From Massilia sp. WG5 (GTDB lineage: Bacteria; Pseudomonadota; Gammaproteobacteria; Burkholderiales; Burkholderiaceae_D): a stretch of DNA of 64,000 nt. The stretch lies in contig NZ_CP012640.2 of the NCBI RefSeq assembly GCF_001412595.2, forward strand, positions 4,588,001 to 4,652,000, read 5' to 3'. The notes below the pieces were generated by a model. The model was not told the origin of the DNA and did not search any database. It saw only the letters and a list, made by a program, of their open reading frames with translations. The first letter of the stretch is position 1; every line of letters starts with the position of its first letter. The position numbers and the translations under genes are program-made. This document shows positions 1-64,000 of the stretch, one piece after another.

Positions 1-643
1 TGCTGGTCGCCGCATTGACGGCCAGCTGCGCGGCGAAGGCCCGCTGATAGGCCGGCCGCGCTTCGCCGCGCGCCACATAGGCGCCCAGCTTCGGAAATTC
101 GTCGAGGATGCCCGACGGCCGCGCCCTGAGCAGCACCGACACCATCATCAGGTCGCCCGCGCTGAACGCGCCGTCGAGCCAGTCGGCATCGCCCAGGCGC
201 GCCGACAACTGCCGCAGGCGCTGGCGGACGCGCTCCATGACCAGCGGGATGCGCTCCTGGGCCCAGGGCTTGTCGCCCTCGAGGATCCTGGCGGTGAAGA
301 TGTCGAGGATCGGCGGCTCCACGGTATTCACGGCGGCGAACATCCACGCGACCGCGCGCGCCCGCGCGTTGGCCTCGGCCGGCAGCAGGCCGGGGAAACG
401 CTGGGCGATATGCAACACGATCGCGCCGGTCTCGAACAGCGCGAGACCGTCTTCCTCGTAGGTCGGGATCTGGCCGAAAGGATGCAGGGCCAGATGCGCG
501 GGCTCCTTCATCGCGCCGAAGGACAGCAGGCGCACCGCGTAGAGCTGGCCCGTTTCTTCGAGGGCCCAGCGCACGCGGGTATCGCGCGCCAGTCCCTTGC
601 CGCCGTCGGGCGAACGTTCGAAGGCGGTGATCGTGATGCTCAT
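1..643 (-). CDS. Glutathione S-transferase family protein (partial, C-terminus off window)
   Basis: The frame opens at ATG 643 behind a GAGGAG ribosome site seven bases upstream and stays open to the left edge, so the C-terminus is missing. The first 70 residues look like a thioredoxin-fold GST N-domain: a beta strand (SITITAFERSP), a helix with DTRVRWALEE, then FGQIPTYEEDGLALFETGAI, which carries the cis-proline after QI and the ESGAI-like glutathione-binding stretch. The rest is the all-helical C-domain (WLDGAFSAGDLMMVSVLLR). Proteins of this family conjugate or reduce substrates with glutathione in the cytosol. The substrate cannot be told. It is the last minus-strand gene after SirB-like, 16 bases downstream, and may share that transcript. 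Confidence 0.85.
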   Translation of the reverse strand, partial: MSITITAFERSPDGGKGLARDTRVRWALEETGQLYAVRLLSFGAMKEPAHLALHPFGQIPTYEEDGLALFETGAIVLHIAQRFPGLLPAEANARARAVAWMFAAVNTVEPPILDIFTARILEGDKPWAQERIPLVMERVRQRLRQLSARLGDADWLDGAFSAGDLMMVSVLLRARPSGILDEFPKLGAYVARGEARPAYQRAFAAQLAVNAATS

Positions 644-659
644 CGCAGGACTCCTCGTA

Positions 660-1058
660 TCAGTAGCTGCCGAAGGGGAAGGGCCGCTTGGTGACGGCGA
701 CCAGGACGATGTACGCGAACAGCGCCAGCGCCGCGGCAAACGCGGCCTGGCGCTGGCCGGGCGAGCGTCCGCGCTTCAATGCGACCGAGCCTAGCACGAT
801 ATAGCCGAGCAGGGCCAGCACCTTGGCCGTCAGCCAGGGCTGCTGGCCCGGATAGCGATGGCTCCAGGCGGCCAGGCCGACGGCGCTGGCCAGCAGCAGG
901 GTATCGACGATGTGCGGCGCGATGCGCACCCAGCGCCGGCCCAGCATGGGCGAGGCGCGCAGCATCCAGGCGCCGCGCAGCAGGAACAGCGTGCCCGAGA
1001 GGGCGACGCAGCCGATGTGGAAGTGCTTCAGGCTCAGGTAGTCGATGCGGTAGTCCAT
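660..1058 (-). CDS. SirB2-like small integral membrane protein
   Basis: About 132 residues from ATG 1058. A longer open frame reaches 1364, but that upstream part only shadows the methyltransferase gene. The protein begins with a short segment (DYLSLKHFHIGCVALSGTLF) typical of SirB2, followed by four hydrophobic segments (about 15-32, 50-66, 77-95, 106-125) and a short polar tail. SirB2 proteins are inner-membrane proteins of unknown mechanism, named for an effect on Salmonella invasion genes; a virulence role should not be inferred here. It starts 5 bases after the methyltransferase stop codon, so the two are probably translated from one message. Confidence 0.75.
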   Translation of the reverse strand: MDYRIDYLSLKHFHIGCVALSGTLFLLRGAWMLRASPMLGRRWVRIAPHIVDTLLLASAVGLAAWSHRYPGQQPWLTAKVLALLGYIVLGSVALKRGRSPGQRQAAFAAALALFAYIVLVAVTKRPFPFGSY

Positions 1059-1063
1059 GCGGA

Positions 1064-1825
1064 CTATGATACCGTCCCGATGCGCATGTTGATCGGCCAG
1101 CGGATGCTGCGCCTGAGGTTCGGATCGCCCCAGGCCTGTCCGATATCGTTGGCGAATGCCGTGAGCAGCGCTTCCTGCCCGGCTTCCTTCGCGCTCTTCA
1201 CGGCCGACCAGGTCGTGAGATAGCCCAGGAACTCGCTCAGGTGCCAGTCGAGGCGGATTTCCAGCGCGGGCGGCGCCAGTTCCTCGAAGGGGAAGTCGAT
1301 CGTCGCATAGCCCGTATCGACCAGCTTGCGCTCCGGTGGCCAGTAAGGACCGATCTCTTCCCAATAAAACTTCTGGAAACGTGCGTCGAGCGCGGGGTCG
1401 AGCTTCATCACGCCGTAGCTGACCAGCGCCAGGACCGCGCCCGGGACGGCGATCCTGCGCGCTTCCCGGTAAAAGGCCGGCAGGTCGAACCAGTGCGCGG
1501 CCTGGGCCGCCGTGATCAGGCTGGCGCTGGCATCGGGCAGGGGCAGCTGTTCGGCGGGCGCGCAGCGGTAATCGATGCGCTCGTCCGGGACCGCGTTCGC
1601 GATCTGGTCTTCGCTTGGATCGAGGCCGACCACCTTGCCGAAGTAAGGCGCAAGCAGCTGGGTCAGCTGGCCGTTGCCGCAGCCGACGTCGACGGCGAGT
1701 TGCTGGCCCGGCGCCTGCGATGCCAGGAAGGCCGCGAGCTGCGGCGGATACTCGGGCCGGAAGCGGGCGTAGGCGCGGCCGCCCTGGTCGAACCAGTTGC
1801 GGGATGGGGCCTTATTTGTCGGCAT
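1064..1825 (-). CDS. Class I SAM-dependent methyltransferase
   Basis: 253 residues from ATG 1825. The SAM-binding motif I VDVGCGNGQL is at about residues 44-53, followed by the acidic end of the second strand (VVGLDPS), a motif with CAPAEQLPLPDAS and the post-motif segment AQAAHWFD. This arrangement is that of Methyltransf_11/UbiE or trans-aconitate methyltransferase-like proteins (Tam, yeast Crg1/Tmt1 group), which have the same WFDQGGRAYARFRPEYP type N-terminus. The exact acceptor is unknown. Its start overlaps the 3' end of the MarR gene by 14 bases, which implies co-transcription and a regulator-enzyme pair. Confidence 0.85.
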   Translation of the reverse strand: MPTNKAPSRNWFDQGGRAYARFRPEYPPQLAAFLASQAPGQQLAVDVGCGNGQLTQLLAPYFGKVVGLDPSEDQIANAVPDERIDYRCAPAEQLPLPDASASLITAAQAAHWFDLPAFYREARRIAVPGAVLALVSYGVMKLDPALDARFQKFYWEEIGPYWPPERKLVDTGYATIDFPFEELAPPALEIRLDWHLSEFLGYLTTWSAVKSAKEAGQEALLTAFANDIGQAWGDPNLRRSIRWPINMRIGTVS

Positions 1826-2306
1826 GTGAACTTGCTCCTTTTGCTTGTGCTTTCGCGGTGGCGATACGGGCTGAAAAACCTTCGCGCTGCAGCGCTTCGG
1901 CAGCAGCTTCCAGCACCTGCCGCAGGGGATAGCCGATCTCCTGTTCGAGCCCGTCGATGGCGCCGAAGGTGGCGCGCCAATGACGTTCGAGCTTGGCCAC
2001 CAGGCTGCGCCCGGCCGCGGTCAGCCGGATGCCGCTCTTGCGTCCATCCTCGACCGCGTGGCGCGCGATGAGGCCATCGCCTTCCAGCAGCGCGACGGTC
2101 TGGCTGATGGCGCCTTGCGTGAGGCGGGTGCGCTCGGTGATGTCGGTGACCGTCTGCGCGCCGGCGTCCAGGGCGCGCAGGACCGGCGTGTAGCGCGCCC
2201 GGTAGTTCAGGCTCATCGCACGGTAATGCTCTTCCGCGCCCTGTTCGACCAGGTCGTTGACGTAGCGGAGCAGTTCGCCCAGCCCGGGTGCTTGTCTCGA
2301 ATTCAT
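1812..2306 (-). CDS. MarR family transcriptional regulator
   Basis: About 164 residues. The winged helix is clear: TDITERTRLTQGAISQTVAL is the recognition region and EDGRKSGIRLTAAG the wing, followed by a dimerisation helix. I prefer ATG 2306 (MNSRQAPG) over ATG 2321, because the latter lies inside the promoter spacer and an 18-bp palindrome. With a -10 box at 2313-2318, transcription should begin at or next to the A of ATG 2306, so the message may be leaderless. Genes of this family usually repress their own operon and a neighbour. Here the co-transcribed target would be the SAM methyltransferase. The ligand is unknown. Confidence 0.85.
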   Translation of the reverse strand: MNSRQAPGLGELLRYVNDLVEQGAEEHYRAMSLNYRARYTPVLRALDAGAQTVTDITERTRLTQGAISQTVALLEGDGLIARHAVEDGRKSGIRLTAAGRSLVAKLERHWRATFGAIDGLEQEIGYPLRQVLEAAAEALQREGFSARIATAKAQAKGASSHADK

Positions 2307-2341
2307 GCACCGATAATACATTAGCGCTAATGTAAATTCAA
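2306..2341 (-). promoter_or_regulatory. marR promoter with operator palindrome in the spacer
   Basis: On the minus strand: -35 TTGAAT (2336-2341), a 17-base spacer and -10 TATTAT (2313-2318). An 18-bp perfect palindrome, TACATTAGCGCTAATGTA (2317-2334), fills the spacer and touches both hexamers. The -35 overlaps the terC stop codon. A dimer bound here would block RNA polymerase, which fits MarR autorepression. The promoter and palindrome are seen directly; their use by this MarR is inferred. Confidence 0.75.
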
Positions 2342-3285
2342 GGCCGGGACGCCGCCAGGCTGGCGACGACCGCCGCCGCCAGGATCAGCCCGACCACGCC
2401 CAGCGCGATGCCGACCGGGATCTTGTAAAGGTCCAGCAGCAGCATCTTCGCGCCGATGAAGATCAGGATCGCCGCCAGCCCGTACTTCAGCAGGTGGAAG
2501 CGCTGCGCCATGTCGGCCAGCAGGAAAACCATCGCGCGCAGGCCGAGGATGGCGAAGATGTTGGAGGTGAACACGATGAAGGGATCCCGCGTGACGGCGA
2601 AGATGGCCGGTATCGAGTCGACCGCGAAGATCAGGTCGGTGACCTCGACCAGCGCCAGCACCAGGAACAGCGGCGTCGCATGGCGCAGGCCCTGCAGGGT
2701 CACGAAGAAGCGCTCGCCGTGGTAGTGCTCGGCGATCCGCAGGTGGCCGCGCATCCAGCGCAGCACCGGGTTGGCCGCGAGCCCGGGCTCGCGGCCGGCG
2801 AACAGCAGCATCTTTACGCCCGTCGCCAGCAGCAGCAGGCCGAACAGGTAGAGGAGCCAGTGGAAGCGCGCCAGCAGGAGGGCGCCGAGCCAGACCAGGA
2901 TGGCGCGCATGAGGATCGCGCCCAGCACGCCGTACAGCAGCACGCGTTTCTGCAGCGCGGCCGGGACCGCGAAGTAATGGAAGAGGCTGATCCAGACGAA
3001 CACGTTGTCGACCGCCAGCGACTTCTCGATCAGGTAGCCGGTGAAGTATTCGAGCGCCCGCGCGCGCGCGATGTCCGGGCTGGCAATGCCGGCGAGGTAG
3101 CACCAGAACAACGCGCCGAAGACCAGCGCGATGCTCACCCAGATCACCGACCAGGCGGCCGCCTCGCGCGCGCCGACCGTGTGTGCGCCTTCCTTCTTGA
3201 GCATGAAGAAATCGACGGCCAGCAAGGCGATGACCAGCACCGTGAAGGATGCGTAGAGGCTGGGCGTGCCGATCGAGGCGGGCAT
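2338..3285 (-). CDS. TerC/Alx family membrane protein (metal homeostasis)
   Basis: 315 residues, the usual length for Alx/TerC. ATG 3285 follows an AGGTGG ribosome site. It has about eight to nine hydrophobic segments and the family's conserved acidic membrane motifs: EKSLAVDNVFVW near residue 88 and EVTDLIFAVDSIPAIFAV near residue 213, then TSNIFAILGLRAM. In E. coli Alx and relatives export manganese or act in metal and pH homeostasis; the acidic residues probably bind the cation in the inner membrane. I looked for the yybP-ykoY manganese riboswitch that often precedes such genes and did not find a convincing one in the 67-base leader. Confidence 0.88.
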   Translation of the reverse strand: MPASIGTPSLYASFTVLVIALLAVDFFMLKKEGAHTVGAREAAAWSVIWVSIALVFGALFWCYLAGIASPDIARARALEYFTGYLIEKSLAVDNVFVWISLFHYFAVPAALQKRVLLYGVLGAILMRAILVWLGALLLARFHWLLYLFGLLLLATGVKMLLFAGREPGLAANPVLRWMRGHLRIAEHYHGERFFVTLQGLRHATPLFLVLALVEVTDLIFAVDSIPAIFAVTRDPFIVFTSNIFAILGLRAMVFLLADMAQRFHLLKYGLAAILIFIGAKMLLLDLYKIPVGIALGVVGLILAAAVVASLAASRP

Positions 3286-3352
3286 CGTTCCACCTGCAGC
3301 GAGAGCGTTGGTTTTGCTGGGACAGCGGAGCGGGACGATAAATCCCGGCGGC

Positions 3353-3712
3353 TTACTTCAATGCGCAGGTCCAGCGATGTTCCGGCAGGGTCGGCGTCAC
3401 CAGGTAGAACCTGTTGCTGTCGCCCTTGATCGGTGTGGCCTCGCCCTTGTCCAGGTAGCCGCCCGTAAAGCTGATCTTTCCGGATGCCGCGTCAAAGGCG
3501 AAGCGCCCCGTGCTTGGTTTCTCGAACCCGAGATAACTGTATGCGCCGTCTGGCGACACGGTGAAGCTGCCGTGCGGGATGAATTCGTAAGTGCCGGAAC
3601 TTGCCTTGAACTTCGAGGATACGCAACTGTACTTGCCATGCGTGAGCGGCGCGGCGTGCGCCGCAGCGCCGAAGGTGCAGGACAACAGAATGGCGCATGC
3701 CAGTAACTTCAT
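3353..3712 (-). CDS. Small secreted hypothetical protein
   Basis: 119 residues from ATG 3712. A classical Sec signal peptide (MKLLACAILLSCTFGAAAHA) should be cleaved after AHA. The mature part of about 99 residues is strand-rich with alternating polar and aromatic residues (GKYSCVSS, YEFIPHGSFTVSPDG, YSYLGFEKPSTGRF) and contains two cysteines, one near each end, that could form a disulfide. I do not recognise the family. The shape resembles small periplasmic beta-sandwich or lipocalin-like proteins. It lies 67 bases upstream of terC on the same strand, so it could share its transcript. Confidence 0.6.
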   Translation of the reverse strand: MKLLACAILLSCTFGAAAHAAPLTHGKYSCVSSKFKASSGTYEFIPHGSFTVSPDGAYSYLGFEKPSTGRFAFDAASGKISFTGGYLDKGEATPIKGDSNRFYLVTPTLPEHRWTCALK

Positions 3713-3815
3713 GGTCTTCCCCCGATGTTCTTGAATGAATGGTCGAGAAGATATTGTGCACCACTAATGCCGATCCAGGCCAGTGAGGCAGTTACAGGGG
3801 AAATTTCTGGAAGAA

Positions 3816-3894
<79 letters not shown>

Positions 3895-3935
3895 ACTGGT
3901 ATGAAACTTGAAACTGCGTGCTGAGGGAGAAAACT

Positions 3936-4014
<79 letters not shown>

Positions 4015-4065
4015 ACTGGTTTGAGATCCGTCGCCGAATCTCGGGAAGGCATTACTATAGTTGCC

Positions 4066-5055
4066 TCAATGGTTCCTGTCAACTGCGAAGCTGCACAGCT
4101 GCAGCAGGCTCTGCTTGTATTCGCTCTCCGGCAGGTCGGCGATTGCGTCGGCGGCGCGCCTGGCGGCGGCTTCGGCTTCGCCGCGCGTATAGTCGAGCGC
4201 ACCGCTGGCGGTGACGGCGGCCAGCACGGCGTCGAAATGGGTCTCGTCGCCCTGTTCGATGCAGCTGCGGATCAGTTCGCGCTGCTCCGGCGTGCCGTTT
4301 TCCATCACGTAGATCAGGGGCAGGGTAGGCTTGCCTTCGCGCAGGTCGTCGCCGACGTTCTTGCCGATCTCGGCGGCGTCGCCGGCGTAGTCGAGCACGT
4401 CATCGATCAACTGGAACGCAGTGCCCAGCGAGCGGCCGTATTCGCCGGCGGCGTCGACCTGGGCGTCGTTCGCGCCAGCCACCAGGGCGCCGAGCTGGGC
4501 GGCGGCCTCGAACAGCTTGGCGGTCTTGGAGCGGATCACGGTCAGGTAGCTTTCCTGGGTGACGTCCGGATCGTGCATGTTCAGCAGCTGCAGGACTTCG
4601 CCTTCCGCGATCACGGTGGTGGCGCGCGACAGGATTTCCATCACGCGCATGTCGTCCAGGCTGGTCATCATCTCGAAGGCGCGCGAGTACAGGTAGTCGC
4701 CGACCAGCACCGAGGCCGCATTGCCGAACATGGCGTTGGCGGTCTGGCGGCCGCGGCGCATCGAGGATTCGTCGACCACGTCGTCGTGCAGCAGGGTCGC
4801 GGTGTGGATGAACTCCACCACCGCGGCCAGTTCGTGGTGGCCCGCGCCCTTGTAGCCGTAGGCGTTTGCCAGCAGCAGCACCAGCACCGGACGGATCCGC
4901 TTGCCGCCGGCGCTGATGATGTATTCGGAGATCTGGTTTACCAGCGCGACCTCAGACTGCAGCCGCTGTCGGATCACGCCGTTCACGGCCTCCATGTCGG
5001 CTGCGATCGTGCGGGTGATGGGGTTCTGTTGGGCGGTTTGGGTGGCGGCGGACAA
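4066..5055 (-). CDS. ispB: Octaprenyl diphosphate synthase
   Basis: 329 residues. It makes the C40 isoprenoid side chain of ubiquinone from FPP and IPP. Landmarks are GGKRIRPVLVLL, the first Asp-rich motif LLHDDVVDES with downstream MRRGRQTAN, and the second motif FQLIDDVLDYAGD followed by GKNVGDDLREGKPTLPLIY. The only upstream start is TTG at 5055; no in-frame ATG or GTG precedes it before a stop. An internal ATG at 4995 aligns less well with the E. coli N-terminus. It diverges from rplU, and a TATAAT on the minus strand at 5104-5109 may serve it, though I see no good -35. Confidence 0.95.
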   Translation of the reverse strand: MSAATQTAQQNPITRTIAADMEAVNGVIRQRLQSEVALVNQISEYIISAGGKRIRPVLVLLLANAYGYKGAGHHELAAVVEFIHTATLLHDDVVDESSMRRGRQTANAMFGNAASVLVGDYLYSRAFEMMTSLDDMRVMEILSRATTVIAEGEVLQLLNMHDPDVTQESYLTVIRSKTAKLFEAAAQLGALVAGANDAQVDAAGEYGRSLGTAFQLIDDVLDYAGDAAEIGKNVGDDLREGKPTLPLIYVMENGTPEQRELIRSCIEQGDETHFDAVLAAVTASGALDYTRGEAEAAARRAADAIADLPESEYKQSLLQLCSFAVDRNH

Positions 5056-5145
5056 GGCGGACCTGCTGACGTTGAGTGCGATGTGGATGTGTTAAGTGGC
5101 GCGATTATACGATAAGCAAGCAATTCTCGCGCTTTTTCACATGAG

Positions 5146-5175
5146 TTGCGCGGGCAGGGGCATCCAATGTATAAT
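5146..5175 (+). promoter_or_regulatory. Sigma-70 promoter of rplU-rpmA
   Basis: A perfect -10 TATAAT at 5170-5175 with TTGCGC at 5146-5151, 18-base spacing. The start should be near 5182, giving a leader of about 70 bases before rplU at 5255. Strong matches are expected for ribosomal protein genes. Confidence 0.75.
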
Positions 5176-5254
5176 CCTCTGTTCCCCGGATCCCGAGCAC
5201 GCTGTACGCCGGATCCGTTGGAATTTCTTCAAACAATCAATGAGGTTTCAAATC

Positions 5255-5566
5255 ATGTACGCGGTCATAAAAACCGGTGGCAAGCAGTATAAAGTTGTCG
5301 CTGGCGAAAAACTCAAAATCGAACAGATACCGGCAGACATTGGTTCCGAACTCACTATCGATCAGGTTCTCGCCGTCGGCGAGGGCGAGAGCATCAAATT
5401 TGGTGCTCCGCTGGTGGAAGGTGCTTCGGTTCGCGTGACTGTTGTTTCGCAGGGTCGCCACGACAAAGTGCGTATCTTCAAGATGCGTCGTCGTAAGCAC
5501 TACCAGAAGCGTCAGGGCCATCGCCAGAACTACACCGAAATCCAAGTGGTTGCGATCAACGGCTAA
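5255..5566 (+). CDS. rplU: 50S ribosomal protein L21
   Basis: 103 residues, exactly the bacterial length. ATG 5255 follows TGAGGT at 5241-5246. The start [20 protein letters not shown], the central [19 protein letters not shown] and the basic [16 protein letters not shown] signature are those of L21, which binds 23S rRNA in the large subunit. It is first in the conserved rplU-rpmA-obgE cluster, 38 bases before rpmA. Confidence 0.98.
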
Positions 5567-5604
5567 TCGCCGCGCGTCCTCATCAGTCATCAAGGAGCAT
5601 CTAA

Positions 5605-5877
5605 ATGGCACACAAAAAAGGCGGCGGTACTACCCGCAACGGCCGTGACTCAGAAAGCAAACGCCTTGGCGTGAAAGTCTACGGCGGCCAGTCGATCAAC
5701 GCAGGCGGCATCATCATGCGTCAGCGCGGCACCACCATCCGTCCGGGCACCAACGTTGGCCTGGGCAAGGACCACACCCTGTTCGCCCTGGTGAACGGCA
5801 CTGTCAAGTTCGTCAAGCAAGGCGTCGGTTCGAAGCAGTACGTGACCGTCGTTGCTGCTGAAGCAGTCGCTGCTTAA
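5605..5877 (+). CDS. rpmA: 50S ribosomal protein L27
   Basis: 90 residues. The N-terminus [20 protein letters not shown] is the flexible tail that reaches the peptidyl transferase centre, followed by [20 protein letters not shown] and [19 protein letters not shown] at 5591-5596 is the ribosome site. Followed by a strong terminator, which separates the ribosomal pair from obgE. Confidence 0.98.
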
Positions 5878-5957
5878 TACGCAGGCGTAAAAAGAACCTC
5901 GGCGTATCGCTACGCGAGCCGCCGGGTTCCAGTGAGGCGCAAGCCTTGCAATCGATA

Positions 5958-5983
5958 GGCTCTGCCACAGGTAGAGCCTTTTT
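5958..5983 (+). terminator. Rho-independent terminator after rpmA
   Basis: A nine-base-pair stem (GGCTCTGCC / GGTAGAGCC, one G-U pair), loop ACA and five T. Lies 80 bases after rpmA and 94 bases before obgE. Confidence 0.9.
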
Positions 5984-6049
5984 AATTTCTGGCGTTGTCA
6001 CCGTTAAGTGCGTATCCATGGGCCCATCTTGTGGCACATTTAACAGTGA

Positions 6050-7189
<1,140 letters not shown>

Positions 7190-7190
7190 T

Positions 7191-7637
7191 TTGGCATCAT
7201 CCACGCAACAAGGGTTCGTCGATTCGCTCCAGCTGCGCGCGCGCCTGCGCAGCCAGCTGCTGCATGTCACCGCCACGGCCGGTTCGCTGGCCGCGCTGGG
7301 CGCCTTCCTCGATCCGGACCGGGTCGCGGAGGCGATGGGCCTGTTTCTCGTCGGCGTCAACGGCTACAGCCAGTTCTACGCCATCTATGTCGGAGTGCGC
7401 CTCGCTACCGCGGGACTGGCGCTCCTGGCGGCCAGGCGGGGCGACCAGCCCATCCTCGGCGACCTCGCAGCATTATTCATCCTGGCGCAGCCGCTCGGCC
7501 GCCTCGCCGCGTCCTTCGTGATCGGCCTGCCCCAGGGCTCACTGTTCGTCGTTAGCGGGATCGAAGTGCTGGTCGGCCTGGCGCTGCTGCTGCTTCGCCC
7601 GCGAGGAAAGCTTTTTTCGCCATCGCCCCCATCATGA
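7191..7637 (+). CDS. Small four-helix membrane protein, DUF4345-like
   Basis: Up to 148 residues. No ATG is available near the beginning; TTG 7191, two bases after the obgE stop, is the most upstream start and the true start is uncertain. Four hydrophobic segments (about 28-42, 63-80, 90-110, 119-136) are joined by short loops, with [21 protein letters not shown] between the first two. This layout and the conserved YGxxRLA-like stretch match the DUF4345 family of inner-membrane proteins, function unknown. Its stop overlaps the proB start (ATGA), so it is coupled to proB. Confidence 0.65.
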
Positions 7638-8770
7638 GCTCCGCCATGTCCGCCACTTCCGTCATCCAGTCCACCGGCCGCATCATCGTCAAGGTCGGCT
7701 CCTCGCTCGTCACCAACGAAGGCCGCGGCCTCGACAACACCGCGATCGCACGCTGGGCCGCCCAGATCGCCTCGCTGCGCACCCTCGGCAAGGAAGTCGT
7801 GCTGGTGTCCTCCGGCGCGATCGCCGAAGGCATGCTGCGCCTCGGCTTCACGGCGCGCCCGACCGATATCCACGAGCTGCAGGCCTGCGCCGCCTGCGGC
7901 CAGATGGGCCTGGCCCAGATCTACGAAACCAGCTTCGCCACCCATGGCGTCAAGACCGCCCAGGTGCTGCTGACCCACGCCGACCTGGCCGACCGCGAAC
8001 GCTACCTGAACGCGCGCTCGACGCTGACCACCCTGCTGCGCCTGGGCGTGGTCCCGATCATCAACGAGAACGACACCGTGGTCACGGACGAGATCAAGTT
8101 CGGCGACAACGACACCCTCGGCGCCCTGGTCGCCAACCTGATCGAGGCCGACGCCCTGGTCATCCTGACCGACCAGAAGGGCCTGTACTCGGCCGATCCG
8201 CGCAAGGACCCGCAGGCCAGGCTGATCGCCGAAGCCCAGGCCGGCGACACCTCGCTCGAGGCGATGGCCGGCGGCGCCGGCAGCAGCATCGGCAGCGGCG
8301 GCATGCTGACCAAGGTGCTGGCCGCCAAGCGCGCCGCGCGTTCGGGCGCGCACACGGTGATTGCCTGGGGCAGGGAAGACAATGTGCTGGTGCGCCTGGC
8401 CGGCGGCGAAGCGATCGGCACCCAGCTTCTGGCGCCGACCGCGCGCCTGACCGCGCGCCGCCAGTGGATGGTCGACCACCTGCACACCGCCGGCGAACTG
8501 GTGCTGGACGCCGGCGCCGTGCAGAAACTGGCGAAGGAAGGCAAGTCGCTGCTGCCGATCGGCGTCACCGGCGTGCGCGGCGAATTCGGCCGCGGCGCAC
8601 TGGTGACCTGCGTGTCCGAAGACGGCGCCGAGATCGCGCGCGGGCTGACCAACTACACCGCTTCCGAAGTGAAGCGCATCATGCGCCACGCGTCATCGGA
8701 GATCGAGGCGATCCTCGGGTATGTCGAGGCGCCGGAACTGGTGCACCGGGATAACCTCGTCCTGCTCTGA
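7634..8770 (+). CDS. proB: Glutamate 5-kinase
   Basis: 378 residues. It phosphorylates glutamate in the first step of proline synthesis. The amino acid kinase domain begins [16 protein letters not shown] and contains [14 protein letters not shown], the substrate region [20 protein letters not shown] and GTGGM-like [14 protein letters not shown]-terminal PUA domain (about residues 285-365) includes [19 protein letters not shown] 7634 overlaps the upstream stop; ATG 7646 is an alternative. proB next to obgE is a conserved betaproteobacterial order. Confidence 0.96.
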
Positions 8771-8791
8771 AACCTGTGGAGAGCCGGCGTC

Positions 8792-9346
8792 TCAGCGGCA
8801 CGACTGCCCGCCTGCGCCGGCCTGCAGCACCCCCGGCTCGGACACCGTGATCGTGTTCAGGCTGGGGTGGAAAGAAAAGCGCAGCGCATCGATCTGCTGC
8901 ACCTTCCCCAGCGCCTGCTGCAGCCACACGTAATCGCAGCCCGGCGGCGCCGCGTGCGCGCTGACCGGTCCGGCATCGATCCAGTTGCCCTGGCCGTCGC
9001 GGAATTCCACTTTGTCGAGCTTGTCCAGCGCCTCGCGGTTGAGCCCCGCGTGGAAGGCCGTGGCGCTTGCCGTCTTGTCGAACAGGTAGATGTGGGTATA
9101 GGGGCGATCGGGTTCGATGGTCGCCTTCGGCGCGGGCAGCCAGTTCCGCTGCGCCGCCTCGCCGGCCGATCCGAGCGTGCAGGCCGATGGCATCGTGGCC
9201 AGCGTGTGATGGATGGTCTCGGCGTCGCGGCGCGCCTGCTCGGCGGCGCGGACCGGATCCTGGTCGGGCGCGGCCCGGCCAATGGCGCAGCTCAGGGAAA
9301 GGCAGGCAAGCAGCAGGGCCGGGCGGGAATGGCGTGTCAAGGTCAT
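8792..9346 (-). CDS. Secreted hypothetical protein
   Basis: 184 residues from ATG 9346; ATG 9361 is five codons upstream and equally possible. The N-terminus TLTRHSRPALLLACLSLSCA is a signal peptide, possibly ending at GRA. The mature part has an N-terminal helical stretch (RAAEQARRDAETIHHTL), three cysteines and a strand-rich C-terminus with DYVWLQQALGKVQQIDALRF. I do not recognise the family. It faces proB tail to tail with 21 bases between and no terminator. Confidence 0.6.
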   Translation of the reverse strand: MTLTRHSRPALLLACLSLSCAIGRAAPDQDPVRAAEQARRDAETIHHTLATMPSACTLGSAGEAAQRNWLPAPKATIEPDRPYTHIYLFDKTASATAFHAGLNREALDKLDKVEFRDGQGNWIDAGPVSAHAAPPGCDYVWLQQALGKVQQIDALRFSFHPSLNTITVSEPGVLQAGAGGQSCR

Positions 9347-9404
9347 CCCCAAGCCTAGCATTTCCAAGGCGCTGAATATGCGCGGATTATTGCACTGCCG
9401 CTCG

Positions 9405-9794
9405 TCAGTCGCCCTCGTGGCAGACCACGCACAGCTTGTTGCCGTCCGGGTCGCGGAAATAGGCGCCGTAATAATTCTCATGATAGGCGGGCCGCAGCCC
9501 GGGCGCGCCGGCGCAGCTGCCGCCATGCGCGAGCGCGAGGGCGTGCGCGCGGTCGACTGTCGCGCGGTCGGGGGCCAGGAAGGCCGTCATCTGGCCATTG
9601 CCGGCGCCGTGTTCGCCCTCGGCGGGCGCGCCGACCAGGAACAGCGGCCGCGCCTGGCCAGGCATCTGCCAGCCGGCCCAGGGGCGGCCGTGGTCGCAGA
9701 AGCGCTGCGCGATGCCGAGCAGGGACATCAATGGCTCGTAGAAGGCAAGTGCCCGGTCGAAGTCGACGGCGCCGATGAAAACGTGCGAAAACAT
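9405..9794 (-). CDS. VOC (glyoxalase/bleomycin resistance) family protein
   Basis: 129 residues from ATG 9794. Two beta-alpha-beta-beta-beta modules: the first begins FSHVFIGAVDFDRALAFYEP and the second contains VDRAHALALAHGGSC and ends YYGAYFRDPDGNKLCVVCHE. The repeated strand-helix pattern and the FRDPDGN(K)L ending are diagnostic of the fold. Likely metal positions are His4 and the late Glu/His. Members include lyases, dioxygenases and resistance proteins; the substrate cannot be inferred. Monocistronic on the minus strand, divergent from the ExbB-like operon. Confidence 0.85.
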   Translation of the reverse strand: MFSHVFIGAVDFDRALAFYEPLMSLLGIAQRFCDHGRPWAGWQMPGQARPLFLVGAPAEGEHGAGNGQMTAFLAPDRATVDRAHALALAHGGSCAGAPGLRPAYHENYYGAYFRDPDGNKLCVVCHEGD

Positions 9795-9953
9795 ATCGCA
9801 AGCCTAACAGTTCCGATGCCGGATTGATACCAATGCCGCATTAAGGTAAATAAATTGCTATCACGTGGAAGGAAATCCTACTTTTCAGTTGATGTGTTGT
9901 GCTACATTATTTAGAAATCAAGAACAGCCAACCTTCATCCGAAAGGACCTGCC

Positions 9954-10661
9954 ATGACCCGACACGCCGCGCTGGCGCTTGCCTTGTGCTGTTTCATGCT
10001 GCCGCCGGCCGGCGCCCAGGAATTGAATCTCGCCTCGCAGCTGCTGGAGGGCGGGACCGGCATCTTCGTGATCGGCGCCTTGTCGGTGCTGGCGCTGGCG
10101 GTGGCTTTCGAACGCCTGGCGAACTTCCGCGCCGCGAAAGTCGCGCCGCAGGCGCTGGCCGACGAGGCGCTCGGCCTGTGGCGCGCCGGCGATTTCCATG
10201 CGCTGGCCGAGCGCGCCGGCACGGACCGCAGCAGCCTGGCGCGCGTGCTCGAGTTCATGGCCGGGCATCCGCGCCTGCCGGTCGAAGCATTGTCGGCGCG
10301 CGCCGCGGAAATCGCATCGACGGAGCTGCGCCTGCAGCAGCAGAAGGCGTATGCGCTGAACGTGGTCGCCACCATCGCGCCCATCGTCGGCCTGCTCGGC
10401 ACCGTGGTCGGCATGATCGAAGCCTTCCACGTGATCGCCTTTAACGGCATGGGCGATCCGACCCTGCTGGCGGGCGGAATCTCGAAGGCCCTGGTCAACA
10501 CGGCGGCCGGGCTGTCGGTGGCCTTGCCCTCGCTGGCGATGCACCACTTCTTCCGCAACCGCATGGTCAACATCGGCATCACGCTGGAACGCCAGCTGGG
10601 CCGCCTGCTGGACGAAGTGCGCGCACGGGAAGACAAGCGGGAGACGCACCATGCACATTGA
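9954..10661 (+). CDS. MotA/TolQ/ExbB proton channel family protein
   Basis: 235 residues. A cleavable signal peptide (residues 1-21, ending AGAQ) precedes TM1 (about 34-54), a cytoplasmic loop, TM2 (134-156, with PIVGLLGTVVGM) and TM3 (175-198, GGISKALVNTAAGLSVALP). TM2 and TM3 carry the family signature, including Thr150 and Thr183 at the places of the ExbB channel threonines. AAGGA at 9942-9946 is the ribosome site. ExbB pentamers with ExbD use the proton gradient to drive TonB-type proteins. It is first of four overlapping genes (exbB-like, exbD-like and two TonB-like paralogs), so it probably powers those two proteins. Confidence 0.92.
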   Translation: MTRHAALALALCCFMLPPAGAQELNLASQLLEGGTGIFVIGALSVLALAVAFERLANFRAAKVAPQALADEALGLWRAGDFHALAERAGTDRSSLARVLEFMAGHPRLPVEALSARAAEIASTELRLQQQKAYALNVVATIAPIVGLLGTVVGMIEAFHVIAFNGMGDPTLLAGGISKALVNTAAGLSVALPSLAMHHFFRNRMVNIGITLERQLGRLLDEVRAREDKRETHHAH

Positions 10662-11076
10662 TCTCGGCGACGACGAGCAGCCCGAGATCGGCCTGATCGC
10701 GCTGATCGACTGCATCTTCTTTTTGCTGATGTTCTTCATGGTCGCGACCTCGTTCAAGCAGAAGGAAACGCAGCACAAGGACAAGGCCATCCCGATCACG
10801 CTGCCGCGCTCCTCCGCCACGCTCGACCTGCTTGATGCCGCGCCCGATCCGCTGGTGATCCGGGTCGACCGCGCGGGCCAGGTGGCGATCGGCGAGGACA
10901 AGCTGTCGGTCGAGGCCCTGCATGCACGTCTGTCGGGCGAGGCGCATGCGCATCCTGGCCGGCCGGTGCGCATCGAGGGCGATGGCAATGCTTCTTACCA
11001 GTCCATCGTCCATGTGCTCGACCTGTGTCAGTTCGAAGGCCTGACCAATATCGCGATGCGTGCGCGGCGGCAGTAA
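10651..11076 (+). CDS. ExbD/TolR family biopolymer transport protein
   Basis: 141 residues, overlapping the ExbB-like gene by 11 bases. A short acidic N-terminus is followed by the single membrane helix GLIALIDCIFFLLMFFMVAT (14-33), with Asp20 at the place of the protonatable ExbD Asp25. The periplasmic domain (about 60-141) has DPLVIRVDRAGQVAIGEDKL and HVLDLCQFEGLTNIAMRA, the usual ExbD/TolR fold. The next gene starts on the base after its stop, so the operon is translationally coupled. Confidence 0.93.
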   Translation: MHIDLGDDEQPEIGLIALIDCIFFLLMFFMVATSFKQKETQHKDKAIPITLPRSSATLDLLDAAPDPLVIRVDRAGQVAIGEDKLSVEALHARLSGEAHAHPGRPVRIEGDGNASYQSIVHVLDLCQFEGLTNIAMRARRQ

Positions 11077-12552
11077 ATGAATGCCGACGCGACTTCCCGG
11101 CTGGACGGTCCGAGCATGGTCGAGCCGTGGCGACACCGATCCTGGCTGCTCGCATCGCTGGCGGCGCACGGCATGCTCGCGGCCAGCCTTTACACGGCCG
11201 GCCCTGTACACGTTGCCATCAAGCGCGACGACGGCTTGCGCGCGCAGGTCGCGCAGTCGCTGCAGCACACGGAGGAGCGCCAGATGCGGCGCGAGCTGCG
11301 CACGATGGAGGAAATCCGCGATGCGCTGGCGGAAAGCGCGGGCCAAGCCGGCGGCGAAGGAAAGGGCGGCACGGACACCGCCAGGTCGCCCGATCCCGCT
11401 GCGCGGGCGCGTGAATTGGCCCGGCAGATCGAGCAAGTGCAGCGAAAGATCCGTGCCACCGAGATGGCGCGCCTGCTGCGCATCCCCGAGGCCGAAGCCC
11501 TCAAGCGCGTGCAGCGCGAGGAGGCGCGCAGGCCCAGGCCCGCGCCGCCGAAGCACGCAAGCCCGGAAGTCCAGGTGGCCCGGCTGGCGCAACAGGCCAG
11601 GGCCGCCCTGGCGCAGCGCCGCGCGCAATTGCTGGCGCAGCAGCAGGGTGTCGCCATCAAGCCGGAGACCGCAGTCAAGCCGGAGACCGGAGAACTGAAG
11701 CCAGGCCGGCCGCAAGGTGGCAAGGCCGGCCAGGGACCGGGTACGGGCAAGTCGCCCGGCCAGGGTGGCCAGGGGCAAGGCAATGGCCAGATGAGCGGCC
11801 AGGGCGGCCAGGGCGGACGGCCAGGGGGCAAGGGCATCGTACAGAACTCGGCCTCGCGCGGCAGCAAGGTCGAGGCCCTGGTCAGCGGCCTTGCACTGGG
11901 TGCGCCCGGCGCGATCACGGGCAGCAGCATCGACATGTCGAGCAATGCCTTCAGCGACTCCCGCAGCTTCGGCGCGTTCCTGGAACCGCCGCCGGTCGAC
12001 GCCGCGGCCATGCGCATCGGCCACGGCCGCACGATCGGCGCCGGCGGCGCCTACGCCAACCGCATCTTTCTCGATACCTGGTATGTGATCGGCCCTTTCG
12101 AAGGCGCCGGCCATGACAGCCAGAACGCGATCTATCCGCCCGAACGCGGCGTGGACCTCGACGCGGTCTATTACGGCAAGAACGACCTGCCGGTGCGCTG
12201 GACCTTCCAGCAGGACGCGCGCTACCCGTCGATACCGCTGCCGCGCGCCGAGAACGCCGTGTATTACGCCTACGCCGAGGTCGAGGTCGACCGCGACATG
12301 GACCTGTGGGTGTGGATCGGCGGCGACGACGATACCAAGATGTGGTTCAACGACCGCCTGGTCTGGCTCAGCGGCGATGGCATTGATAAGCCCTGGTACC
12401 GCCAGCCGTTCATGACGCTGCCCGAGATGCGCACCCTGAACCTCACCGAAGGCCAGCGCCGGCTGCACTTCAACAAGGGGCGCAACAGCATCCTGCTCAA
12501 GTTGTACAACGGAGTGAACCTGATGTTCTATTCGGTGGTGCTGTCCAGGTGA
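11077..12552 (+). CDS. TonB-like N-terminal anchor fused to coiled coil, Gly-rich linker and PA14-like beta-sandwich (paralog A)
   Basis: 491 residues. The single N-terminal membrane helix has the TonB energy-coupling motif S-x3-H (Ser27-His31, LASLAAHGMLAASLYTAG). Residues about 50-215 are charged helix, probably coiled coil, with TEMARLLRIPEAEALKRV. Residues about 225-265 are a Gly/Gln-rich linker (GQGGQGQGNGQ). The C-terminal part (about 320-491) is a beta-sandwich like PA14 and glycoside-hydrolase accessory domains: TWYVIGPFEG, VYYGKNDLPVRW, DLWVWIGGDDDTKMWFNDRL and FNKGRNSILLKLYNGV. No TonB C-terminal domain is seen. Directly after the ExbD-like gene and paralogous to the next gene, so probably an inner-membrane protein energised by ExbBD that reaches across the periplasm. 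Its ligand (glycan or protein) is unknown. Confidence 0.8.
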   Translation: MNADATSRLDGPSMVEPWRHRSWLLASLAAHGMLAASLYTAGPVHVAIKRDDGLRAQVAQSLQHTEERQMRRELRTMEEIRDALAESAGQAGGEGKGGTDTARSPDPAARARELARQIEQVQRKIRATEMARLLRIPEAEALKRVQREEARRPRPAPPKHASPEVQVARLAQQARAALAQRRAQLLAQQQGVAIKPETAVKPETGELKPGRPQGGKAGQGPGTGKSPGQGGQGQGNGQMSGQGGQGGRPGGKGIVQNSASRGSKVEALVSGLALGAPGAITGSSIDMSSNAFSDSRSFGAFLEPPPVDAAAMRIGHGRTIGAGGAYANRIFLDTWYVIGPFEGAGHDSQNAIYPPERGVDLDAVYYGKNDLPVRWTFQQDARYPSIPLPRAENAVYYAYAEVEVDRDMDLWVWIGGDDDTKMWFNDRLVWLSGDGIDKPWYRQPFMTLPEMRTLNLTEGQRRLHFNKGRNSILLKLYNGVNLMFYSVVLSR

Positions 12553-13889
12553 CCATGTTCGACCAGGTCCGGCGTTGCCCATTCCTGTCGCTGTCGCTCG
12601 TGGCGCATGCAACGCTGCTCGGCGTGCTTTACGTGGGCGCATATCGCGTCGAGCTGGACCGGCAGCGCATCCAGCGCAGCCGGGAGCAGCCATCGGTCGA
12701 AGCCGGCAAGCGGCTGATGGAACGGGCGCGCCTCGAAAAGCGCGTGCGCGACATGGCGCGGATCAAGTCCCGGCTCGAATCAGGGGCGGCTGACAAGGAC
12801 GACGACGTGCAGTTCAGCGCGCAGCCCAGGACGCCGGAAGAACTACTCAAGGAAGCCAGGGAGCTGTCCCGCAAGATCGACGAGATCGAGCGTGACGCCC
12901 GCGCCGAACGACTGGCGAAACTGCTCCACATCCCGAAGCAGGAAGCGCTTGAAAAGCTCGCGCAGATGCGCAAGCCGGAAGAGCCGGCCGGCGCCCAACC
13001 CGGCAAGCCAGTCGATGCGACGGCGAAGATCGAGCAGCTCGAAGCAAAGGCACGCGACGCGCTGGAACGGCGCGGCCGGCAACTGGAGCAGCAGCAGGAC
13101 GGTATGCGCGTGGCGGCAAGCGGATCACGCGGCGGCGGACAAGGCGGGCAGCTTGGCGGCCGCCGCCCGGGCCCGGAAAGCCCCGGCGGCGCGTCCATGT
13201 CGTCCGTGCTGCGGGTGATCGATGCATTCATCAGTTCCGGTGGGCGGGGCGTGGGGACGCGGGCCAATATCGTAGCGGGCAGCCACGACGACGTTGATCA
13301 AAGCGTCGTGCGCATTCCCGAGGTCCCCGCCGGCGCCATGGTCAAAGGCACGGGGCGCATCATCGGTCCCGGCGGCCCTTATGCCAGCCGCGTCTACATC
13401 AATCGCTGGTACCTGATCGGCCCCTTCGACCGCAGGCACGGCGACGCGCAATTGCCGGATGCGCCCGATCCGCCCGAGCAGGCCGTGGTCCTGGACGCCG
13501 CCTATCGCGGCAAAGACGGTCGCCTGCTCAGGTGGGAATACGTCGACTCGGCAAGCTATCCCCTGATTCCCCCACAGCCCGCCGAGGACGCCGTGTATTA
13601 CGGCTATACCGAGCTGATGATGGACAGGGAACGGGACCTGACGATCTGGGTCGGCGCCCACGACGACGCGCAGCTGTGGCTCAACGACAGGCTGGTCTGG
13701 CGCGGCAGGAATGTGGCCAAGGCGCGGTTCTACAGGGAGGTCAATGACACGGGCAATACCCATGGCCGCGATTACAACTTCAGCGAGGGCAAGCGCGTCG
13801 TGCACCTCAGGCAGGGCCGCAACAAGCTGTTCTTCAAGCTGTCGAACGGCGTGGGCGCCCTGTTTTTTTCGCTGGTGCTGACGAAGTGA
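12549..13889 (+). CDS. TonB-like N-terminal anchor fused to coiled coil and PA14-like beta-sandwich (paralog B)
   Basis: 446 residues. GTG 12549 overlaps the previous stop (GTGA); ATG 12555 is two codons further. From GTG, the N-terminus has RRCPF and then S-x3-H at Ser16-His20 (SLSLVAHATLLGVLYVGA), the same positions as E. coli TonB. Residues about 33-190 are charged helix with ERLAKLLHIPKQEALEKL, matching a segment of paralog A. A short Gly-rich stretch (GSRGGGQGGQLGG) follows, then the sandwich domain from about 275: GPGGPYASRVYINRWYLIGP, DLTIWVGAHDDAQLWLNDRL and LRQGRNKLFFKLSNGVGALF. It ends the four-gene operon. A and B could form a heteromeric TonB-like rod. Function unknown. Confidence 0.8.
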   Translation: MTMFDQVRRCPFLSLSLVAHATLLGVLYVGAYRVELDRQRIQRSREQPSVEAGKRLMERARLEKRVRDMARIKSRLESGAADKDDDVQFSAQPRTPEELLKEARELSRKIDEIERDARAERLAKLLHIPKQEALEKLAQMRKPEEPAGAQPGKPVDATAKIEQLEAKARDALERRGRQLEQQQDGMRVAASGSRGGGQGGQLGGRRPGPESPGGASMSSVLRVIDAFISSGGRGVGTRANIVAGSHDDVDQSVVRIPEVPAGAMVKGTGRIIGPGGPYASRVYINRWYLIGPFDRRHGDAQLPDAPDPPEQAVVLDAAYRGKDGRLLRWEYVDSASYPLIPPQPAEDAVYYGYTELMMDRERDLTIWVGAHDDAQLWLNDRLVWRGRNVAKARFYREVNDTGNTHGRDYNFSEGKRVVHLRQGRNKLFFKLSNGVGALFFSLVLTK

Positions 13890-13891
13890 TG

Positions 13892-13907
13892 GCGCCGGAA
13901 ACGGCGC
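13892..13907 (+). other. Short GC hairpin after the ExbBD operon
   Basis: GCGCCG, loop GAAA, CGGCGC directly after the paralog B stop. A GNRA tetraloop hairpin with no T-run, so possibly an RNA end stabiliser rather than an intrinsic terminator. Confidence 0.35.
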
Positions 13908-13960
13908 TGGCGCTGGCGGCGAAGGCCAACGCCGCTGCGAAAACCTTGTAGACTACCGCG

Positions 13961-14329
13961 ATGGAAAACATGACACCCCTCGCCGTCGTCCAGGCCCAAT
14001 TGGACGCTTTCAACGCCAAGGACATCGATGCGCTGATGCGCGCCTACGCGCCGGACGCCGAGCAGTTCGCACTGCACGGCGAGCGCCTCGCCAGCGGACA
14101 CCGGGAGATCCGTCCGCGCTACCTGGCGCGCTTCAGCGAGCCGGACCTGCATGCGCGCCTGCTCGCACGTACCGTGATGGGGAATTTCGTGACCGACCTC
14201 GAGCTCATCACCCGCAACTTCCCGGAAGGCGTGGGCACGCTCGAAATGCTGTGCATTTACGAGGTCGTCGACGGGCGCATCCGCCGCGCGTCCTTCGCGC
14301 CGGGCGCGACTACGCTGCTGAATCCGTAA
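13961..14329 (+). CDS. NTF2-like (SnoaL/steroid delta-isomerase fold) protein
   Basis: 122 residues from ATG 13961. The opening (TPLAVVQAQLDAFNAKDIDA) with the short following segment MRAYAPDAEQFALHGE and IRPRYLARFSEPDLHARLL is the cone-shaped NTF2 fold. The last strands (LEMLCIYEVVDGRIRRASF) line the pocket. Members bind or isomerise small hydrophobic molecules, and no catalytic pair can be assigned safely. Its 3' end overlaps the convergent nth gene by 20 bases. Confidence 0.8.
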   Translation: MENMTPLAVVQAQLDAFNAKDIDALMRAYAPDAEQFALHGERLASGHREIRPRYLARFSEPDLHARLLARTVMGNFVTDLELITRNFPEGVGTLEMLCIYEVVDGRIRRASFAPGATTLLNP

Positions 14330-14996
14330 GCGAGGGCAGGGACGGCGGCAAGGCCTCTGGCGGCGCCGGTGTCTTGTCCTTGAACTCGCACAGGTCGTTG
14401 ATGATGCAGTTCCAGCACTTCGGCTTGCGCGCGATGCAGGTATAGCGACCGTGCAGGATCAGCCAGTGGTGGGCGTCGTGCAGGAATTCCTTGGGCACGA
14501 ACTTCAGCAGCTTCTGTTCGACGATATCGACGTTCTTGCCCGGTGCGATTTTCGTGCGGTTCGAGACGCGGAAGATATGGGTGTCGACCGCCATCGCCGG
14601 CTCGCCGAAGGCCGTGTTCAGCACCACGTTGGCGGTCTTGCGGCCCACGCCCGGCAGCGCTTCCAGCGCCTCGCGCTCGCGCGGCACTTCGCCACCGTAC
14701 TGGTTCACCAGGATTTCGCAGGTGGCGATGACGTTCTTGGCCTTGTTGTTGTACAGGCCGATGGTCGAGATATAGGTCTTCAGCTCGTCCAGGCCGAGGT
14801 CGAGGATGGCTTGCGGCGTGTTCGCCACCGGGTACAGCTTGCGCGTCGCCTTGTTGACGCCGACGTCGGTCGACTGGGCCGACAGCAGCACCGCAATCAG
14901 CAGTTCGAAGGGCGTGCTGTATTCGAGTTCGGTGGTCGGATGCGGGTTGGCGGCGCGGAAGCGCGTGAAAATCTCGTAGCGCTTAGTTGCGTTCAT
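14310..14996 (-). CDS. nth: Endonuclease III (DNA glycosylase/AP lyase)
   Basis: 228 residues. It removes oxidised pyrimidines and nicks the abasic site. Helix-hairpin-helix LPGVGRKTANVVLNTAFG holds the catalytic lysine, and VDTHIFRVSNR the catalytic Asp. The [4Fe-4S] loop is C-x6-C-x2-C-x5-C (CIARKPKCWNCIINDLC). The C-terminal tail (KTPAPPEALPPSLPSLTDSAA) is slightly longer than in E. coli. It lies 9 bases downstream of the rnfB-like gene, a pairing known from many proteobacteria. Confidence 0.97.
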   Translation of the reverse strand: MNATKRYEIFTRFRAANPHPTTELEYSTPFELLIAVLLSAQSTDVGVNKATRKLYPVANTPQAILDLGLDELKTYISTIGLYNNKAKNVIATCEILVNQYGGEVPREREALEALPGVGRKTANVVLNTAFGEPAMAVDTHIFRVSNRTKIAPGKNVDIVEQKLLKFVPKEFLHDAHHWLILHGRYTCIARKPKCWNCIINDLCEFKDKTPAPPEALPPSLPSLTDSAA

Positions 14997-15005
14997 GTTG
15001 TGCGT

Positions 15006-15722
15006 TCATTCGGGTTTTCCCGCGGCTTTCTGGCGCGCGCGCTCGATGGCGGCGGCGATGATGGCGCGCTTGCGTTCCTTCTCGGCCAGCTCTTCGGCGG
15101 TGTTGGTTTGCTCGGCGGTCACCGCGCGCATCTTTTCCAGGGCCTTGGCGGCCAGGCGTGCATCGTTCTCTTCCTTCTCGCGCCGCAGGCGCTCGCTGCG
15201 GAAGTCGTGACGCGCGCGGGCGCTATCGGCCTGTTCCTGCGACCAGGCGTCCCAGCCGGTACGCTCGCCCGTCACCGGGATCATGCTGATGCAGTCGACC
15301 GGGCAGGGCGCCACGCACAGGTCGCAGCCGGTGCACAGGCTGGGCAGGATGGTGTGCATCTGCTTGGGCGCGCCGAGGATGGCGTCCACCGGGCAGGCCT
15401 GGATGCACAGGGTACAGCCGATGCACAGGCTCTCGTCGATGAAGGCGACCGGGCGCGGGCGTTCCAGGCCGTTGGCGGGATTGATCGGAATGACCGGACG
15501 GCCCGTCACGCGCGACAGGCGCGCGACACCTTCCATGCCGCCCGGCGGGCAGCGGTTGATGTCGGCCTCGCCGCTGGCGATCGCTTCCGCGTACGGACGA
15601 CAGGCGGGGTAGCCGCACTTGGTGCACTGGGTCTGCGGCAACAGGTCTTCGATCTGGTCGGCGAGGGATTTCGTCACGGTGCTCAAGCGATGTCTGGACT
15701 TCGGCGTTTGCGAAACCGCCAT
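15006..15722 (-). CDS. RnfB-type electron transport ferredoxin
   Basis: 238 residues. After a short start, [20 protein letters not shown] with INRCPPGG forms the RnfB 4Fe-4S domain. Two ferredoxin clusters follow: [16 protein letters not shown] and [16 protein letters not shown]. The long charged C-terminus (residues about 160-238) is helical ([20 protein letters not shown]). Unlike true RnfB of E. coli (RsxB), there is no N-terminal membrane helix and no rnfA/C/D/G/E beside it. In many Burkholderiales this stand-alone form sits before nth. It could deliver electrons to Fe-S proteins such as Nth; that link is inference. Gene symbol left out because the complex is not here. Confidence 0.85.
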
Positions 15723-15883
15723 TATCCGCTAAATGGCCAGCGGCGTCGAAGCCCGGCCGCACGGCTGCTCGACCGTCAAGGACGCTGCCATTTGTCCTAC
15801 AAGCTTACGTGATGCAACGTACCGAGTGCAGAGCTCGTCCGGTGGTCTACTGGACCCAGGCAATGAACGAACAGGAGGGTCTT

Positions 15884-16363
15884 ATGGAAAAGAAGCACCT
15901 CATTATTCCTGCGCTGCTGACTGCACTGCTGGGCGCCAGCGCTCCGGGTTTTGCCCAGAGCCATTATGACGGCGACCGCGACGGCTACGGCCAGCGCGAC
16001 CGCAGCGACCGCGGCGATCGTGGCAACCGCGATTACCGCAGCGATCGCAACGACCGTAACGATCGCGGCGACCGTCGCGAGGACCGCCGGGACGGCTACC
16101 AGGCCCGTGGCGGCGGCCGCTACGGCAATGAGGGCTGGGGTGGCGACGAGCGCCGCTGGAGCGGTGCGGGCCCGGAGCACAGTTTCCGCCGCGGCGACCG
16201 CCTGCCGGAACGTTACCGCAATCACCAGTACGTGGTGAACAACTATCGAGAACACCATTTGCGACCTCCGCCGAGGGGCTATCACTGGGTGCAAACGGGT
16301 GGCGACTATGTGCTGGCGGCGATTGCCAGCGGCGTGATCGCAGACCTGATCATCAATCATTGA
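15884..16363 (+). CDS. RcnB-like periplasmic protein with Asp/Arg-rich repeats
   Basis: 159 residues from ATG 15884, which has AGGAGG five bases upstream; the open frame extends to 15809 without a comparable site. Signal peptide MEKKHLIIPALLTALLGASA. The region at residues about 27-70 is built of DR, DRG and DRN repeats (RDRSDRGDRGNRD) and is probably disordered. The C-terminus has the RcnB domain: GDRLPERYR, YVVNNYREHHLRPPPRGYHW and GDYVLAAIASGVIADLI. RcnB helps control nickel and cobalt in E. coli, but most family members are uncharacterised. A GC hairpin lies 18 bases after the stop. Confidence 0.8.
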   Translation: MEKKHLIIPALLTALLGASAPGFAQSHYDGDRDGYGQRDRSDRGDRGNRDYRSDRNDRNDRGDRREDRRDGYQARGGGRYGNEGWGGDERRWSGAGPEHSFRRGDRLPERYRNHQYVVNNYREHHLRPPPRGYHWVQTGGDYVLAAIASGVIADLIINH

Positions 16364-16380
16364 GGTCGATGAAATGAAGC

Positions 16381-16404
16381 GCAGGCCACCCCCGGGTGGC
16401 CTGC
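16381..16404 (+). other. Perfect GC-rich hairpin between RcnB-like and DUF5329 genes
   Basis: GCAGGCCACCC, CC, GGGTGGCCTGC: eleven-base arms without mismatch (the innermost pairs cannot all form across a two-base loop). No T-run follows, and it stands 9 bases before the GGAGG of the next gene. It may stabilise the upstream transcript or attenuate the downstream gene. Confidence 0.55.
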
Positions 16405-16422
16405 TGCATATTCGGAGGACGC

Positions 16423-16800
16423 ATGCACTTTGGACGCACATCGATTGCCCTGTTCGTCGCCGGCGCCCTGTGCGTGGGCGCGCCCGCGCGGGCGCAGGAT
16501 GCCCAGGCGCGCCAGGAAATCGCGCACCTGCTCGACTTCGTCGCCCAGTCCGGCTGCCAGTTCAATCGCAATGGCAGCTGGCACGACAGCAAGGCGGCGC
16601 GCGACCACCTGCAGGACAAATACGACTATTTGCAGCGCCGCCATCTGGTGCCCGACACCAGGGCCTTCATCGAACGCGCGGCGTCGGAAAGCAGTTTCAG
16701 CCACAAGCCCTACCACGTGCGCTGCGCCAATGGGCAGGAGATCACCAGCGCGCAATGGCTGAATGCCGAGCTGGAGCGGTACCGGGCCGGCACACGCTGA
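16423..16800 (+). CDS. DUF5329 family secreted protein
   Basis: 125 residues from ATG 16423, with GGAGG at 16414-16418; an upstream ATG at 16396 lies inside the preceding hairpin. Signal peptide MHFGRTSIALFVAGALCVGA ends around ARAQ. The mature helix-rich domain, EIAHLLDFVAQSGCQFNRNG with HLQDKYDYLQRR and FIERAASESSFSHKPYHVRC, has the conserved paired cysteines and the YxxRC-type ending of DUF5329. Function unknown, probably periplasmic. A strong bidirectional terminator follows. Confidence 0.75.
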   Translation: MHFGRTSIALFVAGALCVGAPARAQDAQARQEIAHLLDFVAQSGCQFNRNGSWHDSKAARDHLQDKYDYLQRRHLVPDTRAFIERAASESSFSHKPYHVRCANGQEITSAQWLNAELERYRAGTR

Positions 16801-16809
16801 CAGGCCTGC

Positions 16810-16841
16810 AAAAAAAATGCCGCGGATTCCGCGGCATTTTT
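16810..16841. terminator. Bidirectional terminator between DUF5329 gene and phaZ
   Basis: AATGCCGCGG, ATT, CCGCGGCATT with eight A before and five T in all at the end. Serves both convergent genes. Confidence 0.92.
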
Positions 16842-16859
16842 CATGGGCGCGCCTGGCAA

Positions 16860-18095
16860 TCAGGCATTCTTGCGAATGAACTCCCCGATCATCGGGCAGA
16901 TGATCTCGCGCCAGCGGCGGCCCGAGAAGATGCCGTAGTGGCCGCACTTGGGCGCCGTGAAGTGCTGCTGCTTCCCGGCCGGGATGCTGGTGCACAGCTC
17001 GTGCGCGGCCTGGGTCTGGCCGGCGCCGGAGATGTCGTCCAGCTCGCCTTCGATGGTGAACAGGGCCACGCTCTCGATGTCCTGCGGACGCACCAGCTGG
17101 CCACCGACCTGCCAGGTGCCTTTCGGCAGGGCGAAGTCCTGGAACACGGTCTTGATGGTCTCGAGGTAGTACTCGGCCGGCATGTCCAGCACGGCGTTGT
17201 ACTCGTCGTAGAACTTGCGGTGCGCTTCCGCCGAATCGTCGTCGCCGCGCACCAGGTGCTGGTAGAACTCGCGGTGGCTCTGGGCGTGACGGCCCGGGTT
17301 CATGGCGATGAAGCCGGCGTGCTGCAGGAAGCCCGGGTAGACCTTGCGGCCGAAGCCCGGGTAGTTGCCCGGCACCGCATAGATCACGGTGTTTTCGAAC
17401 CACGAGAACGGCTTTTCGGTGGCCAGGTCATTGACCGCGGTCGGCGACTTGCGCGGGTCGATCGGGCCGCCCATCATGACCATGGATTTCGGCAGTTTCG
17501 GATCCTTGTTGGTCGCCATCAGCGAGATCGCGGCCAGCACCGGCACGGTCGGCTGGCAGACCGAGATCACGTGCACGTCCGGCCCCAGGTGGCGGATGAA
17601 GTCCTGCACGTAATAGATGTAGTCGTCGAGGTGGAACGCACCATCCGACATCGGCACCATGCGGGCGTCGACCCAGTCGGTGATGTAGACGTCCTGGTCC
17701 GGCAGCAGGGCGCGCACGGTATCGCGCAGCAGGGTGGCGTGGTGCCCCGACAAGGGAGCGACCAGCAGCACGGTCGGCTGCTTGAGCGCCGCGAAGGCCG
17801 CGTCCGGCAAGTCTTTCTTGAAGTGCAGCAGCTTGCAGAAGGGCTTGCTGACGACGGTGCGTTCCATGATGCCGACGGTCTGGCCGTCGATCGTGGTCGA
17901 GTCCAGTCCGAAAGCAGGTTTTTCGTAATCTTTGCCCAGGCGGTACATCAGCTCATAGCCGGCAGCGATACGCTGGGCGAACGGGGTGTGGGCAAACGGC
18001 GAGACGGGATTCGAGAACAGTTTTGCAGAGGCGTCGGCCCACTGCATCAGCGGGTTCAGGAAGGAGCGTTGCATCTCATGCAGTTGGTATAGCAT
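16860..18095 (-). CDS. phaZ: Intracellular polyhydroxyalkanoate depolymerase
   Basis: 411 residues, close to PhaZ1 of Cupriavidus necator. It hydrolyses native intracellular PHA granules to release carbon. The N-terminus MLYQLHEMQRSFLNPLMQWA is typical. The lipase-like box uses Cys as nucleophile (ISVCQPTVPVL, Cys180), with the acid in EGELDDISGAG and the histidine in KCGHYGIFSG, the set known for this family. AAGGA lies 7 bases before the ATG. A TATAAT on the minus strand at 18146-18151 may be its -10, but no good -35 is seen. A PHA granule protein gene lies 3.6 kb further. Confidence 0.94.
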   Translation of the reverse strand: MLYQLHEMQRSFLNPLMQWADASAKLFSNPVSPFAHTPFAQRIAAGYELMYRLGKDYEKPAFGLDSTTIDGQTVGIMERTVVSKPFCKLLHFKKDLPDAAFAALKQPTVLLVAPLSGHHATLLRDTVRALLPDQDVYITDWVDARMVPMSDGAFHLDDYIYYVQDFIRHLGPDVHVISVCQPTVPVLAAISLMATNKDPKLPKSMVMMGGPIDPRKSPTAVNDLATEKPFSWFENTVIYAVPGNYPGFGRKVYPGFLQHAGFIAMNPGRHAQSHREFYQHLVRGDDDSAEAHRKFYDEYNAVLDMPAEYYLETIKTVFQDFALPKGTWQVGGQLVRPQDIESVALFTIEGELDDISGAGQTQAAHELCTSIPAGKQQHFTAPKCGHYGIFSGRRWREIICPMIGEFIRKNA

Positions 18096-18268
18096 ATTAT
18101 ATCCTTCACATTGCTCTGCTTACATTTTGCGCAGCAGATTCATCAATTATAGGTCAATTGGCTTGGCGTGGGGCAACATGAAATGGTGTCCTGAATCTAA
18201 AAAATAGCGCGTTGCAACATTAGTATCACAGTTCCGTATCTACCTTCGGTTAAGTGCCCTACATAAGA

Positions 18269-18298
18269 AAAATGCCCCGCAAGAGCGGGGCATTTTTT
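18269..18298. terminator. Terminator after the ferredoxin-NADP reductase gene (bidirectional shape)
   Basis: AATGCCCCGC, AAGA, GCGGGGCATT followed by T on both strands. Downstream of the minus-strand reductase and upstream of phaZ, so it should stop read-through into phaZ. Confidence 0.9.
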
Positions 18299-18320
18299 GT
18301 CGTGCTTGGTAACGGAACGT

Positions 18321-19418
18321 TCAGTCGAATACCGGGGTCTCGACGCCGAGGATCTTGTGCAGCTTCGGCGAGGTCGTCGTGTACTGCATGTGGATCTTCT
18401 TGTCCGGGAAGATGTACGGCGCGGCGCCGAAGGCGGCCAGCGCGGCTTCGTGGAAGCCCGACAGGATCAGCTTCTTCTTGCCCGGGTAGGTGTTGATGTC
18501 ACCCACGGCGAAGATGCCCGGCACATTGGTTTCGAACTTCTCGGTATCCATCACTTTCAGCTGCTTGCGCTCGATGTCCAGGCCCCATTCGGCGATCGGG
18601 CCCAGCTTCGGCGACAGGCCGAAGAACACCATCAGCATGTCGAGCGGGACGCGGCGGGTCACGCCGTCGGCGCCGGTGACCTTGACTTCGGACAGCTTGC
18701 CATCCTTTTCGTCGAAGCCGGTGACCTGGCCGGTGATCAGTTGCATCTCGTACTCTTCGCACAGCTGCTTCATCTTGGCGACCGAAGCAGGGGCGGCGCG
18801 GAAGTCGTCGCGACGGTGCACCAGCACGACGGATTCAGCCTTGCCGACGAAGTTCAGGGCCCAGTCCAGGGCGGAGTCGCCGCCGCCGCAGATGACCAGG
18901 TTCTTGCCTTCGAACAGCGCCGGATCCTTGACGCGGTAGAACAGCTGGCTGTTCTCGAATTTCTCGATGCCGTCGACCTTGATGGTGCGGGCCTGGAAGG
19001 AACCGACGCCGGCGGCGATGAAGATGGTCTTGGTGATGAAGCGGGTGCCGGTCGAGGTTTCGACATTGAAACGCTGGTCTTCACGACGCTGGACGGTGGT
19101 GACTTCCTGGCCCAGGTGGAAGGTCGGGTCGAAGGGCTCGATCTGCTTGAGCAGGTTGTCGGTCAGTTCCTGGCCGGTGCAGACGGGCACGGCCGGGATG
19201 TCGTAGATCGGCTTGTCCGGGTACAGTTCCACGCACTGGCCGCCGACGGCCGGCAGCGAATCGATCACGTGGGCTTTGATCTCCAGCAGACCCAGTTCGA
19301 ACACCTGGAACAGGCCGACCGGGCCCGCGCCGATGATCACGGCATCGGCTTCGATGGCGCCGGCAAAAGTGCTGTTGGGAGCGATGGTGCCCGCTTCCGG
19401 GGCAGCATTGATAGTCAT
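18321..19418 (-). CDS. Thioredoxin reductase-like ferredoxin--NADP+ reductase
   Basis: 365 residues. FAD-binding motif [16 protein letters not shown] (about 27-43), NADPH motif [15 protein letters not shown] (about 178-192) and second FAD motif [15 protein letters not shown] near residue 305. It lacks the CxxC of thioredoxin reductase, so it belongs to the YumC-type FNR group that exchanges electrons between NADPH and ferredoxin. It follows fdxA by 16 bases in the same direction, which names its likely partner. The N-terminal 20 residues ([19 protein letters not shown]) are an extension of unknown use. Confidence 0.93.
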
Positions 19419-19434
19419 GTTCTTCCTGTTGATG

Positions 19435-19758
19435 TTAGCGGGCGAGCTGGCCCAGCTTGTCCTTGACGTCCTTCCACTCTTCCGCGTCGGGCAGGGCAGG
19501 CTTGGTCTTTGTGATCGACGGCCAGTTGCGCGACAGGTCGGCGTTCAGCTTGATGAATTGCTGCTGGTCAGACGGCACGTCTTCTTCCGCGTAAATCGCG
19601 TTGACCGGGCATTCCGCCACGCACACGGCGCAGTCGATGCACTCGTCCGGATCAATGGCGAGGAAGTTCGGGCCTTCCCGGAAACAATCTACCGGGCATA
19701 CATCCACGCAATCGGTATAGCGACAACGGATGCACGATTCGGTGACAACGTGGGTCAT
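19435..19758 (-). CDS. fdxA: 7Fe ferredoxin ([3Fe-4S][4Fe-4S])
   Basis: 107 residues, the length of Azotobacter FdI and betaproteobacterial FdxA. Cysteines occur as [17 protein letters not shown] and [13 protein letters not shown]. In the first set the spacing C-x2-C-x4-C-x3-C with the FdI-like start [16 protein letters not shown] supports a [3Fe-4S] cluster, and the second set gives a [4Fe-4S] cluster. The C-terminal extension ([20 protein letters not shown]) is typical. First gene of the fdxA-FNR operon. Confidence 0.95.
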
Positions 19759-19972
19759 AACAGTCCTTAATCAGTGGAAGCGGCGGCGTGTTGGGGAGAA
19801 GGGCTCGCCGGACGCGGCAAAGCACTGTATTTTAGGGCAATTCGGCCTTTACGACAAATCAGGCTTATACACAATACACATAAGCAAATGTTCTTCCCGC
19901 GCCGAGAATTGCCGAATAATCAATGGCCCGCGCACGCCGCCGGGCGGTCGGGCGCGGGCCGCGATCGCCGGC

Positions 19973-21553
19973 TCAGGCAGCGGGAATGGACTCGGCCTTG
20001 CCCGGCGCTGCCCCGGTGCTCGTGACCCGGGCGGTGGCGAGCGCCGCCGTCACCCCGCCCGCGTCGAGCTTGAGCGCCGCGATCGTGGCTTCGGCGTCCG
20101 TCGTCGCCGACGCTTCGCCGGCCGGACCGAAGCGGCCGTGATCAAAGCACCAGCGCGCCAGGGCCTGGGCCTCGGCGTCCAGGATGCGTTCCACGTCGTA
20201 GTACTCGGCCAGGTTCATGGTGCCGCAGCAGGCGCGCCGGTCCTGCTTGGCGCCCGGGGCGTCGCTCACCAGCGGCGCCAGGCGCAGCCCGGCCGGGTGC
20301 GGGCCGCTCAAGCCGGCCGGCACCTCGACCACTTCGCGCTGGGCGAAGCGGTTGCGGATGAAGGTCGTGTATTCAGGCGGCTTGCCGTCTTCCAGGGCCA
20401 GGCGCAGCATCTCGTTGGCGACGTCGGCATAGCTGGCGGCCAGGTCGGGCGCGGCGATCAGGGCGCGCAGCAGCAGGCCGCGCAACCAGGCCGCGACCCG
20501 GTGCAGGACGCTGGCGCAATCCTCCAGCTCCGGGTTGCGCTCGAAGGCGAAGATGTCGGCCAGGATGTCGTACACGGCGCCGGTAAACACTTGCGAGATC
20601 GCATGCACCTCCGTGCCGGCCTCGCTCAGGGTCAGGTCGTTGTCGGCGTTGCGCAGGCCGTTGGTGCTGCCCAGCGCCAGGCCGAACTGTTCGGCGATGT
20701 CGGCGAGGAAGGTCTTGTCGTGCAGGTGCGCCTTGGTCTGGGCCACCACCGCCTCGCACTGGTCGAGCTGGGACAGGGCCAGGAAGATCGCGGTCAGGTC
20801 GCCGAAGGATTCGTGCAGGCCGCCCGTCTGCGGCGGGTTGTCGGCCATCAGCCACTGCGGCTTGAGGCCGTCCAGCACCGCGTGGCCGGTCTCGTGCGAG
20901 ACGATGTCGAAGGAGCGGCAGGTGTACAGGCGCGCGCTCTCGCCGGGCGGGACGAAATCGCCGAATTTCAGGCAGGCCTGGGCGCGGCTGTAATACGCGT
21001 TCATCACGTTCGGCAGGCCGTAGGGATGGACCTGCAGCGGCGAGGTGTCGACGCTGCTGTTCCACTGCCAGGGCAGGGGCATCGCGGCGCCGGCGGTGGA
21101 CAGGGCGCGCTGGTACATGGTGAGGGTCTGGCGCACCACGGCGTAGGTGTGGACGGCGTCGAACTGCGGCGTGTCCGGCATGGTCACGAAGTCGCCGAAG
21201 GCGTTCGGCTCGACCGCCGGGATGCCGGCATCGCCGGCGATGGCGATGCGGGCGTCGCGCGGGCCGGCCAGCACCACGCCGGGCAGGTAGACCTTGCGGG
21301 TGCCGATCTCGGACACCGACGGATCCTGCTTCCACATCAGCACCCGCGCGCCGAAGGCGTAGGGCAGCGGGACATCGCCCGGCGCGCCGTCCTCTGCGCT
21401 GTCGGCGAGGCCCGGACCTGCCGGCAGACGCGGGCGGCCGGGCTGGTCCAGCAACTGGGCGGCCTTGCGGTGCTGGCGATAGGGAGCGGTCGGCATCGGC
21501 ACGTAGCCGATCGGGGGCTGGACGGGATCGGGCAGGCTGGCTTCTGATGACAT
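19973..21553 (-). CDS. M4-like (gluzincin) metallopeptidase domain protein
   Basis: 526 residues from ATG 21553. The zinc site is HETGH (near residue 219) in FDIVSHETGHAVLDGL, with the third ligand in GGLHESFGDLTA 24 residues after the second His, matching the GxxNExxSD region of thermolysin-type enzymes. Further on, EAGTEVHAISQVFTGAVYDI resembles the M4 active-site region. The N-terminus (SSEASLPDPVQPPIGYVPMP) is Pro-rich with no signal peptide or membrane segment, and no propeptide domain is recognisable, unlike secreted M4 enzymes. It may be cytosolic or leave by another route. Substrate unknown. Monocistronic, facing away from the PHA-protein gene. Confidence 0.7.
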   Translation of the reverse strand: MSSEASLPDPVQPPIGYVPMPTAPYRQHRKAAQLLDQPGRPRLPAGPGLADSAEDGAPGDVPLPYAFGARVLMWKQDPSVSEIGTRKVYLPGVVLAGPRDARIAIAGDAGIPAVEPNAFGDFVTMPDTPQFDAVHTYAVVRQTLTMYQRALSTAGAAMPLPWQWNSSVDTSPLQVHPYGLPNVMNAYYSRAQACLKFGDFVPPGESARLYTCRSFDIVSHETGHAVLDGLKPQWLMADNPPQTGGLHESFGDLTAIFLALSQLDQCEAVVAQTKAHLHDKTFLADIAEQFGLALGSTNGLRNADNDLTLSEAGTEVHAISQVFTGAVYDILADIFAFERNPELEDCASVLHRVAAWLRGLLLRALIAAPDLAASYADVANEMLRLALEDGKPPEYTTFIRNRFAQREVVEVPAGLSGPHPAGLRLAPLVSDAPGAKQDRRACCGTMNLAEYYDVERILDAEAQALARWCFDHGRFGPAGEASATTDAEATIAALKLDAGGVTAALATARVTSTGAAPGKAESIPAA

Positions 21554-21728
21554 GTTGACTTTCCTCCGGTAAGCAGGCTGCGACAGGCTAGCCGCGTAGG
21601 AAATGGTCGCGCGTCATCATATTTGGGCATTGATGCTGGTCAACAGGCTCGACGCTGCTGGCCTTTGCGTCACCCAGGTGGCATCATGGCGGACTTTGTC
21701 GTTGTCGATTCAGGAAGGAACAGCCAGG

Positions 21729-22004
21729 ATGGCGGATATCAGCATCACCCAGCAACACCAGCTCAGCCAGGACGCGGCGCGCGCGGCGGCCCAGAAAGTG
21801 GCGGACAAGCTGGCCGGCGAATATGGCCTGCAGTGCAGGTGGGACGGAGACGTGCTGCGTTTCGAGCGCAGCGGTGTGGAAGGGACGCTCGCGCTGGGCG
21901 AACGCCAGGCTGCCCTGCGCATCAAACTGGGCCTGCTGATGGGCGCTTTCCGCTCCACCATCGAGGCGAAGGTGGCGGAAAGCATGCGCAAAACGTTTAT
22001 TTGA
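21729..22004 (+). CDS. Polyhydroxyalkanoic acid system family protein
   Basis: 91 residues from ATG 21729, preceded by AGGAAGGAA. The open frame extends to 21603 without a better start. It contains the short alpha-beta fold of PHA_gran_rgn proteins: ISITQQHQLSQDAARAAAQK at the start, LAGEYGLQCRWDGDVLRFER and LRIKLGLLMGAFRSTIEAKV. Members occur near PHA granule genes in beta- and gammaproteobacteria and are thought to act at the granule; biochemistry is scarce. Overlaps the convergent ACBP gene by 8 bases. Confidence 0.85.
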   Translation: MADISITQQHQLSQDAARAAAQKVADKLAGEYGLQCRWDGDVLRFERSGVEGTLALGERQAALRIKLGLLMGAFRSTIEAKVAESMRKTFI

Positions 22005-22248
22005 GGTCTTCGATCAGGTCGACGTACTGCTGCATCGCCTCGTCCTGCGAGGTGCCTTTCAGCGCCGCCCAGGCGTCGTACTTGGCGCGGCCGACCATGT
22101 CGGTAAAGCCCGGACGCTCGCCGGTGACATCGCCGCTCGAACCCTGCTTGTACAGGGCGTAGATCTTCAGCAGGGTCATGTTGTCCGGACGCTCGGGCAG
22201 GTTTTTCGAATCGGCCTGCGCCTGGGCGAACTGTTCTTGCAAACTCAT
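21997..22248 (-). CDS. Acyl-CoA-binding protein
   Basis: 83 residues, the compact four-helix ACBP length. The ligand signature is intact: LLKIYALYKQGSSGDVTGER, PGFTDMVGRAKYDAWAALKG and MQQYVDLIEDL. It binds long-chain acyl-CoA in the cytosol, buffering and delivering it. In this window PHA depolymerase and a PHA granule protein are close by, so it may serve acyl-CoA flow in storage-polymer metabolism (inference). Confidence 0.95.
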   Translation of the reverse strand: MSLQEQFAQAQADSKNLPERPDNMTLLKIYALYKQGSSGDVTGERPGFTDMVGRAKYDAWAALKGTSQDEAMQQYVDLIEDLK

Positions 22249-22345
22249 GGCAACTCCTTGAATAAAATGGCAATACTTCGGCCATCTTAGCGCATCGTGT
22301 GCGGAATCACGCTTGATTCCGGGAGATTTTAGAGGAGTTGCTCAA

Positions 22346-22373
22346 GTAGGGCAGGCACGCCGTGCCCGCCCTG
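22346..22373. repeat. REP-like hairpin (degenerate copy)
   Basis: AGGGCAGGCAC, GCC, GTGCCCGCCCT with one mismatch in eleven. It resembles the left half of the 43400 element (GTAGGGTGGGCAC..GTGCCC), suggesting one dispersed repeat family. Lies downstream of the minus-strand FKBP gene and may stabilise its 3' end. Confidence 0.5.
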
Positions 22374-22387
22374 AGCTCAGGCCGGTA

Positions 22388-22744
22388 TTACAGCCCCAGC
22401 AGCTCGACGTCGAAGATCAGGGTGGCGTTCGGCGGAATCACGCCGCCGGCGCCGCGTGCGCCATAGCCCAGGCTCGCCGGGATGATCAGGCGGCGCGCAC
22501 CGCCCACCTTCATGCCCTGCACGCCTTCGTCCCAGCCCTTGATCACATGGCCGGCGCCCAGCGGGAACTGGAACGGGTCGTTGCGGTCCTTGCTGGAATC
22601 GAACTTGGCGCCCTGGCTGCCGTCGTCGTTCTGCAGCCAGCCGGTGTAGTGCACGGTGACGTACTGGCCGGCCTTGGCTTCCGGGCCGCTGCCTTCGATG
22701 GTGTCTTCGTATTGCAGGCCGGAATTCGTGGTGGTGATGGGCAT
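22388..22744 (-). CDS. FKBP-type peptidyl-prolyl cis-trans isomerase
   Basis: 118 residues from ATG 22744 with AGAGGA upstream; a longer frame to 22810 has no support. It is a single FKBP12-like domain: GQYVTVHYTGWLQNDDG, AKFDSSKDRNDPFQFPLGAG, VIKGWDEGVQGMKVGGARRL and IPASLGYGARGAGGVIPPNA, which hold the aromatic pocket residues (Tyr, Phe, Trp, Tyr). No signal peptide, so cytosolic. Assists protein folding by isomerising prolyl bonds. Monocistronic. Confidence 0.95.
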   Translation of the reverse strand: MPITTTNSGLQYEDTIEGSGPEAKAGQYVTVHYTGWLQNDDGSQGAKFDSSKDRNDPFQFPLGAGHVIKGWDEGVQGMKVGGARRLIIPASLGYGARGAGGVIPPNATLIFDVELLGL

Positions 22745-22944
22745 GATGTTGTCCTCTTGTTCAGTGTGAAACGACGATTGTAGTGCATGCCTTCCCAATC
22801 TGCCATTCACGTACTGTTGACGCCTTTTCTACTGTGTTGCGACGATGCGCCGAATTCTTCATGAAACCTGTCAACCACCCTTCGAGGAAAGGCGTTTCCC
22901 CGTAGAATAAGAACTTCTTCCACCTCCGGGCACCTCGTCCTCCC

Positions 22945-23916
22945 ATGCTGCGTCGTATTCGTAAGCTTCTACTCTCTGGTATTTGTCTGTTGACCGCGGC
23001 GCAGGCCGCCCAGGCCAATGTGGTCGTGGTCCTGAACTCGCGTGACGCCACGGTCCAGCTGCTCGACCAGGCCACCGGCACCGACAACGGTACTTTCGCC
23101 GTCGGCAAGGAGCCGCACCACCTGATGGCCACGCCGGACAACAAGTCCGTGATCGTCGCCAGCTCGGTCGGCAACGAGCTGATCTTCCTGGATCCAATCA
23201 CCGGCAAGATCCAGCGCAAGGTGACCGACGTGCTCGACCCTTACCAGATCGGTTTCTCGCCGGACCAGAAGTGGTTCGTCTCGACCGCGCTGCGCCTGGA
23301 CCGGGTCGACATCTACCAGTACGTGAACGGCAACTTCGTGCTGAGCCGCCGCGTGCCGATGCCGCGCATGCCCAGCCACATCGCCTTCGACGCGGCCAGC
23401 ACCACGGCCTTCATCACCCGCCAGGGCAGCGACCAGGTCAGCGCGATCGACCTGAAGACCGGCGCCATCAAGTGGACCCTCCCGGTCGGCAAGCTCCCGG
23501 CAGGCATCACCATGACCCCGGACGACAAGTACCTGCTGGTCGGGATCATGGGCAGCGACTACGTCGAGGTGATCGACTGGCGCACGGCGAAGAGCGTCAA
23601 GCGCATCAAGACCGGCAACGGCGCGCACAACTTCCGCGCGGTCGGCGACAAGCGCCACGTGTTCGTCTCGAACCGCGTGCAGAACTCGATCAACATCATC
23701 GACCAGGTCACGCTGGAGAACGTCGGCATGATCCCGGTGCCGGGCGGCCCGGACTGCATGGAGCTGTCGGCCGACGGCAAGACCCTGTGGGTGACCCAGC
23801 GCTGGATCAAGAAGGTGGCCGTGATCGACGTCGCCAGCCGCAAGGTGATCAAGATGATCCCGGTCGGCCGTTCGCCGCACGGCGTGTTCTTCGCCAACGC
23901 GGCGCCGAGGATGTGA
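22945..23916 (+). CDS. YVTN-family beta-propeller protein, secreted
   Basis: 323 residues. Signal peptide MLRRIRKLLLSGICLLTAAQ ends around QANV. Seven repeats of about 42 residues follow, each with the pattern of DGK or DDK followed by a YVTN-like strand, for example GKEPHHLMATPDNKSVIVAS, KLPAGITMTPDDKYLLVGIM and GPDCMELSADGKTLWVTQRW. The seven-bladed propeller binds ligands or proteins in the periplasm or at the surface. First of four tightly packed envelope genes; its stop overlaps the deacetylase start by one base (TGATG). Confidence 0.88.
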   Translation: MLRRIRKLLLSGICLLTAAQAAQANVVVVLNSRDATVQLLDQATGTDNGTFAVGKEPHHLMATPDNKSVIVASSVGNELIFLDPITGKIQRKVTDVLDPYQIGFSPDQKWFVSTALRLDRVDIYQYVNGNFVLSRRVPMPRMPSHIAFDAASTTAFITRQGSDQVSAIDLKTGAIKWTLPVGKLPAGITMTPDDKYLLVGIMGSDYVEVIDWRTAKSVKRIKTGNGAHNFRAVGDKRHVFVSNRVQNSINIIDQVTLENVGMIPVPGGPDCMELSADGKTLWVTQRWIKKVAVIDVASRKVIKMIPVGRSPHGVFFANAAPRM

Positions 23917-24725
23917 TGCGCGCGCGGCCCGGGTTGAAGCTCTCCCAGGCCGCCGCGGCGCTGCTGCTGGCGGCCACCATCTTCCCGGCCCTGCAGACGC
24001 CGGCGCTGGCCGCCGACGTTTGCAAGGGCACGATCTACCTCACTTTCGACACCGGCAGCCAGTCGCAGGCCGAGCTGATCGCCGACACCCTGCGCCGGCA
24101 CCACATCAAGGCCACCTTCTTCCTGGCCAACGAAAAGACGGTGCGCGGCGACTGGTCGCTCGATCCGTCCTGGTCCGGTTTCTGGAAGGCGCGCGTGGCG
24201 GAAGGCCACGCCTTCGGCACCCACACCTTCGACCACGTCTACTGGAAGCGCGACGAGGCCGGCGGCCGCATGCTGGTGAAGCCGCAGTTCGGCGCCCGGG
24301 CCGGTAAACCGGAAAGCTGGAGCGCGCAGCAGTATTGCGACGAGCTGCGCCGCGTCGATACCCGCTTCCAGGAACTGACCGGACACCACCTCGACCCGAT
24401 CTTCCGTGCGCCGGGCGGGCATACCTCGCCGAACGTGCTGGCCGCCGCGAAAAGCTGCGGCTACCGCCACGTCGGCTGGGCGCCGGCCGGCTTCTCGGGC
24501 GACGAGACCTCCAGCGAAGCCTACCCGAATGCGCTGCTGCTCAAGCGCGCCCTCGGCGGCTTGAAGGATGGCGACATCTTCATGGCCCACATGGGCATCT
24601 GGTCGAGAAAAGATCCGTGGGCGCCGGCCAACCTGGAGCCGCTGATCGCCGGCCTCGAGCAGAAAGGCTTCTGTTTCGCTACACTGCGTGAGCATCCGGA
24701 TTACGCATCTCAATTCAAAAAATGA
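23916..24725 (+). CDS. Polysaccharide deacetylase, PdaA-like, secreted
   Basis: 269 residues from ATG 23916. Signal peptide in the first 32 residues (AAALLLAATIFPALQTPALA). NodB motifs: TFDTGSQSQ (motif 1), GTHTFDH (motif 2), FRAPGG (motif 3) and FMAHMG (motif 5). Motif 1 has Thr where classical enzymes have the second Asp, a metal ligand. PdaA, a muramic-acid deacetylase, likewise deviates here (TFDNG). The two His of motif 2 are kept. It probably removes acetyl groups from peptidoglycan or a related glycan in the periplasm. Overlaps the next gene by 4 bases. Confidence 0.85.
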   Translation: MRARPGLKLSQAAAALLLAATIFPALQTPALAADVCKGTIYLTFDTGSQSQAELIADTLRRHHIKATFFLANEKTVRGDWSLDPSWSGFWKARVAEGHAFGTHTFDHVYWKRDEAGGRMLVKPQFGARAGKPESWSAQQYCDELRRVDTRFQELTGHHLDPIFRAPGGHTSPNVLAAAKSCGYRHVGWAPAGFSGDETSSEAYPNALLLKRALGGLKDGDIFMAHMGIWSRKDPWAPANLEPLIAGLEQKGFCFATLREHPDYASQFKK

Positions 24726-25726
24726 TTCAGCATTTCCTCGATTGGTTCGCATTCCTCCAGGGCTGGCTGTTCGAGTCCGTGGTCGAACCCTTCCTGTTCT
24801 ACACCGGCATGGGCGAATACGCCGAGGACGCCTTCGAGGGCGTCGAGTGGTTCCTGGCCGGCGCCTGCGAAGTGGCGGCCCTGTACCTGGTGCTGCGGCC
24901 GCTGGAGTCGCTCATCCCGGTCCAGAAGATGAGCGACCGCTACGCGCGCTGGAACGACTTCGTCTACACCCTGATCCACCGCCTGGGCTTCTTCACCATG
25001 GCGGTCTTCTTCACCCTCGACCCCATCATGGACCGCGTGGCCGGCGCGCTGCGCATGGACGGCGTGCACCCGTTTAACCTGGAGTCCCTGGTTGGCGGCA
25101 TGAGCCCGCTGGCCAGCTTCCTGGTCTACCTGGTGGTGATCGACTTCTTCGATTACTGGTTCCACCGCGGCCAGCACAAATTCCGCTGGTGGTGGGCCCT
25201 GCACAGCCTGCACCACAGCCAGCAGAACATGAACCTGTGGAGCGACGACCGCAACCACCTGCTGGACGACCTGCTGCGCGACGTCTACCTGGCCGTCATC
25301 GCGCTGGCGATCGGCGTGGCGCCCTCGCAGTACGTGCTGCTGGTCTCGGTCTCGCGTGCGCTGCAAAGCCTGCAGCACGCGAACGTGCGCCTCCACTTCG
25401 GCTGGCTCGGCGAGCGCCTGCTGGTCTCGCCGCGCTTCCACCGCACCCACCATGCGGTCGGCATCGGCCATGAATCGAAGGGCCGGGAGCTGGGCGGCTG
25501 CAATTTCGGCGTGCTGCTGCCGGTCTGGGACCTGCTGTTCAGGACCGCCAACTTCGAAGCGGCCTTCCACGGCACCGGCGTGCGCGACCAGTTCGAACGC
25601 ACCACGCCCGACGGCAGCATCAGGCCGGCGCGCGACTACGGCCGCGGCTTCTGGCGCCAGCAGTGGCTGGGACTGGTGCGCCTGGCAGAATCGCTCGGGC
25701 GCCGCCCCCGGCGCCTCGGGCAATGA
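24722..25726 (+). CDS. Sterol desaturase / fatty acid hydroxylase family protein
   Basis: 334 residues. Several membrane helices (about 54-70, 88-102, 130-148, 186-202) and the histidine clusters of di-iron membrane oxygenases: FHRGQH, HSLHHSQQ, and RTHHAVGIGHESK. These bind two iron ions facing the cytoplasm. The family hydroxylates or desaturates fatty acids, sterols or hopanoid-like lipids using oxygen. The long N-terminus before the first helix (MIQHFLDWFAFLQGWLFESV) is usual in bacterial members. Between a deacetylase and an EI24 protein, so envelope lipid modification is a reasonable guess. Confidence 0.9.
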   Translation: MIQHFLDWFAFLQGWLFESVVEPFLFYTGMGEYAEDAFEGVEWFLAGACEVAALYLVLRPLESLIPVQKMSDRYARWNDFVYTLIHRLGFFTMAVFFTLDPIMDRVAGALRMDGVHPFNLESLVGGMSPLASFLVYLVVIDFFDYWFHRGQHKFRWWWALHSLHHSQQNMNLWSDDRNHLLDDLLRDVYLAVIALAIGVAPSQYVLLVSVSRALQSLQHANVRLHFGWLGERLLVSPRFHRTHHAVGIGHESKGRELGGCNFGVLLPVWDLLFRTANFEAAFHGTGVRDQFERTTPDGSIRPARDYGRGFWRQQWLGLVRLAESLGRRPRRLGQ

Positions 25727-25733
25727 GGGCCTG

Positions 25734-26561
25734 ATGCTGCGCCCGATCGCGATCGCCTACGGCCGTGCACTGCGCTCGCAGTTCTCGAGCCGCATGCTGC
25801 TGTTGTCGGTCGTGCCGCTGCTGCTCTCGCTGGCGCTGTGGGGCAGCCTGCTGTACGCCGGCATGCAGCCCCTGTACGACTGGCTGCAGGACACGTTCAG
25901 GGAATACGGGCTGTTCGAGACCAGCGGCAGCATCCTGTCGATGCTGGGCCTGGGCTTCCTGAAGACCCTGGTGGTGCCGCTGGCGGCGATGCTGGCGCTG
26001 CTGCCGCTGATGATCATCACCTCGCTGCTGTTCATCGGCGTGGGCGCGATGCCGGCCATCGCGCGCCACGTCAGCAGGATCCAGTTCCCGGGCCTGGAAC
26101 GGAAGGAGGGCGGCAGCTTCCTCGGCAGCCTGGGCGTCAACCTGTCCGGCATCGTGGTGTTCGCACTGCTGTGGATCGTGACCCTGCCGCTGTATGCGCT
26201 GGCGCCGCTGGCGCTGGTGGTGCAGGCTGTGCTGTGGGGCTGGCTGACCGCGCGCGTGATGAGCTACGACGCGCTGTCGATCCACGCCAGCGTCGAGGAG
26301 CGCCACGCCATCGTCCGCGGCCGCCGGCGCCAGCTGCTCCTGATCGGCACCATCTCCGGCCTGCTCGGCGCGCTGCCGGGCGTGGCCTGGATCGGCGGGG
26401 CGCTGCTGTCGGTGGTGCTGTTCCCGGTGCTGGCCGTGCTGTCGATCTGGCTCTACCTGATCATCTTCATCTTCACCGGGCTGTGGTTCCAGTACTACTG
26501 CCTGCAGGCGCTGGCCGACCTGCGCGCCGCACAGTCGGGCAAGGAGCCCGCGCCGCTCTGA
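25734..26561 (+). CDS. EI24 domain-containing membrane protein
   Basis: 275 residues from ATG 25734, 7 bases after the hydroxylase stop. Four to six hydrophobic stretches: SVVPLLLSLALWGSLLY (near 24-40), LKTLVVPLAAMLALLPLMII, VNLSGIVVFALLWIVTLPLY and the last double helix. This layout with the conserved N-terminal amphipathic helix RAL-RSQF is the EI24/CysZ-like family. CysZ transports sulfate, but most EI24 members are unassigned. Last gene of the envelope cluster; 27 bases to the next gene. Confidence 0.8.
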   Translation: MLRPIAIAYGRALRSQFSSRMLLLSVVPLLLSLALWGSLLYAGMQPLYDWLQDTFREYGLFETSGSILSMLGLGFLKTLVVPLAAMLALLPLMIITSLLFIGVGAMPAIARHVSRIQFPGLERKEGGSFLGSLGVNLSGIVVFALLWIVTLPLYALAPLALVVQAVLWGWLTARVMSYDALSIHASVEERHAIVRGRRRQLLLIGTISGLLGALPGVAWIGGALLSVVLFPVLAVLSIWLYLIIFIFTGLWFQYYCLQALADLRAAQSGKEPAPL

Positions 26562-26588
26562 GAGCGTTTTCAATCCAAGGAGGCAAGG

Positions 26589-27392
26589 ATGGCATTCGGA
26601 CTCATTATCATCGGTGATGAAATCCTGTCCGGCAAACGCAGCGACAAGCACCTGCCCAAGGTGATCGAGCTGCTCGGCGAGCGCGGGCTGCGCCTGGCCT
26701 GGACCGAGATCGTCGGCGACGATCCGGCGCGCATCACCGCGCTGCTGGAGCGCAGCTTCGGCGGGTCCGACATCGTGTTTTCCTGCGGCGGCATCGGCGC
26801 CACCCCGGACGACCACACCCGCCAGTGCGCGGCGGCGGCGCTTGGGGTGCCGCTGGCGCTGCATCCGGAAGGGAAGCTGCTGGTCCAGGAACGCATCCGC
26901 GAGACTGCGCGCGAGGCCGGCATCGAGCCCGACCTGAACAGCCCCGACAACCTGCATCGCCTCAAAATGGCCGAATTCCCGGCCGGCAGCGCCATCATCC
27001 CGAATCCCTACAACCGCATCCCCGGCTTCAGTGTCGCCAGGCACGCCGGTGCGCCGCATCACTTCGTGCCGGGCTTCCCGGTCATGGCGTGGCCGATGAT
27101 TGCCTGGGTGCTCGATACCTGCTACCGCGACCTGTTCCACCGCGAAGCCCGCGCGGAGCGGTCGATGCTGGTTTTTGAACAGGCCGAATCGGTGCTGACG
27201 CCGCTGATGGAGCGCCTGGAAGCAGCCTATGCGGGCGTCAACGTATTCAGCCTGCCCAGCGTTGGTGATGGTGAGACCCGCCGCCACATCGAGCTGGGCG
27301 TGAAGGGTGATCCGGTTCAGGTTGCTTCCGCCTTCGGCGACATGTGTGCCGAACTGGAGCGCATGAAGGCCGAATACCAGCTCTTACCCTAG
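26589..27392 (+). CDS. Molybdopterin-binding (CinA/MoaB-like) protein
   Basis: 267 residues. The N-terminal domain (1-165) has the MoCF fold: FGLIIIGDEILSGKRSDKHL with the GDE-LSG motif and FSCGGIGATPDDHTRQCAAA with the GG-GxTxDD motif. It lacks the C-terminal CinA amidase domain. The C-terminal 100 residues (RSMLVFEQAESVLTPLMERL) are not assigned. Stand-alone forms like this are widespread in Burkholderiales and probably bind a pterin, nicotinamide or nucleotide; activity unknown. AAGGAG before the ATG is the ribosome site. Confidence 0.9.
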   Translation: MAFGLIIIGDEILSGKRSDKHLPKVIELLGERGLRLAWTEIVGDDPARITALLERSFGGSDIVFSCGGIGATPDDHTRQCAAAALGVPLALHPEGKLLVQERIRETAREAGIEPDLNSPDNLHRLKMAEFPAGSAIIPNPYNRIPGFSVARHAGAPHHFVPGFPVMAWPMIAWVLDTCYRDLFHREARAERSMLVFEQAESVLTPLMERLEAAYAGVNVFSLPSVGDGETRRHIELGVKGDPVQVASAFGDMCAELERMKAEYQLLP

Positions 27393-27685
27393 CACTTGCA
27401 GGCGTAGTTGCGAGAGGCGTTGCGGCGCTGGTACGGTGGTTCAAACTGAGCCGTTGTTTTTTTGCGAAAATACTGGGGCGATGTCAAAAATCTGTACGAG
27501 TGGCTCCTGTGTGTCACATTGATGTGGTGGAATGATGTCTGTAGGCAGCGCAATCTAGAGTGAGGTTGCGCCTGGCTTTGTGAACTTCTTGACGACCTGG
27601 ATCACTCGCACCGACCAGTAGTGGCAGTAGTGGGCGCGCCGGTTGACGGGAATGGCAGAACATAGATTCAAACCGGTAAAACCAT

Positions 27686-30600
27686 ATGCAAAGTACTCGC
27701 CGTCCGGGACGGCCCCGTATCTCCCGCGCCTTCCGCCGCATCCGCAACCTCGTGCTGCCGGGCCATTCTGCACTCGCCGGCGTGCCCGCGATGGCCGCCG
27801 TGCATGATGTTCCCCTGCACGACAACGCAACCCGCCTGGAGCCGAATTTCGAGCCTACGGCCGTTCCCTTGCCTGCGGAAGCCGGCCAGGGCATGGAGCC
27901 GCCCTCGACGCCGGCGCCGCCGCCCCGGCCCCGCTGGCGCAAGCTCAAGCGCAGCTTGCTGGTGCTGCTGCTGATCGCGGTTGCCGGCGGTTCCGCGTTT
28001 GCCGTCTACGAAAGCCGCACTTCGGCGATGCAGGCGCGCTTTTTCGCGGGCCTGGCCAAGAAGGTCAGCTACCGCGTCGAGAACGGCCCGAGCGACGCGA
28101 TCCGCTTCCCCTCGGCCAGCCCCTATGACGAACGGCTCGGCTACTCGAACCTGCCGAACTACCTGGCCAAGCTGAAGACGCGCGATTACGTGATCGTGTC
28201 GCAGGCGCGCATGTCGCCCAAGATGGTGGAGCTGGCCGACATGGGCCTGTTCGCGACCTACCACGAAAAGACCCGCGCCGGCCTCGACATCCTCGACTAC
28301 AGCGGCGTGCCGCTGTTCTCGGCGCGCTTCCCGGAACGCCTGTACGAGCAATTCGACACCGCGCCTTCGCTGCTGGTGCAAAGCCTGCTGTTCATCGAGA
28401 ACCGCGAGCTGCTCGACACCACCTATCCGAAGCGTAACCCGGCGGTCGAGTGGGACCGCTTCTCGAAGGCCGTGTTCGACAAGTCCCTGCACGCGGTCGG
28501 CCTGGGCAGCGGCGGCCGCGTCGCCGGCGGCAGCACGCTGGCGACCCAGATCGAGAAGTACCGCCATTCGCCGGAAGGCCGCACCGCCTCGCTGACGGAC
28601 AAGCTGCGCCAGATGGCCTCGGCCATGCTGCGTTCCTACCAGGACGGCGAGGACACCAGCGCGACCCGGCGCCGCATCGTGCTCGAATACCTGAACACGG
28701 TGCCGCTGTCGGCCAAGCTGGGCTACGGCGAGGTGAACGGCATCGGCGACGGCATGTGGGTCTGGTACGGGCGCGATTTCGCCGAAGTGAACCGCATCCT
28801 GCGCAGCAATGCCGCGACGCCCGAGTTTGCGCTGGTCTACAAGGAAGCGCTTTCCCTGATGATCGCGCAGCGCCGCCCCGCCTATTACCTCGGCGCCGGC
28901 GAGAAGGATCTCGAACAGCTCACCAACAGCCACCTGCGGGTGCTGGCCCAGGCCGGCGTGATCTCCCCGGCCCTGCGCGACGCCGCGCTGGCCGTGACCC
29001 TGCATCCGGCGCTCGGCTCCGGCGTGGCGCCGCCGCCGGCCAACACCTTCGTCACCCGCAAGGCCGCCAACGCGGTGCGCAACCACCTGGCCAACCTGCT
29101 GGGCGATTCGCGCCTGTACAACCTCGACCGCCTCGACCTGTCGGTGGTGACCACGCTGAATGCGGACGCCCAGAAGGCCGTCACCGCGGCCCTGCGCCGC
29201 CTGACCGACACCGAAGCCGCGGCCGCCGCCGGCCTGACCGGCAAGGGCATGCTCGGCAACGGCGACCCGTCGAAAGTCGTGTACAGCTTCACGCTGATGG
29301 AGCGCGGCCCCCAGGTCAACTACCTGCGGGTCCAGACCGACAACTACGACCAGCCGCTCGACATCAACGAAGGCGCCAAGCTCGACCTCGGCTCGACCGC
29401 CAAGCTGCGCACCCTGACGACCTACCTCGACATCGTCGACCAGCTGCACCAGCGCTATGAGCCGATGAGCAAGGCCGAACTGGCCAAGGTGAAAGTCGAT
29501 CCGAAGGACCGGCTGAGCCAATGGGCGGTCGAGTACTTCATGACGCTGCCGGCCGGCGCCGACCGCGGCCTGCCGCCGATGCTGCATGCGGCGATGGAGC
29601 GCAAGTACTCGGGCAATCCGGGCGAAGCCTTCTTCACCGGCGGCGGCGTGCACATCTTCGGCAACTTCAGCAAGCTGGACGACAGCCGCATCCTGACCGT
29701 GCAGCAGGCGCTGCAGAACTCGACCAACCTGGTGTTCGTGCGCCTGATGCGCGACGTGGTGCGCTACTACATGTTCCAGCTGCCGGGCTCCTCGGCCCAG
29801 CTGCTGGCCGACGCCGACGACCCACGCCGCGCCGAGTACCTGTCGCGCTTCGCCGACCGTGAAGGCAAGGATTTCCTGGCGCGCTTCTGGAACAAGTACC
29901 GCGGCATGGAGTGGCCGGAGATCGAGACCGCGCTGATGCAGGGCGTGCGCCCGGCCGCGTCGAAGCTCGCGGCGGTCCACCGCACCATCATGCCGGACGC
30001 CTCGCTGGCCGAGTTCAGCAAGTTCATCCACACCCGCCTGCCGGACGACAGGGAGGTCGACGAGGAACGCATCGCCAAGATGTACGACCAGTACTCGGTG
30101 GCGAACATGTCGCTGGCCGACCGCGGCTACGTCGCCTCGGTGCACCCGCTCGAGCTGTGGCTGGCCGGCTACCTGCGCACCCATCCGAAAGCCGGCTGGG
30201 ACGAGGTGACCAAGGCCTCGGTCAAGGAGCGCCAGGAAGTCTACTCCTGGCTGTTCAAGACCCACCGCAAGCATGCCCAGGACAAGCGCATCGCCGGCCT
30301 GATCGAGGTCGAAGCCTTCCTGAAGATCCACGCGCAGTGGAAGAAGATGGGCTACCCCTTCGACTCGCTGGTGCCGTCCTACGCGACCACGCTGGGCGCC
30401 TCGGCCGACCGTCCGATCGCGCTGGCCGAGCTGATGGGCATCATCGTCAACGGCGGCGTGCGTAAGCCGACCCAGCGCATCGACTCGCTGCACTTCGCCA
30501 AGGACACGCCGTACGAGACCCTGGTCAAGCGCGGCCAGCTTGACAAGGGCGAGCAGGTGCTGAACCCCGACGTCGCGCGCGCGGTGGCCGACGCCATCCG

Positions 30601-31360
30601 CGGCGTGGCGCAGGAAGGCACGGCCAAGCGCGTCAAGCAGGCCTTCTATAAACAGGACGGCAGCGTGATCGCGATGGGCGGCAAGACCGGCACCGGCGAC
30701 CAGCGCTTCGACGTCTACGGCGCCGGCCACCGCCTGATCGAATCGCGTTACGTGAACCGTTCGGCCACGTTCGTGTTCAACATCGGCGAGCGCTTCTTCG
30801 GCAGCATGACGGCCTATGTGCACGGTCCGGAATCGGCCCATTACGACTTCACCAGCGCACTGCCGGTGCAGCTGCTGGTGACGCTGGCGCCGAGCCTGAT
30901 GCCGATGATCGAAAAGCAGGACCTGGTGACGGTGCCGGGCCTGCACGTGACGACCGCGGCCGAGAAGGCGGCGGCCGCCACCGCGAAGGGCGCCCAGCTG
31001 AGCGACGACGTCGCCACCGTGAAGCCGGCGCCGGACGACGCCAAGGTGGAAGAGGTGGAGGCGCTGGCCAGGCCGGCCAAGCCGGCGGCGGCCGAGCCGG
31101 TCAAGCCGGCGGCGGAAGCCAGGCCGGCCAAACCGGCCAAGGCGGCCGCCGAGCCGGTCCATGCCAAGCCGGCGAAGGACGCCGCCGCGAACGCCAGGAC
31201 CGAAGCCGGCGACGCGCCGCATCGCAAGCCGGCCGGGGAGGGCGCCCATCCCAGGGCGGCCGATGTCCTGCGCGCGAAACCGCGCGCCGAGGCGCCGGAA
31301 CAGCCGAAGCCCGAGCCGGCGCGTCCGAAGCCGGCCGCGGTGGAGGAAGTGCTGCATTGA
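27686..31360 (+). CDS. Atypical class A penicillin-binding protein (transglycosylase + transpeptidase)
   Basis: 1224 residues, much longer than typical PBP1a (about 850). A 90-residue basic/proline-rich cytoplasmic stretch precedes one membrane helix (about 90-108). The transglycosylase domain has LLFIENRELLDTTYP (Glu238 as likely catalytic acid) and GGSTLATQIEKYRHSPEG; the usual EDxxFxxHxG motif is not complete. The transpeptidase domain shows all three boxes: GSTAK (Ser570-Lys573), STN (Ser679-Asn681) and GKTGTGD (Lys1000). About 280 residues between the last two boxes form an insertion. The tail (about 1100-1224) is Ala/Lys/Pro-rich (AKPAKAAAEPVHAKPAKDA) and could bind peptidoglycan or RNA. 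It builds peptidoglycan in the periplasm. Confidence 0.85.
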   Translation: MQSTRRPGRPRISRAFRRIRNLVLPGHSALAGVPAMAAVHDVPLHDNATRLEPNFEPTAVPLPAEAGQGMEPPSTPAPPPRPRWRKLKRSLLVLLLIAVAGGSAFAVYESRTSAMQARFFAGLAKKVSYRVENGPSDAIRFPSASPYDERLGYSNLPNYLAKLKTRDYVIVSQARMSPKMVELADMGLFATYHEKTRAGLDILDYSGVPLFSARFPERLYEQFDTAPSLLVQSLLFIENRELLDTTYPKRNPAVEWDRFSKAVFDKSLHAVGLGSGGRVAGGSTLATQIEKYRHSPEGRTASLTDKLRQMASAMLRSYQDGEDTSATRRRIVLEYLNTVPLSAKLGYGEVNGIGDGMWVWYGRDFAEVNRILRSNAATPEFALVYKEALSLMIAQRRPAYYLGAGEKDLEQLTNSHLRVLAQAGVISPALRDAALAVTLHPALGSGVAPPPANTFVTRKAANAVRNHLANLLGDSRLYNLDRLDLSVVTTLNADAQKAVTAALRRLTDTEAAAAAGLTGKGMLGNGDPSKVVYSFTLMERGPQVNYLRVQTDNYDQPLDINEGAKLDLGSTAKLRTLTTYLDIVDQLHQRYEPMSKAELAKVKVDPKDRLSQWAVEYFMTLPAGADRGLPPMLHAAMERKYSGNPGEAFFTGGGVHIFGNFSKLDDSRILTVQQALQNSTNLVFVRLMRDVVRYYMFQLPGSSAQLLADADDPRRAEYLSRFADREGKDFLARFWNKYRGMEWPEIETALMQGVRPAASKLAAVHRTIMPDASLAEFSKFIHTRLPDDREVDEERIAKMYDQYSVANMSLADRGYVASVHPLELWLAGYLRTHPKAGWDEVTKASVKERQEVYSWLFKTHRKHAQDKRIAGLIEVEAFLKIHAQWKKMGYPFDSLVPSYATTLGASADRPIALAELMGIIVNGGVRKPTQRIDSLHFAKDTPYETLVKRGQLDKGEQVLNPDVARAVADAIRGVAQEGTAKRVKQAFYKQDGSVIAMGGKTGTGDQRFDVYGAGHRLIESRYVNRSATFVFNIGERFFGSMTAYVHGPESAHYDFTSALPVQLLVTLAPSLMPMIEKQDLVTVPGLHVTTAAEKAAAATAKGAQLSDDVATVKPAPDDAKVEEVEALARPAKPAAAEPVKPAAEARPAKPAKAAAEPVHAKPAKDAAANARTEAGDAPHRKPAGEGAHPRAADVLRAKPRAEAPEQPKPEPARPKPAAVEEVLH

Positions 31361-31381
31361 ACGGCAGCCCTGAACGGCAGG

Positions 31382-31400
31382 GGGCCGCGTGAGGCGGCCC
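31382..31400 (+). promoter_or_regulatory. Hairpin with the TAXI gene start codon in its loop
   Basis: GGGCCGC, loop GTGAG, GCGGCCC: seven perfect base pairs, and GTG 31389 is the first codon. The ribosome site AGGGGG at 31379-31384 runs into the 5' arm, so folding would hide it. Confidence 0.55.
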
Positions 31401-32714
31401 AAGCTCGGCAAGTTCAGCCTGGTGTCGCTGCGCGACCTGCTGGTCGCGTCCTTACCCACCATACTGCTGGTGCTGGCCGCCTGCGTGGTGGCCTACATCG
31501 TGGTCGACCCCGCGCCGCCGCGCCGCGTGGTGCTCGCCACCGGCCAGGAAAACAGCGCCTACGAAGAGTTCGGCCGCAAGTATGCGGCGCTGCTGGCGCG
31601 CGAGGGCATCAAGGTCGAGCTGCAGCGCTCGCTCGGCTCCGAAGACAACCTGCAGCGCCTGCTCGACGGCCGCGCCGACATCGCCTTCGTGCAGAGCGGC
31701 TCGACCAGCGAAGCCAGGACCGGGCAGCGCGAGCTGATGTCGCTCGGCAGCCTGTTCACCGAGCCGGTGTGGCTGTTCCTGCGCACACCTAAAATCCACA
31801 GCCTGACCCAGTTGAAGGGCCTGCGCATCAACCTCGGCCCCGAAGGCACGGGCGTGCCCCGGCTGTTCCGGCAGGTGCTGGCGGTGAACGGGGTCGAGCC
31901 AGGCCAGCTCACCATCTCCGCGCTGGAGAATACCGCGGCCACCGTCGAACTGCTGGCCGGCCGTATCGACGGCCTGGTGTTCAGTTCCGCGCCCGAGGCG
32001 CCGCTGATCCAGATGCTGCTGCAGACCCCGGGCATCCGTCTCTTCGACTTCCGCCAGGCCGAGGCCTACACGCGCCGCCTGCCTTTCCTGACCCATGTGG
32101 TGCTGCCGCGCGGGATCGTCGACCTCGGGCGCGACATACCATCGCAGGACTTCCACCTGATCGCGCCGACCGCGACCCTGGTCGCGCGCGAGGACCTGCA
32201 TCCGGCCCTGGTCGACCTGTTCGTGAAATCCGCCATCGAGATCCACGGCGGCGCCGGCTGGTTCTCGCAGCAGGGCCAGTTCCCGTCGCCGAAGTACACC
32301 GAGATCCCGGTCGCGCGCGAGGCCGCCAAGTACTACCGCGACGGCCCGCCTTTCCTGCAGCGCTACCTGTCGTTCTGGCTAGCCAACCTGTTCGACCGCC
32401 TGTGGGTCGTGGTGGTGGCGCTGGCGGCGCTGGTGATCCCGCTGTCGAAGATCGTGCCGCCGCTGTACGTGTGGCGCATCCGCTCGCGCGTGTACCGCTG
32501 GTACGGTCAGCTGCGCGCGGTCGAGCAGGCGCTGGAGAACGCGGACCCGGCCGATTGCGACCAGGTGCGCACCGACCTGCTGCGCCGCCTCGACGACATC
32601 GAGGCGCGCGTGAACCACATCTCGATTCCGCTGGCCTATGCCGATGCGCTGTACGGCCTGCGCAGCCACATCAACTTCGTGCGCCAGCGCGTGCGGGCCG
32701 GGATTAAAACCTAG
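31389..32714 (+). CDS. TAXI family TRAP transporter solute-binding protein
   Basis: 441 residues from GTG 31389. N-terminal membrane helix (about 19-38, PTILLVLAACVVAYIVV), then a periplasmic TAXI domain beginning RRVVLATGQENSAYEEFGRK and including LQRLLDGRADIAFVQSGS and LKGLRINLGPEGTGVPRLFR. A second helix (about 335-352, LWVVVVALAALVIPLSKIVP) is followed by a cytosolic helical tail of about 85 residues (RVYRWYGQLRAVEQALENAD). The tail is unusual for a free solute-binding protein and makes this an anchored sensor or transporter-associated form. No TRAP permease gene is nearby. 28 bases after the PBP stop. Confidence 0.85.
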   Translation: MRRPKLGKFSLVSLRDLLVASLPTILLVLAACVVAYIVVDPAPPRRVVLATGQENSAYEEFGRKYAALLAREGIKVELQRSLGSEDNLQRLLDGRADIAFVQSGSTSEARTGQRELMSLGSLFTEPVWLFLRTPKIHSLTQLKGLRINLGPEGTGVPRLFRQVLAVNGVEPGQLTISALENTAATVELLAGRIDGLVFSSAPEAPLIQMLLQTPGIRLFDFRQAEAYTRRLPFLTHVVLPRGIVDLGRDIPSQDFHLIAPTATLVAREDLHPALVDLFVKSAIEIHGGAGWFSQQGQFPSPKYTEIPVAREAAKYYRDGPPFLQRYLSFWLANLFDRLWVVVVALAALVIPLSKIVPPLYVWRIRSRVYRWYGQLRAVEQALENADPADCDQVRTDLLRRLDDIEARVNHISIPLAYADALYGLRSHINFVRQRVRAGIKT

Positions 32715-32741
32715 CCGTTCAAGAGACCGCGAAAACCGTCG

Positions 32742-33200
32742 TCAAGCGCCCACCCAGGGCAGGCCGGCCTTGCACCAGCCGCCCACGGTCTTGCGGTGGC
32801 CGTCGCCGTCGCGGTCGCCCTCGAAGCCTTCGAGAATGTCGAACGCATTTTTATAGCCGAGCTCGGTCGCGACGCGGGCCGCATGGCGCGAGCGCACGCC
32901 GGAGCGGCACAGGAACAGCACCACGTCGTCCTTGTCGGCGGCCTGCTGGAGCTGGGTGGCGAAGTCGGGGTTCGGCGCGCCGCCCGGATACAGGCTCCAC
33001 TGCACGGCGCCCTGCTGGCCCTCGGGGATGGCGGGGCGGCCGATCCAGTCGCGCTCCGCATTCGTGCGCACGTCGACCAGTTTGACGCGCGGGTCCGTCT
33101 GGAGGAGGGCGAAGGCTTCCTGCGGCGTGACGGCGCCGGCATAGGGCTGGCCCGGGGCGCGTTCCCTGGCGGCGCGCAGGATCTCGTCGTTTGTACTCAT
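32742..33200 (-). CDS. Rhodanese-like domain protein
   Basis: 152 residues from ATG 33200, which has AGGAGG close by; the frame continues to 33368 through the glnA regulatory region and that part is not coding. A single rhodanese domain: VTPQEAFALLQTDPRVKLVD, RTNAERDWIGRPAIPEG, and the active-site loop FLCRSGVRSRHAARVA with the catalytic cysteine. Such proteins carry persulfide sulfur in the cytosol. It diverges from glnA, so the two promoters share a 304-base intergenic region that contains NtrC sites. Shared nitrogen control is possible but not shown. Confidence 0.9.
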   Translation of the reverse strand: MSTNDEILRAARERAPGQPYAGAVTPQEAFALLQTDPRVKLVDVRTNAERDWIGRPAIPEGQQGAVQWSLYPGGAPNPDFATQLQQAADKDDVVLFLCRSGVRSRHAARVATELGYKNAFDILEGFEGDRDGDGHRKTVGGWCKAGLPWVGA

Positions 33201-33251
33201 GGCTTCCTCCTGGTTGAGTTCGTTCGCAGCGCTCGCACAAATGGTGCACGC

Positions 33252-33337
33252 TGCCTCAAGTTGGTGCATACTGCCGCACTTGCACCAAGCTGGTGCGTAT
33301 GCATGAGTTTGCACTCGGCTTGCATCAAGTTTGTGCA
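33252..33337 (+). promoter_or_regulatory. Three NtrC-type binding sites upstream of glnA
   Basis: Dyads of the type TGCACC-N5-GGTGCA. Site 3 at 33281-33297 (TGCACCAAGCTGGTGCG) matches 11 of 12; sites at 33252-33268 and 33321-33337 match 10 of 12. They start 29 and 40 bases apart and lie 80-165 bases before the sigma-54 promoter, which is classical enhancer geometry. The matching regulator, ntrC, is 3.4 kb downstream. Confidence 0.85.
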
Positions 33338-33417
33338 CCCTTACCGGGTCATTGATTTTAAGGGGCAAAACGCGAGCGATCCAAGGACTGATTGCTTATT
33401 TGCTCATGGTCAAGTGC

Positions 33418-33435
33418 TGGCACAATTTCTGCTTT
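33418..33435 (+). promoter_or_regulatory. Sigma-54 promoter of glnA
   Basis: TGGCACAATTTCTGCTTT has the invariant GG and GC ten bases apart (consensus TGGCAC-N5-TTGC, mismatch at one base). It is 69 bases before glnA and downstream of the NtrC sites. Confidence 0.8.
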
Positions 33436-33504
33436 AACTGAAATGCGCCTGTCGCACGCCCCCTTGGCGTCGCCGACACCCCTTTTTCAATCAGGAGAAT
33501 ACGA

Positions 33505-34920
33505 ATGGCAAGGACCGCCGCAGATGTAATGCAGATGCTGAAGGAAAACGAAGTCAAGTTCGTCGATTTGCGTTTCGCCGATACCCGCGGCAAAGAGCAG
33601 CACGTGACCGTTCCCATCTCGCATTTTGACGAAGACAAGTTCGAATCCGGCCACGCTTTCGACGGCTCGTCGATCGCCGGCTGGAAAGGCATCGAAGCAT
33701 CGGACATGCTGCTGATCCCGGACCCGAGCACCGCCAACATCGACCCGTTCATGGAAGAGACCACCGTCTTCATGCAGTGCGACGTGATCGAACCGTCGGA
33801 CGGCAAGGGCTACGACCGTGACCCGCGCTCGATCGCCAAGCGCGCCGAGGCCTACCTGAAGTCGTCGGGCATCGGCGACACCGCCTTCTTCGGCCCGGAG
33901 CCGGAATTCTTCATCTTCGACTCGGTCAACTGGAAAATCGACATGTCCGGTTCGATGGTCAAGATCAATTCGGAAGAAGCTTCCTGGTCGACCGACAAGG
34001 AATTCGAAGGCGGCAACAGCGGCCACCGTCCGACCGTCAAGGGCGGCTACTTCCCGGTCCCGCCGGTCGACAGCTTCCAGGACATGCGTTCGGAAATGTG
34101 CCTGATCCTCGAAGCCCTGGGCATCCCGGTCGAAGTGCACCACCATGAAGTGGCCGGCGCCGGCCAGAACGAAATCGGCACCCGGTTCTCGACCCTGGTC
34201 GAGCGCGCCGACTGGACCCAGAACATGAAGTACGTGATCTGGAACGTCGCCCACAGCTACGGCAAGACCGCCACCTTCATGCCGAAGCCGATGAACGGCG
34301 ACAACGGCTCGGGCATGCACGTGCACCAGTCGATCTGGAAGGACGGCAAGAACCTGTTCGCAGGCGACGGCTATGCCGGCCTGTCGGAAACCGCCCTGTA
34401 CTACATCGGCGGCATCATCAAGCACGCCAAGGCCCTGAACGCGATCACCAATCCGGGCACCAACTCGTACAAGCGCCTGGTGCCGGGCTACGAAGCCCCG
34501 GTCAAGCTGGCCTACTCGGCCCGTAACCGTTCGGCGTCGATCCGCATCCCGCACGTGGCCAACCCGAAGGGCCGCCGCGTCGAAGTGCGCTTCCCGGACC
34601 CGCTGGCCAACGTCTACCTGTGCTTCGCTGCGCTGCTGATGGCCGGCCTGGACGGCATCCAGAACAAGATCCACCCGGGCGAAGCCGCGACCAAGGACCT
34701 GTACCACCTGCCGCCGGAAGAGGACAAGCTGATCCCGACCGTCTGCTCGTCGCTGGAAGAGGCGCTGGAAGCACTGAACAAGGACCGCGAGTTCCTGACC
34801 CGCGGCGGCGTGTTCAGCGACAGCATGATCGACGCCTACCTCGAGCTGAAGATGCAGGAAGTGCAGCGTCTGCGCATGACCCCGCACCCGGCCGAGTTCG
34901 ACATGTACTACTCGTCGTAA
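33505..34920 (+). CDS. glnA: Glutamine synthetase, type I (GSI-beta)
   Basis: 471 residues. It makes glutamine from glutamate and ammonium in a dodecamer. The N-terminal beta-grasp begins [20 protein letters not shown], followed by [19 protein letters not shown], the ATP-binding [15 protein letters not shown] and [20 protein letters not shown]. The adenylylation tyrosine is Tyr400 in [17 protein letters not shown] before ATG 33505. Expression is expected from the sigma-54 promoter under NtrC, and activity from GlnE, whose gene is at 61.6 kb. Confidence 0.98.
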
Positions 34921-34963
34921 TCGATCGTCAACGCGTACACGTTTAGTGTATCCGTGAGGTAAC

Positions 34964-35004
34964 AAAAACGCGGGGAAAGCCGGCTGGCTGCCCCGCGTTT
35001 TTTT
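34964..35004 (+). terminator. Rho-independent terminator after glnA
   Basis: AAAAACGCGGGG and CCCCGCGTTTTT enclose a 15-base loop that can form a small inner hairpin; seven T follow the stem. It separates glnA from the DUF4124-ntrB-ntrC part. Confidence 0.9.
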
Positions 35005-35070
35005 CATCCGGAGTCGGATGCGGTATAGTCGGAAGCTTCCCAACCAGGCACATTCGTGCCGACTGACCTG

Positions 35071-35598
35071 ATGCGAATGACAAGCATTGCTTTCATGCTG
35101 CGCCCGGCCGGCATGCTTTTGGCGCTGACGCTGGCCACACCCGCCTTTGCCCAATCCGTCGTCTACCGCTGCGTCGACAAGGAAGGCCGCGTGCTCTACA
35201 CCGATGCCAACGCCGGCAACTGCAAGGTGGTCGATTCGATCGTCTCCGGCGCCATCTCGTCGCCGGCGCCGACCCGTGCACCGGCCGTGAGCATGCGCCA
35301 GGGCGCCGCCCGTCCGGCGCCCGCGGCGTCCAGCCCGGCGAACTTCCCGCGCGTCGACAGCGCCACCCAGCGCGCGCGCGACGACGACCGCCGCGCGATC
35401 CTCGACGAGGAGCTGCGCTCCGAGGAAAAGAAGCTGGCCGACCTGAAACGCGACTTCAACAACGGCGAACCGGAACGCCAGGGCAACGAGCGCAACTACG
35501 CCAAATACCAGGAGCGCGTGGCCCGGATGCGCGACGACATCGGCCGCGCCGAGAAAAACATCGAAGCGATCAAGCGCGAGATCGCCAACATCCGCTGA
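35071..35598 (+). CDS. DUF4124 domain protein, secreted
   Basis: 175 residues from ATG 35071; GTG 35056 is an alternative five codons upstream. Signal peptide (LRPAGMLLALTLATPAFAQ), then a DUF4124 domain, VVYRCVDKEGRVLYTDANAG, with the typical Cys, followed by an Ala/Pro-rich linker and a long charged helix (EELRSEEKKLADLKRDFNNG onward), probably coiled coil. DUF4124 genes often lie between glnA and ntrB in betaproteobacteria. Function unknown. ntrB starts 22 bases after its stop, so a common transcript is likely. Confidence 0.8.
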   Translation: MRMTSIAFMLRPAGMLLALTLATPAFAQSVVYRCVDKEGRVLYTDANAGNCKVVDSIVSGAISSPAPTRAPAVSMRQGAARPAPAASSPANFPRVDSATQRARDDDRRAILDEELRSEEKKLADLKRDFNNGEPERQGNERNYAKYQERVARMRDDIGRAEKNIEAIKREIANIR

Positions 35599-35619
35599 CC
35601 CTGTGACCCACACCTTCGA

Positions 35620-36675
35620 ATGACGACTTCCGACCGTTTCACCGGGCTCGAACTGCTGGCCTCCGCCGTGCTGGTCGCCGACACCGGCGGCCTGGTGCGC
35701 TATGCGAATCCGGCCGCCGAACACCTGCTCGAGATCTCGGTGAAATCGCTGTCGCGCCAGAAGCTGGCCGGGCTCTTCCTGAACGGCGAGGAGCTGGATG
35801 CGCTGTGCCGGCAGGCGCTGGCGCACAAGTACGCCGACCTGCGCCAGGACCTGACCCTGCAGCGCGGCGGGCGCGAGCCGCTGCACGTGCACAGCATCGT
35901 CAGCGCGGCCGGGGATGGCGAAGTGGTGGTCGAGCTGCGCGAGAACGTGCAGCAGCTCAAGCTCGACCGCGAAGAGCGCCTGCTCGACCAGAGCCAGGCC
36001 AACAAGGAACTGATCCGCAACCTGGCGCACGAGATCAAGAACCCGCTGGGCGGCATCCGCGGCGCGGCGCAATTGCTGGAACTCGAGCTGCCGGATGCGT
36101 CCCTGAGGGAATACACCCAGGTCATCATCAAGGAAGCCGACCGCCTGCAGACCCTGGTCGACCGCCTGCTGGCGCCGCACCGTCGCCCGCACATCGTCGG
36201 CGACGTTAACATCCACGAAGTCTGCGAGCGCGTGCGCAGCCTGGTGCTGGCCGAATTCCCGGCCGGCCTGGCGATCCGGCGCGACTACGACGCCTCGATT
36301 CCCGAATTCCGCGGCGACAAGGAACAGCTGATCCAGGCCGTGCTGAACATCGTCCACAACGCCGCCCAGGCCCTGCGCGCGCGCATTGCCGCGGGCGACG
36401 CCCAGATCGTCCTGCGCACCAGGGTGGCGCGCCAGGTCACCCTGGCCAAGGTTCGTTACGGGCTGGCATTAGACTTGCATATCATTGACAATGGACCGGG
36501 CATCGCCCCCGAGATCCGCGACCGCATCTTCTATCCGCTCGTCTCCGGACGGGAGGGCGGCAGCGGCCTCGGGCTGACGCTGGCGCAGACCTTCGTGCAG
36601 CAGCACCTGGGGATGATCGAGTGCGAAAGCCGGCCTGGACTGACGGACTTCCGCATCCTGATCCCCCTGCCATAA
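35620..36675 (+). CDS. glnL: Nitrogen regulation sensor kinase/phosphatase NtrB
   Basis: 351 residues. An N-terminal PAS domain (SAVLVADTGGLVRYANPAAE) precedes the dimerisation helix with phospho-acceptor His137 (IRNLAHEIKNPLGGIRGAAQ). The ATPase domain has VLNIVHNAAQAL (N box), HIIDNGPGI (G1) and GGSGLGLTLAQTFV (G2). No membrane helices, as expected: NtrB is cytosolic and senses nitrogen through PII. It phosphorylates NtrC when nitrogen is low. Confidence 0.95.
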   Translation: MTTSDRFTGLELLASAVLVADTGGLVRYANPAAEHLLEISVKSLSRQKLAGLFLNGEELDALCRQALAHKYADLRQDLTLQRGGREPLHVHSIVSAAGDGEVVVELRENVQQLKLDREERLLDQSQANKELIRNLAHEIKNPLGGIRGAAQLLELELPDASLREYTQVIIKEADRLQTLVDRLLAPHRRPHIVGDVNIHEVCERVRSLVLAEFPAGLAIRRDYDASIPEFRGDKEQLIQAVLNIVHNAAQALRARIAAGDAQIVLRTRVARQVTLAKVRYGLALDLHIIDNGPGIAPEIRDRIFYPLVSGREGGSGLGLTLAQTFVQQHLGMIECESRPGLTDFRILIPLP

Positions 36676-36733
36676 GCGGCGGGCGCAGTGCGGCCGCGGT
36701 CCAAACAATGAACCATTGCGGAAGCACGAATAC

Positions 36734-38251
<1,518 letters not shown>

Positions 38252-38299
38252 GCGTCGTCCCCGCAGTCCCCGTCGTCCCCGCGCAGGCGGGGACGACGC
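38252..38299. repeat. REP-type hairpin element downstream of ntrC
   Basis: CGTCGTCCCCGC (38271-38282), loop GCAG, GCGGGGACGACG (38287-38298): a perfect 12-base inverted repeat. A second left arm GCGTCGTCCCCGC at 38252-38264 pairs with the same right arm, so two folds compete. No T-run. It starts on the base after the ntrC stop and resembles dispersed REP repeats. Confidence 0.7.
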
Positions 38300-38356
38300 G
38301 CTAACTTGGTGTAAGCTCTTGCATCCGCGCACCACGCGCTGCTTCATCGAATCCTC

Positions 38357-39322
38357 ATGCTGATCAACTGCGTCGCCTACCAGGAAGGTAAAAAACTCTC
38401 CGATATTCCCGTCGAGGACATCAGCGACTATCTGGCCTTGCCCGGCTGCTTCGTCTGGGTCGCGCTGCGTGACGCCAGCGATGAAGAGATGGCGCAGATG
38501 CAGGAGGAGTTCAACCTGCACGAACTGGCGGTCGAGGACGCCGCGCGCGGCCACCAGCGGCCGAAGATCGAGGAATACGGCGACTGCCTGTTCACCGTCG
38601 TGCACACCATCGACCTCGAGGGCGACGCCCTGGCCACCGGCGAGCTGGCCATCTTTGCCGGCCCCAACTACGTGCTGTCGGTGCGGCGCGACGCCGCCAA
38701 GGGCTTCCTGGGCGTCCGCGCGCGCGCCGAGCGCGAGCCGCACCTCCTGAGCATGGGCTCGTCCTTCGTGATGTACGCGCTGATGGACGCCGTGGTCGAC
38801 CGCTATTTCCCGATCGTCGACCTGCTCGAGTCCGAGCTGGAAACCATCGAGGACCGCATTTTTACCCACGGCGCCCAGCGCCAGAACGTCGAGCGCCTGT
38901 ACCAGCTCAAGCGCAAGGGCGTGGAGCTGCGCCATGCCGTGATCCCGCTGATGGACGCCGTCGGACGCCTGCTGGGCGGCCGTGCGCCGGTCCTGGCCAC
39001 CGGGGTCCAGGATTACTTCCGCGACGTGCACGACCACCTGATCCGCATCGCCGGCCGCCTCGACACGATCCGCGACACGATCGCCACCGCGATCCAGGTG
39101 AACCTGTCGATGGTGTCGATCGACGAGAGCGAAGTGAACAAGCGCCTGGCTGCCTGGGCCGCGATCTTCGCCGTGTTCACGGCCTTCGCCGGCGTGTGGG
39201 GGATGAATTTCAAGTACATGCCCGAGCTGGAATGGAAGTGGGGCTACCCGATGGCGCTGGGCGCAATGATTGCCGTCTGTATCTATTTGTATCGGCGTTT
39301 CCGCAAGGCCGGCTGGCTATAG
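38357..39322 (+). CDS. corA: CorA-type magnesium/cobalt transporter
   Basis: 321 residues. Long cytosolic N-domain, then a long helix ending in the two C-terminal membrane helices (about 264-282 and 292-312). The signature GMN is in FAGVWGMNFKYMPELEWKWG, and the pore-lining helix has AAIFAVFTAFAG. Pentamer in the inner membrane, regulated by Mg2+ at the N-domain. Standalone gene with its own terminator. Confidence 0.95.
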   Translation: MLINCVAYQEGKKLSDIPVEDISDYLALPGCFVWVALRDASDEEMAQMQEEFNLHELAVEDAARGHQRPKIEEYGDCLFTVVHTIDLEGDALATGELAIFAGPNYVLSVRRDAAKGFLGVRARAEREPHLLSMGSSFVMYALMDAVVDRYFPIVDLLESELETIEDRIFTHGAQRQNVERLYQLKRKGVELRHAVIPLMDAVGRLLGGRAPVLATGVQDYFRDVHDHLIRIAGRLDTIRDTIATAIQVNLSMVSIDESEVNKRLAAWAAIFAVFTAFAGVWGMNFKYMPELEWKWGYPMALGAMIAVCIYLYRRFRKAGWL

Positions 39323-39350
39323 CGTGATGAAAACGTGAAGGAAGTCATAA

Positions 39351-39374
39351 AAAGGCGCCCCAGGGCGCTTTTTT
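39351..39374 (+). terminator. Rho-independent terminator after corA
   Basis: GCGCCC, CA, GGGCGC followed by six T and preceded by A. The two-base loop would open to four in RNA. 28 bases after corA. Confidence 0.85.
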
Positions 39375-39572
39375 GTTGCCATGCAGCAAATTGAGCGAGC
39401 CGAATGTTGTTCAGCAAGTTAATATTTGTTACGAAATGTTCTGTTGTAGATATGCATTTTTTGCGTGGTAGATATTGACCAAGGGGCAAGGAGGCAACCA
39501 TTATTCAGCCTGCCGCCTTGGGTCGACGCTTTCGCCCAAGCGAGCGCATCATCATCCACGTTTGGGACAAGA

Positions 39573-42320
39573 ATGTTTAAGGAAAAAACCCTGTCGCGCT
39601 CCGTGCGCGTCATGTTCGCCGGCGCCCTGGGCGTCGGCCTGTTGGGCCAGGCCCTGGCGCAGGAATCGGACAAGCCGATCGCCCGCGTCGAAGTGACCGG
39701 CTCGTCGATCAAGCGCGCCGACGTCGAAGGCTCGCTGCCGGTACAGATGGTCAGCGCCGCCGACATCAAGCGCACCGGCGCCACCAACACCGCCGAACTG
39801 CTGACCACCCTGACCGCGAACACCATGGCCGGCGCAAGCAACCAGGCTGAAGGCGCGGGCCAGTCGACCTATGGCCTGTCCAGCGCCAGCCTGCGCGGCC
39901 TCGGCTCGAGCAAGACCCTGGTGCTGGTCAACGGCCGCCGCCTCGGCAACTACGCCACCGACGGCACCGCCGTCGACGTCAACTCGATCCCGCTGGCCTC
40001 GATCGATCACGTGGAAGTGCTGAAGGACGGCGCTTCCGGCGTGTACGGTTCGGACGCGATCGGCGGCGTCATCAACTTCATCACCCGCCAGAACTACCAG
40101 GGCGTGGAAGCCACCGCCTACACCAGCGTCAGCCGCTATGGCGGCGGCCAGACCCACAAGGCCAGCCTGCTGGCCGGCTGGGGCGATTTCGACGAAGACC
40201 GCTACAACATCACCCTGTCGGCCGACGTCAGCAAGGATGACGCGATCTTCGGCCGCCAGCGCGGCTATGCGAACAACGCCTGGAACAACAACGGCCTGCG
40301 CGACGCCAGCGCCACCCCGAGCGGCGCCTTCAGCACCTTCGACCCGGTCACCACCCCGAACGCAATGGGCGTGACCCCGAACGCGCTGAACTCGATCGGC
40401 TCCGGCATCGGCAACGGCCTGTCGCAGAGCAACTGCGCGGCCAACGGCAGCGCCTGGGACGCCAACCTCGGCAAGTGCCGCTTCGACAGCTCGCCGTACG
40501 TCAACCTGGTGCCGGCAGCCAAGCGCGCCAACGTGGGCGGCAGCTTCCGCTTCAAGCTGAACGACAAGGCCGAACTCTTCATGGAAGGCTTCGTGTCGCG
40601 CAACGAGACCACGCAGCGTGCGCAAGCCTCGCCGTACAGCGCCTCCTTCCTGTCGACCGACCCGGCCTTCGCGACCCAGAACCTGTACCCGGCGATCGTC
40701 GTGTCGCCGAGCAGCCCGTACTACCCGACCGCGCTCGCCACCTCGGCCGGCGTCAACGGCCAGCCGCTGACCGTCAGCTACCGCGCCTTCGACGGCGGCG
40801 ACCGCATCGCGCGCGACACCGCGATCGCCTCGCACCTGGCCATGGGCTTCCGCGGCACCGTCAAGGGCTATGACTACGACGTCGCCTACACCCACAACTC
40901 GAGCGACGTCACCGAGCGCGCGATCCAGGGTTACCAGAACCAGACCGCGCTGGTCCGCCTGCTGAGCAACAACAACGCCTTCAACCCGCTGACCCAGTAC
41001 CAGTCGGCCGACCTGGCGCGCCAGATCTACGGCACCAACTACGTCGGTCCGGTGATGAACGCGACCCTGCGCAACGACGCGCTGAACGCACGCATCTCGG
41101 GCGACCTGTACCAGCTGCCGGCCGGCATGATGAAGTTCGCCGTCGGCGCCTCGATGAGCGACGAGAACCTGTCGGTCAACCCGAGCGCGGCTTACCAGAG
41201 CGGCGACGTGTCCGGCTACGGCGGCGCCCAGCTGCCGCTGTCGGCATCGCGCAATTCGTCGGCGGTGTTCGCCGAGACCATCGTCCCGATCGTCAAGAAC
41301 CTGGAAGCCGACGTGGCCGTCCGCCACGACCGCTACCCGAACGCCAGCGCCACCAACCCGAAGGTCAGCCTGCGCTGGCAGCCGGTCTCGCAGCTGCTGC
41401 TGCGCGGCTCCTACGGCAAGGGCTTCCGCGAGCCGTCGCTGCCTGAGCTGATGAACCAGCAGACCATCGGCACCAGCCCCAACCTGACCGACCCGGTCAC
41501 CGGCCAGTTCGGCCAGTTCAACCAGACCTACGGCGGCAACCCGAAGCTGCAGCCGGAGAAGTCGGAACAGTCCTCGCTGGGCTTCGTGGTCGATCCGGTC
41601 AAGGGCCTGTCGATCGCCGTCGACTGGTGGAAGATCAACGTGAACAACCTGGTGACCACGCTGTCGCCGTCGTTCACGCTGAACCAGGCGGCCGCCGGCA
41701 ACCCGGCCTACACCAGCCTGGTGAGCCGTGATTCCGCAGGCAACATCACCAACATCGTCGGCACCAACATCAACGCCGGCAGCGTGAAGACCGAAGGCAT
41801 CGACCTGGACGTGCGCTACGCCCTGCTGAAGAGCCCGACCTACGGCAACTTCAACCTGCGCCTGAACGGTACCTACACCTCGAAGTACGACCTGACCCTG
41901 GCGGACGGCACGGTGCAGCGCAGCGTCGCCGCGACCATCGACAAGGACGGCAACGTCCTGGGCGCGGTCTCGAACGGCGGCATCATCTTCCGCTGGCGCG
42001 ACCAGCTGACCCTGGACTGGAAGTACAAGAAGGTCGGCCTGTCGCTGACCAACAACTTCCAGTCGGGCTACTGGGATGCAGCCCGCGCTGATGCGGACCT
42101 GCCGATCGCCCAGCACGTCGGCGCCTTCTCGACCTGGGACCTGCAGGGTACCTACGGCGGCATCAAGAACCTGACCCTGACCGCAGGCGTCAAGAACCTG
42201 TTCAACCGCAAGCCGACCGAAGTCATCACTGGTGGTTCCTACTTCCAGACTGGCTACGATCCGACCTGGTACGACCCGCACGGCCAGACCGGCTACGTGA
42301 GCGCGACCTACCAGTTCTAA
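39573..42320 (+). CDS. TonB-dependent receptor (VEVTGS type)
   Basis: 915 residues from ATG 39573; upstream frame to 39465 has no start signal. Signal peptide ends at about ALAQ (VMFAGALGVGLLGQALAQ). The region after it, PIARVEVTGSSIKRADVEGS, takes the TonB-box position. Plug domain: LRGLGSSKTLVLVNGRRLGN and IDHVEVLKDGASGVYGSDAI. The barrel of about 22 strands follows and ends YVSATYQF with the expected terminal Phe. This subtype in Burkholderiales and Xanthomonadales often imports glycans or peptides, but the ligand is unknown. The gene stands alone. Confidence 0.93.
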   Translation: MFKEKTLSRSVRVMFAGALGVGLLGQALAQESDKPIARVEVTGSSIKRADVEGSLPVQMVSAADIKRTGATNTAELLTTLTANTMAGASNQAEGAGQSTYGLSSASLRGLGSSKTLVLVNGRRLGNYATDGTAVDVNSIPLASIDHVEVLKDGASGVYGSDAIGGVINFITRQNYQGVEATAYTSVSRYGGGQTHKASLLAGWGDFDEDRYNITLSADVSKDDAIFGRQRGYANNAWNNNGLRDASATPSGAFSTFDPVTTPNAMGVTPNALNSIGSGIGNGLSQSNCAANGSAWDANLGKCRFDSSPYVNLVPAAKRANVGGSFRFKLNDKAELFMEGFVSRNETTQRAQASPYSASFLSTDPAFATQNLYPAIVVSPSSPYYPTALATSAGVNGQPLTVSYRAFDGGDRIARDTAIASHLAMGFRGTVKGYDYDVAYTHNSSDVTERAIQGYQNQTALVRLLSNNNAFNPLTQYQSADLARQIYGTNYVGPVMNATLRNDALNARISGDLYQLPAGMMKFAVGASMSDENLSVNPSAAYQSGDVSGYGGAQLPLSASRNSSAVFAETIVPIVKNLEADVAVRHDRYPNASATNPKVSLRWQPVSQLLLRGSYGKGFREPSLPELMNQQTIGTSPNLTDPVTGQFGQFNQTYGGNPKLQPEKSEQSSLGFVVDPVKGLSIAVDWWKINVNNLVTTLSPSFTLNQAAAGNPAYTSLVSRDSAGNITNIVGTNINAGSVKTEGIDLDVRYALLKSPTYGNFNLRLNGTYTSKYDLTLADGTVQRSVAATIDKDGNVLGAVSNGGIIFRWRDQLTLDWKYKKVGLSLTNNFQSGYWDAARADADLPIAQHVGAFSTWDLQGTYGGIKNLTLTAGVKNLFNRKPTEVITGGSYFQTGYDPTWYDPHGQTGYVSATYQF

Positions 42321-42340
42321 TCCTGGTACAGGCGTAAGCG

Positions 42341-42375
42341 AAAACCCGCCGCATGCAGATGCGGCGGGTTTTTTT
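42341..42375. terminator. Bidirectional terminator between TonB receptor and acetamidase
   Basis: AAACCCGCCGCAT, GCAG, ATGCGGCGGGTTT and seven T on the plus strand, four A on the other side. It ends in the stop region of the acetamidase gene. Confidence 0.92.
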
Positions 42376-43378
42376 ATTTGAAGACCTTCTTCGGCAGCAT
42401 CGCATGCACGCCGACGTTGCCGTCCACCAGCTGGGTGATTTCCATGTCGACCGCCACGCTGGACAGCATGTAGGCGTCGTCGCGCGACAGCTTTTTCTCG
42501 TCCACCAGGAAGGCGATCATGTCGCGCAGCGCCAGCGTGGTCGCTTCCTTCAGGTCCTTCGAAAAGCCCATCGAGATGTAATGGGTCGGGGTTTCGGCGC
42601 GCGGCCAGATCAGGTGGCGGTCCTTGTGCACCACGAAGCGGAAGGTGCCGGACAAATAGGTTTCCAGCGCCGTGATGTCGACTTCGCCGTTGCCCTGGGC
42701 CGCGTGGCCGTCGCCGGCCTGGAACAGGGCGCCCTTGGCGGCGACCGGAATGTAGAGGGTGGCGCCGGCCACCAGCTCCTTGTTGTCCATATTGCCCGCG
42801 TGGACAAAAGGCGGGGCGCTATCGATCTTGCCGCCGGCCGGGGCCACGCCCATGCTGCCGAAGAAGGGGCGCAGCGGGATCTCGATGCCCGGCGCGAAGT
42901 GGCCGACCATCTTCCGGCGGTCCAGCGGCACCACCTTGTAGCGGCCGTAGGGATACTCGGTCGGCAGGAAGCCGGAACCGACGCCGAACACGTTGCAGGC
43001 GAAGTTCGCGTCCAGGTCCACCTTCAGGATCTGCACTTCGAGCACGTCGCCCGGCTCGGCTTCCGCGATCGCCACCGGCCCGGTCAGGATATGGCCGCCC
43101 GGCCCCTTGTCCTGCACTTCATTGTAGATCGCCGCGGTATAGGGCGGGATGTCTTCCGGCCTGACTCCGCGCGCGATCATGCGCTCGGGCGAGCCGCAGG
43201 TCGACAGGGTCTGCATGCGCACCGTATCGCCCGAATGGACGGTCAGGGCGGGCTTGGACTGGCCCGAGTAATAGCCCCAGGCGACGGTGGCGGGGGTGGC
43301 GGGCAGGGTGTAGTCGGCGGCGAAGGCAGGCGCGCAGGCGACCAGGCCGAGGCAGGTGGAGAGGATTTTTTTGCGCAT
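42374..43378 (-). CDS. Secreted acetamidase/formamidase family protein
   Basis: 334 residues. Signal peptide MRKKILSTCLGLVACAPAFA. The mature part is FmdA/AmdA-like: DTVRMQTLSTCGSPERMI, GPGGHILTGPVAIAEAEPGD, VAPAGGKIDSAPPFVHAGN and ALFQAGDGHAAQGNGEVDI, the conserved metal/substrate region of the family. Most studied members are cytosolic and hydrolyse formamide or acetamide; here the export signal suggests a periplasmic amidase. It could release ammonium from small amides. A separate gene. Confidence 0.85.
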   Translation of the reverse strand: MRKKILSTCLGLVACAPAFAADYTLPATPATVAWGYYSGQSKPALTVHSGDTVRMQTLSTCGSPERMIARGVRPEDIPPYTAAIYNEVQDKGPGGHILTGPVAIAEAEPGDVLEVQILKVDLDANFACNVFGVGSGFLPTEYPYGRYKVVPLDRRKMVGHFAPGIEIPLRPFFGSMGVAPAGGKIDSAPPFVHAGNMDNKELVAGATLYIPVAAKGALFQAGDGHAAQGNGEVDITALETYLSGTFRFVVHKDRHLIWPRAETPTHYISMGFSKDLKEATTLALRDMIAFLVDEKKLSRDDAYMLSSVAVDMEITQLVDGNVGVHAMLPKKVFK

Positions 43379-43399
43379 GGAGGCGGTGGTTGGAATGGT

Positions 43400-43479
43400 C
43401 GTAGGGTGGGCACCTTGTGCCCACGCGTGACCTTATCACAGCGCCTGCGTCCGCGCGGGCACGCGGCGCCCACCCTACG
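43400..43479. repeat. REP-like inverted repeat with inner hairpins
   Basis: CGTAGGGTGGGC (43400-43411) and GCCCACCCTACG (43468-43479) are perfect 12-base inverted arms. Inside, GGGCAC, CTT, GTGCCC (43408-43422) is a second hairpin. Lies between the acetamidase start and the exporter stop; the right arm extends over the exporter's stop codon. This GTAGGGTGGGCAC motif is a repeat type I know from related genomes. Confidence 0.75.
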
Positions 43480-44353
43480 ATGCGCTCGCCGCGGTGGCCC
43501 CGCAGGCCAGGATGACCAGGCCGATGCCGAGCCACTGGACCCCGCCGAGCCGTTCGCCCAGCACCGCGAAGCCGGCCAGCGCCGCCACAGCCGGCGAGGA
43601 GCTGACCAGGATGCCGAACACGCGCCGCGGCAGCCTGCGCAGCGCGATCATCTCCAGCGTGTAGGGGGCGGCCGAGGACAGCACCGCGACCGCGAGCCCG
43701 GCCAGCAGCACGAAGGGCGAGAGCAGGGCGCTGCCGGCGTAGACCGCGCCCACCGGCACGATGAAGACGCTGGCCGCCAGCATGCCCCAGGCCACCGTGC
43801 CGGAACCGGCCGCCTGCGAGGCGCGCTTGCCGAACACGATGTACAGCGCCCAGCAGAACGCGGCGCCGGCCGCATAGGCGATTCCGGCCGGGTCGAGCGC
43901 GGCTCCGGCCCCGGCGCGCAGCGGCAGCAGTAGCCACAGGCCGAAGGCCGCGCAGGCCACCCACACGAAGTCGCGCGCGCGGCGCGAGGACAGCAGCACC
44001 ACCGCGAGCGGCCCCATGACCTCGATCGACACCGCGATGCCGATCGGGATCCGCGAGAAGGCCCGGTAGATCAGCAGGTTCATGCTGCCGAGCGCGAGGC
44101 CGTAGAGCAGCAGGCTGGGAATCTCGGCGCGCGAGGGCAGGGTGCGCCAGGGGCGGGTGAACGCCGCCAGCAGCAGGGCCGACAGGCCGACCCGCAGCCC
44201 GACCACGCCTTCGGCCCCGACCAGCGGGAACAGGTGCTTGGCGAAGGCCGCCCCGGCATAGGTCGAGACCATCGCCGCGGCGATCGCCAGCACCGGGAGC
44301 GTGGCGCTGTCCCCGGCTGCGGCGAAGGCGAGCTTGTCGGCCGGGGTGGTCAC
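43475..44353 (-). CDS. EamA (DMT) family exporter, RhtA-like
   Basis: 292 residues from GTG 44353, two bases after the stop of the FAD gene. Ten hydrophobic helices in two repeated halves: the first begins LAIAAAMVSTYAGAAFAKHL and contains LLLYGLALGSMNLLIYRAFS, the second begins AGIAYAAGAAFCWALYIVFG and contains ILVSSSPAVAALAGFAVLGE. Similar to RhtA/YdcZ-type exporters of threonine and homoserine; substrate not proven. Co-transcribed with the FAD-dependent dehydrogenase. Confidence 0.88.
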   Translation of the reverse strand: MTTPADKLAFAAAGDSATLPVLAIAAAMVSTYAGAAFAKHLFPLVGAEGVVGLRVGLSALLLAAFTRPWRTLPSRAEIPSLLLYGLALGSMNLLIYRAFSRIPIGIAVSIEVMGPLAVVLLSSRRARDFVWVACAAFGLWLLLPLRAGAGAALDPAGIAYAAGAAFCWALYIVFGKRASQAAGSGTVAWGMLAASVFIVPVGAVYAGSALLSPFVLLAGLAVAVLSSAAPYTLEMIALRRLPRRVFGILVSSSPAVAALAGFAVLGERLGGVQWLGIGLVILACGATAASAS

Positions 44354-44355
44354 GC

Positions 44356-45972
44356 TCAGGCGACCAGCGACAGGGCCACGGCCTCGGCGACCTTGATGCC
44401 GTCGATCGCCGCCGACATGATGCCGCCCGCGTAGCCGGCGCCTTCGCCGGCCGGGTACAGGCCGCGCGTGTTCAGGCTTTCGAGGCTGTCGTCGTGGCGC
44501 TTGATGCGGATCGGCGAAGAGGTGCGGGTCTCGACGCCGGTCAGCACCGCGTCTTCCTTGTAGTAGCCCTTGATCTGCTTGTCGAAGGCGACGAAGGCTT
44601 CGCGCAGGGCGACGGTGGCGTAGTCGGGCAGGGCGGTGGCGAGGTCGGTCAGGTGCACGGCCGGCTTGAAGGACGGGACCACCGAGCCGAATTCCGTCGA
44701 GGCCACGCCGCGCACGAAATCGCCCATCAGCTGGCCCGGCGCATCGTAGTTGCTGCCGCCGTGGACGAAGGCGCGCGACTCCAGCTCGCGCTGGAAGGCG
44801 ATGCCGGCCAGCGGGTGGCCCGGGTAGTCTTCCGGCGTGATGCCGACCACGATCGCGCTGTTGGCGTTGCGTTCGGCGCGCGAGTACTGGCTCATGCCGT
44901 TGGTGACCACGCGGCCTTCCTCGCTCGAGGCGGCGACCACGGTGCCGCCCGGGCACATGCAGAAGCTGTACACGCTGCGGCCGTTCGAGGCGTGGTGCAC
45001 GATCTTGTAGTCGGCCGCGCCGAGGATCTTGTTGCCGGCGTTCGGGCCGAAGCGGCAGGCGTCGATCAGCGACTGCGGGTGCTCGACCCGGAAACCGATC
45101 GAGAACGGCTTCGCTTCGACATACACGCCGCGGTCGTACAGCATCTGGAAGGTGTCGCGCGCGCTATGGCCGACCGCCATCACCAGGTGGCGGGTCGGGA
45201 TTTCCTCGCCCGAGGCCAGGCGCACGCCGACCACCTGGCGATTGCCGCCTTCGCCGTCGACCAGCACGTCCTCGACCCGGGTCTCGAAGCGGATCTCGCC
45301 GCCCAGCGACAGGATCTCGGCGCGCATCTGCTCGACCATCTTGACCAGGCGGAAGGTGCCGATGTGCGGCTTGCTGACGTACAGGATCTCTTCCGGTGCG
45401 CCCGACTTCACGAACTCGGACAGGACCTTGCGGCTGTAGTGCTTGGGATCCTTGACCTGGCTGTACAGCTTGCCGTCCGAGAAGGTGCCGGCGCCGCCTT
45501 CGCCGAACTGGACGTTCGACTCGGTGTTCAGCTTGCGCTTGCGCCAGAAGCCGAAGGTATCGACGGTGCGCTCGCGCACCACCTTGCCGCGTTCCAGGAC
45601 CAGCGGATTCAGGCCCATCTGGGCCAGGATCAGGGCCACGAACAGGCCGCACGGGCCCATGCCGACCACCACCGGACGCGGCATGCCGGGCGCCGGCTTC
45701 GCGGTGGTAACGAATTTATAGCCGGTGTCGGGGGAGGGCATGACCTGGCGGTCGTGCTGCAGTCGTTTCAATACCTGCGCCTCGTCCTTCACCTGCACGT
45801 CCAGCGCGTAAATCAGCACGATGGCGCTGCGCTTGCGTGCGTCGTAGCTGCGCTTGAACACGGTGAAGTCGATCAGCTCGTCTTCAGCGATGCCGAGACG
45901 GCTCAGCACGGCCTGGCGCAGTGCCGGTTCAGGATGGTCAAGGGGAAGTTTTAATTCGGCAATTCTCAGCAT
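44356..45972 (-). CDS. FAD-dependent dehydrogenase (COG2509 type)
   Basis: 538 residues from ATG 45972; TTG 45993 is upstream but less likely. An N-terminal domain of about 80 residues (MLRIAELKLPLDHPEPALRQ, FKRSYDARKRSAIVLIYAL) precedes the Rossmann motif VVVGMGPCGLFVALILAQMG. Then NVQFGEGGAGTFSDGKLYSQ, MAVGHSARDTFQMLYDRGVY, and the C-terminal GLYPAGEGAGYAGGIMSAAI for FAD. The family is uncharacterised and widely conserved. It could be a soluble oxidoreductase. Followed directly by the EamA exporter. Confidence 0.92.
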   Translation of the reverse strand: MLRIAELKLPLDHPEPALRQAVLSRLGIAEDELIDFTVFKRSYDARKRSAIVLIYALDVQVKDEAQVLKRLQHDRQVMPSPDTGYKFVTTAKPAPGMPRPVVVGMGPCGLFVALILAQMGLNPLVLERGKVVRERTVDTFGFWRKRKLNTESNVQFGEGGAGTFSDGKLYSQVKDPKHYSRKVLSEFVKSGAPEEILYVSKPHIGTFRLVKMVEQMRAEILSLGGEIRFETRVEDVLVDGEGGNRQVVGVRLASGEEIPTRHLVMAVGHSARDTFQMLYDRGVYVEAKPFSIGFRVEHPQSLIDACRFGPNAGNKILGAADYKIVHHASNGRSVYSFCMCPGGTVVAASSEEGRVVTNGMSQYSRAERNANSAIVVGITPEDYPGHPLAGIAFQRELESRAFVHGGSNYDAPGQLMGDFVRGVASTEFGSVVPSFKPAVHLTDLATALPDYATVALREAFVAFDKQIKGYYKEDAVLTGVETRTSSPIRIKRHDDSLESLNTRGLYPAGEGAGYAGGIMSAAIDGIKVAEAVALSLVA

Positions 45973-46047
45973 GGGTAGGGGCTTCGCTAGCAAACGCGTC
46001 AGAGGTTCAACCCTCTATTGTAAGCCGCCCGGCGCTCGTCGTGGAAA

Positions 46048-46138
46048 TGTCCGCCCGCAGCGTGTCCGGTGTCCGCACTGTCCGGCATGCGCCGCGCTTG
46101 CCTGTACAGCAGTGTCCGGACGGCTGTCTTTGTGTCCG
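46048..46138 (+). repeat. Cluster of six TGTCCG direct repeats
   Basis: Starts at 46048, 46063, 46070, 46079, 46113 and 46133; four are TGTCCGG. Two GGACA words on the same strand follow. Could be binding sites for a regulator of the FAD gene or the receptor; no known factor is assigned. Confidence 0.6.
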
Positions 46139-46388
46139 GTACGTTGCACATATCCAACATGGGACAAATTAAGGACAAATTCTTTGTATGCACCATAAAT
46201 GGGCGCGCGCCATTTTATTGGCCGACTTGCCTATACATATGATGCAGCGCAATACGTCGAATCGTGAGGATATCGAGGTGTATTTATGCGTATTTACTTG
46301 ATTTTGTTCAATTTTTTTTTGGCGTGAATAAGCTTATGCGTTTTGGAAACAGTTGTATTGCTGCGCTACACAATTGTGCATATTGCGC

Positions 46389-46405
46389 TGCCCCAACATG
46401 GTGCG
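46389..46405 (+). promoter_or_regulatory. NtrC-like dyad upstream of Oar-like receptor 1
   Basis: TGCCCCAACATGGTGCG matches TGCACC-N5-GGTGCA at 10 of 12 bases. 228 bases before the receptor start. No convincing sigma-54 promoter was found downstream. Confidence 0.4.
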
Positions 46406-46633
46406 CGAATTTGTCGTATTTACGGCCGTATGCTTGATGGGTTTTTGGCAATTGACACTTGCAGAAACGTTATGTTTCTATGTGCGTACATATCTTTGTC
46501 TCAACAAGGATACGGCTTCGCCTTATCGGTGAAAAAAGAGAGGAAAGCCAGTGGTTTTGGCAACAGGAAGTGATTCAGCAAGCAGTTATCGGGCCGTTGA
46601 GAGAACGGTTGAAACACCACAATAGGAAATCAC

Positions 46634-49600
46634 ATGCTTAAGAAAACCGTTTTAGTACACGCATTGAGCCTGGCGTTTGCCGGCGCTGCGTTGACCGTTG
46701 GCGTGATGGAGCCGGCAATGGCCCAGTCGAACGCCTCGGGTAACATCGTCGGCAGCATCGACGCCCCTGCCGGTGCAACGATCAACATGGTGAACACCGA
46801 AACCGGCTATCGCCGTTCGGTCACGCCGGAGCCGAGCGGCCGCTATATCGCGACCGCCATGCCGCCGGGTCACTATCGTGTCGAGCTCGTGCGTAACGGT
46901 GCCGTTGCCAATACCATGGAAGTCGACGTGCTGATCGGCCAGGGTGTCGATGCATCCTTCCGCGCAGCCGGCGTGCAGACCGTGCAGGTGAGCGGCCGCC
47001 GCAACCGTATCGACGTGTCGAATACCAATAACGGCGCGGTGTTCACCGCGAAGGAACTGGCCAAGCTGCCGACCACCCAGAACGTGGCGGCGATCATCCA
47101 GCTGGCTCCGAATACCACCCGTGCCGACCCGCGCTACTCGGGCGGCGCTTCCTTCGGCGGCGGCGCGCCGTCGGAAAACTCGTACTACATCAACGGTTTC
47201 CCTGTCACCAACCCTGTCACCCAGCTGGGCGCCTCCGAACTGCCGTTCGGCGCGATCGCCCAGGCACAGGTGCTGACCGGCGGCTTCGGCGCAGAATTCG
47301 GCCGTTCCGTGGGCGGTGTGGTCAACATCACCACCAAGAGCGGTACCAACAACTGGGAAATCGGCGCCAGCGCGCAGTTCACCCCGGACAGCCTGCGTTC
47401 GAGCGCCAAGAACCGCTATTACCCGAACACCGGCGCCAAGGAAAATGCGGCGACCGACGGCACCCTGTACCTGCAGCGCGACAATATGCATCGCAACGAG
47501 TACCTGTACTCGGCCAACATCGGCGGCCCGCTGATCAAGGACACCCTGTTCGCCTTCGTCGCCCTCGAGCAGCGCCGCGCCAACCAGGAACGCGTGAACG
47601 GTATCCGCACCTCGTCCTCGCTGGCCGCGACCGGCTACGAGAAGACCCAGGACAAGACCGACCGCTACGTCGGCAAGTTCGACTGGAACATCAACGACAA
47701 CAACCGCCTCGAAGCGACCTTCATCGGCGACGTCGGCCGTGAAAACCGCCAGCTGTTCGGCTACACCTACCCGACCGGCAGCGGCTCGGGCATCGTCGGC
47801 CCGCAGACCGCCTCGCAGCACTACAAGAACAACGAAAACTTCTCGCCGTCGATCGGCGCCGAAGTCTCGATCTTCCGCTACACCGGCAACCTGACCGACA
47901 ACCTGACCCTGACGGCGCTGGCCGGCGAGAGCCGCAACCCGGTGTCGTCGAGCTACGACCAGGTCGGCAATGTACCGGCAAACATCTTCCAGATCAGCGC
48001 ACCGAGCAACGCACGTGCGCCGGGCCTGAACTACTTCAGCCCGCAGGTGCTGTCGGGCAGCGTGGACAACGCCGAATCGAGCAGCACCATCCGCTCCAAG
48101 CGCCTGGACCTGGAATACAAGCTGGGCGACCACACCATCCGCGCTGGTCTCGACAACAATGAACTGCTGTCGAGCAAGATCGGCCAGACCTACGGCGGCG
48201 GCGGTATCTGGGTGTATGCCAAGACTGCCAACCCGAACAACCCGCTGGCCTTCGGCCCGACCCGCGCCACCACCGCCAGCGGCGGCGGCCTGGGTACCCA
48301 GGGTTACTACGTGAGCAAGCGCCTGTTCGACTCGGTGACCGACGCCGGCTCGAAACAGGATGCGCAGTACATCGAAGACCGCTGGCAAGCCACCAAGAAC
48401 CTGCTGCTGACCCTGGGCCTGCGTAACGAAGGCTTCAAGAACATCAACGGCGACGGCCAGACCTTCCTCGAAGTCAAGAGCCTGATCTCGCCGCGTATCG
48501 CAGCGAGCTGGGACGTGAACGGCGACTCGTCGCTGAAAGTCTACGGTACCGCCGGCCGCTACGCGCTGCAGATCCCGACCCACCTGGCAGTGCGCGGCGC
48601 CAGCCGTTCGACCCTGACCCGCCAGGCCTTCACCTATACCGGCACCGACCAGTACGGCCAGCCGACCGGCCTGAATCCGATCTCGGGCGTCTACTCGGTG
48701 AACAACGAGCTGGGCCAGGCGAAGGATCCGAACACCGTCACCGCCCGCGACATCAAGGCCACCTACCAGGATGAAGCCACCCTGGGCCTGGAAAAAGCCT
48801 GGACCCCGGACCTGACCGTCGGCGCACGCGTTACCTACCGCAAGCTGAAGCAGACCATCGACGATTACTGCGATCCGCGCCTGTTCGACAAGTATGCCGC
48901 CGATCACAACATCAACACCGACAACTGGACCGGCTTCGGTTGCGCCACCTTCAACCCGGGCGGCGATTCGACCTTCCTGGTCGACTATGCAGGTACCGGC
49001 TCGAACTACACCAAGGTGCATTTCACCGCGGCCGAAATGGGCTTCGACAAGCCGAAGCGTACCTACGCCGCGATCGACCTGTTCGCCGAGCACCCGTACC
49101 GCAACGGCTGGTATGGCCGCGTGAGCTACACCTGGTCGCGCAGCAAGGGTAATACCGAAGGCCAGACCAAGTCGGACAACGCACAGACCGACGTCGCCGC
49201 GACCTCGACCTGGGATAACCCGGAGCTGATGGTGGACTCCTATGGCCTGCTGCCGAACGATCGTACCCACCAGATCAAGGCCTTCGGCTTCTACGACATC
49301 ACGCCGGAATTCACGGTCGGCGGCAACCTGCTGGCAGCCTCTGGCCGTCCGCGCAGCTGCTTCGGCTGGAACCCGGATGTGCCGCCTGAGGCTGACTACG
49401 GTTCGGTGTTCTTCTACTGCAACGGCAAGCCGGCGCCGCGCGGCTCCTACGGCAAGCTGCCTTGGGATGTCCGTCTGGACCTGAACCTGGCTTACCGTCC
49501 GGCTGCGCTGAAGGACCTGGCATTCAAGGTTGACGTGTTCAACGCCACCAACCGCCAGACCGTCCAGGTGTACGACGAAACCTACAACGTGAGCAGCACG

Positions 49601-49690
49601 ACCGATGTCAGCCCGACCTACGGCCAGGTGATCAGCTACACCGCACCGCGTTCGGTCCGCTTCTCGGTGGAGTACAGCCACAAGTTCTGA
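46634..49690 (+). CDS. Oar-like TonB-dependent receptor 1 (carboxypeptidase-regulatory N-domain)
   Basis: 1018 residues. Signal peptide MLKKTVLVHALSLAFAGAAL with cleavage near AMAQ. Residues about 32-115 form a carboxypeptidase-regulatory-like beta-sandwich (NIVGSIDAPAGATINMVNTE, GRYIATAMPPGHYRVELV). After VQTVQVSGRRNRIDVSNTNN comes the plug, with SYYINGFPVTNPVTQLGASE and FGRSVGGVVNITTKSGTNNW. The barrel ends SVRFSVEYSHKF. Oar-type receptors (from Myxococcus Oar) are implicated in uptake or export of proteins and peptides. The first 30 residues are almost the same as in receptor 2 next to it; the proteins are paralogs from a tandem duplication. Strong terminator follows. Confidence 0.92.
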   Translation: MLKKTVLVHALSLAFAGAALTVGVMEPAMAQSNASGNIVGSIDAPAGATINMVNTETGYRRSVTPEPSGRYIATAMPPGHYRVELVRNGAVANTMEVDVLIGQGVDASFRAAGVQTVQVSGRRNRIDVSNTNNGAVFTAKELAKLPTTQNVAAIIQLAPNTTRADPRYSGGASFGGGAPSENSYYINGFPVTNPVTQLGASELPFGAIAQAQVLTGGFGAEFGRSVGGVVNITTKSGTNNWEIGASAQFTPDSLRSSAKNRYYPNTGAKENAATDGTLYLQRDNMHRNEYLYSANIGGPLIKDTLFAFVALEQRRANQERVNGIRTSSSLAATGYEKTQDKTDRYVGKFDWNINDNNRLEATFIGDVGRENRQLFGYTYPTGSGSGIVGPQTASQHYKNNENFSPSIGAEVSIFRYTGNLTDNLTLTALAGESRNPVSSSYDQVGNVPANIFQISAPSNARAPGLNYFSPQVLSGSVDNAESSSTIRSKRLDLEYKLGDHTIRAGLDNNELLSSKIGQTYGGGGIWVYAKTANPNNPLAFGPTRATTASGGGLGTQGYYVSKRLFDSVTDAGSKQDAQYIEDRWQATKNLLLTLGLRNEGFKNINGDGQTFLEVKSLISPRIAASWDVNGDSSLKVYGTAGRYALQIPTHLAVRGASRSTLTRQAFTYTGTDQYGQPTGLNPISGVYSVNNELGQAKDPNTVTARDIKATYQDEATLGLEKAWTPDLTVGARVTYRKLKQTIDDYCDPRLFDKYAADHNINTDNWTGFGCATFNPGGDSTFLVDYAGTGSNYTKVHFTAAEMGFDKPKRTYAAIDLFAEHPYRNGWYGRVSYTWSRSKGNTEGQTKSDNAQTDVAATSTWDNPELMVDSYGLLPNDRTHQIKAFGFYDITPEFTVGGNLLAASGRPRSCFGWNPDVPPEADYGSVFFYCNGKPAPRGSYGKLPWDVRLDLNLAYRPAALKDLAFKVDVFNATNRQTVQVYDETYNVSSTTDVSPTYGQVISYTAPRSVRFSVEYSHKF

Positions 49691-49715
49691 TCGAACTCCG
49701 GTTCGGCAGTCTCGA

Positions 49716-49746
49716 AAGCCCGCGGGTTCGCCCGCGGGCTTTTTTT
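49716..49746 (+). terminator. Rho-independent terminator after Oar-like receptor 1
   Basis: AAGCCCGCGGG, TTCG, CCCGCGGGCTT plus five T: eleven base pairs with a UUCG tetraloop. Confidence 0.93.
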
Positions 49747-49976
49747 ATCTGTTCAATAGTGTTGTTTGACACCCACAACATCGGCGCCGGCATGCATCGG
49801 GCGAAAGGCGTTTTTTCACGCCGCGCTTTCACTGGAGCGCACCAAATTGTTGCGTCGCGGGCAAGGCGCAAAGCGCTGGGGAGGGAGGTGAGATTTTTGT
49901 TAAGGCCCGCAGAATGGCGGGATTGCGGCAAGAATTTTATTCGCCTAAAGCGAGTGGGAGAGGCGAAATATTGCGG

Positions 49977-50017
49977 CGCACCATGCGGCTGCACGCTTCT
50001 TGCACCGTAATGGTGCA
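49977..50017 (+). promoter_or_regulatory. Tandem NtrC-like dyads upstream of Oar-like receptor 2
   Basis: TGCACCGTAATGGTGCA at 50001-50017 is a perfect TGCACC-N5-GGTGCA and extends to TTGCACC..GGTGCAA. CGCACCATGCGGCTGCA at 49977-49993 matches 10 of 12. They lie 44-85 bases before the -35 box. Confidence 0.6.
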
Positions 50018-50060
50018 AATAAATCCAGCTAAAAACAGGCTGGTTGATACATATACGAAA

Positions 50061-50090
50061 TTGACACCCCAAGAATTTGTGTGTTTTTAT
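50061..50090 (+). promoter_or_regulatory. Sigma-70 promoter of Oar-like receptor 2
   Basis: TTGACA (50061-50066), 18-base spacer, TTTTAT (50085-50090). Leader of about 140 bases. The third receptor gene has the same hexamer pair on the opposite strand. Confidence 0.6.
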
Positions 50091-50193
50091 CGCAATAGTT
50101 TATCTTTTGAGCAAAGACCATCCGGTCATTCATGATGCAGGAGATAAATACACCTGTCAATACATGGGCGGGGAGTTAAGTGATTTAAAACAA

Positions 50194-50212
50194 GGCAGCC
50201 TACAAGGCTGCC
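50194..50212 (+). promoter_or_regulatory. 5' leader hairpin of Oar-like receptor 2
   Basis: GGCAGCC, TACAA, GGCTGCC, a seven-pair perfect stem. 23 bases before the ATG, just upstream of the ribosome site AAGGGA. No T-run; could protect the message 5' region or bind a protein. Confidence 0.5.
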
Positions 50213-50235
50213 AGAATTGAAAATAAGGGAATCAC

Positions 50236-53200
50236 ATGTTGAAGAAAACTGTCTTGGTTCATGCTCTGGCGCTTGCATTTGGGGGAATGGCGCTGACCGT
50301 GGGCATGATCGAGCCTGCAATGGCGCAGTCGAACGCATCCGGTACCGTGTACGGTAAAGTCGCGGGCGGTGGTGGAGATACCATCGTCCTCAAGAACAAT
50401 GGTACCAACGCAACCCGTACCGTTACCGTCGATACGGCGGGTAATTTCCGTGCGACCAGCCTGCCGATCGGCACCTACACCGTCACCCTGGCCAAGGGTG
50501 GCAATACCATCGGCACCACCCAGGTCGAAGTCCTGGCCGGCCAGGGTGTCGAAGCGGCCTTCGCAGCAGCCGGCGGCGTGCAAACCGTGCAGGTGACCGG
50601 CCGCCGCGCCCGCATCGACGTGTCGAGCTCGGTCAACGGCGCCACCTTCACCGCGCGTGAACTCGACAAGCTGCCGATCGGCCGCAACGTCGATTCGATC
50701 ATCCAGCTGGCCCCGAACACCACCCGCAGCGACCCGAGCTACGGCGCCGGCGCCAGCTTCGGCGGCGGCGCGGCAACCGAGAATGCCTACTACATCAACG
50801 GCATGGTCGTCACCAACCCGCTGACCGGCCTGGGTTCCTCGGAACTGCCGTTCGGCGCGATCGCCCAGGCGCAGGTCCTGACCGGCGGCTACGGCGTCGA
50901 ATTCGGCCGTTCGATCGGCGGCGTGGTCAACATCACCACCAAATCCGGCACCAACACCTGGGAAGCCGGCGCCTACGCCTCGATCACCCCGTCCTCGACC
51001 CGCGCCAAGTACCGCGACCAGTACTACGCGAACACCGGCGCCTTCCCGGACACCGACAACACCCTCTACCTGCGCCGTTCGCAGAACGAAGTGTCGCAGA
51101 AGCAGTACTCGGCCTACGTGGGCGGTCCGCTGATCAAGGACACCCTGTTCGGCTTCGTCTCGCTGGAGCAGACCAAGGGCGACTCGCACCAGGTCGTCGG
51201 CGCCACCAGCTCCAGTGTCCTGGGCACCTCGGGCTGGCGTGATGCAGAAACCAAGACCAAGCGCTACTACGGCAAGCTGGACTGGAACATCAACGACAAC
51301 CATCGCCTGGAATTCACGAGCATCGGCGACCTGCCGGAGTCGGATTACAGCTACCGTTCCTACGACTACGCCACCGGCGCCGTCGGCTCGACCGTCAACA
51401 CCTCGAACCACCAGGAATTCGGCCCGGCCCAGAACAACGGCGGCAAGCTGAACAGCCTGCGCTACATCGGCAACATCACCGAAAACCTGACCATCAATGG
51501 CCTGTACGGCAAGATGAAGTCGGAACACATCTACAGCCCGTCGGGCTACGATCCGACCCTGGCGCAGGTGTCGGCCGCAGCGGCCAACCGCTATCCTGGC
51601 TTCAACTACGTGGCCGGCCAGAAGGTCACCGGCACGGTGCCGCTGAGCGGCTCGAGCGATGAAATCGAATCGAAGCGCCTGGACCTGGAATACAAGCTGG
51701 GCAACCACACCCTGCGCGCCGGCCTGGACAACAACAAGATCGTCACCAAGGATGCCGGCGTCGGCTATGCCGGCGGCAGCCTCTGGCAATACCAGAAGAC
51801 CTCCACCCTCGACACGCCGCTGGTGGTGTCGGGCGGCGTCCTGCCGGCGCCGCTGAGCAGCTACGGCGGCATCGCGGCCCAGGGTTACTATGTCCGCAAC
51901 ATCGTCTACCAGACCTATTCGAACGCTTATGCCGGCCAGGACGCCCAGTACCTGGAAGACCGCTGGCAGGTAACCAAGGACCTGCTGGTGACCGCCGGCG
52001 TGCGTCGCGAAGGCTTCTACAACGCCAACCAGGACGGCACCAAGTACATCGAGATGAAGAACCAGTGGCTGCCGCGCCTGAACGCGTCGTGGGACGTGAA
52101 CGGCGACAGCTCGTTCAAGGTCTACGGCAGCGCCGGCCGCTACACCGTGCCGATCCCGAGCTCGGTCGCACTGCGCGGCGCCAACGGTTCGAAGTACACC
52201 TTCCAGTACTACACCTACACCGGCACCGACGCGAACGGCCTGCCGACCGGCACCACCCAGCTGACCGCCCCGGTGTCGAACAACAACGAGTATGGCCAGG
52301 CCAAGGATCCGAAGACCGTCGCCGCGCAGGGCATGAAGCCTGCGTACCAGGACGAGATCACGCTGGGCTTCGACCGCCAGCTGACGCCGGACTACACCTT
52401 CGGCGTGATGTTCACCTACCGCAAGCTGAAATCGACCATCGACGACCTGTGCGATTCGCGCGCGTTCGACGCCTATGCCGCGCGTAACAACATCGACACC
52501 TCGAACTACGCCGGCTTCGGTTGCGCCACGTTCAACCCGGGCGAGGACAACAACTTCCTGGTCGACTATGCGGGCAACGGCACCTACACCAACGTACACC
52601 TGAGCAAGGCCGACCTGGGCTTCGACAAGCCGTCGCGTACCTATGCGGCGCTGGACTTCAGCTTCGAGCACCCGTACCGCAACGGCTGGTGGGCGCGCGT
52701 GACCTACACCCTGTCGCGCAACAAGGGCAATACCGAAGGCCAGACCCTGTCGGATACCTCCACCGCCCAGGCCGACGTCGCCGCGACCCAGACCTGGGAC
52801 TACCCGGAGCAGATGATCGGCGCGAATGGCCTGCTGCCGAACGACCGCACGCACCAGATCAAGGCCTTCGGTTTCTACGACCTGACGCCTGAATGGACCG
52901 TCGGCGGCAACCTGCTGCTGGCATCCGGTCGTCCGCGTTCCTGCTTCGGTACCGATCCGCTGCACCGTGGCGGCGACTACAGCAGCGCTGCGCACTACTG
53001 CTTCGGCGATGTGGCCGAAAACAACGTGCTCTCGCCGCGTGGCAGCCTCGGCCGCCTGGGTTGGGAAAAGACCGTCGACCTGAACCTGGTCTACAAGCCG
53101 AAGCTCGTACAAGGCCTGGCGCTGCGCATGGACGTCTATAACGTGTTCAATAGCCAGACCGTCACGAAGGTGGACGAGGAGTACAACAGCGACTCCGCAC

Positions 53201-53286
53201 GTGTCGCCACGTACGAAATGCCGACCTTCTTCACCGCGCCGCGTTCGATGAAGTTCAGCGCCGAGTACAACTACAAGTTCAAGTAA
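50236..53286 (+). CDS. Oar-like TonB-dependent receptor 2
   Basis: 1016 residues, a paralog of receptor 1. Signal peptide MLKKTVLVHALALAFGGMAL. N-domain SGTVYGKVAGGGGDTIVLKN with FRATSLPIGTYTVTLAKGGN. Then VQTVQVTGRRARIDVSSSVN, the plug (YYINGMVVTNPLTGLGSSEL, EFGRSIGGVVNITTKSGTNT) and the barrel. Both receptors share RKLKxTIDDxCD, FGCATFNPG and NLLxASGRPRSCFG. It ends KFSAEYNYKFK: a lysine after the usual terminal Phe, so the BAM signal is atypical. Located 545 bases downstream of its paralog. Confidence 0.92.
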   Translation: MLKKTVLVHALALAFGGMALTVGMIEPAMAQSNASGTVYGKVAGGGGDTIVLKNNGTNATRTVTVDTAGNFRATSLPIGTYTVTLAKGGNTIGTTQVEVLAGQGVEAAFAAAGGVQTVQVTGRRARIDVSSSVNGATFTARELDKLPIGRNVDSIIQLAPNTTRSDPSYGAGASFGGGAATENAYYINGMVVTNPLTGLGSSELPFGAIAQAQVLTGGYGVEFGRSIGGVVNITTKSGTNTWEAGAYASITPSSTRAKYRDQYYANTGAFPDTDNTLYLRRSQNEVSQKQYSAYVGGPLIKDTLFGFVSLEQTKGDSHQVVGATSSSVLGTSGWRDAETKTKRYYGKLDWNINDNHRLEFTSIGDLPESDYSYRSYDYATGAVGSTVNTSNHQEFGPAQNNGGKLNSLRYIGNITENLTINGLYGKMKSEHIYSPSGYDPTLAQVSAAAANRYPGFNYVAGQKVTGTVPLSGSSDEIESKRLDLEYKLGNHTLRAGLDNNKIVTKDAGVGYAGGSLWQYQKTSTLDTPLVVSGGVLPAPLSSYGGIAAQGYYVRNIVYQTYSNAYAGQDAQYLEDRWQVTKDLLVTAGVRREGFYNANQDGTKYIEMKNQWLPRLNASWDVNGDSSFKVYGSAGRYTVPIPSSVALRGANGSKYTFQYYTYTGTDANGLPTGTTQLTAPVSNNNEYGQAKDPKTVAAQGMKPAYQDEITLGFDRQLTPDYTFGVMFTYRKLKSTIDDLCDSRAFDAYAARNNIDTSNYAGFGCATFNPGEDNNFLVDYAGNGTYTNVHLSKADLGFDKPSRTYAALDFSFEHPYRNGWWARVTYTLSRNKGNTEGQTLSDTSTAQADVAATQTWDYPEQMIGANGLLPNDRTHQIKAFGFYDLTPEWTVGGNLLLASGRPRSCFGTDPLHRGGDYSSAAHYCFGDVAENNVLSPRGSLGRLGWEKTVDLNLVYKPKLVQGLALRMDVYNVFNSQTVTKVDEEYNSDSARVATYEMPTFFTAPRSMKFSAEYNYKFK

Positions 53287-53303
53287 TCGGATTTGTGGCC
53301 TGA

Positions 53304-53357
53304 GCCCGCCGCCAGCGCGGCGGGCTTGCGAAGCCCACGGTTCGCCGTGGGTTTTTT
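53304..53357 (+). terminator. Tandem hairpins and terminator after Oar-like receptor 2
   Basis: First hairpin GCCCGCCGC, CAGC, GCGGCGGGC (53304-53325); second CCCACGG, TTCG, CCGTGGG (53334-53351) followed by six T. Confidence 0.9.
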
Positions 53358-53368
53358 CTTTATCTATA

Positions 53369-54097
53369 TCAGTCGGCAGCCCAGACCGCGTTCAGCGTCG
53401 CCAGCGCCGCCAGCCCGGCGGTCTCGGTGCGCAGCACGCGCGGGCCCATCGACAGGGCCAGCGCGCCATGCGTCAGCGCCATCTCTTCCTCCTGCGGGCT
53501 GAAGCCGCCCTCCGGGCCGATCACGAAGCTCACCGCCTGCGGCCTGGTCGCGCGCGCCCAGCCGGCCAGCGACTGCGTCGCGCGCGGCGACAGCAGGATA
53601 CGCGGCTCCTGCGCCGGCTGCGCGATCCAGCGTCCGAAGTCCTGCAGCGGCGCCAGCCGCGCCAGCCGGTTGCGCCCGCTCTGCTCGGAGGCGGCGATGA
53701 TCACGCCTTCCCAGTGCGCCTGGCGTTTGTCGGCGCGCTCGCCCGACAATTTGACCACCGAGCGCGCCGCCGCCAGCGGCTGGATGCTTGACACGCCCAG
53801 TTCGACCGCCTTCTCGACGATCCAGTCCATCTTGCTGCTACCCTCGGGCAGGCCCTGGGCCAGCGTGACGGCATAGGGGAGTTCGACGTCGACCGCTTCC
53901 ACGGCGACGACTTCCGCGCTGGCGCGGCGTTTGCCGATCTCGCGCAGGCGCGCGCGCGCCTGGCCGCCTTCGCCGTTGAACAGCACGACCTCGTCCCCCG
54001 GCTGCTGGCGCACGACGTGCAGGTGATGGGCGACGCTGTCCGGCAGGTCGACGATGGCGCCGGCGAGGAGCGGCTGGGGGCAGTAAAAACGTGGCAT
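53369..54097 (-). CDS. rsmE: 16S rRNA m3U1498 methyltransferase
   Basis: 242 residues from ATG 54097. It methylates U1498 of 16S rRNA with SAM. N-terminal PUA-like domain (PRFYCPQPLLAGAIVDLPDS, HHLHVVRQQPGDEVVLFNGE) and C-terminal SPOUT knot: KMDWIVEKAVELGVSSIQPL, FVIGPEGGFSPQEEEMA and RVLRTETAGLAALATL, the SAM-binding loops. Convergent with receptor 2 and divergent from transketolase. Confidence 0.96.
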   Translation of the reverse strand: MPRFYCPQPLLAGAIVDLPDSVAHHLHVVRQQPGDEVVLFNGEGGQARARLREIGKRRASAEVVAVEAVDVELPYAVTLAQGLPEGSSKMDWIVEKAVELGVSSIQPLAAARSVVKLSGERADKRQAHWEGVIIAASEQSGRNRLARLAPLQDFGRWIAQPAQEPRILLSPRATQSLAGWARATRPQAVSFVIGPEGGFSPQEEEMALTHGALALSMGPRVLRTETAGLAALATLNAVWAAD

Positions 54098-54223
54098 GGA
54101 CGGCAAGGGATAGAGAAGACAGACCGGCATTTTAAGGCGTCGCTGGTGTCCTCTGGTAAAATACCCGGTTAAGGCCAGCTTGTGCGCCCACCGCTTCCCA
54201 ATCCTCAGACTCACCACATTCAG

Positions 54224-56218
54224 ATGAAACCTCTGCAAACCACCACCCTGATGGCCAACGCGATCCGCGCGCTGGCGATGGACGCCGTCCAGAAAGCAAA
54301 TTCCGGCCACCCGGGCATGCCGATGGGCATGGCCGAGATGGCCGTTGCGCTGTGGGATGGCCACTATCGCCACAACCCGACCAATCCGGGCTGGATGAAC
54401 CGCGACCGCTTCCTGCTCTCGAACGGCCACGGTTCGATGCTGCACTACGCGCTGCTGCACCTGTCGGGCTACGACCTGTCGATGGACGACCTGCGCAACT
54501 TCCGCCAGATGCACTCGAAGACCCCGGGCCACCCGGAAGTCCACATCACCCCGGGCGTGGAAACCACCACCGGTCCGCTGGGCCAGGGCATCGCCAACTC
54601 GGTCGGCATGGCGCTGGCCGAGTGGCTGCTGAGCAAGGAATTCAACCGTCCGGGCTTCGACATCGTCGACCACCACACCTACGCCTTCCTCGGCGACGGC
54701 TGCCTGATGGAAGGCATCTCGCACGAAGTGGCTTCGCTGGCCGGCACCCTGCGCCTGAACAAGCTGATCTGGCTGTATGACGACAACGGCATCTCGATCG
54801 ACGGTAAAGTCGAAGGCTGGTTCACCGACAACACCCCGCAGCGCTTCGAAGCCTACGGCTGGAACGTGATCCCGGACGTCGACGGCCACAGCGTCGAAGC
54901 CGTGGATGCGGCGATCGCCAAGGCCAAGACCTCGGACCGTCCGACCCTGATCTGCTGCAAGACCATCATCGGCAAGGGTTCGCCGAACCTGCAGGGCGGC
55001 GACAAGGTACACGGCGCCGCGCTGGGCGAGAAGGAAGTCGCCGCGGTGCGCGAGCACCTCGTGTGGGACGCGATCCCGTTCGACATCCCGGCCCCGATCT
55101 ACGAAGCCTGGGACCAGAAGCAGAAGGGCGCCGAGGCCGAAGGCCAGTGGAACAAGCTGTTCGACGGCTACCGCGCGGAGTATCCGGAAATGGCCGCCGA
55201 ATTCGAGCGCCGCATGAAGGGCGAGCTGCCGGGCAAGTTCGAGGAAGCCCTGGCCGCCGCCGTCGCCGCGACCGTGGAGAAGAAGGAAACCATCGCTACC
55301 CGCAAGGCCAGCCAGAACGCGATCCAGGCCCTGGCGCCGGTACTGCCGGAATTCCTGGGCGGCTCGGCCGACCTGACCGGCTCGAACCTGACCAACTGGA
55401 AGGAATCGGTCGCGGTGCGCTCGGGCACCCCGGGTAACCACATCAACTACGGCGTGCGCGAATTCGGCATGGCCGCGATGATGAACGGTATCGCCCTGCA
55501 TGGCGGCTACATCCCGTTCGGCGCGACCTTCCTGACCTTCTCGGACTACAGCCGCAACGCGCTGCGCATGGCCGCGCTGATGAAGATCCGTTCGCTGTTC
55601 GTGTTCACCCACGACTCGATCGGCCTGGGCGAAGACGGCCCGACCCACCAGTCGGTCGAGCACGTGTCCTCGCTGCGCCTGATCCCGAACCTGGACAACT
55701 GGCGTCCGTGCGACACCACCGAGTCGATGGTGGCCTGGGGCGAAGCGCTCAAGCGCAAGGATGGCCCGGCGACCCTGATCTTCTCGCGCCAGAACCTGCC
55801 GTACATGGAGCGTGACGCATCCACCGTCGCCGGCATCGCCAAGGGCGGCTACATCCTGCGCGACGCCGCCAATCCGCGCGCCGTGCTGATCGCCACCGGT
55901 TCGGAAGTCGAGCTGGCCGTGAACGCCGCCGCGACCCTGGCCGGCCAGGGCATCGCCGTGCGCGTCGTCTCGATGCCGTCGACCGACGTGTTCGACCGCC
56001 AGGACGCCGCCTACAAGCAGGCCGTCCTGGGCAAGGGCATCCCGCGCGTGGCGATCGAGGCCGGCGTGACCGACTTCTGGTACAAGTACGTGGGCCTGGA
56101 AGGCGCCGTGGTCGGCATCGACACCTTCGGCGAATCGGCCCCGGCGCCGGTGCTGTTCAAGCACTTCGGCTTCACCGTCGAGAACGTCGTCGGCAAGGTC
56201 AAGTCCGTGCTGGCCTAA
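54224..56218 (+). CDS. tkt: Transketolase
   Basis: 664 residues from ATG 54224; the frame begins earlier at 54182 and ATG 54251 is a later alternative. It transfers two-carbon units in the pentose phosphate pathway with thiamine diphosphate. [20 protein letters not shown] with HPGMPMG, cofactor motif [18 protein letters not shown] and the asparagine in [10 protein letters not shown]; the pyrimidine domain has [20 protein letters not shown] and the C-domain [16 protein letters not shown]. gap lies 98 bases downstream, same strand, an arrangement common in Burkholderiales. Confidence 0.97.
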
Positions 56219-56316
56219 GGTTTGACCTACCGCCGCACGGACCTGGAGACGATCCGTGCGGCAGGTTTTTCGCGCTATGCTTCGACGATAAGATTTTTTT
56301 CAATCAGGAGTAGACA

Positions 56317-57327
56317 ATGACGATCAAAGTAGCAATCAACGGCTATGGCCGCATCGGCCGCAACGTGCTGCGCGCTTTCTACGAAGGCGGCAAGAAGCAG
56401 GACATCCAGATCGTGGCGATCAACGATCTCGGCAACGCCGAGCACAACGCCCACCTGACCCGTTACGACACCACCCACGGTAAGTTCCCGGGTACCGTCG
56501 TGGTCGAAGGCGACACCATGATCGTCAACGGCGACAAGATCCGCGTGTTCGCGCAGCGTAACCCGGCCGAAATCCCGTGGGGCGAGCTGGGCGTGGACGT
56601 GGTGCTGGAGTGCACCGGCTTCTTCACCACCAAGGAAAAGGCATCGGCCCACCTGAAGGGCGGCGCCAAGAAGGTCATCATCTCGGCCCCGGGCGGCAAG
56701 GATGTCGACGCCACCATCGTGTTCGGCGTGAACCAGGACGTGCTGAAGAGCACCGACACCGTGATCTCGAACGCTTCCTGCACCACCAACTGCCTGGCCC
56801 CGCTGGTCAAGCCGCTGAACGATACCATCGGCCTGGAGAACGGCCTGATGACCACCGTGCACGCCTACACCAACGACCAGGTGCTGACCGACGTGATGCA
56901 CGAAGACCTGCGCCGCGCCCGTTCGGCCACCCAGTCGATGATCCCGACCAAGACCGGCGCCGCCGCCGCGGTCGGCCTGGTGCTGCCGGAACTGAACGGC
57001 AAGCTGGACGGCTACGCGATCCGCGTGCCGACCATCAACGTCTCGATCGTCGACCTGTCCTTCATCGCCAAGCGCGACACGACCGTCGAGGAAATCAACA
57101 AGATCATGAAGGACGCCTCGGAAGGCGCGTTGAAGGGCATCCTGACCTACAACACCGAGCCGCTGGTGTCGGTCGACTTCAACCACAACCCGGCATCGTC
57201 GAACTTCGACGCCACCCTGACCAAGGTCTCGGGCCGCCTGGTGAAGGTCTCGTCCTGGTACGACAACGAGTGGGGTTTCAGCAACCGCATGCTGGATACC
57301 ACCGTGGCGCTGATGAACGCGAAGTAA
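56317..57327 (+). CDS. gap: Glyceraldehyde-3-phosphate dehydrogenase, type I
   Basis: 336 residues. NAD-binding [20 protein letters not shown], catalytic [19 protein letters not shown] with the nucleophilic Cys, and [14 protein letters not shown] with the catalytic His. The C-terminus [20 protein letters not shown] is typical. TCAGGAG precedes the start. It oxidises GAP to 1,3-bisphosphoglycerate in glycolysis and the reverse direction. No pgk follows; map faces it across a terminator. Confidence 0.98.
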
Positions 57328-57344
57328 TCGGGTTCGGCACCAAC

Positions 57345-57374
57345 AAAAAACGCTCCTTCGGGAGCGTTTTTTTT
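57345..57374. terminator. Bidirectional terminator between gap and map
   Basis: AAAAAACGCTCC, TTCG, GGAGCGTTTTTT plus further T. The A-rich left side gives a T-run on the minus strand as well. Confidence 0.93.
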
Positions 57375-57382
57375 CGGGCGGC

Positions 57383-58150
57383 TTATTTCTTCTTCGGCCA
57401 GGGCGTCAGGATCTCGAAACCGTCCCTGGTTACCGCGATCATGTGTTCCCACTGCGCCGACAGCGATTTGTCGGCCGTGACCACGGTCCAGCCGTCGTCG
57501 AGCTGCTCGACGTCGGCCTCGCCGGCGTTCAGCATCGGCTCGACGGTGAAGGTCATGCCTTCCTTCAGCAGCAGGCCGGTGTTCGGGCGGCCGTAGTGCA
57601 GCACCTGCGGGTCTTCGTGGTAGACGCGGCCGATGCCGTGGCCGCAGTATTCGCGCACCACCGAGTAGCCGGCCTTCTCGGCCAGGGTCTGGATCGCGTG
57701 GCCGACGTCGCCCAGGCGCGCGCCCGGCTTCACCACGCGGATCCCGGCCATCATCGCATCGAAGGTGGTGTCGACCAGGCGCTTTGCCTCGGGGGAGGGG
57801 GCGCCGGCGAAGTACATGCGGCTGGTGTCGCCGTGCCAGCCGTCCTTGATCACGGTGACGTCGATGTTGACGATGTCGCCGTCCTTCAGGACCTCCTGCT
57901 CGCTCGGGATGCCATGGCAGACCACCCCGTTCACCGAGGTGCACAGGGTCTTCGGGAAGCCGTGGTAGCCGACGTTCGCGGGCGTTGCCTTCTGCACCTT
58001 GCGGATGTATTCGTTGCAGCGCCGGTCCAGCTCCTCGGTGGAGACGCCGGGCTGGACGTGTTCGGAAATCATTTCCAGCACTTCGGCGGCCAGGCGGCCG
58101 GCGACGCGCATCTTGGCAATGTCTTTGTCGTTCTTGAGTTTGATAACCAT
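57383..58150 (-). CDS. map: Methionine aminopeptidase, type I
   Basis: 255 residues from ATG 58150; the frame upstream to 58228 runs into a terminator and is not coding. It removes the initiator Met co-translationally. Metal ligands are in NIDVTVIKDGWHGDTSRMY (two Asp), GHGIGRVYHEDP (His), FTVEPML (Glu) and AQWEHMIAVT (Glu). Also VNGVVCHGIPSE, the substrate histidine region. The C-terminus ILTPWPKKK is plain. Preceded by map's own promoter region of about 45 bases after the upstream terminator. Confidence 0.97.
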   Translation of the reverse strand: MVIKLKNDKDIAKMRVAGRLAAEVLEMISEHVQPGVSTEELDRRCNEYIRKVQKATPANVGYHGFPKTLCTSVNGVVCHGIPSEQEVLKDGDIVNIDVTVIKDGWHGDTSRMYFAGAPSPEAKRLVDTTFDAMMAGIRVVKPGARLGDVGHAIQTLAEKAGYSVVREYCGHGIGRVYHEDPQVLHYGRPNTGLLLKEGMTFTVEPMLNAGEADVEQLDDGWTVVTADKSLSAQWEHMIAVTRDGFEILTPWPKKK

Positions 58151-58195
58151 GGTAATTTCGTTTCGCTTTGACCGCTCATGATACCCGGTCAAATG

Positions 58196-58230
58196 AAAAA
58201 ATGCCCGCCGGGCGAACCCGGCGGGCATCG
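58196..58230 (-). terminator. Rho-independent terminator after TonB receptor 3
   Basis: Minus strand: ATGCCCGCCGGG, TTCG, CCCGGCGGGCAT and five T. It isolates the receptor gene from map. Confidence 0.92.
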
Positions 58231-58268
58231 GTCAAGTGCTGTTCAGGCAGCCCTTGCGGGCCGCATGA

Positions 58269-61139
58269 TCAGAACTGCTGGTTGTAGCGGACGTAGACGA
58301 AGCGGTCGATCGGCAGGTTGGCATCGACAGCCGACGAGGAAGCAGCACCCAGGATGGTAGTGCGCGGCTGCTTGTCGAAGATGTTGTTGGCGCCGACCAT
58401 GATCTGGCCCTTCCAAGGCGTCTTGTAGGACACGCTCATGTCGTTGTAGACCATTGCGCCCATCTTGTTGTAGTTCGTGCCCCAGGCCGCGGTGCCGCCC
58501 GGGTTCGAGCATTCGACGGTCTTGCTGTAGCACTTGTCCTTGAGGCCGCCGAAGAAGCGGGCGGTCCAGGTTGCGCTCCAGTTGCCCAGGTTCCAGTCGA
58601 GCGACAGGTTCGACTTGGCACGGTACAGGGCGTAGCCGCCGTCGTATTCGCCCAGGGTGCTGCTCCACTCGGCGGTTTCGTCGGCCTTGCTGCGGTACTT
58701 GGTCACGAAGGTCGAATCCGAACGCAGGCCGAACTGGCCGTATTGGCCGCGCGGGAAGCGGTACGAGAACGACAGGTCGTAGCCTTCGGTTTCCAGCGCG
58801 CCCAGGTTGGCGTTGCCGCGTGCCAGGCTGACGATCTGGCCGGTGATCGGATCACGCTTGATCGCGTTGCAGAACGACTGCACGCCCTGCACGTAGCAGT
58901 ACTCGGCGACCTGGGTTGCCGTAATGCCCGAGATCAGGTTGTTGACCTTGATGTTGTACCAGTCCAGCGAGCCGGAGAAGCCCGGCAGCCACGACGGGCT
59001 GTAGACGAAGCCGATGGTCTTGGTCTTGGCGCGTTCCGGCTGCAGCGCGGCATTGCCGGCGCCGGCCATGAACGCGGACGCGCTCTGCGCGCCGCCCGAA
59101 TCGCCGATCGGGGCGCCGGTCTGGTCCAGCTGGCGGAAGTTCGGGCCTGCGCCGGCTGCGGAGCAGCGGGCGTCGACGCCTGCGGCGCCACGCACGCCAT
59201 ACACGCTGTCGCACGGGTCCATGTAGGTGTCGAAGGTCTGCTGGCCGCCGCCGAAGGTATCGCCAACGGTCGGCGCGCGGAAGCCCTGGGCGTAGGTGCC
59301 ACGCACCAGCACGTCCTTGATCGGCTTCCACATGAAGCTGGCCTTGCTGTTGGTGGTGTTGCCGAAGTTGCTGTAGTCGGAGTAGCGGGTCGCCAGGTCG
59401 ACGCTCAGCAGATCGGCGAAGGCAACGCCCTTCAGGATCGGGATGTTGGTCTCGAGGTAGGCTTCACGCACCGAGTAACGGCCGCGGGTCGGATTGCCTG
59501 CCAGGTCGGTCGAGTAGCCCGACTGCTCGAACTGGCCCGGCACGTCGTAGCCGCGTACTTCGCGATGTTCCAGGCCGCCCGCCACGCCCAGCATACCGGC
59601 CGGCAGCTGCAGCAGTTCGCCGCCGATGTTGGCGGTCGCGCTGTTGATGGTGCTGCCATAGGTCGCCTGGCCGGTCGACATGATGTAGTTGATGGCATCC
59701 TGGCCGTTGGTGCCCGGGCCGCCGATCATGTTGAACGGCTGGCATTCGGACAGCGCGATCGGGGAGTCCGGGGTACCGCACTGGACCACGCCGCTGGCAT
59801 TCATGAAGGACGGGCCCAGGGCCTTCTTCAGGTTCAGCAGGTTGACGTTGCCGGTGCCGTAGGTGGTGCCGCGCACCGCGCTGTGGTTGTAGCCGACGTC
59901 CCAGTTCCAGGCCTTGCCGCGCACTTCGAAGTTGCCCGACAGGGTTGCATCGACGTGGAAGGTGCGGTTTTCGTTTTCGGTCACGCGCGGCACTTCGATG
60001 GTGCGGCGGTAGAAGTACAGGTCTTGACCGAAGCCGTTCCAGTAGCTGTTCTTGTCGATATAGACCGGGTAGGTCGACTGGCTTTCGCTGTTCAGCGGAT
60101 AGCCTGCGATCTGGGCAGTCGACGAACGCTGCGAGTACATCGCGGTCGTGCTGAACTGCATGTCGTACGGCAGTTCGATGGTGCCCTTGGTGAACAGCGT
60201 GTCGAGCTTGTTCGGCATCTGGAACATCATCTGCGAGGCGCTGTTGAAGTTGTCCTCCGGACGGCCATCCCAGTCGTGGTAATTGGCCGGGTTGCGCGGA
60301 TCTGCGCCGACGCCGATGCCGTTGCCGCCCTGGCCGCCAGTGTGGTTCAGGACGGAGTCGAACGAGAAGCTGCCGTCGGAGGGGCCCACTTCGCCCCACG
60401 GGCCGACGCCCAGGCCGGCGGTCTTGTGATTCGGACCCTTCGGATACTTGGTGATTTCGCGGTCGCGCGCCCACACGGTGCCCTGCTCGGTGTGCGACAG
60501 GCCGAACATCAGCGAGGTCTTGTCGCTGTTGGCGCCGTAGCTGATCGAGAAGTCCTTGTTGCGGCCATCGCCCTTGTCCAGTGCACCGGTGTAGATGCTC
60601 AGCTGGCCGCCTTCGAGGCGCTTCTTCAGGATGATGTTGACCACGCCGGCGATCGCGTCCGAACCGTAGATCGAGGAGGCGCCATCTTTGAGGATCTCGA
60701 TGCGCTCGATCATCGACGACGGGATCGTCGACATGTCGGTGAAGCCGTCGACGGTCTGGGTCCAGCGCTTGCCGTCCACCAGGACCAGCAGGCGGTTCGA
60801 GCCCAGGTTGCGCAGGCTGATGTACTGGCCGCCGTTTTCACGATTCGAGGTCAGCGAACCGCCGCGGTCGAAGTCCGGCGTGCCGGCGGACGAGAGCTGG
60901 TTCAGAATGTCGCCCACGGTGACGAGACCCGTTTTCTGAATCTGTTCCTGGGTCATGATCTGGATCGGCTGCGCCGTTTCCAGGTCGACCTGGCGGATAC
61001 GCGAACCGGTCACTTCGATGCGCTGCATTGCCGGCGCCTGTTGCGGCTGGGCTTCTTGAGCGTAGGCCGCGTGCATCCCGAAAGCAACACCGCCCGCACA
61101 CATCAGGCGAATCGAACGGGACAAGACTTTTTCCATCAT
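58269..61139 (-). CDS. TonB-dependent receptor 3
   Basis: 956 residues from ATG 61139 (an adjacent ATG at 61136 is equivalent); AGGAG is 10 bases before. Signal peptide IRLMCAGGVAFGMHAAYAQE. N-terminal box AMQRIEVTGSRIRQVDLETA. Plug: QKTGLVTVGDILNQLSSAG, LRNLGSNRLLVLVDGKRW, SMIERIEILKDGASSIYGSD and VVNIILKKR. The barrel ends VYVRYNQQF. It contains several cysteines in loops (CGTPDSPIALSEC and AEYCYVQGVQSFC, probably two disulfides) like other peptide- or sugar-type receptors. The ligand is unknown. It stands alone with its own promoter and terminator. Confidence 0.92.
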   Translation of the reverse strand: MMEKVLSRSIRLMCAGGVAFGMHAAYAQEAQPQQAPAMQRIEVTGSRIRQVDLETAQPIQIMTQEQIQKTGLVTVGDILNQLSSAGTPDFDRGGSLTSNRENGGQYISLRNLGSNRLLVLVDGKRWTQTVDGFTDMSTIPSSMIERIEILKDGASSIYGSDAIAGVVNIILKKRLEGGQLSIYTGALDKGDGRNKDFSISYGANSDKTSLMFGLSHTEQGTVWARDREITKYPKGPNHKTAGLGVGPWGEVGPSDGSFSFDSVLNHTGGQGGNGIGVGADPRNPANYHDWDGRPEDNFNSASQMMFQMPNKLDTLFTKGTIELPYDMQFSTTAMYSQRSSTAQIAGYPLNSESQSTYPVYIDKNSYWNGFGQDLYFYRRTIEVPRVTENENRTFHVDATLSGNFEVRGKAWNWDVGYNHSAVRGTTYGTGNVNLLNLKKALGPSFMNASGVVQCGTPDSPIALSECQPFNMIGGPGTNGQDAINYIMSTGQATYGSTINSATANIGGELLQLPAGMLGVAGGLEHREVRGYDVPGQFEQSGYSTDLAGNPTRGRYSVREAYLETNIPILKGVAFADLLSVDLATRYSDYSNFGNTTNSKASFMWKPIKDVLVRGTYAQGFRAPTVGDTFGGGQQTFDTYMDPCDSVYGVRGAAGVDARCSAAGAGPNFRQLDQTGAPIGDSGGAQSASAFMAGAGNAALQPERAKTKTIGFVYSPSWLPGFSGSLDWYNIKVNNLISGITATQVAEYCYVQGVQSFCNAIKRDPITGQIVSLARGNANLGALETEGYDLSFSYRFPRGQYGQFGLRSDSTFVTKYRSKADETAEWSSTLGEYDGGYALYRAKSNLSLDWNLGNWSATWTARFFGGLKDKCYSKTVECSNPGGTAAWGTNYNKMGAMVYNDMSVSYKTPWKGQIMVGANNIFDKQPRTTILGAASSSAVDANLPIDRFVYVRYNQQF

Positions 61140-61230
61140 GATTGCAAAACTCCTAGGGTTAGGGCACGGCGGGCTGGGGTACAACCCGGCCGTGAAACAC
61201 TATGTCGCTGTCGCGACTTATTTAGGAACA

Positions 61231-61244
61231 ATGTACCTGTACAT
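61231..61244. promoter_or_regulatory. Operator-like palindrome ATGTACCTGTACAT
   Basis: Arms ATGTAC/GTACAT separated by CT, at about +11 to +24 of the inferred receptor transcript. Typical position for a repressor. Confidence 0.5.
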
Positions 61245-61261
61245 ATTTTTCCAAGCTTGCA

Positions 61262-61290
61262 ATAAAATCATTTGAAATGCCGTTTGTCAA
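61262..61290 (-). promoter_or_regulatory. Sigma-70 promoter of TonB receptor 3
   Basis: Minus strand: TTGACA (61285-61290), 17-base spacer, TTTTAT (61262-61267). The start should fall near 61255, leaving a leader of about 115 bases. Confidence 0.65.
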
Positions 61291-61581
61291 TATTTTGTGA
61301 AGTATGTTTATGCGTGTTGTTTGCGCGCGTAATTACAAACATTCTCCTACTTGACCGAATTTCGATTTTCTATTCGTTAACTTGCAATTTGGATTTTTTT
61401 CTGCGTTGACGAAAAGCAGCCCGTGCAGTGTGTCATCGGGATGCCGTTTTGCACAGAAAGCACGACAGGAATGTTGCTGAGACAGGGTTTTTACTTAAAA
61501 TTTTGTCACATTTCTGCAACGTTCCCGGTCGTTTTACTTGTGGGAAATTTTACGGCCGCGCGGGCGGCGGCCGTGGAGGGA

Positions 61582-64000
61582 TCAAGCGTCGAAGCAGGCG
61601 CGCCAGAGCTGTACGACCACCTTCGCATGGGCAGCCACCAGCGACGGGTCGACCCGCGCGTTCTCCTGGCCCTGCAGGCGTACCTGGTGCTGGAGGCGGC
61701 GCATGAGGCGGTAGGCGTCGGCGGCCCCATCGGCCAGCGCCGGGTCGATCAGGCCGAGCTCGCCGCACATGCGCAACAGGGCGATATTGCCCTTGTTCGC
61801 GGTCAGCTGCGGATGCTGGAAGGCATGCCGCAAGACCAGGTATTGCACGATGAATTCGATGTCGATCATGCCGCCATCGTCGTGCTTCAGGTCGAAACGG
61901 TCGCTAAAACTCGGATGGGCGTCGTGCATGCGCCTGCGCATCCTGGCCACTTCGTCGCGCAGTTCGGCCTCGCGCGAACTGCGGTCCTGGCGCAGCACTT
62001 CTTCGCGGATTTCCTCGAAGCGCGCGCCGATGGCGGCGTCGCCGGAACAGAAGCGGGCCCGGGTCAGGGCCTGGTGTTCCCAGATCCAGGCCGAGCTGCG
62101 CTGGTAGCGTTCGAAGGCGGATACCGAGGACACCAGCATGCCGCTGGCGCCGTCCGGGCGCAGGGCGGTGTCGATGTCGAACAGGATGCCGGCCGGGGTA
62201 TGCGTGGTCATCCAGGTGATGAAGCGCTGGGCCAGCTTGGCGTAGTTGCCGGGCGCATCCTGGTCGTCGTCGTCGAACAGGAAGATCACGTCCAGGTCGG
62301 ACACATAGCCCAGCTCCTTGCCGCCCAGCTTGCCGTAGGCGATCACGGCGAAGCGCGGCACTTCGCGGTGGCGCTTGGCGATGGTGAGCCAGGCGCGCTT
62401 GACCACCTCGGCCACGATCAGGTCGGCCAGGGCGGACAAATGGTCGGCCAGGCGCTCGACCGAGAGCTCGCCGGCCAGGTCCAGCGCAAGCAGGCGGAAC
62501 AATTGGGCGTGGTGCGCTTCGCGCAGGATGTCGAGCTGGCGTTCGGTGTCGCCGGCGGCGGCGTCGAGCTGGGCGGCGAGGCTGGCCGCCAGGGCCGGCA
62601 GCTCGTCGGCCCCGGTCGCGGCGGCATTGCGGTCGTCCAGCAGCTCGTCCAGCAGGATCGGGTGCTGGGTCAGGAAGGTTGCGGCCCAGCCGCTGGCGTT
62701 GATCATGCGGATCACGCGCTCGAGCGTGTGCGGGTACTCGGTCAGCAGCGACAGGTAGGCCGAGCGCCGCGCGATCGCCTCGAAGAAGTCGAGCAGGCGC
62801 CCGAGGGTGGCGGCATGGCTGCCCAGGCCCGCATCGCGCACCACCGCGGCGATCTGCGGCAGCGCCATGTTGACCAGCGCCGCCAGGCGGTTGCGGCTGG
62901 CGTCGGGCAGGGTCTGCAGGCGCGGCGCCTGCCAGGTCGCGATCAGGCGCGCGGCCGCTTCTTCCGGCCGGTCGAAGCCGAGGGCGGTCAGCTGCTGGGC
63001 GATCGCCTCGCCATTCTCCGGGTCGCTCATCGCGGCGGCCGGATCGATCGCTTCGGCGTCGCCCGACCTGTCGGCCGACTTTTCGGCGAAGATGGCGTCG
63101 AACTGCGCCGCCACGTAGGCGCGCCGCTCGTCCAGCCGCGCCAGCAGCGTGGCCTCGTCAGGCAGGCCCATCATCTGCGCCACCGCCAGCCGGTCTTCCT
63201 TCGAGGCGGGCAGGGTATGGGTCTGCGCGTCCTCCAGGTATTGCAGACGGTGTTCGAGGTTGCGCAGGAAGGTGTAGGCCTCCAGCAGGCGCTCGACCGT
63301 ATCCGGCGGCAGCAGCTCGCGCTCGGCCAGCAGGCGCAGCGTCTGGCGGGTCGAACGCTCGCGCAGCGCCGGGTCGCGTCCGCCGCGGATCAGCTGGAAG
63401 ACCTGGGCCAGGAATTCGATCTCGCGGATCCCGCCGCGCCCCAGCTTGACGTTGTGGCTGCGTTCCGGGTGCAGCCGCTCCTGGCGGTTGACCTCGGCGC
63501 GGATCTGGGCGTGCATGGTGCGGATCGCGTCGATCACGCCGAAGTCGAGATAGCGCCGGAACACGAAGGGACGGACGATCGCGTCCAGGGCCGCGATATC
63601 GACCGGGTCGCCGGTGACGGCGCGCGCCTTGACCCAGGCGTAGCGTTCCCACTCGCGGCCCTGGACGATCAGGTAATCCTCGACCATGTTCAGGCTGGCG
63701 GCCAGCGGCCCCGACTTGCCGTTCGGGCGCAGCGCCATGTCGACCCGGAAGGTGAAGCCGTCTTCCGTGATCTCCGAGATCGCGGCGATCAGTTTCCGGC
63801 CCAGGCGCACGAAGAACTCGTGGTTCGACAGCGAGCGCTGGCCCGCTCCGGCCTGGGTATCGCCGTCTTCCGGATAGACGAAGATCAGGTCGATGTCGGA
63901 CGACACGTTGAGCTCGCCGCCGCCGTGCTTGCCCATCGCCAGCACCATCATCTGCTGGGGACGGCCGGATTCGGCGCCGATCGGCACCCCGTGGGCGGCC
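61582..64000 (-). CDS. glnE: GlnE adenylyltransferase/adenylyl-removing enzyme (partial, N-terminus off window)
   Basis: About 806 residues present; the frame stays open at the right edge, and the N-terminal part (roughly the first 100-150 residues) is missing. It adds or removes AMP on glutamine synthetase. First nucleotidyltransferase domain: GKHGGGELNVSSDIDLIFVY with its Asp pair (adenylyl-removing half). Then helical linker domains. Second domain: AYGKLGGKELGYVSDLDVIF (adenylylation half) with FDIDTALRPDGASGMLVSSV. The C-terminal helical domain is complete, ending QLWRACFDA. Its substrate, GlnA with its modifiable Tyr400, is encoded at 33.5 kb in this window. Confidence 0.96.
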   Translation of the reverse strand, partial: AAHGVPIGAESGRPQQMMVLAMGKHGGGELNVSSDIDLIFVYPEDGDTQAGAGQRSLSNHEFFVRLGRKLIAAISEITEDGFTFRVDMALRPNGKSGPLAASLNMVEDYLIVQGREWERYAWVKARAVTGDPVDIAALDAIVRPFVFRRYLDFGVIDAIRTMHAQIRAEVNRQERLHPERSHNVKLGRGGIREIEFLAQVFQLIRGGRDPALRERSTRQTLRLLAERELLPPDTVERLLEAYTFLRNLEHRLQYLEDAQTHTLPASKEDRLAVAQMMGLPDEATLLARLDERRAYVAAQFDAIFAEKSADRSGDAEAIDPAAAMSDPENGEAIAQQLTALGFDRPEEAAARLIATWQAPRLQTLPDASRNRLAALVNMALPQIAAVVRDAGLGSHAATLGRLLDFFEAIARRSAYLSLLTEYPHTLERVIRMINASGWAATFLTQHPILLDELLDDRNAAATGADELPALAASLAAQLDAAAGDTERQLDILREAHHAQLFRLLALDLAGELSVERLADHLSALADLIVAEVVKRAWLTIAKRHREVPRFAVIAYGKLGGKELGYVSDLDVIFLFDDDDQDAPGNYAKLAQRFITWMTTHTPAGILFDIDTALRPDGASGMLVSSVSAFERYQRSSAWIWEHQALTRARFCSGDAAIGARFEEIREEVLRQDRSSREAELRDEVARMRRRMHDAHPSFSDRFDLKHDDGGMIDIEFIVQYLVLRHAFQHPQLTANKGNIALLRMCGELGLIDPALADGAADAYRLMRRLQHQVRLQGQENARVDPSLVAAHAKVVVQLWRACFDA

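What the first reader, a model, noticed from the sequence alone, without database searches (positions are those of the whole stretch)
9954..13889. Candidate undescribed ExbB/ExbD-powered system with two TonB-like proteins ending in PA14-like sandwiches
Seen: four overlapping genes: ExbB-like (signal peptide, three membrane helices), ExbD-like (Asp20 in its helix), then two paralogs with one N-terminal membrane helix, long charged helix, Gly-rich linker and a C-terminal domain with WYxIGPF, IGGDDDTKMWFNDRL and GRNSILLKLYNG. Known: ExbBD normally power TonB, whose C-domain contacts outer-membrane receptors. Here that C-domain is replaced by a sandwich related to PA14-like carbohydrate/protein binding domains. 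Inference: a proton-driven machine that pulls on, opens or remodels an envelope polymer or surface protein. I know no named system with this architecture.
Basis: partly seen in the sequence, partly recalled or inferred. Interest (0 to 1): 0.78.

Follow-up and report, generated by a model that had tools for sequence, protein, structure and literature searches.

The report
Ton-like motor with sugar-binding-like tip
A rare four-gene set in soil bacteria seems to join a proton-driven cell-envelope motor of the TonB/TolA kind to pulling arms that end in a domain resembling sugar-binding modules instead of the usual TonB tip, a combination for which I found no published description.

Summary
Window 9954-13889 carries exbB, exbD and two paralogs (Tn1, Tn2), tightly packed on one strand. 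ExbB and ExbD are genuine (Pfam 1e-23, 8e-28). Tn1/Tn2 match no family above a cut-off, yet each has one N-terminal membrane helix with the Ser-x3-His core of the TonB/TolA 'SHLS' motor-docking motif (41 of 41 aligned rows; 2 of 217 control segments), then long helices, a Gly-rich linker and a beta-rich C-domain. Structure prediction with Foldseek, and profile comparison, put that C-domain nearest PA14 and GH2-type sugar-binding sandwiches, though weakly.

exbB-exbD-tn is inherited as a unit: the same 22 of 62 genus genomes hold both parts, and 35 of 38 public loci have both motor genes just upstream. It is rare: mainly Oxalobacteraceae and Pelomonas, plus one Cellvibrionaceae MAG.

Best reading: a proton-powered trans-envelope force transducer whose tip was swapped. 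A 2025 paper described the same swap with a vWA tip, so this is a new variant of a known kind. The tip's target is unknown; neighbours differ between lineages, though peptidases and glycosidases recur.

The parts
9954..10661 (+). exbB-like gene (MotA/TolQ/ExbB proton-channel subunit): N-terminal signal-like segment and three membrane helices (by eye), Ser44, Thr150, Thr183, Pro192
   Evidence: ORF; Pfam MotA_ExbB 1.1e-23; one search aligns with solved TolQ/ExbB; S44, T150, T183 invariant in 16 rows, P192 in at least 90%
10651..11076 (+). exbD-like gene (ExbD/TolR subunit) with Asp20
   Evidence: Pfam ExbD 8.3e-28; alignment with solved ExbD/TolR; D20 invariant in 7 rows
11077..12552 (+). Tn1: proposed force transducer, TM helix (S27-x3-H31-x6-L38-x3-G42), charged helical region, Gly-rich linker, C-terminal domain about residues 305-491
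   Evidence: only weak, unrelated Pfam/NCBIfam matches, none in PADLOC; not modelled itself
12549..13889 (+). Tn2: paralogous transducer, TM helix (S16-x3-H20-x6-L27), helices 11-78, 96-126, 130-140, 154-183, low-confidence stretch about 184-280, beta-rich domain about 281-446
   Evidence: AlphaFold2, mean pLDDT 73.4
11989..12549 (+). C-terminal domain of Tn1, with the DDD motif
   Evidence: row of A3; family-level profile
13317..13886 (+). C-terminal domain of Tn2 with about 24 residues of linker (first Asp of DDD replaced by His)
   Evidence: pLDDT 77.7, pTM 0.77; Foldseek best E 4.8e-4

Best explanation
The operon encodes a dedicated trans-envelope force-transduction machine that works like Ton and Tol. 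ExbB and ExbD form a proton channel/motor in the inner membrane. Tn1 and Tn2 dock on ExbB by their N-terminal membrane helix, cross the periplasm with a long helical rod and a flexible Gly-rich linker, and present a PA14/GH2-N-like beta-sandwich where TonB and TolA carry their own tip domain. Proton flow would move or tension the rod, so the tip pulls on whatever it binds near the outer membrane. Shown here: gene linkage, motor signature residues, the core of the docking motif, predicted architecture. Indicated but weak: the fold class of the tip. Inferred: that Tn proteins bind this motor, that force is transmitted, and that the tip binds a glycan or glycosylated ligand (about 0.4) rather than a protein surface (about 0.4). 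Where both tip types occur they may serve two ligands with one motor.
For: Motor. Docking motif: S-x3-H in 41 of 41 full-length rows, L at +7 in 35 of 41. The rows had been picked with that pattern, but of 42 candidates only L053, whose N-terminus is in another frame, was dropped, and L034, L039, L025 and L027, outside the pattern screen, show it by eye. At a matched hydrophobicity cut-off 40 of 40 passing Tn rows against 2 of 217 control segments have S-x3-H, and 0 of 217 the longer form (at the stricter cut-off 1 of 119; at the laxest 6 of 285 and 1 of 285). SHLS contacts ExbB/TolQ TM1 in cryo-EM (PMC12905483, passages). Unit inheritance: the same 22 of 62 genus genomes have ExbB at E<=1e-50 and the C-domain, 40 have neither; 35 of 38 loci have exbB and exbD just upstream. 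Transducers apart from the motor occur in genomes that keep it: an uncultured Massilia MAG (L052 alone, L067 complete) and G056. Architecture. Tip: the 50 Foldseek hits shown (of 1,490 at E<=10; 9 at E<=0.001) are nearly all glycosidases, with the PA14 lectin Cea1A and a CBM35; hhalign 70% probability to PA14, 23% to GH2_N, 1% to ExbD as control. Other MotA_ExbB (8 places, this one included) and TonB_C (6 places) genes exist in the genome.
Against: The last Ser of SHLS is not kept (Gly in 35 of 41), and the window's ExbB TM1 has no Trp (read), though TonB/TolA contacts are said to involve one. No complex could be modelled. Foldseek query TM-scores are only about 0.3-0.45 with rmsd mostly 5-8 A, and the output does not say which domain of the large enzymes matched. 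The hhalign match covers 33 columns. The only PDB sequence-profile hits were lipocalin Blc chains (E 0.0025 and 0.049). In the window's Tn2 the first Asp of the PA14-like stretch is His. No constant partner gene marks a substrate.
Confidence: 0.68

Rival explanations
1. A TonB-type import energiser: the tip contacts a subset of outer-membrane transporters or their cargo, as FusB does with ferredoxin, and the system feeds nutrient uptake (glycans, glycopeptides or proteins) with periplasmic processing.
For: Hydrolase genes sit beside the module in several lineages: M16 peptidase in three Pelomonas loci and one beta-proteobacterial MAG (L039, L061, L065 by Pfam; L056 by its shared cluster), S41 in two Duganella, M28 in Rugamonas, glycosidases in L040, L056, L066. 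FusB, a TonB homolog, energises import by binding its protein substrate (PMC7593965, title and abstract start in a listing). Patchy distribution fits an accessory uptake trait.
Against: TonB-dependent receptor genes were found in 6 of 38 loci (7 genes; BLAST from four examples against mechanically called genes), never as constant members; one more lies beside the module in L027 by eye. TonB_C is absent. Hydrolase enrichment was not tested against a background.
Confidence: 0.3
2. A Tol-like envelope-maintenance system: the tip binds peptidoglycan, LPS or another envelope glycan or lipoprotein and stabilises or remodels the outer membrane.
For: Helical rod resembles that of gamma-proteobacterial TolA (TolA from PMC12204202); weak NCBIfam TolA matches in 2 of 41 members by one model (best 7.4e-6) and 1 of 41 by another, with 1 of 41 TonB, perhaps from helical composition; ExbB and ExbD score best with TolQ and TolR among NCBIfam models.
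Against: No tolB/pal/cpoB recognised beside the module in the window or among the nearest two genes on each side in 25 loci (by eye; not searched by profile); absent from 40 of 62 genus genomes, unlike a core envelope system.
Confidence: 0.2
3. Tn1/Tn2 do not use this motor as force transducers; they are membrane-anchored periplasmic binding proteins that happen to be co-transcribed with ExbBD.
For: No direct interaction evidence; solo Tn copies exist (L052; G056).
Against: SHLS-type core in all 41 rows against 2 of 217 controls; identical genome sets in the genus.
Confidence: 0.12
4. A defence system of the Zorya type (ZorAB motor plus effectors).
For: MotA/ExbB-type motor only.
Against: No PADLOC hit at E<=0.01 for any of the four proteins; no effector-like gene noticed beside the operon in the window (by eye).
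Confidence: 0.02

Closest known systems
vWA-tipped force transducers beside tolQR-like motors (Williams-Jones et al. 2025, PMC12204202; section 8 read)
   Same: TonB/TolA-like topology, SHLS-bearing membrane helix in many, motor genes adjacent, C-terminal domain unrelated to TonB/TolA, function unknown
   Different: Tip is a vWA fold there and PA14/GH2-type here; that family is reported from several phyla, in the PVC group often with a TPR gene and a pair of tolR-like genes; this one was found in a few proteobacterial genera, with one exbD and no constant extra gene seen
TonB-ExbB-ExbD (Ton system), including TonB paralogs HasB and FusB
   Same: ExbB/ExbD motor, S-x3-H-x6-L membrane helix, periplasm-spanning linker
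   Different: No TonB_C domain; helical rod and Gly-rich linker instead of a Pro-rich one; no constant TonB-dependent receptor
TolQ-TolR-TolA (Tol-Pal)
   Same: Motor family, SHLS-type helix, helical middle region as in gamma-proteobacterial TolA
   Different: No TolB/Pal/CpoB recognised next to it (by eye); different tip; patchy rather than core
PA14 domain (Pfam PF07691) and PA14 lectins such as MpPA14 (PMC8092209, passages read)
   Same: Beta-rich domain; family's DDD aligned with PA14's SDDG, the place where PA14 lectins hold Ca2+ by a DcisD pair
   Different: No Pfam PA14 hit; weak structural match; WYxIGPF and GRN motifs; register of the Asp pair uncertain
Generic ion transporter A subunits with N-terminal appendages such as DUF2341 (PMC12505986, passages)
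   Same: Extra domains of unknown function attached to ExbB/TolQ-class motors
   Different: There the appendage is on the A subunit; here it sits on a separate transducer

Membership tests
Ton system (TonB) | ExbB and ExbD motor subunits | tested here: met
Ton system (TonB) | SHLS motif in the N-terminal membrane helix | tested here: inconclusive
   S-x3-H 41/41, L 35/41, last Ser replaced by Gly in 35/41
Ton system (TonB) | TonB C-terminal domain (PF03544) | tested here: not met
   Not among Pfam matches up to E=1 for Tn1 or Tn2
Ton system (TonB) | Energises TonB-dependent receptors | not testable with these tools
   Receptor genes seen in 6 of 38 loci
Tol-Pal (TolA) | tolB, pal, cpoB in the operon | tested here: inconclusive
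   None recognised by eye in the window or in the nearest two genes on each side of 25 loci; no profile search made
vWA force transducers (2025) | vWA C-terminal fold | tested here: not met
   The 50 Foldseek hits shown are glycosidases, Cea1A and CBM35; no vWA match in Pfam
vWA force transducers (2025) | SHLS helix, periplasmic linker, adjacent motor | tested here: met
   with the last SHLS Ser not kept
PA14 domain PF07691 | Score above the Pfam cut-off | tested here: not met
   No PA14 hit in 13 C-domains or in both full proteins
PA14 lectin | PA14 beta-sandwich fold | tested here: inconclusive
   Cea1A at E 2.5e-3, TM 0.41/0.38, rmsd 8; hhalign 70% over 33 columns
PA14 lectin | Two consecutive Asp (DcisD) binding Ca2+ and sugar | tested here: inconclusive
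   DDD in 36 of 41 rows; HDD in the window's Tn2; cis bond and Ca2+ not testable
Zorya defence | Match to PADLOC models | tested here: not met

The most novel reading that the evidence does not exclude
A proton-powered glycan-pulling machine: an ExbBD motor that works through a lectin instead of a TonB/TolA tip, gripping a polysaccharide or glycosylated cargo at the inner face of the outer membrane and drawing it inward or tensioning it, with two lectin types (Tn1, Tn2) sharing one motor.
Probability: 0.23. Interest if true: 0.8.

Novelty: new variant of a known kind. Interest (0 to 1): 0.55.

Why it matters
TonB and TolA, the best-studied transducers driven by this motor, grip their targets by strand addition through their own C-terminal domain (PMC12204202 and PMC12905483, passages). 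A further unrelated tip, after vWA, would suggest that motor plus rod is a general chassis onto which bacteria bolt different end-effectors. A sugar-binding-like tip would point to direct mechanical work on glycans, and the compact three-gene unit makes that testable in laboratory strains of Massilia or Duganella.

Tried and rejected
TonB_C and defence-system membership: no supporting hits. Weak TolA/TonB scores in 1-2 of 41 members were not taken as membership. Lipocalin: the only PDB profile hits (E 0.0073; 0.0025); set aside because no lipocalin is among the 50 Foldseek hits shown of 1,490, which is not a full exclusion. The G659 hit in the phylum survey (E 9.4e-6) covers only profile positions 194-279, the linker region, and was not counted as a homolog. 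Constant partner gene: none seen; 16 of the 20 genus regions have the module at the nth-rnfB site, which says nothing about function, and flanks differ elsewhere. TonB-dependent receptor as partner: 6 of 38 loci. A promoter/terminator pattern scan gave nothing above shuffles. My notebook says 36/38 loci with motor genes; the recount is 35 with both, 2 with ExbD only (L034; L068 at a contig edge), 1 with neither (L052). Loci L009-L028 and L032-L069 overlap in origin (for example L009 and L059), so the two sets are not independent. The first control for the docking motif used a stricter hydrophobicity cut-off than 13 of the 41 Tn rows reach; it was redone at matched cut-offs.

Full report
What is there. 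The window is part of a 6.2 Mb genome (G000:C1:4588001-4652000) whose nearest named loci are Massilia. At 9954-13889 four genes lie tightly packed on the + strand: exbB (235 aa), exbD (141 aa), Tn1 (491 aa) and Tn2 (446 aa). exbB/exbD overlap by 11 bases, exbD/Tn1 abut, Tn1/Tn2 overlap by 4. ExbB and ExbD are clear family members. Asp20 of ExbD aligns with that of solved ExbD/TolR. Thr150 and Thr183 of ExbB align with the threonines of solved TolQ/ExbB, named essential there by PMC12905483 (passages); they are invariant in 16 homologs, as is Ser44. Tn1 and Tn2 have only weak, unrelated matches in Pfam and NCBIfam and none in PADLOC.

Docking motif. In TonB and TolA the membrane helix carries Ser-x3-His-x6-Leu-x3-Ser, which contacts ExbB/TolQ. 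In an alignment of 41 full-length rows (window pair included) Ser16 and His20 (Tn2 numbering) are invariant and the Leu position is Leu in 35, Cys in 4, Ile and Val in one each. The last Ser is mostly Gly (35 of 41). Selection must be told: candidates were found by a C-domain pattern (42 segments) and kept if they had S-x3-H in a hydrophobic stretch; the one dropped, L053, has its N-terminus in another frame. L034, L039, L025 and L027, which the C-domain pattern had missed or which lie in another set, also show it. As control I took distinct N-terminal hydrophobic segments of other genes in the same loci. At a 19-residue hydropathy of 1.1 or more, 40 of 41 Tn rows pass and all 40 have S-x3-H in that segment; of 217 controls 2 have it and none the longer form. 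At 0.9 the controls are 6 of 285 and 1 of 285; at 1.6, 1 of 119 and 0. The controls include related genes and are not independent.

Architecture and tip. AlphaFold2 of Tn2 on the 41-row alignment (mean pLDDT 73.4) gives a helix 11-78 running out of the membrane, helices 96-126, 130-140 and 154-183, mostly low confidence about 184-280, and a beta-rich C-domain from about 281. The C-domain of Tn2 alone (43 rows, pLDDT 77.7, pTM 0.77) finds in the PDB mostly glycosidases (GH2 beta-glucuronidases first, GH3 and GH31 enzymes), plus the PA14/Flo5-like lectin Cea1A and a CBM35 module (50 of 1,490 hits shown; best E 4.8e-4; 9 at E<=0.001; query TM about 0.3-0.45). The output does not name the matched domain of these enzymes; that it is their sugar-binding or PA14 sandwich is my inference. 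Profile-profile comparison gives 70% probability and E 3.9e-5 over 33 columns to PA14 domains from the same order, 23% to GH2_N, 1% to ExbD as a negative control. The aligned stretch puts the family's DDD on PA14's SDDG. PA14 lectins hold sugar through a Ca2+ on a DcisD pair (PMC8092209, passages). DDD is present in 36 of 41 rows. In 4 of the 5 operons with both types (window, L058, L059, L060; not L041) the Tn2 copy has lost the first Asp, so the paralogs may have split roles. Other invariant residues include Trp287, Glu355, Asn379, Trp384, Arg424, Asn425 and Asn433.

Distribution. In the genus, 22 of 62 genomes have the ExbB at E<=1e-50 and the same 22 have the C-domain at E<=0.001, the window's genome included; I compared the lists by eye. 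The C-domain is in 12 of 294 family genomes (4 of 44 genera) and 1 of 369 class genomes, the window's own; the full protein in 3 of 300 order genomes, all of the genus; and of 398 phylum genomes two of the genus plus the weak linker-only G659. The named-genome scan returned 38 loci in Massilia/Telluria, Duganella, Pseudoduganella, Rugamonas, Pelomonas, some Burkholderiales-type MAGs and one Cellvibrionaceae MAG. It was driven by two peptide patterns, so distant members would be missed. In 35 of 38 both motor genes lie just upstream. Tn1 and Tn2 C-domains are split by a branch of support 100/99 (midpoint root, some long branches). By best tblastn query 4 of 38 loci (L041, L058, L059, L060) and the window carry one of each; the rest show one type.

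Neighbourhood. Of 20 genus regions fetched, 16 have the module next to or within about 1.3 kb of an nth-rnfB pair; the names Obg, ProB, Nth, RnfB and PhaZ are mine by eye. The same site is seen in 13 of the 38 named loci. Among the other 25, a hydrolase gene on the same strand stands beside the module or one gene away in 9: M16 peptidase in Pelomonas L039, L061 and, by cluster, L056, and in MAG L065; S41 in Duganella L044 and L050; M28 in Rugamonas L063; a melibiase and, by cluster, a GH2 enzyme in L040; GH43 in L066; L056 also has a GH2 gene downstream. L054 has a DUF885 gene. No background rate was measured, so this is a lead only.

Reading. The simplest account is a Ton/Tol-like proton-driven transducer with a swapped tip. 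Gene linkage, motor residues and docking core are shown; the tip fold is indicated; binding, force and ligand are inferred. Its closest relative in print is the vWA-tipped class of Williams-Jones et al. 2025 (PMC12204202; abstract, passages and section 8 read), which says further such systems remain to be discovered. I found no paper describing a PA14-like or lectin-like tip on an ExbBD-linked transducer in seven searches of the held library, which lacks most subscription papers and holds no bioRxiv preprints; in the F. succinogenes paper PA14 and ExbB are listed as separate proteins (PMC6851124, passages).

Noticed in passing
L039, L061 and L056 (upstream of exbB), L065:3843-6776: An M16 (insulinase-type) peptidase gene sits directly or one gene upstream of exbB in Pelomonas and, in another sequence cluster, in a beta-proteobacterial MAG, recalling the M16-TonB pairing of ferredoxin uptake (that pairing is recalled).
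   Followed up: partly
L044:5918-6970 and L050:5711-6961: Peptidase S41 gene immediately upstream of exbB in two Duganella genomes (Pfam).
   Followed up: partly
L024 (G056:C1 about 675642-675752) and L004: In G056 a 37-column remnant of a transducer C-domain (E 5.3e-4) lies beside the motor, while a full Tn2-type gene lies about 1.2 Mb away next to parA/parB-like genes (by eye).
   Followed up: partly
L034:7730-9546: Pelomonas sp. Root1217 has a second copy with an exbD lacking its 5' part and no exbB found, besides a complete one at L039.
   Followed up: partly
A2 and A3 profiles against PDB: Unexpected weak profile match of the C-domain to lipocalin Blc chains (best E 0.0025); possibly chance, not excluded.
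   Followed up: partly
window 3818-4014: Two tRNA-Pro(cgg) genes in tandem on the - strand.
   Followed up: no
window 15881-16797: An RcnB-like gene and a DUF5329 gene downstream of the nth-rnfB pair.
   Followed up: no
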